Source: Gammaproteobacteria bacterium (lineage in GTDB: Bacteria; Pseudomonadota; Gammaproteobacteria; Thiomicrospirales; Thiomicrospiraceae). From it: a DNA stretch of 51,716 nt. The stretch covers positions 1-51,716 of the forward strand of contig JACXUY010000005.1 in NCBI GenBank assembly GCA_014763665.1. The letters are read 5' to 3'. The notes below the pieces were generated by a model, which was not told where the DNA came from, ran no database searches, and saw only the letters and a list, made by a program, of their open reading frames with translations. A program made the position numbers and the translations under genes. This document shows positions 1 to 51,716 of the stretch, piece by piece (position 1 is the first letter of the stretch; every line of letters starts with the position of its first letter).

Positions 1-73
1 GATTGCATTAACCCCATTTCCCCCAGCCAAAAAATTAAAGGAATATAAAAACAAGCGTAGCGACGTTTTTATA
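1..73 (-). repeat. Intergenic MITE-like element, copy E (cut by window start)
   Basis: This is a partial copy of the dispersed element described at 38836-38974, lying on the minus strand just downstream of hemL. Its hairpin has perfect 9-bp arms, TATAAAAAC at 44-52 and GTTTTTATA at 65-73. The next part, at about 6-28, aligns with the right half of the copy at 30205-30362: both read TTGC...TAA, then a C/T-rich ACCCC...CCAG segment, then AAAAT. The hairpin arm contains the hemL stop codon (69-71), so it may also act as the 3' end of hemL mRNA. The rest of the element lies outside the window. Confidence 0.6.
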
Positions 74-1352
74 GGCTTTTCATTACAGTTTCAGTGGCCT
101 CTAACGTTTTGGCAATATCATCATCACTATGAGCAATGGAAACAAAGCCGGCTTCAAATGCAGAGGGCGCTAGATAAACCCCGTGGCGCAACATACCGTG
201 GAAGAATTTTTTGAAGCGTTCGATATCTCCCGCAACAACCTGCTCGTAACGGGTTACTTGCTTTTCTGTGCTGAAGAAGAAACCAAACATACCACCGACG
301 CTGTTGGTAGTGAAAGGGATGCCAAGTTTGTCGGCAACGGCTTGCATGCCCTTTGTCACCGCCTGTGTTTTGCCGCTTAGGCGATCATAAAAACCATCTT
401 CTTGTAACAGTGCCAAGGTCGTCAGACCTGCTGCCATCGCCACAGGGTTGCCCGATAAAGTACCCGCTTGATACACAGGACCTAAGGGTGCGATGCGTTC
501 CATAATCGCGCGCTTACCGCCAAAAGCGCCCACAGGCATGCCGCCACCAATGACTTTACCAAAGGTGGTTAAGTCTGGCGTGATGCCATAATGCGCTTGT
601 GCGCCACCCAAAGCGACACGAAAGCCCGTCATGACTTCATCAAAAATCAGTACGGTGCCATATTGATCGCAAACTGCGCGCAAAGTTTCTAGGAAGCCAG
701 CCTCAGGTGGGATGCAATTCATGTTGCCTGCAACAGGTTCAACAATGATGCAGGCGATTTGTTCACCAATTTCGGCAAAGCAGGCTTTCACTTGTTCGCT
801 ATCGTTATAAGTTAGGGTGATGGTTTCATTGGCTAAGCCAGTAGGTACTCCCGGTGAGCTGGGTACCCCCATGGTCAGCATGCCAGAACCTGCTTTGACC
901 AGTAAGGAGTCACCATGACCATGGTAGCAACCTTCAAACTTAACAATTTTGTCGCGTCCGGTATAACCGCGAGCCAATCGAATGGCACTCATTGTCGCTT
1001 CTGTACCACTAGAGGTCATGCGAACCATTTCCATTGAAGGAACTAGCTGACAAATGAGATCGGCCATATCAATTTCAGCCGCTGTCGGGGCGCCAAAACT
1101 TAACCCATGTTGAGCTGTATCGACCACAGCCTGAATAATGTCATCGTGTGCATGACCTAAAATCATTGGTCCCCAAGAACCGACATAATCAATGTAGCGA
1201 TTATCATCTTCATCCCAAGCATAGGCACCTTTTGCTTTTTTGAAAAAAACTGGAGTACCACCAACCTGACGAAACGCACGTACGGGTGAGTTTACACCGC
1301 CGGGTATGTGTGTTTGTGCTTGATCAAAAAGAGCTTGAGAACGGCTAAACAT
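69..1352 (-). CDS. hemL: Glutamate-1-semialdehyde 2,1-aminomutase
   Basis: This PLP enzyme converts glutamate-1-semialdehyde to 5-aminolevulinate in the C5 route to haem, in the cytoplasm. The 427-residue length is normal for the family. The N-terminal signature [13 protein letters not shown] (residues 15-27), the SSGTEA phosphate-binding loop near residue 115 and the PLP lysine in [10 protein letters not shown] (Lys266) are all present. It is the last gene of a minus-strand run rne, rpiA, TlpA-like, hemL, with 38 bp separating it from the TlpA-like gene, so cotranscription is plausible but not proven. The start ATG is followed by the conserved MFSRS opening. The stop codon lies inside the hairpin of repeat copy E. 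Confidence 0.97.
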
Positions 1353-1390
1353 AACAATAGGTCCTTTGAGGGTTGCTGATTTTCGTTGTA

Positions 1391-1888
1391 TTAAGCGGGC
1401 GTTTTAAGCATTTCATCGATACGCTTTTGAAGCGTACTTTTGTCTAAATCGCCGACATTTTTCCAAACGATTTTACCATCAGGTGATAAGAGTAAATTGG
1501 TAGGTGTGACAAAGATCTTACCAAAACCCAATGCAATATCACCATTACTGTCATGTGCGATCATATAGGGTAGCTGGCGCTGTAAAACAAAGTTTTTCAA
1601 TGTGGTTGGATCGTCAAATGACATAGCAATACCGACAATATGGATTTTGTCGCCATACATTTTTTGCAAGGCAATAATGCTGGGGATTTCTTCAATACAG
1701 CTAGAGCAATTGGTTGCCCAGAATACCACCAGTGTGGGTTTTTGGGGTTGAGCCAAATTGAGTGTTTGAGAAGCATCTAACAGATGTTGCACTTCGATAG
1801 CAGGTGCCCTGTTGCCACTGCAGCCAGTCAAGATGAATAAGCTGGCAATCGTAACGATGCCAGCCAGTCGCTGTATGAGGGAGCGCAT
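1391..1888 (-). CDS. TlpA-like thioredoxin-fold lipoprotein
   Basis: This is a predicted periplasmic thiol-disulfide oxidoreductase of the TlpA/ResA group. From ATG at 1888 it has 165 residues: a short basic N-terminus, a hydrophobic stretch and a lipobox LTGC (Cys23), so it is probably a membrane-anchored lipoprotein. The thioredoxin fold follows, with the redox motif WATNCSSC (Cys61 and Cys64) and a cis-proline region FVTPTN. The reading frame is open further upstream, inside rpiA, but the ATG four bases after the rpiA stop gives the proper signal sequence, so I chose it. The partner that is reduced or oxidised cannot be told from the sequence. TlpA proteins often serve cytochrome c maturation, but no ccm genes are here. 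Confidence 0.85.
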
Positions 1889-1892
1889 GGAC

Positions 1893-2555
1893 TTACACCT
1901 TGAGCACTTCAACGCCGTTTGGCGTACCCAATAGAACCACATCGGCTTTACGCAGCGCAAATAGACCATTCGTTACCACACCAACGATGTTGTTCAATTG
2001 CGTTTCTAGTGTTAACGGATCGACAATGCTTAAGCCGTGAATGTCTAAAATGACATTGCCATTATCGGTAACAAAGCCTTCACGATAAACCGGTTCACCA
2101 CCGAATCGTTTGACGATTTCGCGTGCTACGTAAGAACGTGCCATTGGGATAACTTCCACTGGTAATGGGAACTTACCTAAAACGTCTACTTTTTTACTTT
2201 GATCGGCAATACAAATGAATTTTTTGGCGACAGCCAGCACAATTTTTTCACGTGTTAAAGCACCACCACCACCTTTAATGAGGTGCAAGGCAGCATCTGT
2301 TTCATCTGCACCGTCGACATACACGGATATTTCATCGACGCTGTTTAAGTCTAAAACAGGAATACCATGACCTGCCAGACGTTTTGCTGTTGCTTCTGAG
2401 CTGGCTACCGCACCTTCGATTTTACCTTTGATCTTTGCGAGTTCATCAATAAAAAAGTTAGCGGTTGAACCCGTACCCACACCAATAATTGTACCCGGAA
2501 CCACATACTGAATGGCTGCTTGAGCAACTTGTAATTTCATTTCATCTTGTGTCAT
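1893..2555 (-). CDS. rpiA: Ribose-5-phosphate isomerase A
   Basis: It interconverts ribose-5-phosphate and ribulose-5-phosphate in the non-oxidative pentose phosphate pathway. The 220-residue length fits RpiA. Visible signatures are the [15 protein letters not shown] substrate loop (residues 25-39), YVDGADE (about 79-85) and the [12 protein letters not shown] motif (about 94-105) that holds the catalytic region. It lies 27 bp downstream of rne and 4 bp upstream of the TlpA-like gene, so the three are probably one transcript. Confidence 0.97.
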
Positions 2556-2582
2556 CGTTAAATTACTCCTGAGTGATGAGGG

Positions 2583-5246
2583 TTAATGAGACTCGTGAGC
2601 GGGTGCGCTAAACTCAGCAGCAACTTGCTCGTTATTGTGTTCGCGTCTAACGTCGGAAGGGCGGCGTTGACCACGACGACGATAGGGACTACGACGTACA
2701 CGACGATCATCATATTCACGTTTTGGCGCAGCGCCTTCTTCTTGCCCAGAAGCAATGCGTAACGCAGGTGTGTCTTCGTCGTCTATTTCGTTGCTTTCGC
2801 TCTCGTGAGTTAAACTGGCCGAAGGTTCTCTGATTGTGATCGCTTCTGAAGTTTGTAAAGCAGTCACTAGCTCAACATCGGCAGGCGCTTCAGTTACAAC
2901 TATTGTTGTTTCCTGTTGGGCCACAGGTGCTATTTCTTTTGCTTTTTCTTGTTGCACACCCTGACGTTGCGCACGATTGCCCATTAGGCTATCTGCAGCA
3001 GCATCCTGAGCCGCTAATAAGGCGGGATCAATATTAGGGTCTAGCGCAATTTGACGTTCCCAACGGTCTGGACGAGCCATGCGTTCGGCACGAGCGCTGC
3101 GGCGTGGTTCTTCTGTTGGTGCAACCCTTGCCAAAATGGCTTGCTGTTGAGCGACCAAAATTTCATTATCCACCTTCGCGTTGATACGATCCATTGCAGC
3201 ACGACTGTAGGATTGAATCTCGGCTTGTGTTTTTTCTGCAATCTGTTCAATGCTGCCCGATTCTGCTCGCGGCGTACGCTCACGACGTGGTGATCTTTCA
3301 CGACGACGATTACTACGTTCTTGACCTTCAGTGGTTTTGTCTGTTTCGCTGTTTTCAATAAGGCTTGGTTTTGCGGTTGCATCAGCACGCGTTTCATTAT
3401 TATCAGTATTGCGATTATTGCGACTACGACGATTGCGATCACGACGGTTACTGTCATCGCGTGTACGACGTTTTTCTGCTGGAGCACTAGCCGTTTCGTC
3501 GTTGCTCTCAACCGCTTTAGCACCGAAAATGCTGGCCCACATACGTTTCAGCCAGCCACCCGATGCTTCTGCAGTTTCCACACGTGCTGTAGGAGCGGGT
3601 GTGTTAGCGCGATGAGATGTCTGAAGTGCGCTGCTTGGGGCTGGTGCGCTGTTAGTTGATACATGCGTCACCGCTGGCGTTTCAGTTTGCGCATTTTGCT
3701 CACGCTCCAAAAAATCATGTGTTGTTTCTAGGGGGGCTTTTGCCTCGTAGCTAACACGGTAAGGATGTGATTCCGACACTTTGAAACGTTCAATGGTGTA
3801 GTGGGGTGTTTCCATGTGCTCATTCGGAATGAGCATGACATGAATTTGATGACGATTTTCAATACGTAAAATTTCATCACGTTTTTCGTTCAAAAGGAAG
3901 GTGGCCACATCAACTGGCATTTGTGCCATGATGCGATGCGTATTATCTTTTATTGCAGCTTCTTCGATTTGACGTAAAATCGACAGTGCAATCGATTCGA
4001 CACCACGAATCACACCCAAGCCACGACAGCGTGGACAAACCAATTGAGTTGACTCTTCCAACGAAGGGCGTAAGCGTTGACGTGAAAGCTCTAACAAACC
4101 AAACCGCGAAATACGACCGATTTGAATACGTGCACGATCCGACTTAACAGCCTCTTTTAGGCAATTTTCAACTTCACGTTGATGTTTAGAGGCCATCATG
4201 TCAATAAAGTCAATGACGATTAGACCACCTAAGTCACGCAAACGTAATTGACGCGCGATTTCTTCCGCCGCTTCCATGTTGGTATTGAAAGCGGTTTCCT
4301 CAATGTCACCACCCTTGGTGGCACGACCTGAGTTGATATCGATGGCCGTTAGCGCTTCAGTATTGTCAATGACGATCACACCACCAGAAGGCAGTACCAC
4401 CTCGCGTTGATAAGCGGATTCAATTTGATTTTCGATTTGAAAACGATTAAAGAGCGGAATACGATCGTTGTATTGAAGAATTTTATCCAACTGTGCCGGC
4501 ATGACTTGTTGTACGAAGTCACGTGCTTTTTGCCACGTCGGTTGGTGGTCGATCAGAATTTCACCCACATCATTACGCAAATGGTCACGTAAAGCACGAA
4601 TGACAATGTCACTTTCTTGGTAAACCAAGAAAGGAGCAGGGCGCTCAGCCACAGCTTGGCAAATCGCTTGCCACACCATCGCTAAATAATCGACACCCCA
4701 TTGAAGTTCTTCGGCACTTTTACCCACACCCGCCGTACGGATAATAGTGCTCATGCCATCAGGAATATTGAGCTCATGCATCACTTGGCGAATATCGCTG
4801 CGATCCTCACCTTCAACACGACGTGAAATACCACCCGAGTTGGCGGTATTAGGCATCATGACAATGTAAGGACCTGCTAAGGCGATTTGGGTTGTCAGTG
4901 CAGCGCCTTTGTTGCCGCGTTCTTCTTTTTGAACTTGAACAACAATTTCTTGTTTTTCTTTCAAGACATCACTAATGGTAGGGCGTTCACCATTGGCTGA
5001 ATTGAAGTTGACAAAAAACTCTTCAGAAAGCTCTTTAAAGGGCAAAAAGCCGTGACGTTCGGCACCGTAATCGACAAAAGCCGCTTCTAAGCTTGGCTCG
5101 ATGCGAGTTACTACGCCCTTGTAAATATTGGCTTTCTTCTTTTGAAGATGGGTGGTTTCTATGTCTAAATCGTAAAGACGCTGTCCATCGACGAGCGCGA
5201 CACGCAACTCTTCCGGTTGGGTGGCGTTGATTAGAATGCGTTTCAT
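2583..5246 (-). CDS. rne: Ribonuclease E
   Basis: This is the endoribonuclease that starts mRNA decay and processes rRNA and tRNA, and it is the scaffold of the degradosome at the inner membrane. It has 887 residues. The catalytic half matches E. coli numbering exactly: S1 domain from about 36 to 120, metal-binding Asp303 in AIDINSG and Asp346 in VIDFIDM, and the zinc-link CPRC at 404-407. A short amphipathic segment, [15 protein letters not shown] (about 563-577), sits where E. coli has its membrane-targeting helix. After it come arginine-rich, low-complexity stretches up to the C-terminus, typical of the unstructured scaffold and RNA-binding part. The long C-terminal half separates it from RNase G. 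The 341-bp region upstream could hold an autoregulatory leader, as known for E. coli rne. Confidence 0.96.
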
Positions 5247-5587
5247 GCGTGCAATTGCTCACTTCATTCGTTAAGGTGGGGCGTGGCAAATGGAGAGAAG
5301 ATAGCCAGGTGAGTAATAACCAGACAAAGGCAGGCGTGCCATCAGCTAAAGGGCGAACGGCTGGTAGCGCGAAAGAATGGGTCACCAAAAAAGGTACGCT
5401 TGCCATAGTTATATAAAATTCCTTGTTATCTTTGTGTCACGACAGCACCAGGGTTTGGCTGGCGTCTGTAGAGAAGCTTCCCCATCGTCACGCAGGGGTA
5501 AAAAATTAGGTTCATTGTTTGCGCTTCACAGGGTTTATCGGTATGCTTTGCCGGTTACATCCAGCACAAACAGCTATCACTATACCA
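5247..5587. other. 341-bp divergent rne / rluC intergenic region
   Basis: There is no convincing gene here. It contains both promoters and probably a long rne 5' leader, since E. coli rne has a leader of over 300 nt through which RNase E controls its own mRNA. On the rne strand a minus-10-like TATATA lies at about 5409-5414 behind a GTGACA at about 5434-5439, with a spacer of about 19, so it is weak. An ATG at 5406 opens a 123-codon frame on the rne strand that runs into rne in another frame. It starts with a hydrophobic segment but has no homology I recognise, so I treat it as chance. Confidence 0.4.
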
Positions 5588-6550
5588 ATGAATCAAGATA
5601 ACAGCAATACCTCCAGTCCTTCGTCGGGTGTGCAATATCTTATTGTGGCCGAGGAAGATCAAGGACAACGCCTAGACAACTATTTGTTATCGCGTTTGAA
5701 AGGGGTGCCTAAGACTCATATTTATAAATTGATACGTAAAGCCGAAATCAGGGTCAATAAAAAGCGCCCTTCAGCCGATCAACGCTTGCAGCAAAATGAT
5801 GTGGTGAGATTGCCTCCCATTCGTGTTGCAGAACGCGCGCCGCGAGCGCCAGTCAGTGCTCGTATGGCTGATGTTTTGTCGCAAGCAGTGCTGTACGAAG
5901 ATGATGCGCTGATCGTATTAAATAAACCAGCGGGTTGGGCGGTGCACGGCGGCAGTGGCATCAATTTGGGAATTATTGAGGCGGTGCGTCAATGGCGTGA
6001 ACAGGCTAAGCGTTGGGAATTGGTGCATCGATTGGATAGGGATACTTCTGGCTGCTTAATTATTGCTAAAAAACCTTCTATTATGAAAGCACTGCAAGCG
6101 GATTGGGAAAATTTTAGCAAGACTTATATTGCCTTGGTTTCGGGGCGGTGGTCAGCGAAGGATAAGTGGGTGGATGCGCCCTTGCTTAAAAATGTGTTGC
6201 AGTCTGGTGAGCGCATGGTGCGTGTTTCTGCTGAAGGTAAGGCTTCATTGAGTGAGTTTTCGGTGGTGCAAAGCTGGGCGCAAGCAACACAAGTGCGGGT
6301 GAAATTGCATTCAGGACGAACACATCAAATTCGTGTGCATGCGCAATGGAAAAAGCATCCTTTGTTGGGCGATGATAAATATGCAGATGATGCCAGTAAT
6401 CTTTTGTCTAAACAGTTGGGCGTTAAGCGACTCATGTTGCATGCGCAGCAGTTGCTTTTTCGTCATCCGGTGAGCGGTGAGTTCTTAACGGTTGAAGCGC
6501 CCATAGCGGCAGATCTGCTGGCGACAATTAAAAAACTTTCTTTATTGTAA
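5588..6550 (+). CDS. rluC: 23S rRNA pseudouridine synthase (sites 955/2504/2580 type)
   Basis: It isomerises uridines to pseudouridine in 23S rRNA. The protein has an N-terminal S4 RNA-binding domain (about residues 20-80, with GVPKTHIYKLIRKAEIRVN) and a RluA-family catalytic domain with the HRLDRDTSG motif holding the catalytic Asp, SGRTHQIRVH, and VLNKPAGWAVHGG. Alignment with RluC fixes the start near ATG 5588 (320 residues). Upstream in-frame TTG 5519 and ATG 5543 would add a tail that does not look conserved. No clear Shine-Dalgarno sequence precedes 5588, so the exact start is uncertain. Divergence from rne is the usual gammaproteobacterial order. Confidence 0.95.
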   Translation: MNQDNSNTSSPSSGVQYLIVAEEDQGQRLDNYLLSRLKGVPKTHIYKLIRKAEIRVNKKRPSADQRLQQNDVVRLPPIRVAERAPRAPVSARMADVLSQAVLYEDDALIVLNKPAGWAVHGGSGINLGIIEAVRQWREQAKRWELVHRLDRDTSGCLIIAKKPSIMKALQADWENFSKTYIALVSGRWSAKDKWVDAPLLKNVLQSGERMVRVSAEGKASLSEFSVVQSWAQATQVRVKLHSGRTHQIRVHAQWKKHPLLGDDKYADDASNLLSKQLGVKRLMLHAQQLLFRHPVSGEFLTVEAPIAADLLATIKKLSLL

Positions 6551-6563
6551 GTTGGTGCAAGTA

Positions 6564-7214
6564 ATGAAGCCTTATAAAGTGATTATTTTCGATTGGGATG
6601 GAACCTTAATGGATTCTGACCAGCGTATTGTAGAATGTTTAAAAGTGGCAGCGCTGAAAGCCGATTTGCCCTTGCTGCCAGATCAAGCCTATCGCGATAT
6701 TATTGGTTTGAGTTTGGCGGTAGCCTTGCAGATCCTTTATCCACAGGCGAGTGAATGGCAACACAAGGTTTTGGATGCGGTTTATCGTTGGCAGTTTATG
6801 GAAGCCAATGATACGCTGATGCAGCCGTTTGAAGGCTTGCATGATTTGTTGACCAGTTTAAAAGCGGCTGGTTATTTACTGGCCATTGCCACGGGTAAAA
6901 GTCGCCTAGGTTTAGAGTTGGTGATGGCGGAAACGCAGGTTAAGCCTTATTTTGTTATTACCAAAAGTGGCGAAGAAACAGCGTGTAAGCCCAATCCCTT
7001 GATGTTGCAAGAGATATTGCAAGAATTGTCGCTAGCACCATCAGAGGCTTTGATGGTCGGTGATTCTATTTTTGATTTACAAATGGCGCAAGCGATTGCA
7101 ATACCTTCGGTAGCCATGACGCATGGTGTGCATGGGTTAGAGGCGCTATCTGTTTTTAATCCCTTGGCTTTTTGTGACAGTTTGGCTGAGCTTAAAGCTT
7201 GGTTGCTGAGTTAG
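6564..7214 (+). CDS. HAD-superfamily phosphatase, Gph-like
   Basis: This is a predicted cytoplasmic phosphatase of HAD subfamily IA. Motif I is FDWDGTLMDSD near the N-terminus (two catalytic aspartates), motif II lies in AIATGKSR, motif III is the lysine in ACKPNP, and motif IV is MVGDSIFDLQMA. Position next to rluC is also seen in Pseudomonas, where a HAD hydrolase follows rluC. The substrate is unknown; phosphoglycolate or a nucleotide are only guesses. I start at ATG 6564, which gives the conserved hydrophobic strand right after it; TTG 6552 is also in frame. The stop codon TAG (7212-7214) overlaps the stop of the convergent yceF gene (7211-7213). Confidence 0.88.
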   Translation: MKPYKVIIFDWDGTLMDSDQRIVECLKVAALKADLPLLPDQAYRDIIGLSLAVALQILYPQASEWQHKVLDAVYRWQFMEANDTLMQPFEGLHDLLTSLKAAGYLLAIATGKSRLGLELVMAETQVKPYFVITKSGEETACKPNPLMLQEILQELSLAPSEALMVGDSIFDLQMAQAIAIPSVAMTHGVHGLEALSVFNPLAFCDSLAELKAWLLS

Positions 7215-7795
7215 CGTAATAGTCGTCCCAAATCCGTTAACCAGTGTGCAAGCTGAATGAGTGGTAGGCCAATCAAGGCGGTTGGGTCGTTGTTTTCAAT
7301 ACGCTCAAACAGGCAAGCGCCTAGGCCTTCCGATTTGAATGCTCCGGCACACTGATAAGGTTCTTCCAGTTTAAGATAGTGACTCAGTTGACTCTCTTTC
7401 AGGTTGCGGAAATAAACATGGGTTTGATCCAAGTGTTCAAAGCGTTTCTCTGGAGTGTGCAGAATTAGGCTGGTATAAAAGGTAACACGCTTGCCTTGCA
7501 TTTGAATGAGCTGTTCAAGTGCCCTATCGAAACTACCCGGTTTGCCTAGTGCTTTGTCTTCGAGGCAGGCGCTTTGATCGGAGGCAATAATCCAAGCGTT
7601 GGCATGTTGTTGAACGAGTTTGTTTGCTTTTTCATGTCCGAGACGCATCACCATCTGCGGCACTGTCTCATTCAGGTATCGTGTTTCGTCTATATGAGGC
7701 GCTTGGCAATCGAATGTTAGTGCTAACCTTTGCAGAAGTGTTTTACGATAAATTGATTGCGACGCTAATATGAGCGGGTTGTGTGCTGCTGACAT
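7211..7795 (-). CDS. yceF: Maf-family nucleotide pyrophosphatase, YceF type
   Basis: It hydrolyses non-canonical or modified nucleoside triphosphates to monophosphates; the YceF branch prefers 7-methyl-GTP. The 194-residue protein has the Maf opening LILASQSIYRKTLL, the conserved ETVPQMVMRL and HEKA region, and IIASDQSA, where Maf proteins carry the catalytic Asp. I assign the YceF rather than YhdE branch by position: divergent to yceD-rpmF, as in E. coli. Its start lies 89 bp from yceD, so the two genes share a short divergent promoter region. Confidence 0.9.
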   Translation of the reverse strand: MSAAHNPLILASQSIYRKTLLQRLALTFDCQAPHIDETRYLNETVPQMVMRLGHEKANKLVQQHANAWIIASDQSACLEDKALGKPGSFDRALEQLIQMQGKRVTFYTSLILHTPEKRFEHLDQTHVYFRNLKESQLSHYLKLEEPYQCAGAFKSEGLGACLFERIENNDPTALIGLPLIQLAHWLTDLGRLLR

Positions 7796-7847
7796 AGGTT
7801 ATCTCGTGGTTTGTATAAGTTTGATAAGCTAAAAAACGCTTTTCCCT

Positions 7848-7876
7848 TTGACCTAAAAGGCTAATTAGCGTATCAT
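7848..7876 (+). promoter_or_regulatory. Predicted sigma-70 promoter of yceD-rpmF-fab run
   Basis: The minus-35 box TTGACC (7848-7853) and minus-10 box TATCAT (7871-7876) are separated by exactly 17 bp. The expected transcription start, about 7 nt after the minus-10, falls at about 7883, only two bases before the yceD ATG at 7885. If correct, the mRNA is almost leaderless. No Shine-Dalgarno sequence is present before this ATG. Confidence 0.6.
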
Positions 7877-7884
7877 TTATTGTT

Positions 7885-8388
7885 ATGCTTGAAAAGTTAT
7901 TACACCAATTGGATGTTAAATCTTTAGCGCGTAGCGCCAAAGAAATACCCTTCGTGTTAAAACGCGAAGAGTTGGTGCGTCTGATGCAAGCAACGCAGGG
8001 TGTCTGTAGTGATGCTTCAGGTGTATTGCGTTTTTCACTTTTTGAGGGTCGATATCCGCAGGTTGAAGTGCAGGTTTCGGCAAGTGTTACGTTAATTTGT
8101 CAGCGTAGTTTAGAAGCCTATGAGCAGCCGTTGCAGGCGCATGCGTTTCTGGTGTTTGCTGATGAAGACGAAACAGAGTGGCTTGAGTCTCAAGATGTGC
8201 TCTCGCCAGAAGAGATGGATGAAGATCCTAGGTTGTGGATTGAGGACAGTCTGTTACTGGCCTTGCCGTTGGTGCCAGTGCAGCCCGGATCCCAGCCAGT
8301 TGAGTACCAAATAGGAGAGGTAGCGCAAGTGGAGTCGGTTAAGCCAAATCCCTTCGCTAACCTTAAAGCAATGTTGCAAAAGGAGTAA
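7885..8388 (+). CDS. yceD: YceD / DUF177 family protein
   Basis: This is a small conserved protein always linked to rpmF. In plants and bacteria the family has been tied to 23S rRNA or large-subunit biogenesis, but the biochemical role here is unproven. The 167 residues show the family core LICQRSLEAYEQPLQAHAFLVF, an acidic middle, the DSLLLALPLVPV motif and the C-terminal KPNPFANLKAML. The first Cys of the usual CxxC-like pair is present (CQR) but the second is replaced by Ser. It starts the long fatty-acid block, 3 bp before rpmF. The start is supported by alignment with the E. coli N-terminus. Confidence 0.93.
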   Translation: MLEKLLHQLDVKSLARSAKEIPFVLKREELVRLMQATQGVCSDASGVLRFSLFEGRYPQVEVQVSASVTLICQRSLEAYEQPLQAHAFLVFADEDETEWLESQDVLSPEEMDEDPRLWIEDSLLLALPLVPVQPGSQPVEYQIGEVAQVESVKPNPFANLKAMLQKE

Positions 8389-8391
8389 ACC

Positions 8392-8565
8392 ATGGCCGTT
8401 CAACAGAATAAAAAATCGACATCACGTCGTGACATGCGTCGCGCGCATGATGCAATCACTGGCAAGGCATTGTCAATCGAACCTACTACGGGTGAAGTTC
8501 ACCGTCGTCACCACGTAAGCCCAGATGGCTTTTACCGTGGTAAAAAGGTCGTTGACAAGGTCTAA
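8392..8565 (+). CDS. rpmF: 50S ribosomal protein L32
   Basis: This is a small basic protein of the large ribosomal subunit. The 57 codons read [20 protein letters not shown]..., the standard L32 opening. The strong ribosome-binding site AAAGGAGTAAACC precedes the ATG. The protein has no zinc-binding CxxC pair, so it is the zinc-independent form. It sits between yceD (3-bp gap) and plsX (6-bp gap), the normal order. Confidence 0.97.
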
Positions 8566-8571
8566 TGTCGG

Positions 8572-9585
8572 GTGATTAAACTCGCTATTGACGCGATGGG
8601 TGGGGATCATGGTTTAGCGACCACGATTCCTGCGTCACTTAAAGCCCTTCAAGAATTCCCTCAACTTCATTTGCTCCTAGTGGGTGATGAAGTGTCTATT
8701 GCTCAAAAGCTATCTATGCTGCCGCACGATGCTTCTCGAATTAGTATCCTTCATGCTGAGCAGTTAGTGGATATGGATGAAGCGCCTTCAAAAGCCCTGC
8801 GTGGTAAACGTAAATCATCGATGCGAATCGCGATTGATGCGGTTAACGATGGGCGTGCTGGCGCTGCGGTTTCTGCAGGTAATACCGGCGCCTTGATGGC
8901 AATGGCTAAATTTGTGCTGAAAACCCTGCCAGGAATTGAGCGTCCCGCTATTTGTACCATGATGCCGCGTATTGGTGGACACACCATGATGCTGGATTTA
9001 GGTGCTAACGTTGGTTGCTCGGGTGAAAACCTGTTGCAATTTGCCTTGATGGGACATGTATTGGCTCAAGCAGTGGATGGTTGTGAACATCCACGCATTG
9101 GATTGCTTAATATTGGCCAAGAAGAAATGAAGGGTCATGCTCGCATTTGGGAAGCTGACGAGTTACTGCGTCAATGGCCACTGAATTATGTGGGCTATGT
9201 TGAAGGTAATGAAATTTTTACTGGCGATTGTGATGTCGTCGTCTGTGATGGTTTCGATGGCAATATTGCGTTGAAGGCTTCTGAAGGCGTTGCTAAGATG
9301 ATTCGTCATTACATGAAATCGGCTTTTATGCGCACTTGGTGGACTAAGGCGCTCGGAGTGGTTGCCTCTCCTGTGCTAAAAGCTTTTGGTAATAGCATTG
9401 ATCCTCGCCGCTATAATGGTGCCTCATTATTGGGCTTGCGTGGTATTGTCGTTAAAAGTCACGGTGGTGCTGATGCCGTTGCTTTTGAGTATGCTATTCG
9501 TCAAGCGATTTTAGAAGTTGAAAAAAAAGTGCCTACCCGAATTGCGGATAGCCTTGAACAGTTAATGTTACAGAGTATTGAATGA
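8572..9585 (+). CDS. plsX: Phosphate acyltransferase PlsX
   Basis: It makes acyl-phosphate from acyl-ACP, the first step of the PlsX/PlsY route to phospholipids, at the inner face of the membrane. The 337-residue protein starts with a GTG codon and the signature KLAIDAMGGDHG. Other motifs are SAGNTGALMA, DLGANVGC, NIGQEEMKG and VVCDGFDGNIALK. It follows rpmF by six bases and is separated from fabH by repeat copy A, so any transcript into the fab genes must run through that structured element. Confidence 0.97.
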   Translation: MIKLAIDAMGGDHGLATTIPASLKALQEFPQLHLLLVGDEVSIAQKLSMLPHDASRISILHAEQLVDMDEAPSKALRGKRKSSMRIAIDAVNDGRAGAAVSAGNTGALMAMAKFVLKTLPGIERPAICTMMPRIGGHTMMLDLGANVGCSGENLLQFALMGHVLAQAVDGCEHPRIGLLNIGQEEMKGHARIWEADELLRQWPLNYVGYVEGNEIFTGDCDVVVCDGFDGNIALKASEGVAKMIRHYMKSAFMRTWWTKALGVVASPVLKAFGNSIDPRRYNGASLLGLRGIVVKSHGGADAVAFEYAIRQAILEVEKKVPTRIADSLEQLMLQSIE

Positions 9586-9589
9586 GTTA

Positions 9590-9719
9590 GCAAAAAATGT
9601 CATTTTGCACATTTTTAGCAACTTAGCGTGTTTTTTTCTGGTGGAAGGGTGTTAAATGAAACAATATAATGTTGCTGCTAAAACCTTTCCCCCAGCCCCC
9701 CAACCCCTTGGGGTTTATT
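9590..9719 (+). repeat. Intergenic MITE-like element, copy A, between plsX and fabH
   Basis: This is a member of the five-copy family. Its 5' hairpin has arms GCAAAAAATGT (9590-9600) and ACATTTTTAGC (9609-9619), complementary except for one base. The conserved core CTGGTGGAAGGG lies at 9638-9649. The C-rich block runs from 9684 to 9708 (CCTTTCCCCCAGCCCCCC...CCCC), and the right end GGGGTTTATTGAG (9710-9722) is a decayed form of the GTTTTTAGA terminus. It fills most of the 143-bp gap inside the fatty-acid operon and ends just before the fabH ribosome-binding site. Confidence 0.75.
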
Positions 9720-9728
9720 GAGGTAGTT

Positions 9729-10700
9729 GTGAGTTTAACTGTTAACGCCAAAATTTTAGGTACAGGTAGTTATTTGCCTGAAAAATTGCTAACGAATGCT
9801 GATTTAGAACGCCTTATTGACACAACAAATGCGTGGATTGTTGAGCGTACGGGTATTCGTGAGCGTCATGTTGCTGCGGACAATGAATTTACCAGTGATT
9901 TGGCGAAAGTTGCGGCGGAGCGCGCTCTGCAAGCAGCCGGTTTGTCGGCTAATGATGTTGAACTCATCGTCTTGGCAACAACAACCCCTGATCGAGTGTT
10001 TCCTAGTACAGCTTGTTTGTTGCAAAATAAATTAGGCATGACCAATGGAGCGCCTGCCATGGATGTGCAGGCGGTGTGTAGTGGCTTTGTTTATGCTTTA
10101 TCAACAGCTAATGCATTTATACGTTCCGGACAAGTCAAAACTGCCTTGGTGGTTGGTGCTGAAACACTCACTCGTATTACCGATTATACTGATCGTGGCA
10201 ATTGTATGTTGTGGGGTGACGGTGCAGGTGCTGTGGTGTTGGCTGCTACGTCAACAGAAGCGGGCATTATTTCGACACACTTACATGCCGATGGTCGCTA
10301 TGAAGAGATGCTGTTTGTTGAAGGTGGTGGTACTTGTGGCTTAGGCCAGTCTCCTAAAATGCGTATGCAGGGTAATTCGGTCTTCAAAATAGCCGTTAAC
10401 ACCTTAGATGCCATTGTTGACGAAACTTTACAAGCCAATGGTTTGAATAAGTCGGACATTGACTGGCTTGTGCCACATCAGGCTAATAAACGCATTATTG
10501 ATGCCACAGCAAAAAAACTAGAACTTCCTCCGGAACGGGTAATCTTAACTGTTGCGGAGCATGGTAACACTTCAGCTGCCTCTATCCCGCTTGCATTAGA
10601 TGTGGGTGTGCGTGATGGTCGGATTCAGCGCGGTGAGCTGATTTTGATGGAATCCTTTGGTGGCGGTTTCACCTGGGGTTCTGCTTTGGTTCGTTTTTAA
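9729..10700 (+). CDS. fabH: 3-oxoacyl-[ACP] synthase III
   Basis: It starts fatty-acid synthesis by condensing acetyl-CoA (or another short acyl-CoA) with malonyl-ACP. The catalytic triad is visible: Cys in DVQAVCSGFVYA, His in VPHQANKRI, Asn in HGNTSAAS. I start at GTG 9729 (323 residues), preceded by a GAGG ribosome-binding site; the preceding 20 in-frame codons from 9669 come from the repeat element (they read PPQP...-like from the C-rich block) and are not part of FabH. Thirty bases separate it from fabD. Confidence 0.96.
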   Translation: MSLTVNAKILGTGSYLPEKLLTNADLERLIDTTNAWIVERTGIRERHVAADNEFTSDLAKVAAERALQAAGLSANDVELIVLATTTPDRVFPSTACLLQNKLGMTNGAPAMDVQAVCSGFVYALSTANAFIRSGQVKTALVVGAETLTRITDYTDRGNCMLWGDGAGAVVLAATSTEAGIISTHLHADGRYEEMLFVEGGGTCGLGQSPKMRMQGNSVFKIAVNTLDAIVDETLQANGLNKSDIDWLVPHQANKRIIDATAKKLELPPERVILTVAEHGNTSAASIPLALDVGVRDGRIQRGELILMESFGGGFTWGSALVRF

Positions 10701-10730
10701 TTAAGTGATTATTTTTTCTTAAGAGATGAC

Positions 10731-11657
10731 ATGACAACTGCATTCGTTTTTCCAGGACAAGGATCCCAGAGCGTCGGTATGTTGGCCGATATGGCGACTG
10801 AATATGCCTTAATTGGCGAAACCTTTGCTGAAGCTTCACAGGCGTTGGGCTATGACTTGTGGCAAGTTGTGGCTCATGGTCCAGCTGAAGTACTGAATCA
10901 AACGTCGGTTACTCAGCCTGCGATGTTAACAGCAGGTATAGCGCTCTACCGCATTTTACAAGCGGCTGGTAAGGCTGATGTGTCCTTTATGGCAGGTCAT
11001 TCTTTGGGTGAGTACACCGCCTTAACGGCGGCAGGCGTTTTTAGTTTGGCTGATGCGGTTCGTTTGGTGCGTGCTCGTGGTGAATATATGCAGTCGGCCG
11101 TGCCTGAAGGTGTTGGTGCGATGGCGGCGATCTTGGGTTTAACCGACGAACAAGTGCGCTCTGCCTGTGAGCAGGCAGCTCAAGGTGAGGTGGTGTCGGC
11201 TGTCAACTTTAATTCGCCTGGTCAAGTGGTCATTGCAGGTCATAAGGGTGCGGTTGAACGTGCTATGAAGCTTTGCCAAGAAGCAGGAGCTAAGCGTGCC
11301 TTGCCTTTACCTGTCAGTGTTCCTAGCCATTGTGCCTTAATGCAACCAGCGGCTGATCGTTTGGCACAGGATTTAGCACAAATGACCATGCAAACGCCTC
11401 AAGTTTCGGTCGTGAATAACGTGCATGTCGCCGTTGAGTCGGATGTTAAAGCCATACAAGCTGCTTTGCTCGCACAACTTTATTCTCCTGTGCGTTGGGT
11501 AGAAACAGTGCAGTTTCTGAAGTCTCAAGGCGTGACGCGTTTGGTTGAAGTCGGTCCTGGAAAAGTCCTTGCTGGCTTAAATAAGCGCATTGATAATGAA
11601 ATTGAGCATTTTGCAGTTGCAGATTTACGCACATTAAGCGATTATTTAGCAAAGTAA
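10731..11657 (+). CDS. fabD: Malonyl-CoA:ACP transacylase
   Basis: It loads malonyl groups from CoA onto acyl carrier protein. The 308-residue protein has the FPGQGSQSVGM opening, the nucleophile serine in GHSLGEYTAL (about residue 92), the Arg of VRARGEYMQ, and the catalytic His in SVPSHCALM (about 200). It sits between fabH and fabG in standard order, with an AGAGATGAC ribosome-binding region before the ATG. Confidence 0.97.
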   Translation: MTTAFVFPGQGSQSVGMLADMATEYALIGETFAEASQALGYDLWQVVAHGPAEVLNQTSVTQPAMLTAGIALYRILQAAGKADVSFMAGHSLGEYTALTAAGVFSLADAVRLVRARGEYMQSAVPEGVGAMAAILGLTDEQVRSACEQAAQGEVVSAVNFNSPGQVVIAGHKGAVERAMKLCQEAGAKRALPLPVSVPSHCALMQPAADRLAQDLAQMTMQTPQVSVVNNVHVAVESDVKAIQAALLAQLYSPVRWVETVQFLKSQGVTRLVEVGPGKVLAGLNKRIDNEIEHFAVADLRTLSDYLAK

Positions 11658-11673
11658 GCGGATTGAGGACAGT

Positions 11674-12426
11674 ATGTCAGAACAACAGTTAGCCAATCAG
11701 GTGGTGTTAGTGACCGGTGCTAGCCGAGGTATTGGTAAAGCGATTGCGTTAGCCTTAGGCAAAGCGGGGGGTTATATCGTCGGCACAGCCACCTCTGAAA
11801 AGGGCGCTGAACAGATTACAGCTTATCTGCATGAAGCGGGTATTGCTGGTGAAGGTAAAATGTTGGACGTGCGTGATGCCGTTGCTGTCAACGATTTGGT
11901 TGATACCATTAGCAGTGAGCGGGGCAGCATCGGTGTATTGGTCAATAATGCGGGCATCACGCGAGATAGCCTTCTCATGCGCATGAAAGATGACGAATGG
12001 GATGACATCATCAACACCAATTTGTCATCGGTTTACCGTGTCAGTAAAGCCTGTTTACGTGGTATGATGAAGGTACGTAAGGGGCGCATCATCAATATTG
12101 CTTCCGTTGTTGGCTCTATGGGCAATGTTGGACAAACGAACTATGCGGCGGCAAAAGCGGGTATTATGGGCTTTAGTCGTTCGCTAGCGCGTGAAGTGGG
12201 TTCACGTAACATTACGGTGAATACGGTTGCGCCTGGGTTTATTGATACGGATATGACGCGCGCCTTGTCAGAAGAACAACGGGCACAGTTGGTTAAAGAG
12301 ATTCCATTAGGTCGCATGGGAGATGCTGAAGACATAGCGGAAGCCGTATTGTTTTTAGCTTCACCAGCGGCGGGATACATTAGCGGTCAAATTTTGCATG
12401 TCAATGGCGGCATGTACATGATTTGA
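11674..12426 (+). CDS. fabG: 3-oxoacyl-[ACP] reductase
   Basis: This is an NADPH-dependent short-chain dehydrogenase that reduces 3-ketoacyl-ACP in each elongation round. The 250 residues hold the nucleotide-binding GASRGIGKAIA (about 15-25), NNAGITRDSLLMRM, and the catalytic Ser-Tyr-Lys set in ASVVGS and YAAAKAGIMGF. The C-terminal HVNGGMYM is the FabG ending. It has a GAGGACAG ribosome-binding site and lies 16 bp after fabD. Confidence 0.97.
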   Translation: MSEQQLANQVVLVTGASRGIGKAIALALGKAGGYIVGTATSEKGAEQITAYLHEAGIAGEGKMLDVRDAVAVNDLVDTISSERGSIGVLVNNAGITRDSLLMRMKDDEWDDIINTNLSSVYRVSKACLRGMMKVRKGRIINIASVVGSMGNVGQTNYAAAKAGIMGFSRSLAREVGSRNITVNTVAPGFIDTDMTRALSEEQRAQLVKEIPLGRMGDAEDIAEAVLFLASPAAGYISGQILHVNGGMYMI

Positions 12427-12473
12427 GCATCATGATTTAGCATCATTTTTTGTTTTATTTGTGGAGAAGATAC

Positions 12474-12710
12474 ATGAGCACTATCGAAGAGCGCGTAAAA
12501 AAGATCGTTGTAGATCAATTGGGTGTAAAAGAAGAAGAAGTGACTGCTGACGCGTCATTCATCGATGACTTAGGTGCTGACTCATTGGATACAGTTGAGT
12601 TAGTGATGGCTTTGGAAGAAGAGTTCGATTGCGAAATTCCTGACGAAGAAGCTGAAAAAATTACCACCATGCGTATGGCGATTGATTACATCAATGCACA
12701 CAATAAGTAA
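12474..12710 (+). CDS. acpP: Acyl carrier protein
   Basis: This is the cytoplasmic carrier of acyl chains through a phosphopantetheine arm attached to the serine of the [10 protein letters not shown] motif (about residue 37). The 78-residue, strongly acidic protein begins [18 protein letters not shown], nearly identical to E. coli AcpP. I chose ATG 12474, preceded by GGAGAAG, over the upstream in-frame codon at 12450. An intrinsic terminator follows, so its transcript can end here, which would keep acpP output above that of fabF. Confidence 0.98.
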
Positions 12711-12751
12711 TTCTGTTTTGTGACAATCAGTCACTTAAATGGTTTTATATA

Positions 12752-12781
12752 AATATCCGAGCTTTGTCTCGGATATTTTTT
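12752..12781 (+). terminator. Intrinsic terminator after acpP
   Basis: AATATCCGAG (12752-12761) pairs with CTCGGATATT across a short CTTTGT loop and is followed by a run of T. It lies between acpP and fabF, so it probably attenuates transcription into fabF and the genes behind it. Confidence 0.85.
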
Positions 12782-12806
12782 AAGCGAAAACGTTGAGGGT
12801 TAGGGT

Positions 12807-14054
12807 ATGACGGTAAAGCGACGGGTTGTGGTAACGGGAATGGGCTTGGTTTCGCCGCTTGGTAACGACGTGCAAGCTAGTTGGTCAGCCGCATTGGCTG
12901 GACAAAGCGGCATTGTCCCGATTACGGCATTTGATGCTAGTCTCTACTCAACGCGTTTTGGTGGCACGATTAAAAACTTTGACCCATCTTCTTGGATTCC
13001 TACGAAGGAACTCAAGAAAATGGATCCATTTATTCATTACGGGTTGGTCGCTGCGTTGCAAGCATGGCAAGATGCAGGCTTAACGGTGACCGAAGCCAAT
13101 GCGCCACGCATGGGCGTTTCGATGGGTTCGGGCATTGGTGGTATTGGCACCATTGAACAGCAACATGATGTGTTGCTGAATTCAGGTCCTCGTCGTGTAT
13201 CGCCTTTTTTTGTGCCCTCTAGCATCATCAATATGATTTCAGGACATTTGTCCATTATGTTGGGCTTGCAAGGGCCAAATATGGCGGTGGTGACGGCTTG
13301 TGCTACGGGTACCCATGCCATCGGTGATGCCATGCGCATGATTCAATATGGCGACGCGGATGTGATGTTGGCAGGTGGCGCAGAATATGCCACTACTCAA
13401 TTAGGATTGGCAGGATTTAGCGCTGCTAGGGCTTTATCTCAGCGCAATGATGACCCGCAAGCGGCTTCTCGTCCTTGGGACAAAGATCGTGATGGCTTTG
13501 TGCTTTCTGATGGCGCGGCTTGTTTGGTATTAGAAGAATACGAGCACGCCAAAGCTCGTGGTGCTCAGATTTATGCGGAATTGGCGGGATTTGGTATGAG
13601 CAGCGATGCCCATCATATGACCATGCCCTTAGCCGACGGTTCGGGAGCGGCACGCTGTATGCACAATGCTTTGCGAGATGCTGGTGTGAATGCCGATCAG
13701 GTGGGCTATATTAATGCCCATGGTACTTCTACGCCTTTAGGCGATGTAGCAGAAACCATGGCCATTAAGCGCGCTTTTGGCGATCATGCTTTCAAATTGA
13801 TGGTGAGTTCGACCAAGTCGATGACGGGGCATACGCTCGGCGCTGCTGGTGCGATAGAGTCGATTTTCTGCGTGCTGTCGTTGCTCGATCAGCAAGTAGC
13901 TCCCACCATTAACTTGCACGCGCCAGATGAAGGCTGTGATTTAGACTATGTACCACTAGAGGCTAGGGATGCCAAGTTGGATGTGGTACTGAATAATTCT
14001 TTCGGCTTTGGTGGCACCAACGCTACCCTTGTCTTTCGTCGATTGGGTCAGTAA
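12807..14054 (+). CDS. fabF: 3-oxoacyl-[ACP] synthase II
   Basis: This is the elongating beta-ketoacyl-ACP synthase. The 415-residue thiolase-fold protein has the nucleophile Cys in [15 protein letters not shown] (about residue 167), the first His in [11 protein letters not shown] and the second in [12 protein letters not shown], as well as the C-terminal [14 protein letters not shown]. It lies downstream of the acpP terminator and 5 bp before pabB. The ribosome-binding region is AGGGTTAGGGT. Confidence 0.96.
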
Positions 14055-14059
14055 GGCTA

Positions 14060-15367
14060 ATGGCTTTTGTGCAGCCGATTGTTCAGACGCGCCAGTGTGC
14101 TGAACCTTTCGACTTATTGGCTTTACATCGAGCTTTTCCCCAGCGTTATCCAGGCTTGTTATGTTCGGCCAGTGGCGTGGTGAATGGGCATCGTTATGAT
14201 TTTTTATTCGCGGATTGTACTGAAGTGGGTTTGGCTGAGCTTGAGCAGGTAGATGTTGCCACGCCTCAATCGCATGAGCTGCCGTTCATTGGTGGTTATC
14301 TGGTTTTTTTTCCTTATGAATATGCACAAGAAGTTGAACCGACATTAAGCTTGCCACAAGCAGAAGTTTGGCAAGCTAAGGTTTGGCGTGTCAGTGCGGC
14401 CTTTATTGTTGACCGTGTTACGAATGAGTGTCATTTAGTCGCTCAACCAGAATTTGCTGCTTTGATGGCAGGTTATTGGCAAGATTGGCAGCAGGTGTGT
14501 CAACATCCTAAAATGGCCACTTTACCCATTGTTGCTGATATTCAGGAAGCAGATGGTGAAGGCTATTTAGCTGGCGTTGAACAGTGTAAAAACTACATTT
14601 TGTCGGGTGATGTATTTCAGGTTAATTTATCACGTCAATGGCAAGCGCTGATTGCGCCCGATGTAACGCCTGCGATGATTTACCAACAGCTGCGACAAGC
14701 CAATCCCGCACCGTTTTCTGCCTTGTTAACTTGGGATAATCAAGCGGTGATTAGTTCTTCGCCTGAACGCTTGGTTTCGGTGCGCAATGGCGTGGTGGAA
14801 ACCCGACCCATTGCGGGTACACGACGTCGTGGTGCCGATGAACAGGCGGATGAGGCTCTGAAGTCTGAATTAAGCTTGCATCCGAAAGAGCAGGCAGAAC
14901 ATGTGATGTTGTTGGATTTGGAGCGTAATGATTTAGGTCGTGTTTGCCAACCGGGTAGTGTGCGTGTGAATGAGTTGATGACCATTGAAACCTATACCCA
15001 TGTGCATCATATTGTGTCTAATGTCGTGGGTCAGCTTCGCCCTAACACCAGTGCGAAACAGGTGATTGATGCCGTTTTTCCGGGCGGTACCATTACCGGT
15101 TGCCCTAAAGTTCGTTGCATGGAAATTATTGCGGAACTGGAGCAACAGCCGCGTGGCGTTTATACCGGTTCTTTGGGTTACGTTAGCCTAGATGGTCAAA
15201 TGGACACCAACATTTTGATTCGCAGTTTTCATTGGCAGCCAGGGCGGCTGACGTTTAATGCTGGCGCAGGCATTGTCTATGATTCTCAAACAGACTTTGA
15301 ATTAGAAGAAACCCGTCATAAAGCCAAGGGGCTGTTGCGAGCCTTGGCTTCGGAATCATCGTCATGA
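14060..15367 (+). CDS. pabB: Aminodeoxychorismate synthase component I
   Basis: It uses chorismate and ammonia (from the PabA glutaminase) to make 4-amino-4-deoxychorismate for folate. The 435-residue protein shows the chorismate-binding fold: SSSPERLVSVRNG, TRPIAGTRRRG, LDLERNDLGRVC and the TITGCPKVRCMEII motif, which fits PabB; TrpE and isochorismate synthases have related forms, but the adjacent pabC makes PabB the best reading. It overlaps pabC by 4 nt (ATGA). In E. coli pabB is elsewhere; here both steps are side by side. pabA is not in the window. Confidence 0.92.
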   Translation: MAFVQPIVQTRQCAEPFDLLALHRAFPQRYPGLLCSASGVVNGHRYDFLFADCTEVGLAELEQVDVATPQSHELPFIGGYLVFFPYEYAQEVEPTLSLPQAEVWQAKVWRVSAAFIVDRVTNECHLVAQPEFAALMAGYWQDWQQVCQHPKMATLPIVADIQEADGEGYLAGVEQCKNYILSGDVFQVNLSRQWQALIAPDVTPAMIYQQLRQANPAPFSALLTWDNQAVISSSPERLVSVRNGVVETRPIAGTRRRGADEQADEALKSELSLHPKEQAEHVMLLDLERNDLGRVCQPGSVRVNELMTIETYTHVHHIVSNVVGQLRPNTSAKQVIDAVFPGGTITGCPKVRCMEIIAELEQQPRGVYTGSLGYVSLDGQMDTNILIRSFHWQPGRLTFNAGAGIVYDSQTDFELEETRHKAKGLLRALASESSS

Positions 15368-16173
15368 CACAACGATGGTTGAATGGCATTGCCGTCGCTG
15401 CCGATGGCAATCGAGCCTGTTTGTATGGCGATGGTGTGTTTGAGACCATGCGCTTAACCGCAGGGCGTATCGCCTTTTGGTCGCATCATTGGTTACGTTT
15501 ACAAACGGGTTTGCGTCGCTTGGGTTTCCCTGATCTATCTGAACAGGCTTTGATGTCGGCCTTAGCTCCTGCTTTGGTTGAAGATCAGGATGCAGTGTTA
15601 CGTGTCAGTGTTTCTCGTGATGGGCTGCGTGGCTATCGTTATAGCCATGATGCTAATTTTATTATCGACGTACAAAGATCATCTTTACCTACCACTATTT
15701 GGCATGGTCAGTCACTCAAAGTGCGTTGGTGTCAAACGCGCTGGGCGCAACAACCCTTGTTAGCCGGTATTAAGCATTTGAATCGATTAGAGCAGGTATT
15801 AGCACGCAGTGAATGGACAGATTCGAGCATTGCTGAAGGCTTGGTGTGTGATACTCAAGGGCAAGTCATTTCTGGTACTATGTCAGCCCTGTTATTGCGA
15901 TTTGGTGAAACGGTGTTAGCCGCAGATATTTCGCAGACGGGTATCGATTCGGTGGCGCGTCGGGTGGTGTTGGATGCCTTACCCAGTATGGGTTACGAAG
16001 TACAGGTACAAGTCTTGTCTAAAAAAGATGTGTTAATGGCAGATGAGTTGCTGCTGATGAATGTGGTTCAAGGTATTGGTTCTGTTGCGAGTTGTGATGG
16101 CGTCAGCTTTTCCGATGCGCGTTTAGCTCAAACACTCTTCCCATGGTGGCAAGACAAGTTGATGACTAACTAG
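15364..16173 (+). CDS. pabC: Aminodeoxychorismate lyase
   Basis: This is a PLP class-IV enzyme that releases pyruvate from aminodeoxychorismate to give 4-aminobenzoate. The 269 residues include GDGVFETMRLTAGRI near the N-terminus, the PLP lysine in LAGIKHLNRLEQV (about residue 139), and VISGTMSALLL, the substrate loop. It overlaps pabB and is 11 bp from mltG. The order pabC-mltG-tmk-holB is the E. coli order. Confidence 0.95.
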   Translation: MTQRWLNGIAVAADGNRACLYGDGVFETMRLTAGRIAFWSHHWLRLQTGLRRLGFPDLSEQALMSALAPALVEDQDAVLRVSVSRDGLRGYRYSHDANFIIDVQRSSLPTTIWHGQSLKVRWCQTRWAQQPLLAGIKHLNRLEQVLARSEWTDSSIAEGLVCDTQGQVISGTMSALLLRFGETVLAADISQTGIDSVARRVVLDALPSMGYEVQVQVLSKKDVLMADELLLMNVVQGIGSVASCDGVSFSDARLAQTLFPWWQDKLMTN

Positions 16174-16184
16174 GTGGATAATTC

Positions 16185-17201
16185 ATGAATAAGCATGTGG
16201 TATGGATGCGAAAAGGAGTTATATGGATTGCCATGGCGGGCATGATCCTGGTTGGCCTTTACCAATGGTTTTATGCCATGAGTTTGTCTCCCATCAGTGA
16301 AACGCCACAACAGACCATTATCACTATTGAACCCGGTAGCAGTGTCAAAGTGATTGCCCAAGAATTAGAACAGCAAGGATTAATGGATTATCCCAGTGTG
16401 TTTAATGTGTTGTTGCGCATCACCAAACAAGCTAAAAAGCTACGAGCGGGTGACTATCGCATTGATACCACATGGAATTATCAAGAGTTATTGAAGCACC
16501 TGACTGAAGATGCCGAAGTGCAATATCCGATTACCATTATTGAAGGTATGACGCTTAAAGAATCTGTTCAGGCGGTGCGTGCTTTACCGAAAATGAAACA
16601 AGATTTGTCGGCTCAGCCTTGGGATGAAATTCAACAACTGTTAGGCTTGTCGGTTTATCCTGAAGGGATGCTGTTGCCCAACACCTATTTTATTACCTCT
16701 GGCACGAAAGAAAGCGTGTTTTATCGACGGGCTTATAATGCCTTAACCGAAGTGATGGAGCGAGAGTGGTCTGCCAGAGCAGCTAATTTGCCTTTTAATA
16801 ATGCTTACGAAGCTTTGATTGCCGCTTCGATTGTTGAAAAAGAAACGGGTATTGCCCGTGAGCGACCTTTAATTGCTGCCGTGATTGTGAATCGACTGCG
16901 CAGAGAAATGCCATTGCAGATGGATCCGACGGTCATTTATGGCATGGGAACTGACTTCCAAGGCAATATTCGTAAAAAAGACTTACAAACGCCAACCCCT
17001 TACAATACTTATACCACTAAAGGCTTGCCACCCACGCCTATTGCTTTAGCCAGTGCTGAATCCATTTATGCGGTGTTGCATCCGGCGCAAAGCGATGTGC
17101 TCTATTTTGTAGCGAAGGGTGATGGCAGTCATGTTTTTTCATCAACCTTAGAAGCGCATAATGCTGCGGTTCGCCAGTATCAATTAGGAATGAAGCCATG
17201 A
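16185..17201 (+). CDS. mltG: Endolytic murein transglycosylase
   Basis: It cleaves nascent glycan strands and is thought to set their length. The 338-residue protein has one N-terminal membrane helix (about residues 12-30) and a periplasmic YceG domain. The catalytic glutamate lies in AASIVEKETGI (about 217), followed by QMDPTVIYGMG and YNTYTTKGLPPTPIA. It overlaps tmk by 4 nt. A GGTGGA ribosome-binding site precedes the ATG. Confidence 0.96.
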   Translation: MNKHVVWMRKGVIWIAMAGMILVGLYQWFYAMSLSPISETPQQTIITIEPGSSVKVIAQELEQQGLMDYPSVFNVLLRITKQAKKLRAGDYRIDTTWNYQELLKHLTEDAEVQYPITIIEGMTLKESVQAVRALPKMKQDLSAQPWDEIQQLLGLSVYPEGMLLPNTYFITSGTKESVFYRRAYNALTEVMEREWSARAANLPFNNAYEALIAASIVEKETGIARERPLIAAVIVNRLRREMPLQMDPTVIYGMGTDFQGNIRKKDLQTPTPYNTYTTKGLPPTPIALASAESIYAVLHPAQSDVLYFVAKGDGSHVFSSTLEAHNAAVRQYQLGMKP

Positions 17202-17824
17202 AGGAAGCCCGTTTTATTTCTGTCGAAGGTACAGATGGTGCTGGCAAAACCAGCGTCTTAGCGACAATTGAAGCATGGGTCAAAGCGCAAGGTGAGACTC
17301 TAATCACGACGCGCGAACCGGGTGGAACACCTTTGGCGGAGCAGATTCGCGAATTATTGTTGAATAGCCGGTGCGACAAATTGGATGATGCTGCTGAGTT
17401 ATTGCTGATGATGGCGGCACGGGTACAACATGTGCGCACGAAAATTCAACCGGCTTTAGCGATGGGGCAGTGGGTATTGTCCGACCGCTTTTTTGATGCT
17501 AGCTACGCCTATCAGGGCGGTGGTAGAGGTTTGTCAGTTGAGCGTATCGATCAGTTACATCGCTGGGCGATCGGTGACTTTCAACCAGATTTAACCATTT
17601 TGCTCGATGTGCCCGTTGAAATTGGTCAAGCACGGGTAGCGCATCGGGGTGATGAAAAAACACGCTTTGAAGAAGAGCAAACTGCTTTTTTTGAACGCGT
17701 ACGTCAAGCCTATTTGGCTCGTGCTGCCGCAGCACCAGAGCGTATTGTGGTGATTGATGCGCGTGTTGACCAAGTAGCGGTGCAGCAAGCGGTGATTGAA
17801 GTATTAACTGAGCGTTGGTCGTGA
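17198..17824 (+). CDS. tmk: Thymidylate kinase
   Basis: It phosphorylates dTMP to dTDP. The 208 residues carry the P-loop EGTDGAGKTS (8-17), the TREPGGTPLAEQIRELLL region, DRFFDASYAYQGGGRG for dTMP binding, and a LID region with DEKTRFEEE. It is coupled to its neighbours: 4 nt overlap with mltG, and its TGA shares one base with the holB ATG. Confidence 0.97.
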   Translation: MKEARFISVEGTDGAGKTSVLATIEAWVKAQGETLITTREPGGTPLAEQIRELLLNSRCDKLDDAAELLLMMAARVQHVRTKIQPALAMGQWVLSDRFFDASYAYQGGGRGLSVERIDQLHRWAIGDFQPDLTILLDVPVEIGQARVAHRGDEKTRFEEEQTAFFERVRQAYLARAAAAPERIVVIDARVDQVAVQQAVIEVLTERWS

Positions 17825-18726
17825 TGACTAATCTTCCCAGTTGGTTAGCTGAACCCTTTGCCCAGCTGACGCAGTCGGCTTTAGTGCAGCGAGGTCACGC
17901 TTTTTTGCTCTTAGGCCCACAAGGCTTAGGGCAAGAAGCTTTGCAGCAAGCGGTGGCACAACGCTGGTTAGCTTCGAGCATGGCAGACAATCCCGATATT
18001 GTATTGGTAGAAGCACTAGAAGGTAAACGCGATATTGGTGTCGATCAAATTCGTGCCTTGACGAGCTGGGCGCAGCAGACAGCGCATGGTTCGGCGGGGC
18101 GTGTGGTGATGATTCGTCAGTTGGAGCGCTTGAATACCGCAGCGGCTAATAGTTTATTAAAGACCTTGGAAGAACCGCCATCGGGAGTGCGTTTTTTGCT
18201 CACGGCTTCGCGGGCGGGTAAGCTACTACCGACCTTACTGAGTCGTTGTCAGCGTTTGAATTTGCCCGTTCCCAGTCGTGAGTTAGCCATTGAATGGTTA
18301 TTGGCTAATGTGGCTAGCGTTTCTGAAGCGGATTGTCGATTGGCGTTGCAACTCCATAGCGGAGCGCCCTTAGCGGCGCAAGCTTGGTTAGTGTCTGGCG
18401 GGCTAACTGAGTGGAAAGAGTGGCAAAGCTTGTGGCAAGCGAGTGTTCAGCAACGCATAGCGAGTCTGCCACTCATTGAGTATGCGCGCAAAGATGCACA
18501 ACGCTTTTGTCGTTTGCTGGGCGCTCAGGCTTATGTGGATGGTCAGCGTTATGATCAGCTATTGCCTTGGCAATTATTGCGTTTGGTGTGGCAGGTCGAA
18601 AAAGCCATGGCGCAAAATTTAAGTAAAGAATTATTGCTGGATAATTTGCTTCAGTCGGTAAATGCCCTGTTAGCTGGGCAGTTACCGAATATGAAGGTAT
18701 CACAACGACGAGGGATGTTGGCATGA
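17824..18726 (+). CDS. holB: DNA polymerase III delta-prime subunit
   Basis: This is the clamp-loader subunit delta-prime. From ATG 17824 it has 300 residues with the AAA+ fold. Features are HAFLLLGPQGLGQEAL (P-loop position with Gln instead of Lys, expected for an ATPase-inactive subunit), NSLLKTLEEPP and the SRC motif LLSRCQRL. The N-terminal cysteine cluster that binds zinc in E. coli delta-prime is missing: the segment goes straight from RWLASS to PDIVLVE. The position between tmk and tatD, with overlaps on both sides, makes the assignment secure. Confidence 0.92.
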   Translation: MTNLPSWLAEPFAQLTQSALVQRGHAFLLLGPQGLGQEALQQAVAQRWLASSMADNPDIVLVEALEGKRDIGVDQIRALTSWAQQTAHGSAGRVVMIRQLERLNTAAANSLLKTLEEPPSGVRFLLTASRAGKLLPTLLSRCQRLNLPVPSRELAIEWLLANVASVSEADCRLALQLHSGAPLAAQAWLVSGGLTEWKEWQSLWQASVQQRIASLPLIEYARKDAQRFCRLLGAQAYVDGQRYDQLLPWQLLRLVWQVEKAMAQNLSKELLLDNLLQSVNALLAGQLPNMKVSQRRGMLA

Positions 18727-19499
18727 TGGGTTGGATGGATACGCATTGTCATTTGTGTTTGTTAAAGCCAGAGCAGGGTAGTGTTAGCGATGTAGTATCA
18801 CGTTTGGCATCGGCAGGCGTGCATCGCATTTTGGATGTCGCTACGGGGAAAGATAACTGGCAATGTGTCGCTGACAATGCCGCCAACTTTGACGTGGTTT
18901 ATGCGGGCATTGGTATTCATCCCACCAGTGAAATGCAAGAAACGGAAGCGGACTGGCAGTTACTGGAATCGCTTGTGACATTACCTAAAGTGCTGGCCGT
19001 CGGTGAGTGTGGTCTGGATTTTTATCATGCACCTGAGTCGGAATGTGCGCATCAGTATGCCCGTTTTGAACGTCAAATTCACTTAGCGCAACAGGTTAAC
19101 AAGCCATTGATTATTCATACACGCAATTCAAGTCAACAAACGCTGGATGTATTAAAATCGGTTGGCGCGGGCAAGGTCACGGGTATCATGCATTGTTTTG
19201 TTGAAGATAAAGCAACGGCACAACAGGCATTAGATATTGGCTTTTATCTGTCGTTTTCCGGTATATCCACCTTCAAAAATGCGACGCAAGTACAAGAAGT
19301 GATGCAATGGGCACCCTTGGATCGTCTACTCATTGAAACAGATTCACCTTACTTAGCGCCTGTGCCTTACCGAGGTAAGTTAAATGAGCCAGCTTACGTT
19401 GCTAAAGTAGGCGAACAGATGGCGAAGTTGAAAGCTATTTCAGTCGAAAGCCTCGCTGAGCAGTTAGAGTACAATGCTCAGCGGTTGTTTAGATTCTAG
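18723..19499 (+). CDS. ycfH: TatD-family metal-dependent hydrolase (YcfH type)
   Basis: This is a TIM-barrel hydrolase of the TatD DNase family; members act as 3'-5' exonucleases or D-aminoacyl-tRNA deacylases. The 258 residues hold the metal ligands MDTHCHL, the catalytic GECGLDFYH, the histidines in IIHTRNS and IMHCF, and ETDSPYLAPVPYRGK. The location after holB points to the YcfH paralogue. It is the last gene of the collinear block and is convergent with purB; the 76-bp gap has only a weak AT-rich palindrome (19533-19546). Confidence 0.93.
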   Translation: MMGWMDTHCHLCLLKPEQGSVSDVVSRLASAGVHRILDVATGKDNWQCVADNAANFDVVYAGIGIHPTSEMQETEADWQLLESLVTLPKVLAVGECGLDFYHAPESECAHQYARFERQIHLAQQVNKPLIIHTRNSSQQTLDVLKSVGAGKVTGIMHCFVEDKATAQQALDIGFYLSFSGISTFKNATQVQEVMQWAPLDRLLIETDSPYLAPVPYRGKLNEPAYVAKVGEQMAKLKAISVESLAEQLEYNAQRLFRF

Positions 19500-19575
19500 T
19501 CTGACATGAGATTAGGTACCGCTAACACCTTGTATAACCTGTTATATGTTCACGAACCCATCTGTGATTTGCAGA

Positions 19576-23610
<4,035 letters not shown>

Positions 23611-23692
23611 AAAACAATTAATATGATAGGGTTGTTGTTGATTGATCATAATTGTATGAGCAGCCTTGTCTAACCAGTTGTTCTCCAATATG

Positions 23693-23723
23693 AAAAAAGC
23701 CAGCCTTATGCTGGCTTTTTTTA
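23693..23723 (+). terminator. Intrinsic terminator of acnB
   Basis: AAAAAAGCCAGC (23693-23704) pairs with GCTGGCTTTTTTT over a short CTTAT loop. The T run on one side and A run on the other would allow use from both directions, but only acnB reads into it. Confidence 0.9.
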
Positions 23724-23733
23724 TGACAAAATT

Positions 23734-23763
23734 TTGACATCCGTAATGTTTGTGGTGTATAAA
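23734..23763 (+). promoter_or_regulatory. Predicted sigma-70 promoter of the FleQ-like gene
   Basis: A perfect minus-35 TTGACA (23734-23739) and a minus-10 TATAAA (23758-23763) are 18 bp apart, directly after the acnB terminator and 75 bp before the start codon of the next gene. Confidence 0.65.
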
Positions 23764-23837
23764 TGAGATAATTCGGCTATCATCAATACAAATAACAGGG
23801 TTTTAAAAAACCGCAATACACGCACCTTGGGGGTAGG

Positions 23838-24827
23838 ATGGATCCATTAGCACATTTGATCGGGGTAAGCCCTGCGATGATGCAGGTGAAAGAGCTGATT
23901 CGTCAGGTGGCGCAAACGGATGCCACAGTGCTGATCTTAGGTGAGTCGGGTACTGGTAAAGAAGTGGTCGCTCAATGTATTCATCTCTGTTCATTGCGCA
24001 ATGCTTATGCTTTTGTGCCATTAAATTGTGGTGCTATTCCCGCTGAATTGTTAGAGAGCGAATTATTTGGACACGAGAAGGGCGCTTTTACGGGTGCTAT
24101 TACGGCTCGAAAAGGGCGTTTTGAGTTGGCTGAAGGTGGTTCGCTCTTTTTGGATGAGATTGGTGATATGCCTCTACCAATGCAAGTAAAACTCCTGCGC
24201 GTGTTGCAAGAGCGTGTATATGAGCGCGTCGGCGGCAATAAAAGTTTCCAAGCCGATGTGCGGATTATTGCGGCTACCCATCGTGACTTGCCCATTCGCA
24301 TTGATGAGGGCTCCTTTCGTGAAGATTTGTATTATCGACTAAATGTATTTCCTATTGAGCTACCTTCATTGCGTCAACGAACAGAAGATATTCCTTTGTT
24401 AATGGATGCCAAATTGCAACAATTAGCGACACAAGGTCGCGAACCAACTCAATTATCTGCGCCAGTATATGACGCCCTGATGGCTTATGACTGGCCAGGT
24501 AATGTGCGTGAATTAGGAAATTTGGCGGAACGCCTGTCGATACTCTTTGCTGGAAAAACGGTGGATATCGAGCAATTGCCAGCGCAATATCGTCCGATTG
24601 AACCTATTAGTGTGACTAATGCCGATGCTGAATCGGTGGCAATGCCAAGCTTCGATGGCAGCTTAGATTTGAAACAGTATCTACATGAAATGGAAAAACA
24701 AATTATTCAGCGCGCCTTGTTACAGTCTGAGGGTGTGGTGAGTCAAGCAGCACGCTTACTGCGTATGAATCGAACGACCTTGATAGAAAAAATGCGTAAG
24801 CTGCGCATTCGTGGCGAGGATGATTAA
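23838..24827 (+). CDS. Sigma-54-dependent activator, FleQ-like, no N-terminal sensor
   Basis: This is a bacterial enhancer-binding protein of 329 residues. The AAA+ domain starts almost at the first residue: Walker A GESGTGKE (35-42), the sigma-54-contact loop GAFTGA (82-87), Walker B LFLDEIGD (103-110) and the arginine-finger region [14 protein letters not shown] (160-173). A Fis-type helix-turn-helix closes the protein (about 285-325, [21 protein letters not shown]). The AAA+ sequence resembles FleQ/FlrA, regulators of flagella and biofilm matrix, but the N-terminal FleQ domain of about 130 residues is absent. No flagellar genes are in the window. The ATG follows GGGGGTAGG. The target genes are unknown. 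Confidence 0.85.
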
Positions 24828-24840
24828 TCGTGAGCGAATG

Positions 24841-24977
24841 TCTAAAAACCTCGCATCGCTCAGTTTTTAGCCTTGCCATTTCATTGCTTTGCTGGTGGAA
24901 GGGCTTTAAGTTTAGTGATTACATGAAAATAATGGCTAACCCTCCCCCCAGAGCCCCCATCCCTACAGGTTTTTAGA
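24841..24977 (+). repeat. Intergenic MITE-like element, copy B
   Basis: This is a complete 137-bp copy. The outer ends are perfect 10-bp inverted repeats, TCTAAAAACC (24841-24850) and GGTTTTTAGA (24968-24977). The 5' hairpin pairs CTAAAAAC with GTTTTTAG (24863-24870). The core GCTGGTGGAAGGG is at 24891-24903 and the C-rich block at 24940-24963. It fills nearly all of the gap between the FleQ-like gene and cmk and stops just before the cmk ribosome-binding site. Confidence 0.85.
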
Positions 24978-24984
24978 GGTACAT

Positions 24985-25665
24985 ATGAGTTTGATTGTTC
25001 CTGTCATTACCGTCGATGGTCCTAGTGGTGTCGGTAAGGGAACGCTCTGCGCTCGACTTGCTGAACATTATGGTTATCACTTTTTAGACAGCGGTGCGCT
25101 TTATCGTGTGTTGGGTTTGGCCGCGCGTCAAAGGGGCATTTTAGATAACCCAGTAGCGCTGACCGACTTAGCCCGTCATTTACCCGTTCGTTTTGGTGAA
25201 GGTAAGATTCTGCTTGAAACGCAAGATGTTAGCGATACCATTCGTACCGAAACAGTGGCTGCACTGGCTTCGCAGGTCGCTATGATCGAATCGGTACGTG
25301 CCGCTTTATTGGCTTTTCAACAAGATTTTGCTCAAACGCCGGGTTTGGTTGCTGATGGTCGCGATATGGGTACGGTTGTATTTCCACAGGCAACAGCAAA
25401 GTTGTTTTTAGACGCTAGTGCTGAAGTTCGTGCTGATAGACGCGTAAAACAGTTGAAAAACCAAGGGTTAGATGCTAACATTGACCAGATAACTAAAGAA
25501 ATTCGTGAAAGAGATGAACGAGATCGTAATCGAGTGGTTGCACCGTTAAGAGCGGCTGATGACGCACTTGTGATTGATACGTCGGATTTATCTCCTGAAC
25601 AAGTTTTTAACCAAGCAGTTGCTTGGATAGACCAGCAGTCTGCATACAGGGCGCAGATAGTTTAA
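24985..25665 (+). CDS. cmk: Cytidylate kinase
   Basis: It phosphorylates CMP and dCMP. The 226-residue protein has the P-loop DGPSGVGKGTL (about 10-20), LDSGALYR for CMP binding, GRDMGTVVFPQA and the RERDERDRNR LID region. It directly precedes rpsA, as in E. coli. The ATG follows an AGAGGT ribosome-binding site that borders repeat copy B. Confidence 0.97.
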   Translation: MSLIVPVITVDGPSGVGKGTLCARLAEHYGYHFLDSGALYRVLGLAARQRGILDNPVALTDLARHLPVRFGEGKILLETQDVSDTIRTETVAALASQVAMIESVRAALLAFQQDFAQTPGLVADGRDMGTVVFPQATAKLFLDASAEVRADRRVKQLKNQGLDANIDQITKEIRERDERDRNRVVAPLRAADDALVIDTSDLSPEQVFNQAVAWIDQQSAYRAQIV

Positions 25666-25739
25666 TTTAACCAGACCCGTTGGCTTTTGATCCTGATAAA
25701 AAGCACTTTACACACAACGGCTTGACATTGAGACTTTAC

Positions 25740-27398
25740 ATGGAATCTTTTGCTTCGCTTTTTGAAGAATCGTTAAAAACTTCATTCGTTCAACCTGGCG
25801 TCCTAATCAAGGGCACAGTTACTCGCATTTCTAACGACTTTGTTTATGTTGATGCTGGTATGAAATCTGAGTCTGCAATTCCTATCAAGCAATTCATGGA
25901 CGAAAACAATCAACTTGAAGTTGCTGTAGGTGACGTAGTAGATGTAATGGTTGAAGCTATCGAAGACGGTTTCGGCGAAACTAAACTATCTCGCGAAAAA
26001 GCGAAACGCGCTGGTACTTGGGATTGGTTGGAACAGCAGCTTGAAGCTAATGCCATTGTTAACTGTATGGTGACTGGCAAAGTGAAAGGCGGCCTGACAG
26101 TTGACGTTAAAGGTATTCGTGGCTTCCTACCAGGTTCATTGGTGGATACCCGTCCAGTGCGCGACTTTAGCTTCCTAGAAGGTAAAGAATGTGAAGTTAA
26201 ACTGGTTAAATTAGATCGCAAACGCAACAACGTTGTGGTATCTCGTCGTGCCGTCATTGAAGCTGAAAGCAGTGCTGAGCGTGATGAGTTGCTGAAAAAC
26301 TTAGATGAAGGCTCAGAAGTGAAAGGTGTGGTTAAAAACCTAACTGATTACGGTGCATTCATCGATTTAGGCGGTATTGACGGTCTATTACATATTACGG
26401 ATATCGCATGGCGTCGTATCAATCACCCTTCAGAAGTATTGAATGTGGGTGATGAGATTGATGTTAAAGTATTGAAGTTTGATCGTGAACGTAACCGTGT
26501 TTCATTGGGTATGAAACAATTGGAAGCGGATCCATGGAGCAAAATTGCTGCTGCCTTCCCAGTTGGTTCTGAAGTTTCTGGTAAAGTCGCTAACTTGACT
26601 GACTACGGTGCTTTCGTTGAAATTCAAGAAGGCGTAGAAGGTTTGGTACATACTTCTGAGTTGGATTGGACTAACCGTAACATTCACCCATCTAAAGTTG
26701 TTCACTTGGGTCAAGAAGTGAATGTTAAAGTATTGGATGTGGATACTGAGCGTCGTCGTATTTCATTGTCATTGAAACAATGTCAAATGAATCCATGGGA
26801 AGCTTTCGGTACTCAGTACAATAAAGGTGACAAAATCACCGGTAAGATCAAGTCAATTACTGACTTCGGTATCTTTATTGGCTTAGAAGGCGGTATCGAC
26901 GGTTTGGTTCACTTAACCGATATTTCTTGGAACAAGTCTGGCGAAGAAGCCATCCGCGACTTCAAGAAAGGTGATGAGTTAACCACGATCATTCTAGCGA
27001 TTGATCCAGAGCGTGAGCGCATTTCTTTAGGCTTAAAACAGCTTGAACAAGATCCTTTCAGCACTTTCACTGCTGAAATGAACCGTGGTTCAATCGTTTC
27101 AGGCGTCGTTACTTCAGTTGACGAAAAAGGCGCAGAAGTTGAGTTGGCTCCAGAAGTTGTGGCTTACTTACGTGCTTCAGAAATCGCTGCAGAACGTGTG
27201 AACGATGCACGTGATGTATTGAAAGTGGGTGATAAAGTGACTGCTCGTGTAACGAACATTGATCGTAAAACTCGTGGTATTCAAATCTCTATCCGTGCTA
27301 AAGATGAAGCTGAACAACAAGAAGCAATGAAGGGTTTCAACAACACTTCTAACATCGGTAGCAATACACTAGGTGATTTGTTGAAAGGTCAACTGTAA
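25740..27398 (+). CDS. rpsA: 30S ribosomal protein S1
   Basis: This 30S protein binds mRNA leaders and is needed to start translation on structured or weak ribosome-binding sites. The 552-residue protein has six S1 repeats; good examples are [21 protein letters not shown] and [23 protein letters not shown] start at ATG 25740 ([12 protein letters not shown]), the family opening; the 20 in-frame codons before it are not conserved. No clear Shine-Dalgarno sequence precedes this ATG. E. coli rpsA likewise lacks a good one and is autoregulated through its leader, so the same may hold here. Codon use looks strongly biased, as for a highly expressed gene. Confidence 0.96.
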
Positions 27399-27444
27399 TT
27401 TTTGATCTTGATAGCAACAATCGTTAATGCTTGTTGCACGGTTG

Positions 27445-27473
27445 AAAAACCTCTGCTTCGGCAGGGGTTTTTT
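27445..27473 (+). terminator. Intrinsic terminator of rpsA
   Basis: AAAACCTCTGC pairs with GCAGGGGTTTTTT around a stable TTCG tetraloop (27457-27460), 46 bp after the rpsA stop. Confidence 0.9.
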
Positions 27474-27561
27474 ATCGAATCATTTACTGTGAGTGTTTTA
27501 TAAAATACTGACACTAACTGATTGAAATAAAAAATATTTTATATAAAGTAAGCACATCATC

Positions 27562-27867
27562 ATGACTAAATCTGAACTTATTGATCTTATTGCTCGTCGT
27601 CAACATCAATTGCCACACAAAGACATTGAACTTGCTGTGAACCTAATCATCGAAACCTTATCAGAAGCCTTGGCTCAGGATGATCGTATTGAAGTACGAG
27701 GTTTCGGTAGCTTTACATTGCATCACCGTCAACCTCGTATTGGTCGCAACCCTAAAACGGGTGAATCAGTTGCACTTAATCGCAAAAGTGTGCCACACTT
27801 TAAGCCAGGTAAAGAGTTAAAAGAATCGATTGATGCCAGTCGTGAGCGTGTCCCATTAGTAGGTTAA
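27562..27867 (+). CDS. ihfB: Integration host factor subunit beta
   Basis: This is one half of the DNA-bending IHF heterodimer. The 101-residue protein has the HU/IHF fold: [36 protein letters not shown] with the intercalating proline region, and [12 protein letters not shown]. Position after rpsA fits ihfB. The 160-bp gap upstream holds the rpsA terminator and then a very AT-rich stretch (about 27495-27550) with likely promoter elements that I cannot place with confidence. Confidence 0.96.
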
Positions 27868-27942
27868 TTGCTTTTTGTTATCAATGCTCGCTGTTATTTA
27901 GGCTAGAGTCGTCATTGATTCATTTCCCATGAGGATTACAGC

Positions 27943-28143
27943 ATGCGCTACTGGGTAGGATTAACGATTATCGTCTTTGGTGCACTGGTTGGTATTCAAA
28001 ATCCAGGTTATGTGCAACTTCGTTGGTTCTCTTGGTCAATTGAGCTGCCTATTGCGCTCACTTGCTTGATTATTTTCATGTCTGGTTTGTTATTAGGATG
28101 GCTTCTCTATCCGCTTCAACATTTTTTTAGGAAAAAATCATGA
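27943..28143 (+). CDS. lapA: LapA-domain inner membrane protein (short form)
   Basis: This is a small inner-membrane protein of 66 residues with two membrane segments (about 4-20 and 36-55) and the family motif [12 protein letters not shown] (here [11 protein letters not shown]). E. coli LapA has about 100 residues and works with LapB (YciM) in control of lipopolysaccharide synthesis. This one stops right after the second helix with a basic tail and lacks the C-terminal extension. The ATGA overlap with pyrF takes the place where lapB lies in E. coli. A GAGG ribosome-binding site precedes the start. Confidence 0.85.
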
Positions 28144-28841
28144 CAACTTCATCACCTGTTGTCGTTGCGTTGGACTTTCCGACCGCAGCACAAGCGCTTG
28201 AGTTAGCGCGTCAACTATCGCCGCAAGATTGTCGCTTAAAAATTGGCAAAGAGTTATTTACACAAGCGGGACCTTCGCTGGTTGAAGCGGTGCAAGACAT
28301 GGGCTTCGATGTCTTTTTAGACCTGAAGTTCCATGATATTCCCAATACCGTTGCAGCAGCTGTGACTTCAGCAGCGCGCATGGGTGTGTGGATGGTCAAT
28401 GTTCACGCTAGCGGTGGACGCAAAATGATGCAGGCTGCCCGTGATGCGTTGCTTCCATTTGAAAAACCACCTTTATTAATTGCCGTGACCATTTTAACCA
28501 GTCTTTCGGATGAAGAGCTATTCGAAATTGGTTACATGGCAGGTGCAGGGACGATGGTCGAGAACCTAGCCAGTTTAGCGCAACAATGCGGCATGGATGG
28601 GGTCGTTTGTTCAGCACAAGAGGCAAGTGTGATTCGCCAAGCTCAAGGGGCTGATTTTAAACTGGTCACTCCGGGAATTCGTTTGCCTGAAAGTGCTAAA
28701 GACGACCAAACGCGCATTTTAACGCCTGAAGCGGCTGTGGCGGCGGGTTCTGATTACTTAGTGATTGGTAGGCCTATTACAAGAGCCGATGATCCACAAG
28801 CAGCCTTATCGCATATATTAAAGCGTCTCTCTTCACAATAA
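28140..28841 (+). CDS. pyrF: Orotidine 5'-phosphate decarboxylase
   Basis: It is the last step to UMP. The 233-residue TIM-barrel enzyme has [24 protein letters not shown], the catalytic [12 protein letters not shown] with the Asp-Lys-Asp set, MVNVHASGG and [10 protein letters not shown]. It overlaps lapA by 4 nt and lies 12 bp before rlmD. Confidence 0.97.
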
Positions 28842-28853
28842 GGTGGTTAACGG

Positions 28854-30191
28854 GTGTCAAATAAACGACCTCACCAAGGGCAGGTGCGTCATCAGTCAAA
28901 ACTCAATAGCAACGCTGAAACGACATCAAAACTGGTTCGTTTGAGCATTCATGACATGACCCATGATGGACGAGGCGTAGCTAAGCTGGACGGTAAAACG
29001 GTTTTTGTCACAGGTGCCTTAATGGATGAAGTTGTTGATGCGCAAATAGTGCATCAAAAATCTCAGTATTTTGAAGCGAAATCTGTCTCTGTTATTGAAC
29101 CTTCACAGCATCGCATCCTGCCTGTTTGTGCCCATTTCTCTGTTTGTGGCGGCTGTCAGTTACAGCACCTATCTGTCGAAAATCAAGTGGCTTTCAAACA
29201 GAATCAATTGGTTAGAAGTTTGGTTAAATCGGGTATTAACACGGATAAAACCGAATGGCATTCGCCGTTAACAGGAGATGCGTGGCAGTATCGTCGTCGT
29301 GCGCGTTGGGCGTTAAATCGTCAGGGTGATTTGTGCTTTAGATCGGCGGGCGGTAAGTATCTTGTGCCGATTCACACTTGTCCTCAGTTGTCTCAACCAC
29401 TCAGCGATTGTTTTGTTCAATTACGCGAGGCGCTACCCAAGCTGCCCCATCAAGGGATTGATGAGATTGAGTGTCTGGCAATTGGTAGCTTGTCTTTGGT
29501 GCTTCATATCAACCAACAGTGGCGCGATCACCACTTAAGCCATTGGCAAAAATGGTGCGAGCAAATGGGCATTACTGGATTGGCGATACAAACGCCTGAT
29601 CGTAGCAAGGGTTTATCGGTCATTAGCGACGCCAATTTACACTATCAGCTTAGCGGACTGAACTTTCATTTTTCACCAGATCAGTTTGTGCAGACGCATG
29701 CCAACGTTAATCAACAAATGGTTAGCTTGGCAAAAGACTGGTTAGCCGCTGGTGCTGTTGATCAAGTGCTGGAGCTGTTTTGTGGCATGGGTAATTTCTC
29801 TTTACCTATCGCCCAGCGGGCGGGCAGTTTGTTGGGGTTAGAACTGAACGAGCAAAGTGTGGCAACCGCTAAAGCGAATGCGATCGCTAATGGTATTACC
29901 AATACCACCTTTGCGCGTGTAGACTTATTTGCCCCTGATTGGCGTCCTCCTGCCAACTTAGCGCATGTTTTGCTTGATCCTCCATGGGATGGTGCGCAAC
30001 TAGTATGTGAACGTATTGCCAAACAAAAAAGCATTAAACGGGTGGTTTATGTTTCTTGTCATCCCGCGACGATGGCGCGTGATATGGCGGTATTGCAGAG
30101 AGCGCAATTCAAACTCAGTAAAATGGCACTTATTGATCAGTTCCCGCAAAGTTATCACGTTGAGGCCATTGCCTTACTGATTAGAGCATAA
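28854..30191 (+). CDS. rlmD: 23S rRNA (uracil-1939-C5)-methyltransferase
   Basis: It methylates U1939 of 23S rRNA with SAM. The 445-residue protein has a TRAM domain (about 25-85, HDMTHDGRGVAKLDGKTVFV), an Fe-S cluster motif CAHFSVCGGCQLQH with a fourth cysteine at IHTCPQ, the SAM-binding LELFCGMGNFSLPIA, and the catalytic cysteine in VVYVSCHPATMARD. The four cluster cysteines favour RlmD over TrmA. It starts with GTG after AAGGTGG. The gene is followed by repeat copy C. Confidence 0.93.
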   Translation: MSNKRPHQGQVRHQSKLNSNAETTSKLVRLSIHDMTHDGRGVAKLDGKTVFVTGALMDEVVDAQIVHQKSQYFEAKSVSVIEPSQHRILPVCAHFSVCGGCQLQHLSVENQVAFKQNQLVRSLVKSGINTDKTEWHSPLTGDAWQYRRRARWALNRQGDLCFRSAGGKYLVPIHTCPQLSQPLSDCFVQLREALPKLPHQGIDEIECLAIGSLSLVLHINQQWRDHHLSHWQKWCEQMGITGLAIQTPDRSKGLSVISDANLHYQLSGLNFHFSPDQFVQTHANVNQQMVSLAKDWLAAGAVDQVLELFCGMGNFSLPIAQRAGSLLGLELNEQSVATAKANAIANGITNTTFARVDLFAPDWRPPANLAHVLLDPPWDGAQLVCERIAKQKSIKRVVYVSCHPATMARDMAVLQRAQFKLSKMALIDQFPQSYHVEAIALLIRA

Positions 30192-30204
30192 TATAAATGG
30201 GAAA

Positions 30205-30362
30205 TTCTAATAACCTAACGGGTAGGGGGCCTGGGGGAAGGGATGCACCAATCGTGCATATAATTGCTTGGTTTAAACCCTTCCACCAGAGGTAAAATAA
30301 CTTGGGAAGGCTAAAAACGCCACATAACTAAGATTTCGGAACGAAAAGTGGGGTTTTTAGCG
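30205..30362 (-). repeat. Intergenic MITE-like element, copy C, inverted
   Basis: This copy is on the minus strand, about 158 bp. In plus coordinates it begins TTCTAATAACC (30205-30215, imperfect end) and finishes with a hairpin of arms CTAAAAACGCCAC (30311-30323) and GTGGGGTTTTTAG (30348-30360), 12 of 13 complementary, around a 24-nt loop. The loop is much longer than in copies B and D. The core appears as CCCTTCCACCAG (30278-30289) and the G-rich block as GGGTAGGGGGCCTGGGGG then AAGGG (30220-30242). It ends about 20 bp before the ribosome-binding site of the CYTH gene. Confidence 0.8.
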
Positions 30363-30389
30363 ATGCCCAAACACTATTTTGAGGTTGGC

Positions 30390-30884
30390 ATGGGAAAAGA
30401 AATCGAACGTAAGTTTTTAGTGACAAATGACACTTGGCGATCACAGGCTCATAAAACTGCCAATTATGCTCAAGGTTACTTGAATGAACCGGTTTCTTGT
30501 TCGGTTCGTGTTCGTATCGAAGATGATCAAGCGAGACTGAACATTAAACGTGTGCAAATTGGTATGTCACGAGATGAGTTTGAATATCCGATTCCCTTAG
30601 CCGATGCAGAAAAATTGATGACGATGGTACTTGGACCAACCGTGATTAAAACACGTCATTTTGTTATGGTTGATGGTCATGAGTGGGAAATTGATGAATT
30701 TCATGGCGATAATACCGGATTGATTGTGGCTGAGCTAGAACTCGATCGTGAAGATGAAGTTTTCACCACTCCAAGCTGGTTAGGACTGGAAGTCACCAAC
30801 GAAGCACGTTACTATAACGTCTTTCTATCGCAACGTCCGTTTGCCCTGTGGAGTGATGATGAAAAAAATGCGGGTCAGTGCTAA
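30390..30884 (+). CDS. CYTH-domain (triphosphate tunnel) protein
   Basis: This is a single-domain CYTH protein of 164 residues with the diagnostic EIERKFLV at its start and basic and acidic residues alternating on the tunnel strands (RVRIEDDQARLNIKR, ELELDRED, GLEVTNEARYYN). Family members hydrolyse triphosphate or other phosphorylated substrates with a divalent metal; the bacterial stand-alone form is often an inorganic triphosphatase. The true substrate is not known. I chose ATG 30390, preceded by GAGG with good spacing; the upstream in-frame GTG 30348 and ATG 30363 lie in or beside the repeat. Its 3' end overlaps the tolC start. Confidence 0.88.
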   Translation: MGKEIERKFLVTNDTWRSQAHKTANYAQGYLNEPVSCSVRVRIEDDQARLNIKRVQIGMSRDEFEYPIPLADAEKLMTMVLGPTVIKTRHFVMVDGHEWEIDEFHGDNTGLIVAELELDREDEVFTTPSWLGLEVTNEARYYNVFLSQRPFALWSDDEKNAGQC

Positions 30885-32193
30885 TCCATCTATGCGCCGT
30901 TCATGGACTGTGGCGTCATGCTTTTTCATGGTATTGTCTTCAAGTCAGGTTTATGCTGCAGAAGGATTGCTGAGTCTATATGATCTCGCTGCTCAGCGAG
31001 ATGCACAGTTACAGCAAGCACAAGCTCAGTTTGCTGCCGATCAGGAATTATTAAACCAGGCTAAGTCCGTTTTATTACCCACGATTTCCGCGCAAGCCAG
31101 TTATCAACAAAATGATTACTCTATTCCTGTTCCGATTGCAGCCAAAGAAATTCAACAGCAGAAATTACAACTTAATCAACCGCTATTTGATGCTGCCAGT
31201 TTTGCGCGTTATGAACAGGCTAAAAGTTTAGTGCAGCAGGCCGAAATAGTCTATTTACTGAGTCAACAACAGTTGATACTGCGCTTAAGCCAAAGCTATT
31301 TGGATGTGCTTAAAGGACAGCAATTACTTTCCTTTGCACAAGCACAACTGGCTTCAACTGAAAAACAACGGGATCAAATTGATGCGGGTGTTAAAGTAGG
31401 ATTAACCAATCCGATTGATTTATTAGAAGTGCAAGCGCGTTACGATATGGCGCTAGCCGATGTGAGTCAAGCAACAAATTTGTTGGCCATTAGTAAAGAG
31501 AACCTAGCGCGTTTGATTGGTCAACCAGTGCCAGTTTTGAAAAGCCTAGCCTTAGATACTAAGCTTCCAAGCTTAATGGAATCACCAGAGCAGTTAAGCC
31601 AAACAGGGGCGCAAGGTAATTTGAACCTACGTTTAAATCAAGGTAAGGTGCAAGCCTCAGAACAACAAGTCAATGCAACAAGAGCCGCTCATTACCCGAC
31701 AGTGAGTTTGCAAGCATCCATGACTCATCTTGACTCGCGCACGCAATTTTTTAACGCACCTTATCAAACTAACAGTATTGGCTTGGTGGTGAATATGCCG
31801 CTATATTCGGGCGGTTTGGTTACGAGTCAAGTCCGACAAGCGGAACAACAGCGTCTTGCGGCTCAAGCAGGGCTGCGGTATGCCGACGAACAGGCAAAAC
31901 TGGATGTGCTGAGTTTGGCTAAAACCGTTCAGATGGCTCAGAGCCGTTTGCAAGCCCTGCGTCAGGCAGTGACTTCTAATGAGGCATTTTTACAAGCGGC
32001 AGAAGAGGGCAATCGTGTGGGGCTGAAAAGCCTAGTGGATGTGCTTAATGCACGCACGCTACTCTATAAAGCAAAACAAGATTTAGCCAATGCTTTGTTT
32101 GATGATGTACAAAATAGACTGAGTTTACGTGCGGCACAGGGCGCGTTAGCCAGAGAAGATTTGGCCAGTATCGAACGTTTTTTGCGTGATTAA
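30859..32193 (+). CDS. tolC: TolC-family outer-membrane efflux protein
   Basis: This is the outer-membrane channel of type I secretion and tripartite efflux. It has about 444 residues: a signal peptide ending near VYA-AEG, then two OEP repeats of long helices and strands. Recognisable parts are LYDLAAQRDAQLQQAQAQFAAD, the QLNQPLFDAASFARYEQAK strand-helix turn, VGLTNPIDLLEVQARYD and RVGLKSLVDVLNARTLLY. The start could be ATG 30856, 30859 or the later MRVS or MRRS methionines. It overlaps the CYTH gene by 26 nt and is 2 bp from the next gene. Classic E. coli neighbours of tolC are absent. Confidence 0.92.
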   Translation: MKKMRVSANPSMRRSWTVASCFFMVLSSSQVYAAEGLLSLYDLAAQRDAQLQQAQAQFAADQELLNQAKSVLLPTISAQASYQQNDYSIPVPIAAKEIQQQKLQLNQPLFDAASFARYEQAKSLVQQAEIVYLLSQQQLILRLSQSYLDVLKGQQLLSFAQAQLASTEKQRDQIDAGVKVGLTNPIDLLEVQARYDMALADVSQATNLLAISKENLARLIGQPVPVLKSLALDTKLPSLMESPEQLSQTGAQGNLNLRLNQGKVQASEQQVNATRAAHYPTVSLQASMTHLDSRTQFFNAPYQTNSIGLVVNMPLYSGGLVTSQVRQAEQQRLAAQAGLRYADEQAKLDVLSLAKTVQMAQSRLQALRQAVTSNEAFLQAAEEGNRVGLKSLVDVLNARTLLYKAKQDLANALFDDVQNRLSLRAAQGALAREDLASIERFLRD

Positions 32194-32195
32194 GC

Positions 32196-33707
32196 GTGAG
32201 CACCATTAATCATCAACGACGATTTTGGTTAAAAACAACGCTGGGTGCCAGCTTTATTGCCTTAGGCGCTGGCTGCAGTCGCTATGTGCCAGTTGATGAT
32301 GTTAGCGTCATCCGTATGGGCGTTCCTGATGTCACGGCTCGTCTTGATCCGCGCTATGCCACTGATGCTTTTTCAACGCGCATTGGACGTCTGATTTATC
32401 CGGCACTGATTGATTTTGACAAATCCTCTATTCCTTCGCCTTGGATTGCCAAATATTGGGAATGGTTGGATGAGGTGACCTTGTCGGTTGAAATCAATAA
32501 TAATTTAGTCTTTCATCACGGCAAATCACTCACTATTGACGATGTGGTGGCGACTTATCATTCAATATTAAATGCTAAAACGGTTTCACCGCTTAAAGGG
32601 CCACTGCGTAACCTTGCCAGTGTGGAAGCTGAGGAAGGACGAGTTGTCTTTCGTTGGCATAAACCAGACAAATTAGCGCTTTTCCGCTTAACGCTTCCGA
32701 TTATGCCAGCAGATCTGTTAGCTTCGGGGCACAACTTTGATGAACAGCCGATTGGCTGTGGTGGTTGCCGCTTTGTCAGCTACGAAGATCAAAAGTTGGT
32801 ATTAGTTCGACAAGATGGTGTGAAATTAGCCTTCATCGGCGTGAAAGATGCGAGTGTTCGCCTGTTAAAGCTTGTTCGTAATGAGCTCGATGTGTTACAA
32901 GGTGATTTGTCGCCAGAATTGGTGCATCATGCGCGTTCGCGTTCATCCATTCAGGTGAACACCAGCGTGGGTAATTCTTTTTCCTACATTGGCTTCAATT
33001 TAACTGATCCGATTATTTCTCAATTACCGGTGCGCCAAGCCATTGCTCATGCCATTAACCGTCCACTGATTATCAAGCGTCTGCTGGATGATATGGCGCG
33101 CATGGGAGAGGGCATTTTTCCTTCTGAGCATTGGTGCGGTTTGCCCAGTAGTGTCGTCGGTTACGACTATGATCCTGAAAAAGCACGACAGTTGCTGGCC
33201 GAAGCGGGCTTCAAAAACAGAATCAACCTAACCTATAAGACCTCTACCGACCCGACTCGTGTCAGATTGGCAACGGTGTATCAAAGTTTACTGGCCGACG
33301 TCGGCATTAATCTAAGTATTGATAGCCATGATTGGGGTACTTTTTACAGTGACATCAAGCAAGGGCGCTTTCAGTTGTATGGGCTAGCTTGGGTCGGTGT
33401 TAAATCGCCTGAAATTTTTGAGTATGCTTTTGCCAGTTATTCAACGCCACCAACCGGTGCTAATCGAGGGCATTATGTCGATGCTCAGTTTGATAATATG
33501 CTTAAGCAGGCGTTAGTTGCTCCATCTATGCCAGAAATGTCCAGTGCTTATAAACAGATTCAGCGGCATCTGTTGAATGAGTTGCCGATTATGCCTTTGT
33601 GGCATGACCATCAGGTGAGTGTGACACGCCCGAATATTAAGGATTATCAATTGTCCAGTGACGGGCGTTACGACGCTTTGTTGTTAACGCGTAAGCTAGC
33701 GAGCTAA
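32196..33707 (+). CDS. Peptide ABC transporter substrate-binding lipoprotein
   Basis: This is an SBP family 5 protein (OppA/DppA/MppA fold), 503 residues. The N-terminus has a twin-arginine-like RRFWLK and a lipobox GAGC (about residue 27), suggesting a Tat- or Sec-exported lipoprotein. Later motifs are ARLDPRYATDAF, FHHGKSLTIDDVVATYHSIL, VRQAIAHAINRPLIIKRLL and YDPEKARQLLAEAGF. It starts with GTG and is 2 bp behind tolC, 1 bp before the YkuD gene. The ligand is not visible in the sequence. Neighbours (YkuD enzyme, permeases, nagZ) suggest murein peptides, as for MppA or YejA-type proteins; this is inference. Confidence 0.87.
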   Translation: MSTINHQRRFWLKTTLGASFIALGAGCSRYVPVDDVSVIRMGVPDVTARLDPRYATDAFSTRIGRLIYPALIDFDKSSIPSPWIAKYWEWLDEVTLSVEINNNLVFHHGKSLTIDDVVATYHSILNAKTVSPLKGPLRNLASVEAEEGRVVFRWHKPDKLALFRLTLPIMPADLLASGHNFDEQPIGCGGCRFVSYEDQKLVLVRQDGVKLAFIGVKDASVRLLKLVRNELDVLQGDLSPELVHHARSRSSIQVNTSVGNSFSYIGFNLTDPIISQLPVRQAIAHAINRPLIIKRLLDDMARMGEGIFPSEHWCGLPSSVVGYDYDPEKARQLLAEAGFKNRINLTYKTSTDPTRVRLATVYQSLLADVGINLSIDSHDWGTFYSDIKQGRFQLYGLAWVGVKSPEIFEYAFASYSTPPTGANRGHYVDAQFDNMLKQALVAPSMPEMSSAYKQIQRHLLNELPIMPLWHDHQVSVTRPNIKDYQLSSDGRYDALLLTRKLAS

Positions 33708-33708
33708 G

Positions 33709-34191
33709 ATGAACTCGGCCATTGTTTCACTTCCACAGCAGTTGCTCACTGTGTTCAACGAACAACAAGAAGTGATCTTTGAGTGCGTGGTGAATACGGC
33801 GAAAAATGGAGTGGGTTGTTTGCAGAATTCGGGTTGCACGCCTATGGGTCAGCATTATGTTCGCGCTTGTATCGGTGAAGGGCTTTCCCCTTATGCGGTG
33901 CTAACAGGCAGGCGGCCGACAGGTGAAGTGTGGAGTCAGGAGCTAATGGACGCGTTTCCACAACGCGATTGGATTTTAGGGCGCATCTTGTGGTTATGTG
34001 GTTTAGAAAGTGGCATCAATCGGGGCGGTCAAGTGGATACTTTCCGTCGTTATATTTATATACATGGTAGCCCTGAGTGGTCATCTGAGTTGCCGCCATC
34101 TTCTCACGGTTGTGTGCGTGTTCAGCCTGAAGACATGCTGAGCGTTTATCAGCTCTTGCCCTATGGTGCTCGCGTGAGCATAGAAACATGA
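33709..34191 (+). CDS. YkuD-fold L,D-carboxypeptidase/transpeptidase without signal peptide (ElsL-like)
   Basis: This is an enzyme of 160 residues with the complete YkuD active site: YIHGSPEW (first His) and PSSHGCVRV (catalytic Cys). No signal peptide, lipobox or membrane helix precedes the domain, so it should stay in the cytoplasm. Periplasmic cross-linking L,D-transpeptidases normally have an export signal. A cytoplasmic YkuD group, typified by Acinetobacter ElsL, trims the terminal D-alanine from recycled tetrapeptides, the job LdcA does in E. coli. Position between a peptide SBP and peptide permeases and near nagZ supports that job. It overlaps the next gene by 4 nt. The domain is certain, the reaction is inferred. 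Confidence 0.8.
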   Translation: MNSAIVSLPQQLLTVFNEQQEVIFECVVNTAKNGVGCLQNSGCTPMGQHYVRACIGEGLSPYAVLTGRRPTGEVWSQELMDAFPQRDWILGRILWLCGLESGINRGGQVDTFRRYIYIHGSPEWSSELPPSSHGCVRVQPEDMLSVYQLLPYGARVSIET

Positions 34192-35117
34192 TGGCTAATA
34201 TCGCGCGTCAGTTGCTAGGAATGCTAGCGGTCATTTGGGTGGTGATTACCGCCGTCTTTTTGCTGCTGCATTTGGCACCAGGTGACCCCATTGGCATTAT
34301 GCTCGGTGATAGTGTCGGCATGGACGAATCGGCATTGCGTCAGCGTTTTGGCTTGGATTTATCGCTTTGGCATCAGTATTGGGCATTTTTGGCAGGCATT
34401 CTGCGTGGCGATTGGGGTATGTCCATTTTCTACCATAAGCCAGTATTAGAATTATTGTGGGCACGTTTGCCCGCTACTTTAACCTTGTCGCTGCTCGCTG
34501 TAGCCATCGCACTGTTAATTGCCTTGCCATTGGGTATTATTGCGGCGGTACGTAAAAATGCTTGGCAAGATAAGTTGGCGATGATTACCGCTTTAGTGGG
34601 GATGTCGATTCCAGGTTTTGTATTAGGTCCTATTCTGATTATTGTGCTAGCGGTGGATCACGGTTGGTTTCCAGTTTCTGGTATGGATGCCCCTTATGCT
34701 TGGGTGTTGCCAGCACTGACTTTGGGCACAGCATTAGCCGCTATTTTAACACGTATGCTCAGGGCTTCTCTGTTAGAAGTCTTACACGAAGACTACATTC
34801 GTACCGCTAAAGCTAAGGGGGCGAGTGAATCACGCCTGTTGCTGGTGCATGGCTTACGTAATGCTTTTTTACCCATTTTGACCTTGGTCGGACTTCAGTT
34901 GGGGGCATTGTTGGGTGGTGCGGTGATTATTGAAACAGTTTTTGATTGGCCAGGTCTGGGCTTGTTGTTAATTGAGTCGATTAACCGACGTGATTATGCG
35001 CTGGTTCTGGGAGCGATTCTACTCATTACCTTGTTTTATGTGGTGATGAATAACCTACTGGAACTCGCTTATCGTTGGCTAGATCCTCGCATTCGTTCAA
35101 CAGGAGGGCGTGAGTGA
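34188..35117 (+). CDS. Peptide ABC transporter permease, DppB/OppB type
   Basis: This is an inner-membrane permease of 309 residues with six predicted helices. Family marks are LLHLAPGDPIGIMLGD near the N-terminus, RFGLDLSLWHQYWAFLAGILRGDWGMS, the EAA-loop DYIRTAKAKGASESRLLLVHGLRNAFLP (contact with the ATPase), and VIIETVFDWPGLGLLLIESI. The start is ATG 34188 or the adjacent ATG 34191. It overlaps the YkuD gene and the next permease. No ATPase gene lies nearby, so the ATP-binding subunits must be encoded elsewhere. Confidence 0.92.
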   Translation: MMANIARQLLGMLAVIWVVITAVFLLLHLAPGDPIGIMLGDSVGMDESALRQRFGLDLSLWHQYWAFLAGILRGDWGMSIFYHKPVLELLWARLPATLTLSLLAVAIALLIALPLGIIAAVRKNAWQDKLAMITALVGMSIPGFVLGPILIIVLAVDHGWFPVSGMDAPYAWVLPALTLGTALAAILTRMLRASLLEVLHEDYIRTAKAKGASESRLLLVHGLRNAFLPILTLVGLQLGALLGGAVIIETVFDWPGLGLLLIESINRRDYALVLGAILLITLFYVVMNNLLELAYRWLDPRIRSTGGRE

Positions 35118-35905
35118 TGTGGCGCTCTTGGTCGTTTATCATTATTCTATTATGGATAGCGATGGCATTAATAGCGCCCTTAGTCAGTGACTTGGCCGAT
35201 CGTATTCAACTCGAAACGCTGTTATTGTCCCCTTTCCAACATGCGCCTCTGGGTACAGATGAATTGGGTCGTCCGTTGTGGGCGCGGCTATTGGCTGGTG
35301 CGCAAACCTCGGCATGGGTTGCCTTAATGGTTGTTGCTATTTCAGCCAGTGTTGGGACCTTTATTGGCATGTTGTCTGCCTATATTGGTGGTTGGTTTGA
35401 TCATGTCGTTCGATGGATTATTGATGCTTTTTTGGCTTTCCCCCATTTGTTACTGGCCATTGCTTTAGCAGCCGTGTTGGGTGCTGGTATTGGCAATTTG
35501 GTGTTAGCATTAAGCATCGTTGGCTGGGTGGGTTATGCGCGTTTAGCGCGCGGACAAACTCTGTCTTTACGTAACCGTTATCACGTTATGGCGGCGCGTT
35601 CATTAGCGGTACCTCGTTATTTAATTTTATGGCGTCATGTGTTGCCTTTGCTTTTTGCTCCCTTAGCCATTGAAATGACTTTTGGCATAGCCGGCGCGGT
35701 CATTGCGGAGGCGGGTCTTTCTTTTCTCGGTTTGGGTGTTCAGCCACCTCAGGCTTCTTGGGGAACGATGATTCGAGAGGGGGCGCGTTATATTTTAACG
35801 GCACCTCATTTAGTGTTGGTTCCCGGCTTAACGCTGATGCTGGTCATTTTAGCGGTGAATCGTTTTGGTGATGCCTTGAGAGATAAGCTTGATGTACGGC
35901 AATAG
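35117..35905 (+). CDS. Peptide ABC transporter permease, DppC/OppC type
   Basis: This is the second inner-membrane permease, 262 residues, with the DppC marks HAPLGTDELGRPLWARLLAGAQTS, IDAFLAFPHLLLAIALAAVLG, the EAA loop YHVMAARSLAVPRYLILWRHVLP and AEAGLSFLGLGVQPPQASWGTMI. A strong AGGAGG (35102-35107) points to ATG 35117 and not the GTG at 35114. Its stop overlaps the nagZ start by 14 nt, so translation of the two is coupled. Confidence 0.92.
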   Translation: MWRSWSFIIILLWIAMALIAPLVSDLADRIQLETLLLSPFQHAPLGTDELGRPLWARLLAGAQTSAWVALMVVAISASVGTFIGMLSAYIGGWFDHVVRWIIDAFLAFPHLLLAIALAAVLGAGIGNLVLALSIVGWVGYARLARGQTLSLRNRYHVMAARSLAVPRYLILWRHVLPLLFAPLAIEMTFGIAGAVIAEAGLSFLGLGVQPPQASWGTMIREGARYILTAPHLVLVPGLTLMLVILAVNRFGDALRDKLDVRQ

Positions 35906-36992
35906 TGAAGCCCTAGGCAAGGCGCAATCTTTAGGTTTTCTCATGATTGGTCTATCGGGTTATAGCCTGACCGATAATGAACGAGCGCAGCTGATGCATC
36001 CAGCCGTGGCAGGAGTCGTTCTTTTTCGTCGTAATTACGCATCACCAGAACAGCTTCGCGCCCTAACACAAGAAATTCACGGGCTGCGTCATCCGCGTTT
36101 ATTGGTGAGTGTCGATCATGAAGGCGGGCGAGTTCAGCGATTCAAAACACAAGGCTTTACGCCGTTACCGGCCATGCGTGTCTTAGGTGAAAGCTATGAT
36201 GAACATCCGCAGCAAGCTTTACACTCTGCCTATAATCTGGGTTGGTTATTAGCCGCTGAGCTTCTAGCTTGTGGTGTTGATTTCTCTTTTACACCGGTGA
36301 TTGATTTAGATTACGGCAATAGTAGTGTCATTGGTGATCGCGCCTTTCATCATAATCCGCATGTGGTGGGTCTATTAGCGGAACAATTGATGCAAGGCAT
36401 GCAAGCGGCGGGTATGTCGGCAGTGGCAAAGCACTTTCCCGGACATGGTTTTGTTGTACCCGATACCCATCTTGCCATGGCTGTTGATAAGCGTTCTTTA
36501 GTCAGTTTGGTCGGTGCGGATATGCAGCCCTTCAAACATCTGATTCAGCATTATTGTGGTGCGGTGATGGCGGCGCACGTCATTTATCCAGCCGTTGATG
36601 ATGTGCCTGCAGGTTTATCTCGTATTTGGTTACAGCAGTTGCTGCGCGAGCAATGCGGTTTTAATGGCGCGATTATCAGTGATGATCTGGGGATGCAAGC
36701 GGTTGCTTCTACGGCATCAGGCGGCGAGTTAGCTAAGCGCTTTCATCAAGCTGGCTGTGATTTGGTGTTGTTGTGTAATGATACTGACCAGATTGCATCA
36801 GCATTGAGCGCACATCGTCATTATGAAGCAGATGCCCTACAAGAAAGTCGTCTCATTCGATTACATGGCAAACCTAAGCATCCCGTATCCAGTTTGGCAG
36901 CACTGCATAAAACTGGGCAATGGTTAGCGGTCATGAAACACTTGGCTAATGTGGGACTGGTTACATTCGACACGCAAGGTGTTAGCTCATGA
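35892..36992 (+). CDS. nagZ: Beta-N-acetylhexosaminidase
   Basis: This is a cytoplasmic glycoside hydrolase of family 3 that removes GlcNAc from recycled anhydro-muropeptides. The 366 residues include VSVDHEGGRVQRFK, FTPVIDLDYG, the catalytic KHFPGHGFVVPDTH (His and Asp on the flexible loop) and AIISDDLGMQAV with the nucleophile Asp. No signal peptide is present, as expected. It overlaps the upstream permease and xseA (ATGA). Its place behind peptide permeases and a YkuD enzyme joins the sugar and peptide arms of murein recycling. Confidence 0.95.
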   Translation: MYGNSEALGKAQSLGFLMIGLSGYSLTDNERAQLMHPAVAGVVLFRRNYASPEQLRALTQEIHGLRHPRLLVSVDHEGGRVQRFKTQGFTPLPAMRVLGESYDEHPQQALHSAYNLGWLLAAELLACGVDFSFTPVIDLDYGNSSVIGDRAFHHNPHVVGLLAEQLMQGMQAAGMSAVAKHFPGHGFVVPDTHLAMAVDKRSLVSLVGADMQPFKHLIQHYCGAVMAAHVIYPAVDDVPAGLSRIWLQQLLREQCGFNGAIISDDLGMQAVASTASGGELAKRFHQAGCDLVLLCNDTDQIASALSAHRHYEADALQESRLIRLHGKPKHPVSSLAALHKTGQWLAVMKHLANVGLVTFDTQGVSS

Positions 36993-38602
36993 ATGAACGC
37001 ATTTATTTGACCGTTGCTTATGCCGAAAAAGACCAGGCTAAGGCATTAGGAGCACGCTGGGATGCACTGGCTCGTCGTTGGTTTGTACCAGAAGGCTTAG
37101 CTGTCGAGTCGTTTAATCGTTGGCTGCCAACGTCTTTAGCCCCCCAACCGACAGACTCCAATTCATTCATGGTTGCGGAATCTGAGACAGGCACTATGGC
37201 ACCTTTAGCACAAGGGTTGCGTCTATCCGAGTTGATGAGCCAAGCTAACCGTGCGCTACAACTCGCCTTGCCTAAAGCCGTGTGGGTGGTAGCAGAAATT
37301 ACTGAGCTGGGGCAACGTCAAGGTCATGTGTATTTAACCCTAGCTGAATCGGCAAACGGTCAGCAATTGGCACAAGTGAAAGCAACAATTTGGTCGAGTC
37401 ATCGTGATCGCTTGTTTAGCGCTTTTGAACAGATAACAGGACAACAGATTGCGGCAGGCATGAGTGTCTTGCTCAGTGTTGAAGTGAGTATTCATGCCCG
37501 TTTTGGATTATCGCTCAATGTGGTCGATGTCAATCCCAGCTATACGTTGGGCGACCAAGAAGCCAAGTTGCAACAGATTCGTGCACAGTTAAAAACGCAA
37601 GGATTATGGTCTCTCAATAAACAGAAGCAGCTGTCTCGTGATTTCGCTCGTATTGCCGTTTTAGCACCTGCGCAAGCAGCAGGGTTGGGTGATTTTCGCA
37701 GTGATGCCAATCAACTATCCGCCGTGGGTCTGTGTGAGTTTGACTATTATCATGCCAGTTTTCAAGGCGTGAGTGCAGTGGTCGAACTAACGCAAGCACT
37801 GACTCAGATTCAGCAGGTTCATGAACAGAGCGCTTACGATGCTTTAGTCATTATTCGCGGTGGCGGTGCGAAACAGGATTTAATGTTTCTCAATGAGTTG
37901 AGTCTGGCCACGGCGGTTTGTCGTTTTCCCATACCAGTACTGACAGGTATTGGTCATGAACGTGACTCAACCATTTTAGATGAAGTGGCTTTCGCTCGTT
38001 TTGACACGCCTAGCAAAAGTATTGCCTTCATACGACAGCATATTGTTGATGCCGCTCACTCGGCAAATGCAGCATGGCAAAGTATTCAACAAACAGCAGC
38101 TTGGCAATTACAACAAGCTCGAACCGCTATTAACGATCATCAAAATCGGATTCAGCAACTGAGTCAACAGCACTTATATCGAGCCAAGCAACAACTTATT
38201 GGTTATTGGTACACTTGTGAACAGAGTGCTCGCTTGTCGCTTAAAACGCAGGCGCAACAACTCAATCATTGGCAGACACAGTTGAGATGGAGTGCACTGC
38301 ATCACTGTCAAGGTCACAGGCAACAGTTAACACTATGGCAAGCATGGATGTTACCGGCCGCACAGCAACAGCTTAAGCAGCAGCATCAAGGTTTGAATCA
38401 TTTTTATCAGCTCATTCAGTCTATGCACCCGAAACGATTATTGGCTCAGGGCTATTTATTGGCACGTAATGAAGCGGGGCAGGTGGTTAGCTCTGCTGAA
38501 GAAGCTGCGAAGCTAGCCCATTTCTCGCTGACTTTTAGCGACGGAAGCCTAACCGTTCATCCCGAGCCACCATCACTTACCTTATTACACGAGGCAGATT
38601 AA
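36989..38602 (+). CDS. xseA: Exodeoxyribonuclease VII large subunit with N-terminal DUF5710-like domain
   Basis: This is the large subunit of the nuclease that degrades single-stranded DNA from both ends. The 537-residue length exceeds the usual 400-460. Residues 4-47 (IYLTVAYAEKDQAKALGARW, then WFVPEGLAVESFNRWLP) match the DUF5710 pattern, a small domain found on primases and other DNA proteins. After a linker come the XseA OB-fold (about 76-180, LRLSELMSQANRAL... VWVVAEITELG) and the catalytic region with RGGGAKQDLMFLNE and TGIGHERDSTILDEVA. A long glutamine-rich helical segment follows (about 350-480). It overlaps nagZ by 4 nt, and xseB follows 1 bp later. Confidence 0.93.
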   Translation: MNERIYLTVAYAEKDQAKALGARWDALARRWFVPEGLAVESFNRWLPTSLAPQPTDSNSFMVAESETGTMAPLAQGLRLSELMSQANRALQLALPKAVWVVAEITELGQRQGHVYLTLAESANGQQLAQVKATIWSSHRDRLFSAFEQITGQQIAAGMSVLLSVEVSIHARFGLSLNVVDVNPSYTLGDQEAKLQQIRAQLKTQGLWSLNKQKQLSRDFARIAVLAPAQAAGLGDFRSDANQLSAVGLCEFDYYHASFQGVSAVVELTQALTQIQQVHEQSAYDALVIIRGGGAKQDLMFLNELSLATAVCRFPIPVLTGIGHERDSTILDEVAFARFDTPSKSIAFIRQHIVDAAHSANAAWQSIQQTAAWQLQQARTAINDHQNRIQQLSQQHLYRAKQQLIGYWYTCEQSARLSLKTQAQQLNHWQTQLRWSALHHCQGHRQQLTLWQAWMLPAAQQQLKQQHQGLNHFYQLIQSMHPKRLLAQGYLLARNEAGQVVSSAEEAAKLAHFSLTFSDGSLTVHPEPPSLTLLHEAD

Positions 38603-38603
38603 G

Positions 38604-38831
38604 ATGTCGAACAGTCAACACTATGCAGAAAACTACCAAAAGCTAGAACAGATTGCTACGCAACTGAGTCGTCAGGAACGCATTGATATTGACCAATTGC
38701 TACCCATGATTGATGAAGCTATGGCAGCTTATACATTTTGTAAAGCACGCATTGAACAAGTGGAAACACTATTGCAGTCACGACTGCAAACAACGATGAA
38801 TGCCGACACAAGAAACGATGAAAACGAGTAG
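38604..38831 (+). CDS. xseB: Exodeoxyribonuclease VII small subunit
   Basis: This is the small helical subunit that coats the coiled-coil part of XseA. The 75 residues include YAENYQKLEQIATQLSRQERIDIDQLLPMIDEAMAAYTFCKARI, the standard XseB core. The tail is hydrophilic. It is 1 bp after xseA and ends only 4 bp before repeat copy D, which would be at the 3' end of the whole nine-gene transcript. Confidence 0.94.
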   Translation: MSNSQHYAENYQKLEQIATQLSRQERIDIDQLLPMIDEAMAAYTFCKARIEQVETLLQSRLQTTMNADTRNDENE

Positions 38832-38835
38832 GGTG

Positions 38836-38974
38836 CTTCTAAAAACCCCACTTCGTGGAATTTTAGAGCTCCCAAATTTGTTTAATGTCTGGTGGAAGGG
38901 ATTAATTCAACAGGTTACATGCATTTTTGTGCGTCCCTTCCCCCTGACCCCCTTCCCGTTAACGTTTTTAGAAG
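38836..38974 (+). repeat. Intergenic MITE-like element, copy D (best-preserved)
   Basis: This copy is 139 bp. The outer ends are perfect 11-bp inverted repeats, CTTCTAAAAAC (38836-38846) and GTTTTTAGAAG (38964-38974). Inside are a 5' hairpin (CTAAAA...CCAC, TTC loop, GTGG...TTTTAG, 38839-38866), the core CTGGTGGAAGGG (38889-38900), a small ATGCA/TGCGT stem (38919-38934) and CCCTTCCCCC (38935-38944), which pairs with GGAAGGG of the core. The block CCC-TT-CCCCC-TGA-CCCCC-TT-CCC (38935-38957) gives a four-run G-quadruplex motif on the minus strand. It lies between xseB and the methyltransferase. Confidence 0.87.
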
Positions 38975-38990
38975 TCACAAGTAGAGTTAA

Positions 38991-40550
38991 ATGCAAACTG
39001 ATCCCAATCAAGGTTACCTAGCCACTTCTGAATATATTTATGCCTATTTTCGCCAGCAACACCCCGCATCCTTACGATGGGTTCAGTTACTGGCTGGATT
39101 TAAGGCACCTTCTGCCAGTGCTGATGCCTTGCATTGTGAGTTGGGATTTGGACAAGGGCTGGGGCTAGCAATTACCGCGGCAGCCACTTCAGAGCGTCAA
39201 GTCGGTGTCGATTTCATGCCTGAACAGGTCGATAATTTAACGCAGCTGCTCAAGTCTTCCGGTGTGTCAGCCGAATTAGTCTGTGCTGATTTCGCTCAGT
39301 TTTTAGCCACTAACCAACAAATCTTTCAAACGATTAGCTTACATGGTGTGTGGAGTTGGGTTGCGCCTGAAATTCGTCAACAGATACTGACGATTATTGA
39401 GCGATTTTTAAGTGATGATGGCATGGTTTACCTATCACACAATACCTTACCGGGTTGTGCGCCCATTTTGCCCATGCAACGACTGATTCACCACACAGCA
39501 CAGGCTTTTTCTGATCATGCGGATGATGGGCTAAAAGCGGCTTTGGCAGTGCTGCAAAGTGCCATGCCATTCAGTCGTTATGTGGAAAGTGAACCCAGCT
39601 TACTCGATTGGTGGCAGTCTTTAGCACAAGAAAACCCGCGTTATTTATCGCATGAATATCTAGGACATGCTTGGCATCCAATGAGTTTTCACGATACCGC
39701 CGATTGGTTAGCACAAGCGGGCTTGTCTTTTACTTGCTCCGCTGATGCGATTGAATTACTCACCGATTGTCACTTTACGACCGAACAACAAGCGTGGCTG
39801 AATGGCTTGCCAGAGGGACGATTGCGCGAAAGTTATGCCGATGTACTGCGTAATCAGACGTTTAGGCGTGATATTTGGCAGAAGCATCCGCAACGACTAA
39901 CGCCAGAGGAGCAGACCCAAGCCTTACTATCGACTCAGCTGGTTTTATTGCATCCCTTGTCTGTCATCACGCCCATAATTCAGGGAGATTTAGGCAGTTT
40001 TGACTTACCTCAACCCATCACAGCACTTTGTCTGCAATGGCTTGCTAGCAACGATTATGCTGCCAAATCGGTTGCCAGTTTGCTTGCCGAGATTAATCAA
40101 CGCAATCCGCAACAATCCATGACCGTGCTGGAATTGATTCCCTTACTGTCAGCCTTAACCGCCAATGGCGCGATTCATCCTGCCAATGCACAAATTACAG
40201 AGGAATTAACTCAGCATTCACAGTGTTTGAATCGGCAACTGATGCAATACGCTTGGCAAGATCATCAGATTGCTTACTTAGCCAGCCCAGTCGCGGGTTG
40301 TGGTGTTCAAGTCTCTCGACTGCAGCAGTTAGGGCTATTGGCTTATGAAGCAACGCAAGCAGTCGATGCCGATAGCTGGGCACAATGGCTGTGGCAGAGA
40401 AAAGATCGACTGGCTGGTGTATTTCCCGATGAGCTGAGTGAACCTGAGCAGCTAACTTGGTTAGCGTCCCAGTTTGCTTATTTTATGGAACATCGATTTA
40501 GGTTATTGCAGGCCTTGGGGGTGATTTTTAAGCCTGATAGTGGCGAATAG
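38991..40550 (+). CDS. Class I SAM methyltransferase with regulatory domain
   Basis: This is a 519-residue protein of unknown substrate. The N-terminal half is a Rossmann methyltransferase: the SAM loop HCELGFGQGLGL (about 48-59), an acidic end of strand 2 (VGVDFMPEQV), LVCADF and VYLSHNTLPG. The middle, DVLRNQTFRRDIWQKHPQRLTPEEQ (about 283-307), is typical of the PF10119 methyltransferase regulatory region. The C-terminal part is helical. Members are annotated only as methyltransferases. The ATG has a GAGTTAA region but no strong ribosome-binding site. It stands alone between repeat copy D and tsaD. Confidence 0.8.
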   Translation: MQTDPNQGYLATSEYIYAYFRQQHPASLRWVQLLAGFKAPSASADALHCELGFGQGLGLAITAAATSERQVGVDFMPEQVDNLTQLLKSSGVSAELVCADFAQFLATNQQIFQTISLHGVWSWVAPEIRQQILTIIERFLSDDGMVYLSHNTLPGCAPILPMQRLIHHTAQAFSDHADDGLKAALAVLQSAMPFSRYVESEPSLLDWWQSLAQENPRYLSHEYLGHAWHPMSFHDTADWLAQAGLSFTCSADAIELLTDCHFTTEQQAWLNGLPEGRLRESYADVLRNQTFRRDIWQKHPQRLTPEEQTQALLSTQLVLLHPLSVITPIIQGDLGSFDLPQPITALCLQWLASNDYAAKSVASLLAEINQRNPQQSMTVLELIPLLSALTANGAIHPANAQITEELTQHSQCLNRQLMQYAWQDHQIAYLASPVAGCGVQVSRLQQLGLLAYEATQAVDADSWAQWLWQRKDRLAGVFPDELSEPEQLTWLASQFAYFMEHRFRLLQALGVIFKPDSGE

Positions 40551-40637
40551 AAGCCTCGGCTTGTTAAACAATGAGGGGTTGATTGTATGTCGGGAATTCA
40601 TTCAGTTAATTGCTAATGAGATGGATGTTTGATTCGA

Positions 40638-40665
40638 ATGAATCGCATCAAGGGATGCGATTCAT
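40638..40665 (-). other. Perfect 12-bp hairpin at the tsaD stop
   Basis: ATGAATCGCATC (40638-40649) and GATGCGATTCAT (40654-40665) are perfectly complementary around a 4-nt loop. On the minus strand the first arm and loop encode the last TsaD residues (Met-Asn-Arg-Ile-Pro) and the second arm contains the stop codon. No T run follows, so it is not a classical intrinsic terminator; it may protect the 3' end of the mRNA or slow ribosomes at the stop. Confidence 0.6.
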
Positions 40666-41697
40666 TTCACTGAGTGGCCAACGGGCACGCGCGCTAAAAT
40701 CGAGTGAGCTGTGTTCACCAGCCTTAATACGCTGATAGCCAGCAAAGGCGATCATAGCACCGTTATCGGTACAGAATTCTGGGCGAGGGAAGAAGGCATG
40801 ACCAGCGCGGCTGGTCATCAGTTGCGTCAGCGATGAGCGAATGCGTTGGTTAGCACTGACACCGCCGGCAACGACAAGGGTATTCAACTTTTCTTGCTGT
40901 AAAGCACGTTTGAGTTTGATGATGAGCACATCGCAGACGGCTAATTCAAACGAAGCACAAATATCCGCCTTAGCTTGTTCTAAATCTTGGGCGCGTTCCG
41001 TTTGTGCTTGTTGCCAAGTGGTTAATACGGCAGTTTTCAGTCCAGAGAAACTAAAATCTAAACCGGCTCTATCGGTCATGGGGCGGGGCAATTTATAACG
41101 CTGAGCATTGCCTTGAAGGGCAAGCTTGGATACAATCGGTCCACCGGGATAGCCGAGTCCCATGAGTTTAGCCGTTTTATCGAAGGCCTCACCAATGGCA
41201 TCGTCTAAGGTATCGCCGAGTAATTGATAATTACCAATGGCATTAACGCGAATAATTTGCGTATGTCCGCCCGATACCAGTAGCGCCATAAAGGGGAAGC
41301 AGAGTTCGGGAGCTTCTAACAATGGCGAAAGCAGATGACCCTCCATGTGATGGACACCAATGGCAGGAATGCCTCTAGCAAAAGCGAGACTACGCGCGAA
41401 CCCTGCTCCCGTAAGCAGTGCGCCAACTAAGCCAGGGCCAGCGGTGTAAGCAACGCCAGTGAGTTCATCTAAACCAACGCCAGCATGTTGCATGACTTGT
41501 TGCGTTAAGGGAATGAGGCGATGAATGTGATCACGGCTCGCTAATTCGGGGACGACTCCACCGTAAGTGGCATGTAATGCAACTTGGCTATGCAGAGCGT
41601 GAGCAATCAGACCTTCAGTTTCGTGATAAAGGGCTAAGCCTGTTTCATCACAAGAAGATTCAATGCCAAGAATGAGATCTAGTCTGTTGTTTTTCAT
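40648..41697 (-). CDS. tsaD: tRNA N6-threonylcarbamoyladenosine transferase
   Basis: This is the catalytic subunit that puts threonylcarbamoyl on A37 of ANN-decoding tRNAs, with TsaB and TsaE. The 349-residue ASKHA-fold protein has [13 protein letters not shown], the metal-binding [41 protein letters not shown] and the C-terminal [15 protein letters not shown]. It is divergent from rpsU, the usual gammaproteobacterial arrangement. I start at ATG 41697; a GTG codon at 41700 precedes it. Confidence 0.97.
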
Positions 41698-41804
41698 CAC
41701 GCCATTTTAAGTGAAAAAGACACAAAATGCAGCGGTAATAGTAAAAGCAGTCAAAAGAATGACCAAATTGTGCGCTAGTTTGTGGCAAAAATGTTATGAT
41801 GGGT

Positions 41805-41834
41805 TTGATTTTTTTAGATTTATCTTGTTATAAT
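41805..41834 (+). promoter_or_regulatory. Predicted promoter of rpsU-yqeY-dnaG-rpoD
   Basis: The minus-10 is a perfect TATAAT (41829-41834) with a TG extension one base upstream (41826-41827). A minus-35-like TTGATT lies at 41805-41810 with an 18-bp spacer. The start codon of rpsU is 69 bp downstream. The leader is AT-rich. Confidence 0.7.
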
Positions 41835-41902
41835 GATCTTCTTATTCCCATGTGGAACCCCAAATTTATTTTTTTAACGCCTAATTGGAAAGTATAGAAA
41901 AC

Positions 41903-42118
41903 ATGCCTGCTGTTAAATTACGCGAAACCGAACCATTTGACGTTGCTTTACGTCGCTTCAAACGTACCTGTGAAAAAGCGGGTGTATTGGCTGATGTTCG
42001 TAAAAAAGAATACTACGAAAAGCCAACCTGGGAGCGTAAACGCAAGAAAGCGGCTGCGGTTAAGCGTCTAGCTAAGCGTTTGTCACGCGAAAACCGTCGC
42101 ATGGAATCGAAGTATTAA
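41903..42118 (+). CDS. rpsU: 30S ribosomal protein S21
   Basis: This is a small basic 30S protein needed at initiation. The 71 residues, [21 protein letters not shown] to the arginine-lysine-rich tail, match S21. I start at ATG 41903; the upstream TTG at 41885 only adds a short unconserved stretch. It leads the macromolecular-synthesis operon that links translation, replication and transcription genes. Confidence 0.97.
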
Positions 42119-42174
42119 TCACTTCTTCTTTAATTTAAACTACTTAATGCTTGTTAGCAAAGGGTAAAACAAAT

Positions 42175-42624
42175 ATGTCAGCATTGCGCGAACAGATCAG
42201 TAATGATATGAAAGAGTGCATGAAATCGGGCGACAAGGCGCGGCTGTTGACGATTCGTGGTATCCTAGCTGCAATTAAGCAAATTGAAATTGACACTCGT
42301 CAAGTACCCGACGATGCTCAGGTGCTGGCGGTGTTGAATAAGTTGGTCAAACAGCGCAAAGATTCCATTGCCCAATTCACGCAGGCAGGTCGTACAGATC
42401 TTGCTGAAGTTGAACAGTTCGAATTGACTGTACTGCAACATTATTTGCCTGAAGGATTGTCTGAAGCGCAAATTGAACAGATGATTGTCGAAGCGATTGC
42501 TGATTCCGGAGCGAAATCGCCTGCGGATATGGGTAAGGTGATGGCGCTTGTCAAACCCAAAATGGCTGGACTGGCTGATATGGGTGTGGTCAGTGCTCGC
42601 GTTAAAGCTTTACTTGTCAACTAA
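42175..42624 (+). CDS. yqeY: GatB/YqeY-domain protein
   Basis: This is a 149-residue helical protein related to the C-terminal tRNA-binding domain of the GatB amidotransferase subunit. Motifs are LREQISNDMKECMKSGDKARL at the start, LTIRGILAAIKQIEID, and MGKVMALVKPKMAGLADMGVVSARVK at the end. A role with tRNA is likely but unproven. It starts at ATG 42175 with AAAGGGT as ribosome-binding site. Insertion between rpsU and dnaG is common in gammaproteobacteria other than the enterics. Confidence 0.94.
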   Translation: MSALREQISNDMKECMKSGDKARLLTIRGILAAIKQIEIDTRQVPDDAQVLAVLNKLVKQRKDSIAQFTQAGRTDLAEVEQFELTVLQHYLPEGLSEAQIEQMIVEAIADSGAKSPADMGKVMALVKPKMAGLADMGVVSARVKALLVN

Positions 42625-42649
42625 GTTCTTTTATTAAAGCGCCTGCGTC

Positions 42650-44398
42650 ATGGCTGGTCGCATTCCCAAAACGTTTATTGATGACTTGGTCGCACGTGCT
42701 GATGTGGTCGAGGTTGTTGGGCGTCGCATTACCCTGAAAAAAGCGGGTCGAGAGTACAAAGCCTGCTGCCCCTTTCATAACGAAAAAACGCCTTCTTTTT
42801 ACATTAACTCGCAAAAAGGCTTCTACCATTGCTTTGGTTGTGGTGCGCATGGTGATGCGCTGCGTTTTATTATGGATTATGAACATCTCGATTTCGTTTC
42901 GGCTATCGAAGTGCTCGCCAGTGAAATGGGTGTATCCGTGCCACGTGAACAGGTTTCAGCCCAGCGGCAAGCAAAAGAGATACAACAACGAAGCGAGCAG
43001 TTACAAGGCTTCGCTTTATTGGCACAAGCAGCGCAGTGGTTTGTGCATAATTTGAAACATCATGCGCAGGGCGCACAAGCGATTGAATACTTAAAGTCTC
43101 GCGGTGTAACCGGTGTTGTTGCGCGAGATTTTGCGATTGGACTCGCGCCCAACGAATCCATGGGGTTACAGAAACAATTTCCTAATGTGACTAAGGCACA
43201 ATGGTTGGCAGTGGGATTGGTGGCTGAGCGCGAGGATGGTTCGGTTGTCGATAAGTTTCGCAACCGCATTCAGTTTCCAATTCGTGATTTGCGCGGCCGT
43301 GTTGTGGGTTTTGGTGGTCGTATTATGCAGGCCAGCGAGCATGCACCTAAGTATCTCAATTCGCCTGAGACTGAGTTCTTCCATAAGGGAAAAATGCTCT
43401 ATGGCTTGTACGAAATGTTACAGTCGGTTCGTAACATTAATCGGGTTTTGGTTGTTGAGGGATACATGGATGTGGTGGCTTTGGCGCAATTTGGTGTGCG
43501 TCAAGTAGTGGCTACTTTGGGAACAGCTACGACGCCTGCGCATTTGCAGCTGCTGTTCAAGCATACCGCTGAAATTGTTTTCGCTTTTGATGGTGATAAA
43601 GCAGGACGTAAGGCCGCATGGAAAGCCTTGTCTGTTGCGTTGACTCAGCTGTCGGGTTCACGTTCGGTTAGATTCTTCTTTTTGCCGCAAGACGAAGACC
43701 CAGATTCCTATGTGCGTCGTTATGGTGCAGAAGCTTTGATGCAAGCGCTGGATCAATCTTTAACGCCAGGTGAGTGGTTGGTGCAGGGTTTGGCTGATTT
43801 ATCTGGGCTATCTTGGTCGGTGGCAGAAGATGCTCGCCGATTGCTGTTTCAATCCGCTCAGTGGTTAAAACAGACTGAAGAAATGAGTGTGCGCTATGCA
43901 TTAATTCAATCTTTGGCGAGAGCGGCCGATATGCAAGAATGGCAAGTTGAGAAGTTGTTGGGTGTGCGTACTGGTTTGGCTGTGCATCGCGATCTTAAGA
44001 AAAAACAGCTAGTTGCTCCTGCACTTGCGACACAAAAGTTGTCTGATAAATTGCTGGCTTTATTGACACAATTTCCGCAACTAGCTGAAGATTGGCCAAG
44101 TCAAGATGCGGCTTTGTTGCATCAGTATGGTGAAAAAGGCGTGATGACCTTGCTGACAGCCTTAGCAGGTAATTTGCCTACTAATGCCCCTGCTACCTTA
44201 CTGCCTTTTACGATTGAACAAGCAAAACATGAATGGCAGGACGGTTGGCAGTTGTTGGTATGTAAGGCGATTGAAACCGCGCGTTTGTCTGTGCTCAAAC
44301 AAATGGAGCAAGGACAGAGTAACGACTCGCTTTTGGCTGCTTTGTCGCAACTCAATCAGCGCGTCAAACTTTGTCAAACGCGAATGCAGCGCCAATGA
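42650..44398 (+). CDS. dnaG: DNA primase
   Basis: It makes RNA primers at the replication fork. The 582-residue protein has an N-terminal CHC2 zinc finger (CCPFHNEKTPSF ... YHCFGCGAHGD, about 40-65), a TOPRIM catalytic core with VVEGYMDVVALAQFG (about 264-280) and FAFDGDKAGRKAAW (about 309-322), and a C-terminal helical domain that contacts DnaB. It is 25 bp after yqeY. In E. coli the rpsU-dnaG-rpoD transcript is cut and attenuated between genes; no clear terminator is seen here between yqeY and dnaG. Confidence 0.97.
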   Translation: MAGRIPKTFIDDLVARADVVEVVGRRITLKKAGREYKACCPFHNEKTPSFYINSQKGFYHCFGCGAHGDALRFIMDYEHLDFVSAIEVLASEMGVSVPREQVSAQRQAKEIQQRSEQLQGFALLAQAAQWFVHNLKHHAQGAQAIEYLKSRGVTGVVARDFAIGLAPNESMGLQKQFPNVTKAQWLAVGLVAEREDGSVVDKFRNRIQFPIRDLRGRVVGFGGRIMQASEHAPKYLNSPETEFFHKGKMLYGLYEMLQSVRNINRVLVVEGYMDVVALAQFGVRQVVATLGTATTPAHLQLLFKHTAEIVFAFDGDKAGRKAAWKALSVALTQLSGSRSVRFFFLPQDEDPDSYVRRYGAEALMQALDQSLTPGEWLVQGLADLSGLSWSVAEDARRLLFQSAQWLKQTEEMSVRYALIQSLARAADMQEWQVEKLLGVRTGLAVHRDLKKKQLVAPALATQKLSDKLLALLTQFPQLAEDWPSQDAALLHQYGEKGVMTLLTALAGNLPTNAPATLLPFTIEQAKHEWQDGWQLLVCKAIETARLSVLKQMEQGQSNDSLLAALSQLNQRVKLCQTRMQRQ

Positions 44399-44476
44399 GT
44401 AAGTTTATATGCATCTAGCGAAAAGCTAACTATTTTGGTAAAATTATAAGTTCCCCAACGCTCAATAGAGGAAGGT

Positions 44477-46285
44477 ATGGCATCATACGATGAACAACAG
44501 CAATTAGCGGATTTAATCGCACGCGGACGTGAACAAGGTTATCTTAATTACCAAGATATCACGGACATGTTGCATGATGAGTTCGAAGATGAAGAAAAGG
44601 TTGAAGAAATCGTTGTTCTATTAGGCGACATGGGCATTAATGTCCTAGATGATGTTGTGCATAATCCTGATATTTTGGTGCCTGGTGCGCTCGTTGATGC
44701 CGACCCTGAAGTGGCTGCTGCCAGCGTTGCCGATGATGGCGAACTAGGTCGTACCTCCGATCCTGTGCGTATGTATATGCGCGAAATGGGTTCGGTAGAG
44801 CTCTTAACACGTAAGGGCGAAATTGAAATCGCACGTCGTATCGAGTCAGGTACGCGCGACATGCTAACCTCTTTAGCGCTCTACCCACAAATGCCGACCT
44901 TGCTCTTTCAACACTTGAAACAAGTGGAAGAGGGGGAGATTAAGCTTAGCGATTTGGTGATGGGTTTCTTGATGCCTGAACAAGAAGAGGCATCGCTTGC
45001 GCCCGAAGCCGCAGCAGTAGAAGAGCATTTAGAAGCTGACGATGACTCAGCTGATGGTGTTTCTAAAGAAGACCCTTACGATACTGAGGGTGTTACGGCT
45101 TTCTTAGTGGAGTTGCGTAACTTGCACCAAGTTGCTAGTAGTCTCGAAGCAGAGTTCGGACATGCGGATGAGCGTGCAACAACAGCGCGTTTGGCTGTTG
45201 CCAGTCGTTTGATGACGGTTAAGCTAGCGCCTTCATTTGTTGCTGAAGTCTTGGCTGATTTGCGTAAGCACGTCGATCAAATTCGTCAGTATGAACGCTT
45301 AATTATGGATTTAACGGTTGAGCAGGGCCGTTTACCAAAACAGCACTTTATCAGCACTTTCGTGGGTTCAGAAACTGATTTAGAGTGGATTGATCGTGTT
45401 ATCGCCGCTAATGTGGATGATTCAGCCGTTCGCTTACAAGCCTTGAAAGATCAGGTGACACGCGCACAAAAGCGGTTACGTTTCTTGGAAAAGCGTATTG
45501 CCATGGACATTACGTCGTTAAAAGACGTGAATCGTAAAGTGGTCGATGCTGACAGTCGTACACGTGCCGCGAAAAAAGAGATGATCGAAGCTAACTTACG
45601 TTTGGTTATTTCGATCGCGAAAAAATATACTAACCGTGGTTTGCAGTTCCTAGATTTGATTCAGGAAGGCAATATCGGTTTGATGAAAGCGGTAGACAAG
45701 TTCGAATACCGTCGCGGTTATAAGTTCTCTACCTATGCGACTTGGTGGATTCGTCAGGCCATTACGCGCAGTATTGCCGATCAAGCACGCACCATTCGTA
45801 TTCCAGTACACATGATTGAAACCATTAATAAGTTAAATCGCGTACAGCGTCAGTTACTGCAGCAGATGGGTCGTGAACCGACTGCGGATGAGTTGGCTGA
45901 TGCCATGGAAATGGGCGAAGATAAAATCCGTAAGGTGATGAAAATTTCCAAAGAGCCTATTTCGATGGAAACACCAATTGGTGATGATGAAGATTCTTCA
46001 TTGGGCGATTTTATTGAAGATGGCAATATGTTGTCACCTTCGGATTCTGCGGACAATCAAGGCTTGTCTGAAGCGGTTGAGTTGATGTTATCGACGCTTA
46101 GCCCAAGAGAAGCCAAAGTATTGCGTATGCGTTTTGGTATTCAAATGAACACCGACCATACTTTAGAGGAAGTGGGTAAACAGTTTGACGTAACGCGTGA
46201 GCGGATTCGTCAGATTGAAGCCAAAGCACTTCGCAAATTGCGTCATCCATCGCGTGCAGAAAAACTGCGCTCTTTCTTGGATTGA
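44477..46285 (+). CDS. rpoD: RNA polymerase primary sigma factor (sigma-70)
   Basis: It directs RNA polymerase to housekeeping promoters. The 602-residue protein has region 1.1 ([19 protein letters not shown]), region 1.2 ([22 protein letters not shown]), a long acidic non-conserved region, region 2 ([46 protein letters not shown]), region 3 and region 4 ([32 protein letters not shown]). The ribosome-binding site is GAGGAAGG. The 78-bp dnaG-rpoD gap is AT-rich and may hold an internal promoter. A tRNA begins 14 nt after the stop. Confidence 0.98.
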
Positions 46286-46299
46286 TGCTCACCGAGTTT

Positions 46300-46375
46300 G
46301 GGACTGTAGCTCAGGGGTTAGAGCAGTCGACTCATAATCGATTGGTCGTAGGTTCGAAACCTACCAGTCCTACCA
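46300..46375 (+). tRNA. ileX: tRNA-Ile2 (CAU anticodon, lysidine-type)
   Basis: The 76-nt gene folds as a cloverleaf: acceptor GGGACTG/CAGTCCT, D arm GCTC/GAGC, anticodon stem GTCGA/TCGAT with loop CTCATAA (anticodon CAT), T arm GTAGG/CCTAC, and encoded CCA. The anticodon-arm region closely resembles E. coli tRNA-Ile2 and less so tRNA-Met, and E. coli ileX also lies near rpoD, so I call it Ile2, whose C34 becomes lysidine through TilS to read AUA. Elongator tRNA-Met is the alternative. Pair 1-72 is G-U and not G-C. With only 14 nt after rpoD, it is probably cut from the rpoD transcript. Confidence 0.85.
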
Positions 46376-46380
46376 AATGA

Positions 46381-46402
46381 ACCACCTTCGGGTGGTTTTT
46401 TT
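46381..46402 (+). terminator. Intrinsic terminator after rpoD and tRNA-Ile2
   Basis: ACCACC, TTCG tetraloop, GGTGGT, then seven T: a textbook terminator 5 bp after the tRNA 3' end. It would end the whole rpsU operon transcript. Confidence 0.95.
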
Positions 46403-46477
46403 ATGGCTGGCATTTGCTTTATCATACGTGTGCGTTCTAATCATGATCAGGCGCTATTGATTACCGGAGAGCGAGTT

Positions 46478-47063
46478 ATGAATCCCTATTGTTCAGAATC
46501 GACAGAAGTAAGCGATGCTTTGTTGTGTGTCATTGCTCATATGCCAACGCTGAGTCTGCCAGTCTTGTTGAATGATCAACTGAGCCAAGGTATCAGCGAC
46601 CATCATTTATGTGGATTTTATGTGGATTGCGGTTTGGCTGGCGCAAAAAAGTTATGATGAGGGTGGTTGCCCAATAGGGCTGTGATTATTGATAATGAAA
46701 CCCGTTGCATTGTCGGTAAAGGGCATAATACACAAGTACAAGAGAATCATCCCTATAATCATGGCGAAACTGCCGCTATTAGAGATGCGGGACCTATTGA
46801 TTTCAGTCGTATCACCTTATTGACGTCATTAAGTCCCTGTGAAGTCTGTGCGAGTTTATTAGACATGCGAGGCTTTTCTCGTGTGGTGGTGGGAGATGTC
46901 ACTAACGCCAGTGGAACTGAGGCACTATTGAGTGCAAAAGGCGTTAAGGTCGATGTACTAGAAGATAGCATGGGCATAGCATTTGTATGCACGATTTCGC
47001 CAGGAATAACCCTTATCAACTCTTGAAGATTGGCGTGGTGTTTGTGCTATTCACCGCTACTGA
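46478..47063 (+). pseudogene. Broken cytosine-deaminase-like gene
   Basis: This is the remains of a nucleoside/cytosine deaminase of the yeast-FCY1 type. The zinc site is intact in one frame: HGETAAIRDAG (46770-46802) and SLSPCEVCASLL. The N-terminal part, ...FYVDCGLAGAK, is in another frame and ends at a stop near 46659. Between them SYDEGGCPIG reads in a third frame (about 46654-46680). Near the 3' end MHDFARNNPYQLL (about 46987-47025) and EDWRGV (from 47025) need two more shifts. Four single-base indels would restore one protein of about 195 residues: one extra A in the A6 run near 46651-46656, and one missing base each near 46679, 46987 and 47024. A sequencing-error origin is possible. 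Confidence 0.75.
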
Positions 47064-47112
47064 ATCGAAATGTGGGTCAAATTTACTGATGTTGAGTGCT
47101 TATTAGCAGGCG

Positions 47113-48630
47113 TTAACCTGCAATAAAATAACCGTTGCCTTGTTCATGGATAAACTCTTGTACAAACTCCCAGTTTGCTTGAAAACTGGTATAAACTTGG
47201 TACAAGGTTTCGCCCTTGCGGACCTTATCTCCTAGTTTTCGATTGAGATCTATGCCAGCGCCGGCATTGAGTGGTGCGCCAGCCATGTGCGCAATACGTG
47301 CAATGATTAGGTTGTCGATAGACTTAATGATGCCGCTGTGATTGCTTTTAACCGCAATGACCAACTCGGCAACGTCCACCGCTTCTTTTTTTCCTTGTCG
47401 CTCAATGATGCGGTTCATTTTTTCCAGTGCTCGACCTGACTCGAGAATATCTCTGGCAAGGTGATAGCCGCTGCCACCACGTACATCGGGATGAAATTCT
47501 AAAATGCGTCCAGCAAGTTGTAAGGACTTTTCGCGAAGATCGGTTGGTGCTTTGCTGTCATTTGATAACACTTGCATGACATCACGCGCTTCTAACACTG
47601 GTCCAATGCCTTTACCAATTGGCTGATTGCCGTCAGTAATAACGACTTCCATTTGTAAGCCAGTATGTAAAGCGACATACTCAAATAATTTGCGTAGTTG
47701 TATTGCATCTCGCATGTTGGTCACTTTGGCATGTGGTCCAACGGGTATGTCTAATAATAAATGCGTCGCGCCAGCAGCGAGTTTTTTAGACAAAATAGAA
47801 GCAATCATTTGACTCTGAGAGTCTAGACTTAATGGGCGTTCAACTGAAATGAGAATGTCGTCTACTGGAGCAAGGTTGGCTGTTCCGCCCCATGCGAGAC
47901 AAGCACGCTCTTGATGCACGATATGGCGCAGTGTGTCCATGGTAAGATTGACCTCAGCCAAAACCTCCATGGTGTCGGCTGTGCCAGCGGGAGAGGTGAT
48001 GGCGCGACTGGATGTTTTGGGCATGAGCAGACCATAAGCAGCCACAATAGGGGTCACAATCATGGTGGTTCTATTGCCAGGAATACCACCGATACAGTGT
48101 TTATCAACCACCATAGGCTCATCCCAGTTGATATGTTTACCTGTATCGGTCATGGCTCTGGTTAAAAATAACACTTCTTCACGATCCATGCCGGACTGTG
48201 CGGAAGACACCAAAAAGGCCGCTAACTCTTCTTTGGCATAGCGATGCGCCACAATGTCCTGACAGATAGCGGTGTACTCGGCTTGACTCAATCGCTCACC
48301 CGCAATTTTAGCCCTTACCGCTTTCATTGAGTGAACGGGAGGAGGCTGACGCACGCTCACTGGCGTGCCTTCGGTTAATCCTAATTGTTTAAATGCCGTC
48401 GTGCTTAATCCCAGCTCTGATGGACTGAGGAGTTGATCGTCTTCAACAATATTTAGGGTGGCTAGAATTGTTTGGCCATCGGCGAGAATTTCAAGTTTAG
48501 ATAGGGCGCGAAAGCCCTCGGTTTGGTACAAAGGGCAGTGACGATGCAAGTATGCAACCTGTTCGCGATAGGTGTCGATGCCAATGCGTTTTAAGTGCAA
48601 ACAATGTGTTGGTTTTGTGTCGTTCATCAT
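47113..48630 (-). CDS. AMP phosphorylase / thymidine phosphorylase family protein
   Basis: This is a 505-residue phosphorylase of the group that includes archaeal AMP phosphorylase and bacterial putative thymidine phosphorylases. It has an extra N-terminal domain (about 1-90) before the NP-II fold: VHSMKAVRAKIAGERLS, DKHCIGGIPGNRTTMIVTPIVAAYGL (phosphate-binding loop), KTSSRAITSPAGTADTMEVLA and GGSGYHLARDILESG. Archaeal AMP phosphorylase gives ribose-1,5-bisphosphate for a RuBisCO salvage route; no partner gene of that route is here, so nucleoside or nucleotide phosphorolysis in general is the safe reading. ATG 48630 follows AAGGT. A GCAGG/CCTGC stem spans its stop codon. It is divergent from the DUF502 gene. 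Confidence 0.85.
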   Translation of the reverse strand: MMNDTKPTHCLHLKRIGIDTYREQVAYLHRHCPLYQTEGFRALSKLEILADGQTILATLNIVEDDQLLSPSELGLSTTAFKQLGLTEGTPVSVRQPPPVHSMKAVRAKIAGERLSQAEYTAICQDIVAHRYAKEELAAFLVSSAQSGMDREEVLFLTRAMTDTGKHINWDEPMVVDKHCIGGIPGNRTTMIVTPIVAAYGLLMPKTSSRAITSPAGTADTMEVLAEVNLTMDTLRHIVHQERACLAWGGTANLAPVDDILISVERPLSLDSQSQMIASILSKKLAAGATHLLLDIPVGPHAKVTNMRDAIQLRKLFEYVALHTGLQMEVVITDGNQPIGKGIGPVLEARDVMQVLSNDSKAPTDLREKSLQLAGRILEFHPDVRGGSGYHLARDILESGRALEKMNRIIERQGKKEAVDVAELVIAVKSNHSGIIKSIDNLIIARIAHMAGAPLNAGAGIDLNRKLGDKVRKGETLYQVYTSFQANWEFVQEFIHEQGNGYFIAG

Positions 48631-48648
48631 CAATACCTTGTACTTAAT

Positions 48649-48670
48649 ATGTCAACTGACATGTTATAAT
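48649..48670 (+). promoter_or_regulatory. Palindromic operator candidate and extended minus-10 of DUF502-aspS
   Basis: ATGTCA-AC-TGACAT (48649-48662) is a perfect 6+2+6 palindrome. Two bases on begins a perfect TATAAT (48665-48670) with the TG extension at 48662-48663, so a regulator bound there would cover the promoter that drives DUF502-aspS. The same palindrome lies 19 bp upstream of the phosphorylase start on the other strand. The minus-35 is unclear. Confidence 0.5.
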
Positions 48671-48727
48671 AACAAATTCTATCGGTTATCGAATTGCGAT
48701 GGCAAACAACAAAGGATTGTGGATTCA

Positions 48728-49366
48728 ATGCGCAAGTATTTAATGGCTGGTTTATTGGTATGGTTGCCATTGGGGGTGACGGTACTGGTCATTAATTTTT
48801 TAATTGAAACTTTTGACCAGGTGCTGTTATTGCTGCCATCAGCTTATCGCCCTGATGAATTGTTAGGATACCATATCCCGGGTTTCGGTCTGTTGATGAC
48901 AACTGTGGTGATTATGGTGACCGGTATGATTGTCGCTAATTATTTAGGCGAGAAATTGGTTGGTTTCTGGGAAGGTTTGCTGTCTCGAATTCCTTTGGTG
49001 CGTTCTATTTATTCTGCTGTAAAACAAGTGACTGAAGCGTTTGTTGGTTCTGAGCAGTCATTTCAAAAGGCCTATCTGCTTGAATACCCGCGTCGAGGTA
49101 CTTGGACACTCGCCTTTCAGACCAGCACGAAAACAGGTGAAGCTCAAGCTAAAACAGGGTTAAATTCTGTGATTAATGTTTTTGTGCCAACAACACCTAA
49201 TCCGACATCAGGGTTCTTTTTAATGGTCTCACAAGACGATTTGGTCCCCTTAGATATGTCGGTCGAACAAGCATTAAAAATGATCATTTCTGGTGGTGTT
49301 GTTGTGCCTGAAGTGCAAGAGTCAGCAGCTGAAAATGATAAATTGGTAAAGGAAGAAATAAAATGA
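48728..49366 (+). CDS. DUF502 family inner-membrane protein
   Basis: This is a conserved membrane protein of 212 residues with unknown function. Two membrane segments lie at about 5-25 and 53-72, followed by [20 protein letters not shown], the best-known family motif, and a soluble beta-rich part ending in SGGVVVP. The start at ATG 48728 gives [21 protein letters not shown], the family opening; codons further upstream overlap the divergent gene. In many beta- and gammaproteobacteria a DUF502 gene precedes aspS, as here with an ATGA overlap. The small FmdB zinc-ribbon gene often seen before it is absent. Confidence 0.9.
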
Positions 49367-51147
49367 CGATGCGTTCGCATTTAGCAAATAGTGTTACGGA
49401 AGCCTTAGATAGTCAAACGGTTCAATTGTGTGGTTGGGTCAATCGTCGTCGTGATCACGGTGGGGTGATTTTTATTGATTTGCGCGATCATACCGGTTTT
49501 GTGCAAGTGGTGGTTGATCCAGATACCGCTGATGCCTTTGCTAAAGCAGAGCATATTCGCAACGAATGTGTGTTACAGATTCAGGGTCGTGTGCGTTTGC
49601 GTCCAGAAGGTACGGCAAATGCTAATATCGCCAGCGGTAAAATTGAAGTCTTAGCCAAAGACCTGCAAGTGCTGAGCATGGCTGAACCCATTCCTTTCCA
49701 GTTAGATGAAAAAAATCTGTCTGAAGAAGTACGTTTGAAATACCGCTACCTAGATTTACGTCGTGATGCTATGCAGAACAATTTGCGCACCCGTTCTAAA
49801 ACGGTTTCCATCATGCGTCGTTATTTAGAAAGTCATGCTTTTAATGAAATTGAAACCCCTATTTTGACGAAATCGACACCAGAAGGTGCGCGTGATTATT
49901 TAGTGCCTAGTCGTACGCATCAGGGCGAGTGGTTTGCTTTGCCACAATCACCACAGTTATTCAAACAGATGTTGATGATGTCGGGCATGGATCGCTACTA
50001 CCAAGTCGCGCGTTGTTTCCGCGACGAAGACCTGCGTGCAGACCGTCAACCGGAGTTCACGCAAGTGGACATGGAAGCTTCTTTCGTCGATCAAGAAGAA
50101 TACATGGCGTTAATGGAAGGACTGTTCAAAACCGTCTTCCAAGAAGTGTTGGGCGAGACCTTCGAGGGTGATTTCCAGCGTATGCCTTACGCTGAAGCCA
50201 TGCGTCGCTTCGGTTCAGACCGTCCTGATATGCGTTTTGGTATGGAATTGGTGGATGTAGCTGACTTATTGCAAGATATCGAATTCAAGGTATTTGCTGC
50301 GCCGGCCAAAGATCCAAAAAGCCGTGTGGTTGCCATGTGTGTGCCTAATGGTGGCGAAATGTCACGTAAAGAAATCGATGACTATACCCAGTTTGTCGGT
50401 ATTTACGGGGCAAAAGGCTTAGCGTGGATTAAGGTTAATGCCCTCGAAAATGGGATTGATGGCCTGCAATCGCCCATCGTCAAGTTCTTCCCCGATCAAG
50501 TCATGCAGATTTTAGAACGTGTTGGCGCGAAAAATGGCGACTTGGTTTTCTTCGGCGCTGATAAAGCCAAAGTCGTTAACGATGCCTTGGGTGCGTTGCG
50601 AGTGAAAGTGGCTGAAGATCGTAACATGATGGAAAAACAGTGGGCGCCTTTATGGGTAGTCGATTTCCCGATGTTCGAGTACGACGACAAAGCTAACCGT
50701 TATGTTGCGATTCACCATCCGTTTACAGCTCCGCAAGGCGGGCTGGAAGCGCTGGCCGATGGTGCTGACCTAGCTAACCTAACGGCTAAAGCCTACGATT
50801 TGGTGCTCAATGGTATCGAGTTAGGCGGTGGTTCGGTGCGTATTCACGATCCTCGTATGCAATCGCGCGTGTTTGAGTTGTTAGGCTTATCACAAGAAGA
50901 CATCGATGATAAGTTCGGTTGGTTCGTTGAAGCCTTACAATATGGTACACCACCGCATGCGGGCATGGCATTCGGCCTAGATCGCTTGGTGATGATGATG
51001 GTGGGTGCGCCTTCGATTCGTGATGTAATTGCTTTCCCGAAAACACAATCGGCAGCCTGTGTGCTGACGAATGCCCCTTCGGATGTATCGCCTTTGCAAT
51101 TGCGCGAGTTGGGCTTGCGTCCACGCGTGATAGAAGCGAAGGCTTAA
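49363..51147 (+). CDS. aspS: Aspartyl-tRNA synthetase
   Basis: This is a class IIb synthetase of 594 residues. An N-terminal anticodon-binding OB-fold ([20 protein letters not shown]) is followed by motif 1, motif 2 ([25 protein letters not shown]), a bacterial GAD insertion domain (about 290-420) and motif 3 ([12 protein letters not shown]). Whether it also charges tRNA-Asn cannot be told from the sequence. The start is ATG 49363 in an ATGA overlap with DUF502, or ATG 49369. An intrinsic terminator follows. Confidence 0.97.
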
Positions 51148-51159
51148 TCGGATAGATAA

Positions 51160-51187
51160 GAAAGCAGCCAAAAGGCTGCTTTTTTTC
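51160..51187 (+). terminator. Intrinsic terminator of aspS
   Basis: AAAGCAGCC, AAAA loop, GGCTGCTTTTTTT, 12 bp after the aspS stop. Confidence 0.93.
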
Positions 51188-51244
51188 TTATAACACAAGT
51201 TTTTTTATGCGCCTAACAACATTATTCATCATGCCGTTGTTCAG

Positions 51245-51493
51245 TTGTTTGGTGAACAGGCTAAGGTGTGGTTATTTGGTTCTCGTTGCGATGATCTTAA
51301 AAAAGGCGGTGACATTGATTTATTGATTCAAGCCGATATGGTGGATGTCATGCACGCAATGCGGTTAAAAATTCAATTATTAATGCTGTTAGAGCAAGGC
51401 CTAGGAGAGCAGAAAGTGGATGTTCTACTGCAAATGCCAGACGATAACCGCCCGATCATTCAAATTGCACAGCAAACAGGGATATTGTTATGA
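51245..51493 (+). CDS. MNT-type nucleotidyltransferase (toxin-antitoxin or antitoxin-like), start uncertain
   Basis: This is a small protein with the minimal nucleotidyltransferase signature WLFGSRCDDLKKGGDIDLLIQ, where the GS and DID residues form the metal and nucleotide site. Such proteins pair with HEPN proteins and act as antitoxins, in some cases by AMPylating the toxin. The open frame begins at a TTG (51245), and no ATG exists in frame after the upstream TAA (51191). Family proteins normally have about 20 residues before FGE and often begin MRL; an ATG opening MRLT lies at 51207 but in another frame and only 41 bp upstream. So the 5' end may be damaged, or a rare codon is used. It overlaps the next gene by 4 nt. 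Confidence 0.7.
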   Translation: MFGEQAKVWLFGSRCDDLKKGGDIDLLIQADMVDVMHAMRLKIQLLMLLEQGLGEQKVDVLLQMPDDNRPIIQIAQQTGILL

Positions 51494-51716
51494 TTTTGCC
51501 AGTCGAACAGTTGATTTTGCAGCAAGCTCAAGCTTTGGTGGCAACTCATGCCGACGCACTGCAAGATGCTTTACACTCGCTGCGACAAGATTCTGTTGAA
51601 TTAAACGAACTTTCTGAGCTGAGTAAAGAAAGACGTCGGGCGGAACAGTGCCGTATTTTCTCACTCATTGCTTTGCACGGTTGCCTGTACACGGGTTGGT
51701 TTTCAGACGATCAATC
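51490..51716 (+). CDS. Unrecognised partner of the nucleotidyltransferase (cut by window end)
   Basis: This is an open frame starting with ATG in an ATGA overlap with the nucleotidyltransferase gene, 75 codons to the window end with no stop. It begins MILPVEQLILQQAQALVAT and is mostly helical, with a charged stretch LSELSKERRRAEQCRIF. From the operon position a HEPN-type or similar helical toxin partner is expected, but the RxxxxH catalytic motif of HEPN RNases is not visible in this part, so I do not name it. Confidence 0.55.
   Translation, partial: MILPVEQLILQQAQALVATHADALQDALHSLRQDSVELNELSELSKERRRAEQCRIFSLIALHGCLYTGWFSDDQ

Follow-up and report, generated by a model that had tools for sequence, protein, structure and literature searches.

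The window, a stretch of 51,716 nucleotides that makes up contig C183 of the 2.17-Mb assembly G000 (238 contigs), carries five copies of a short repeat. The repeat is about 150 bp long, or about 170 bp in a long-hairpin subfamily. A first-pass annotation had described five intergenic sites with one architecture, and all five proved to be copies of one element family under a covariance model. The copies, the parts of the best delimited one (copy E) and one relevant gene are as follows.

About 1 to 80, minus strand: copy A, the 5' part of a repeat continuing in contig C126 (87 bits with the covariance model, and contig overlap)
9583 to 9728, plus strand: copy B, diverged, between plsX- and fabH-like genes (covariance model, E 3.8e-12)
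24834 to 24984, plus strand: copy C, upstream of a cmk-like gene, at a synteny breakpoint (covariance model, E 2e-16)
27562 to 27867, plus strand: IhfB-like gene (IHF beta subunit) downstream of an rpsA-like gene, named from sequence and position
30199 to 30368, minus strand: copy D, long-hairpin subfamily, target-site duplication AAAT/AAAC (site empty in the sister genome G001)
38831 to 38979, plus strand: copy E, the element first noted, target-site duplication AGTA/AGTA (covariance model, E 2.6e-22; site empty in G001)
38827 to 38830, no strand: left target-site duplication AGTA of copy E (flank comparison)
38980 to 38983, no strand: right target-site duplication AGTA of copy E (flank comparison)
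38831 to 38847, plus strand: left terminal repeat of copy E, family consensus GGGCACYTCTAAAAACC (alignment; the same sequence stands at the ends of insertion sequence relics)
38831 to 38873, plus strand: helix 1 of copy E, formed by the left end and its inverted copy further inside, GGG...TTC...CCC (covariation count)
38889 to 38900, plus strand: left arm of helix 2 of copy E, CTGGTGGAAGGG (covariation count and motif count)
38905 to 38917, plus strand: IHF-consensus-like site of copy E, 8 of 9 positions (sequence)
38935 to 38946, plus strand: right arm of helix 2 of copy E, CCCTTCCCCCTG (covariation count)
38964 to 38979, plus strand: right terminal repeat of copy E, GTTTTTAGAAGTCACA (alignment and analysis of target-site duplications)

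The outer inverted repeats reported for the copies at 24834 and 38831 are real, and those of the latter are perfect over 11 bp. The limits given with them were too short: the true element extends about 5-7 bp further at each end, and its terminal inverted repeats (TIRs) reach 17 bp in the consensus (GGGCACYTCTAAAAACC / GGTGACCTCTAAAAACC). The site annotated at 1-73 also belongs to the family, being the 5' part of a copy that contig C126 completes. The whole of copy A lies at C126:20874-21020 (minus strand); positions 1-99 of the window overlap with G000:C126:20941-21039 by about 99 bp at this copy, and the two contigs can be joined there. Allowing at most one mismatch, the window contains five occurrences of the motif CTGGTGGAAGGG, where 0.10 would be expected. 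We also observed that the open reading frames of the fabH-like gene (9669) and of a CYTH-like gene (30348), when taken from the first start codon, already start within copies B and D. In reality translation probably starts shortly downstream of each copy, a pitfall for gene callers.

The family is far larger than the window. BLAST located 30 places in G000 with copy E as the query. The whole-genome search by covariance model that the first-pass annotation had proposed yielded dozens of further copies, with at least 71 matches in G000 and 65, 20 and 27 in three congeneric genomes. The density of one copy per 10 kb of core genome estimated earlier does not hold beyond the window, which is enriched: with 71 or more copies, the 2.17-Mb genome has one per 30 kb. 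The model was built from a MAFFT alignment of 70 full copies, whose consensus is GGGnACnTCTAAAAACCCCACTTCGTGGnATTTTTAGAGTTCCCAAnTTTATTTTATnTCTGGTGGAAGGGnTTAAATCAAnnGGTTACATGCAATTTTnnTGCAnCCCTTCCCCCAGACCCCCTTCCCnTTAGGGTTTTTAGAGGTCACC; many copies are diverged and the mean column identity is 58%. No copy was found by the model in 55 genomes of six other Thiomicrospiraceae genera. A scan of 84,980 species genomes with CTGGTGGAAGGG...CCCTTCCCCCAG gave 30 matches from only two sources, Thiotrichales bacterium 35-46-9 (NCFI01) and a Thiomicrospira cyclica MAG (isolate SulCav, DYST01), and searches of plasmid, phage and viral collections gave no copy.

All 66 contexts that we examined are intergenic. 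Two of them have a spanning open reading frame of 100-120 aa, which is probably spurious. The element lies between co-directional genes in 38 contexts (25 in the same sense as the genes and 13 in the opposite one), between convergent genes in 14 and between divergent genes in 11, with 3 undetermined. These mixed contexts and orientations show no pattern of the kind expected for a terminator or a promoter.

Comparison with the sister genome indicates that the copies have moved. The region orthologous to the window in G001, at 92-97% identity, has neither copy D nor copy E, and G001 has a copy of its own in this region where the window has none. For the other copies of G000 we set aside five sites where both genomes visibly have a copy and used the joined flanks of 13 remaining copies as queries against G001. 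Eleven of the 13 joined pairs align continuously in G001, so the check for empty sites in relatives turned out positive there as well as at D and E; the flanks at the polymorphic sites are 81-97% identical between the genomes. Of the 13 empty sites, 11 (nine queried ones and both in the window) have a readable 4-bp duplication, with one mismatch in four cases and exactly in seven (TGAT, ATGA, TTAT, GAAA, TCAG, AGTA and CGAT, the last counted as exact after the right boundary was moved by one base). In one case the target was an ATGA in which a start and a stop codon overlap; its duplication seems to have left both genes intact.

The duplications are also evident without any selection of sites. 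Among 69 copies, 25 have exact 4-bp target-site duplications against 1.0 expected, and the maximum in 200 shuffles was 4. The two flanks agree at four positions with an identity of 0.64-0.71. Further out this falls to about 0.2 on the left, and on the right a fifth position is partly matched (0.45). The search for target-site duplications advised earlier was thus successful, and a duplication of fixed length combined with terminal inverted repeats is characteristic of a DDE transposase.

Two side observations concern rearranged or shortened copies. Copy C (24834-24984; loci L105 and L175) sits at a synteny breakpoint: in G001 the cmk-like gene comes after an aroA-like gene, an order that G002 and G003 apparently share, and here a sigma54-type regulator and copy C are found instead. 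The element may have mediated this rearrangement. There are also short forms of about 45-70 bp that consist of helix 1 and an end (G003:C10:43784-43847, G003:C12:33265-33308, G003:C13:10200-10264 and G000:C212:11437), two of them with exact 4-bp duplications (TTAT and TGAT); they look like internal deletion derivatives and are possibly themselves mobile.

The ends of the element point to the IS5 family. The left end GGGCACCTCTAAAAACC also begins three insertion sequence relics in G000, of which C34 and C76 run on into MNLFDLFAHEYRAKRIDQKDP... and C189 breaks off past the start codon. The relic product is an N-terminal transposase fragment that matches the Pfam 'transposase domain' DUF772 (E 4e-9) and the IS5-family NCBIfam model (E 1.5e-10), the latter below the model cut-off, as a fragment would be. 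Relic C76 is an internally deleted copy with the right end GGGCACCTCTAATTACCC, which agrees with the right end of the element at only 14 of 18 positions. Complete IS5-family relatives with GGGCACCTCTNAAAACC ends are found on plasmids of Azotobacter, Comamonas and Diaphorobacter; their ends read GGGCACCTCTAAAAAC (Azotobacter, both ends) or GGG(A/C)ACCTCTC AAAACC, and they have 4-bp duplications (TTGC, AATT and TCAC). The element agrees with them in TIR sequence and in the length of the duplication: the Azotobacter left end is identical at 17 of 17 positions, and 4-bp duplications flank the Comamonas and Diaphorobacter elements. Only the ends are common, however, since these insertion sequences encode a transposase of about 335-362 aa and our element is non-coding.

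The search for a transposase with the same ends, another check named in the first-pass annotation, gave truncated IS5-type relics in the genus and complete relatives elsewhere but no intact one in the four congeneric assemblies. The IS5 catalytic domain (PF01609) gave no match in any of the four. A 355-aa relative used as the query did not find the C-terminal half of the relics' transposase in G000, which has N-terminal relics only, and the relic N-terminus used as the query across the genus found no complete autonomous element and one short relic in G003. These results suggest that the partner has been lost or that it lies in unbinned or collapsed repeat contigs; its contigs may be missing from the bins as collapsed repeats. 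Contigs C34/C173 and C212/C187 appear to overlap within the relics, as the window and C126 do at copy A. The right end on C204 (L113) was considered as an insertion sequence end and rejected, being the 3' remnant of a copy of our element behind an ispA-like gene.

Between the ends lies a core of two hairpins. In helix 1 the left end is paired with an inverted copy of its own sequence inside the element, and helix 2 pairs CTGGTGGAAGGG with CCCTTCCCCCAG, with a conserved T/C mismatch and a small inner hairpin. RNAalifold on the full MAFFT alignment gave only 3 pairs, and we counted the named structure instead. In helices 1 and 2, 82.9% of the pairs are standard against 80.5 +/- 0.3 in shuffles, and there are 84 double changes against 46 +/- 5 (0 of 500 shuffles reach this), most clearly A-U to G-C near the tip of helix 1. 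Related sequences may exceed shuffles without any structure, and hence we regard this covariation as moderate evidence. Pairing of the left end with the right end was rejected as a conserved structure, as it shows no covariation excess (226 of 500). The earlier statement that the arms change yet stay complementary is right in that covarying arms exist, but they are the left end and its internal inverted copy rather than the two ends. The selection for structure that had been proposed finds only partial support: the internal helices covary beyond shuffles, but the terminal repeats do not and neither strand is favoured.

The segment AAATCAAnnGGTTA between the helices equals WATCARNNNNTTR, which we take to be the IHF consensus and which we used to score the cores. 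All 9 positions match in 29 of 70 copies and 8 match in another 23, compared with 0.26% and 4.1% of shuffled regions, and no perfect match was found elsewhere within the elements. By its sequence, this conserved core site looks like a binding site for the DNA-bending protein IHF, and the IhfB-like gene in the window provides the host with a candidate binding protein. Some copies contain in addition a hairpin-forming unit of 23-26 bp (CACTTTAGTGCACCGCAAGGTGA), always at one fixed place after CCCTTCCCC (L022, L024, L032, L115, L117, L178-L181 and L212; in tandem in L117 and L212). The unit occurs in short- and long-hairpin copies with the ends described above and in copies with the second end type described below, and it is a variable tandem repeat within the element.

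The element is short, non-coding and multi-copy, and it has terminal inverted repeats, a duplication of fixed length and empty orthologous sites, all the features of a MITE that we looked for other than an intact partner with the same ends. We are highly confident that it is a non-autonomous miniature transposon (MITE) moved by an IS5-family transposase. The 'structured intergenic element with MITE-like ends' of the first-pass annotation is in this way borne out by the further copies, the empty sites, the 4-bp duplications and the IS5-family ends. An alternative hypothesis is a structured RNA or cis-regulatory element (attenuator, terminator or RNase III site) selected for its function in transcripts, with mobility being secondary. 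The covarying internal helices, the 38 of 66 copies in operon-like gaps between co-directional genes, and the fact that the copies fold better than shuffles would all agree with it. However, they fold equally well on both strands (z -3.05 and -3.10, p 0.54), which fits a palindrome at the DNA level better than a selected transcript; both orientations occur, as do convergent and divergent contexts; the orthologous genes in the sister species do without the element; and Rfam gives no match. With no strand preference, modest internal covariation and none in the outer repeats, a dedicated RNA is not supported and we consider it unlikely.

Two other origins appear less probable still. The absence of a complete transposase from the four assemblies and the divergence of many copies could indicate an ancient fixed repeat, now immobile and maintained only by gene conversion among copies, but sites that are polymorphic within well-conserved flanks and still have readable duplications make this very improbable. 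RIB/RIP elements are intergenic and combine hairpins with an IHF site, so the core would also suit a nucleoid element of REP/BIME or RIB type whose spread was due to a RAYT/HUH (Y1) transposase and not to a DDE enzyme. To our knowledge, spread of the HUH/REP kind gives no target-site duplication. Exact 4-bp duplications and long TIRs mark a DDE transposase and the ends match IS5-family elements; the duplications in particular set our element apart from REP/RAYT systems and largely refute this origin, to which we give hardly any credence.

Among described families, the Correia elements or NEMIS of Neisseria are about 107-155 bp long, with TIRs, many intergenic copies and stable stem-loops, and the 155-bp form has an IHF site that binds IHF in vitro (PMC2229807). 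Our element resembles them in size range, TIRs, intergenic copies, hairpins and an IHF site, the last as a consensus match only. It is not a Correia element. The tabulated Correia description, with terminal repeats of 24 bp and TA at the termini (PMC2229807), sets it apart, as our element has ends GGG(C/A)ACCTCTAAAAACC of IS5 type and a 4-bp duplication; it also differs in host and in having an internal inverted copy of its left end. MITEPsy1 of Pseudomonas syringae (100 nt, 18-bp TIR, 4-nt duplication) transposes in vivo and has been attributed to ISPsy2 of the IS5 family, with ends GGAAGGTCTGAAAAAGCC and target CTAG/YTAA (PMC3189936). It is likewise a non-autonomous IS5-type MITE with a 4-bp duplication, but the window copies are not MITEPsy1, as they have GGGCACCTCT... 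ends and no YTAR preference (2 of 25 exact duplications). BrickBuilt, a MITE of Porphyromonas gingivalis, contains a 23-nt minisatellite (PMC4596501), which is reminiscent of the tandem unit in some of our copies, although the hosts are unrelated and the unit here is optional and fixed in place. An Rfam search of the window gave only a tRNA, so that the element matches no curated family, and a literature search on the terminal sequences found no description of the window type, only MITEPsy1 for the second type of ends. The earlier remark that this is not a recognised named family is therefore still valid for the window copies, and they apparently represent an undescribed new family of a known kind of element. 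In its way of working it would resemble MITEPsy1 and other IS5-type MITEs, and its core recalls that of Correia elements.

Some matches of the model have the second end type (type II, the window copies being type I). They begin with (A/G)GGAAGGTCTGAATAA, have right ends ...TTTTTCAGAGATTCC and are found in G000 on C13, C91, C136, C153 and others (L178-L225). Each has a hairpin copy of its own end and shares helix 2 and the IHF-like core with type I. YTAR precedes 19 of 26 type II copies and makes up 1.6% of window positions; compared on ends and target alone, type II is thus close to MITEPsy1. Taken together, the two types show that one core can have either of two sets of ends, each with its own target rule. 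We speculate, quite tentatively, that the hairpin-IHF core is a portable module captured by two different sets of IS5-family ends, of which the GGGCACCTCT set goes with relaxed 4-bp targets rich in AT and the MITEPsy1/ISPsy2-like set with YTAR targets. In a tree of the cores, a single pure clade unites 11 of the 18 type II cores, the others being scattered and poorly resolved, a result that also accommodates gradual co-divergence of cores and ends instead of end swapping.

For the MITE as such, we propose that an IS5-family DDE transposase acting in trans would recognise the ends of about 17 bp, mobilise the element and join it to a 4-bp staggered cut, and that insertions would survive mainly in the gaps between genes. 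The two-hairpin core with its IHF-consensus site may help at the DNA level; judging from the consensus match, IHF could bring the two ends together in the transposition complex by bending the short element. Copies transcribed within operons may also act as mRNA hairpins.

The uncultured sulfur-oxidising lineage thus has a well-delimited MITE family whose sites are polymorphic between close relatives, and such sites can help in dating insertions and serve as markers of rearrangements, besides explaining contig breaks. It is a second MITE family, besides Correia, in which hairpins and an IHF-consensus site are strongly conserved, and this makes a role of IHF in MITEs testable by comparison. If the core is indeed a portable module, one selected core rides on two transposases. 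Which transposase a MITE uses would become directly testable through cores that are common to both end types and both target rules.
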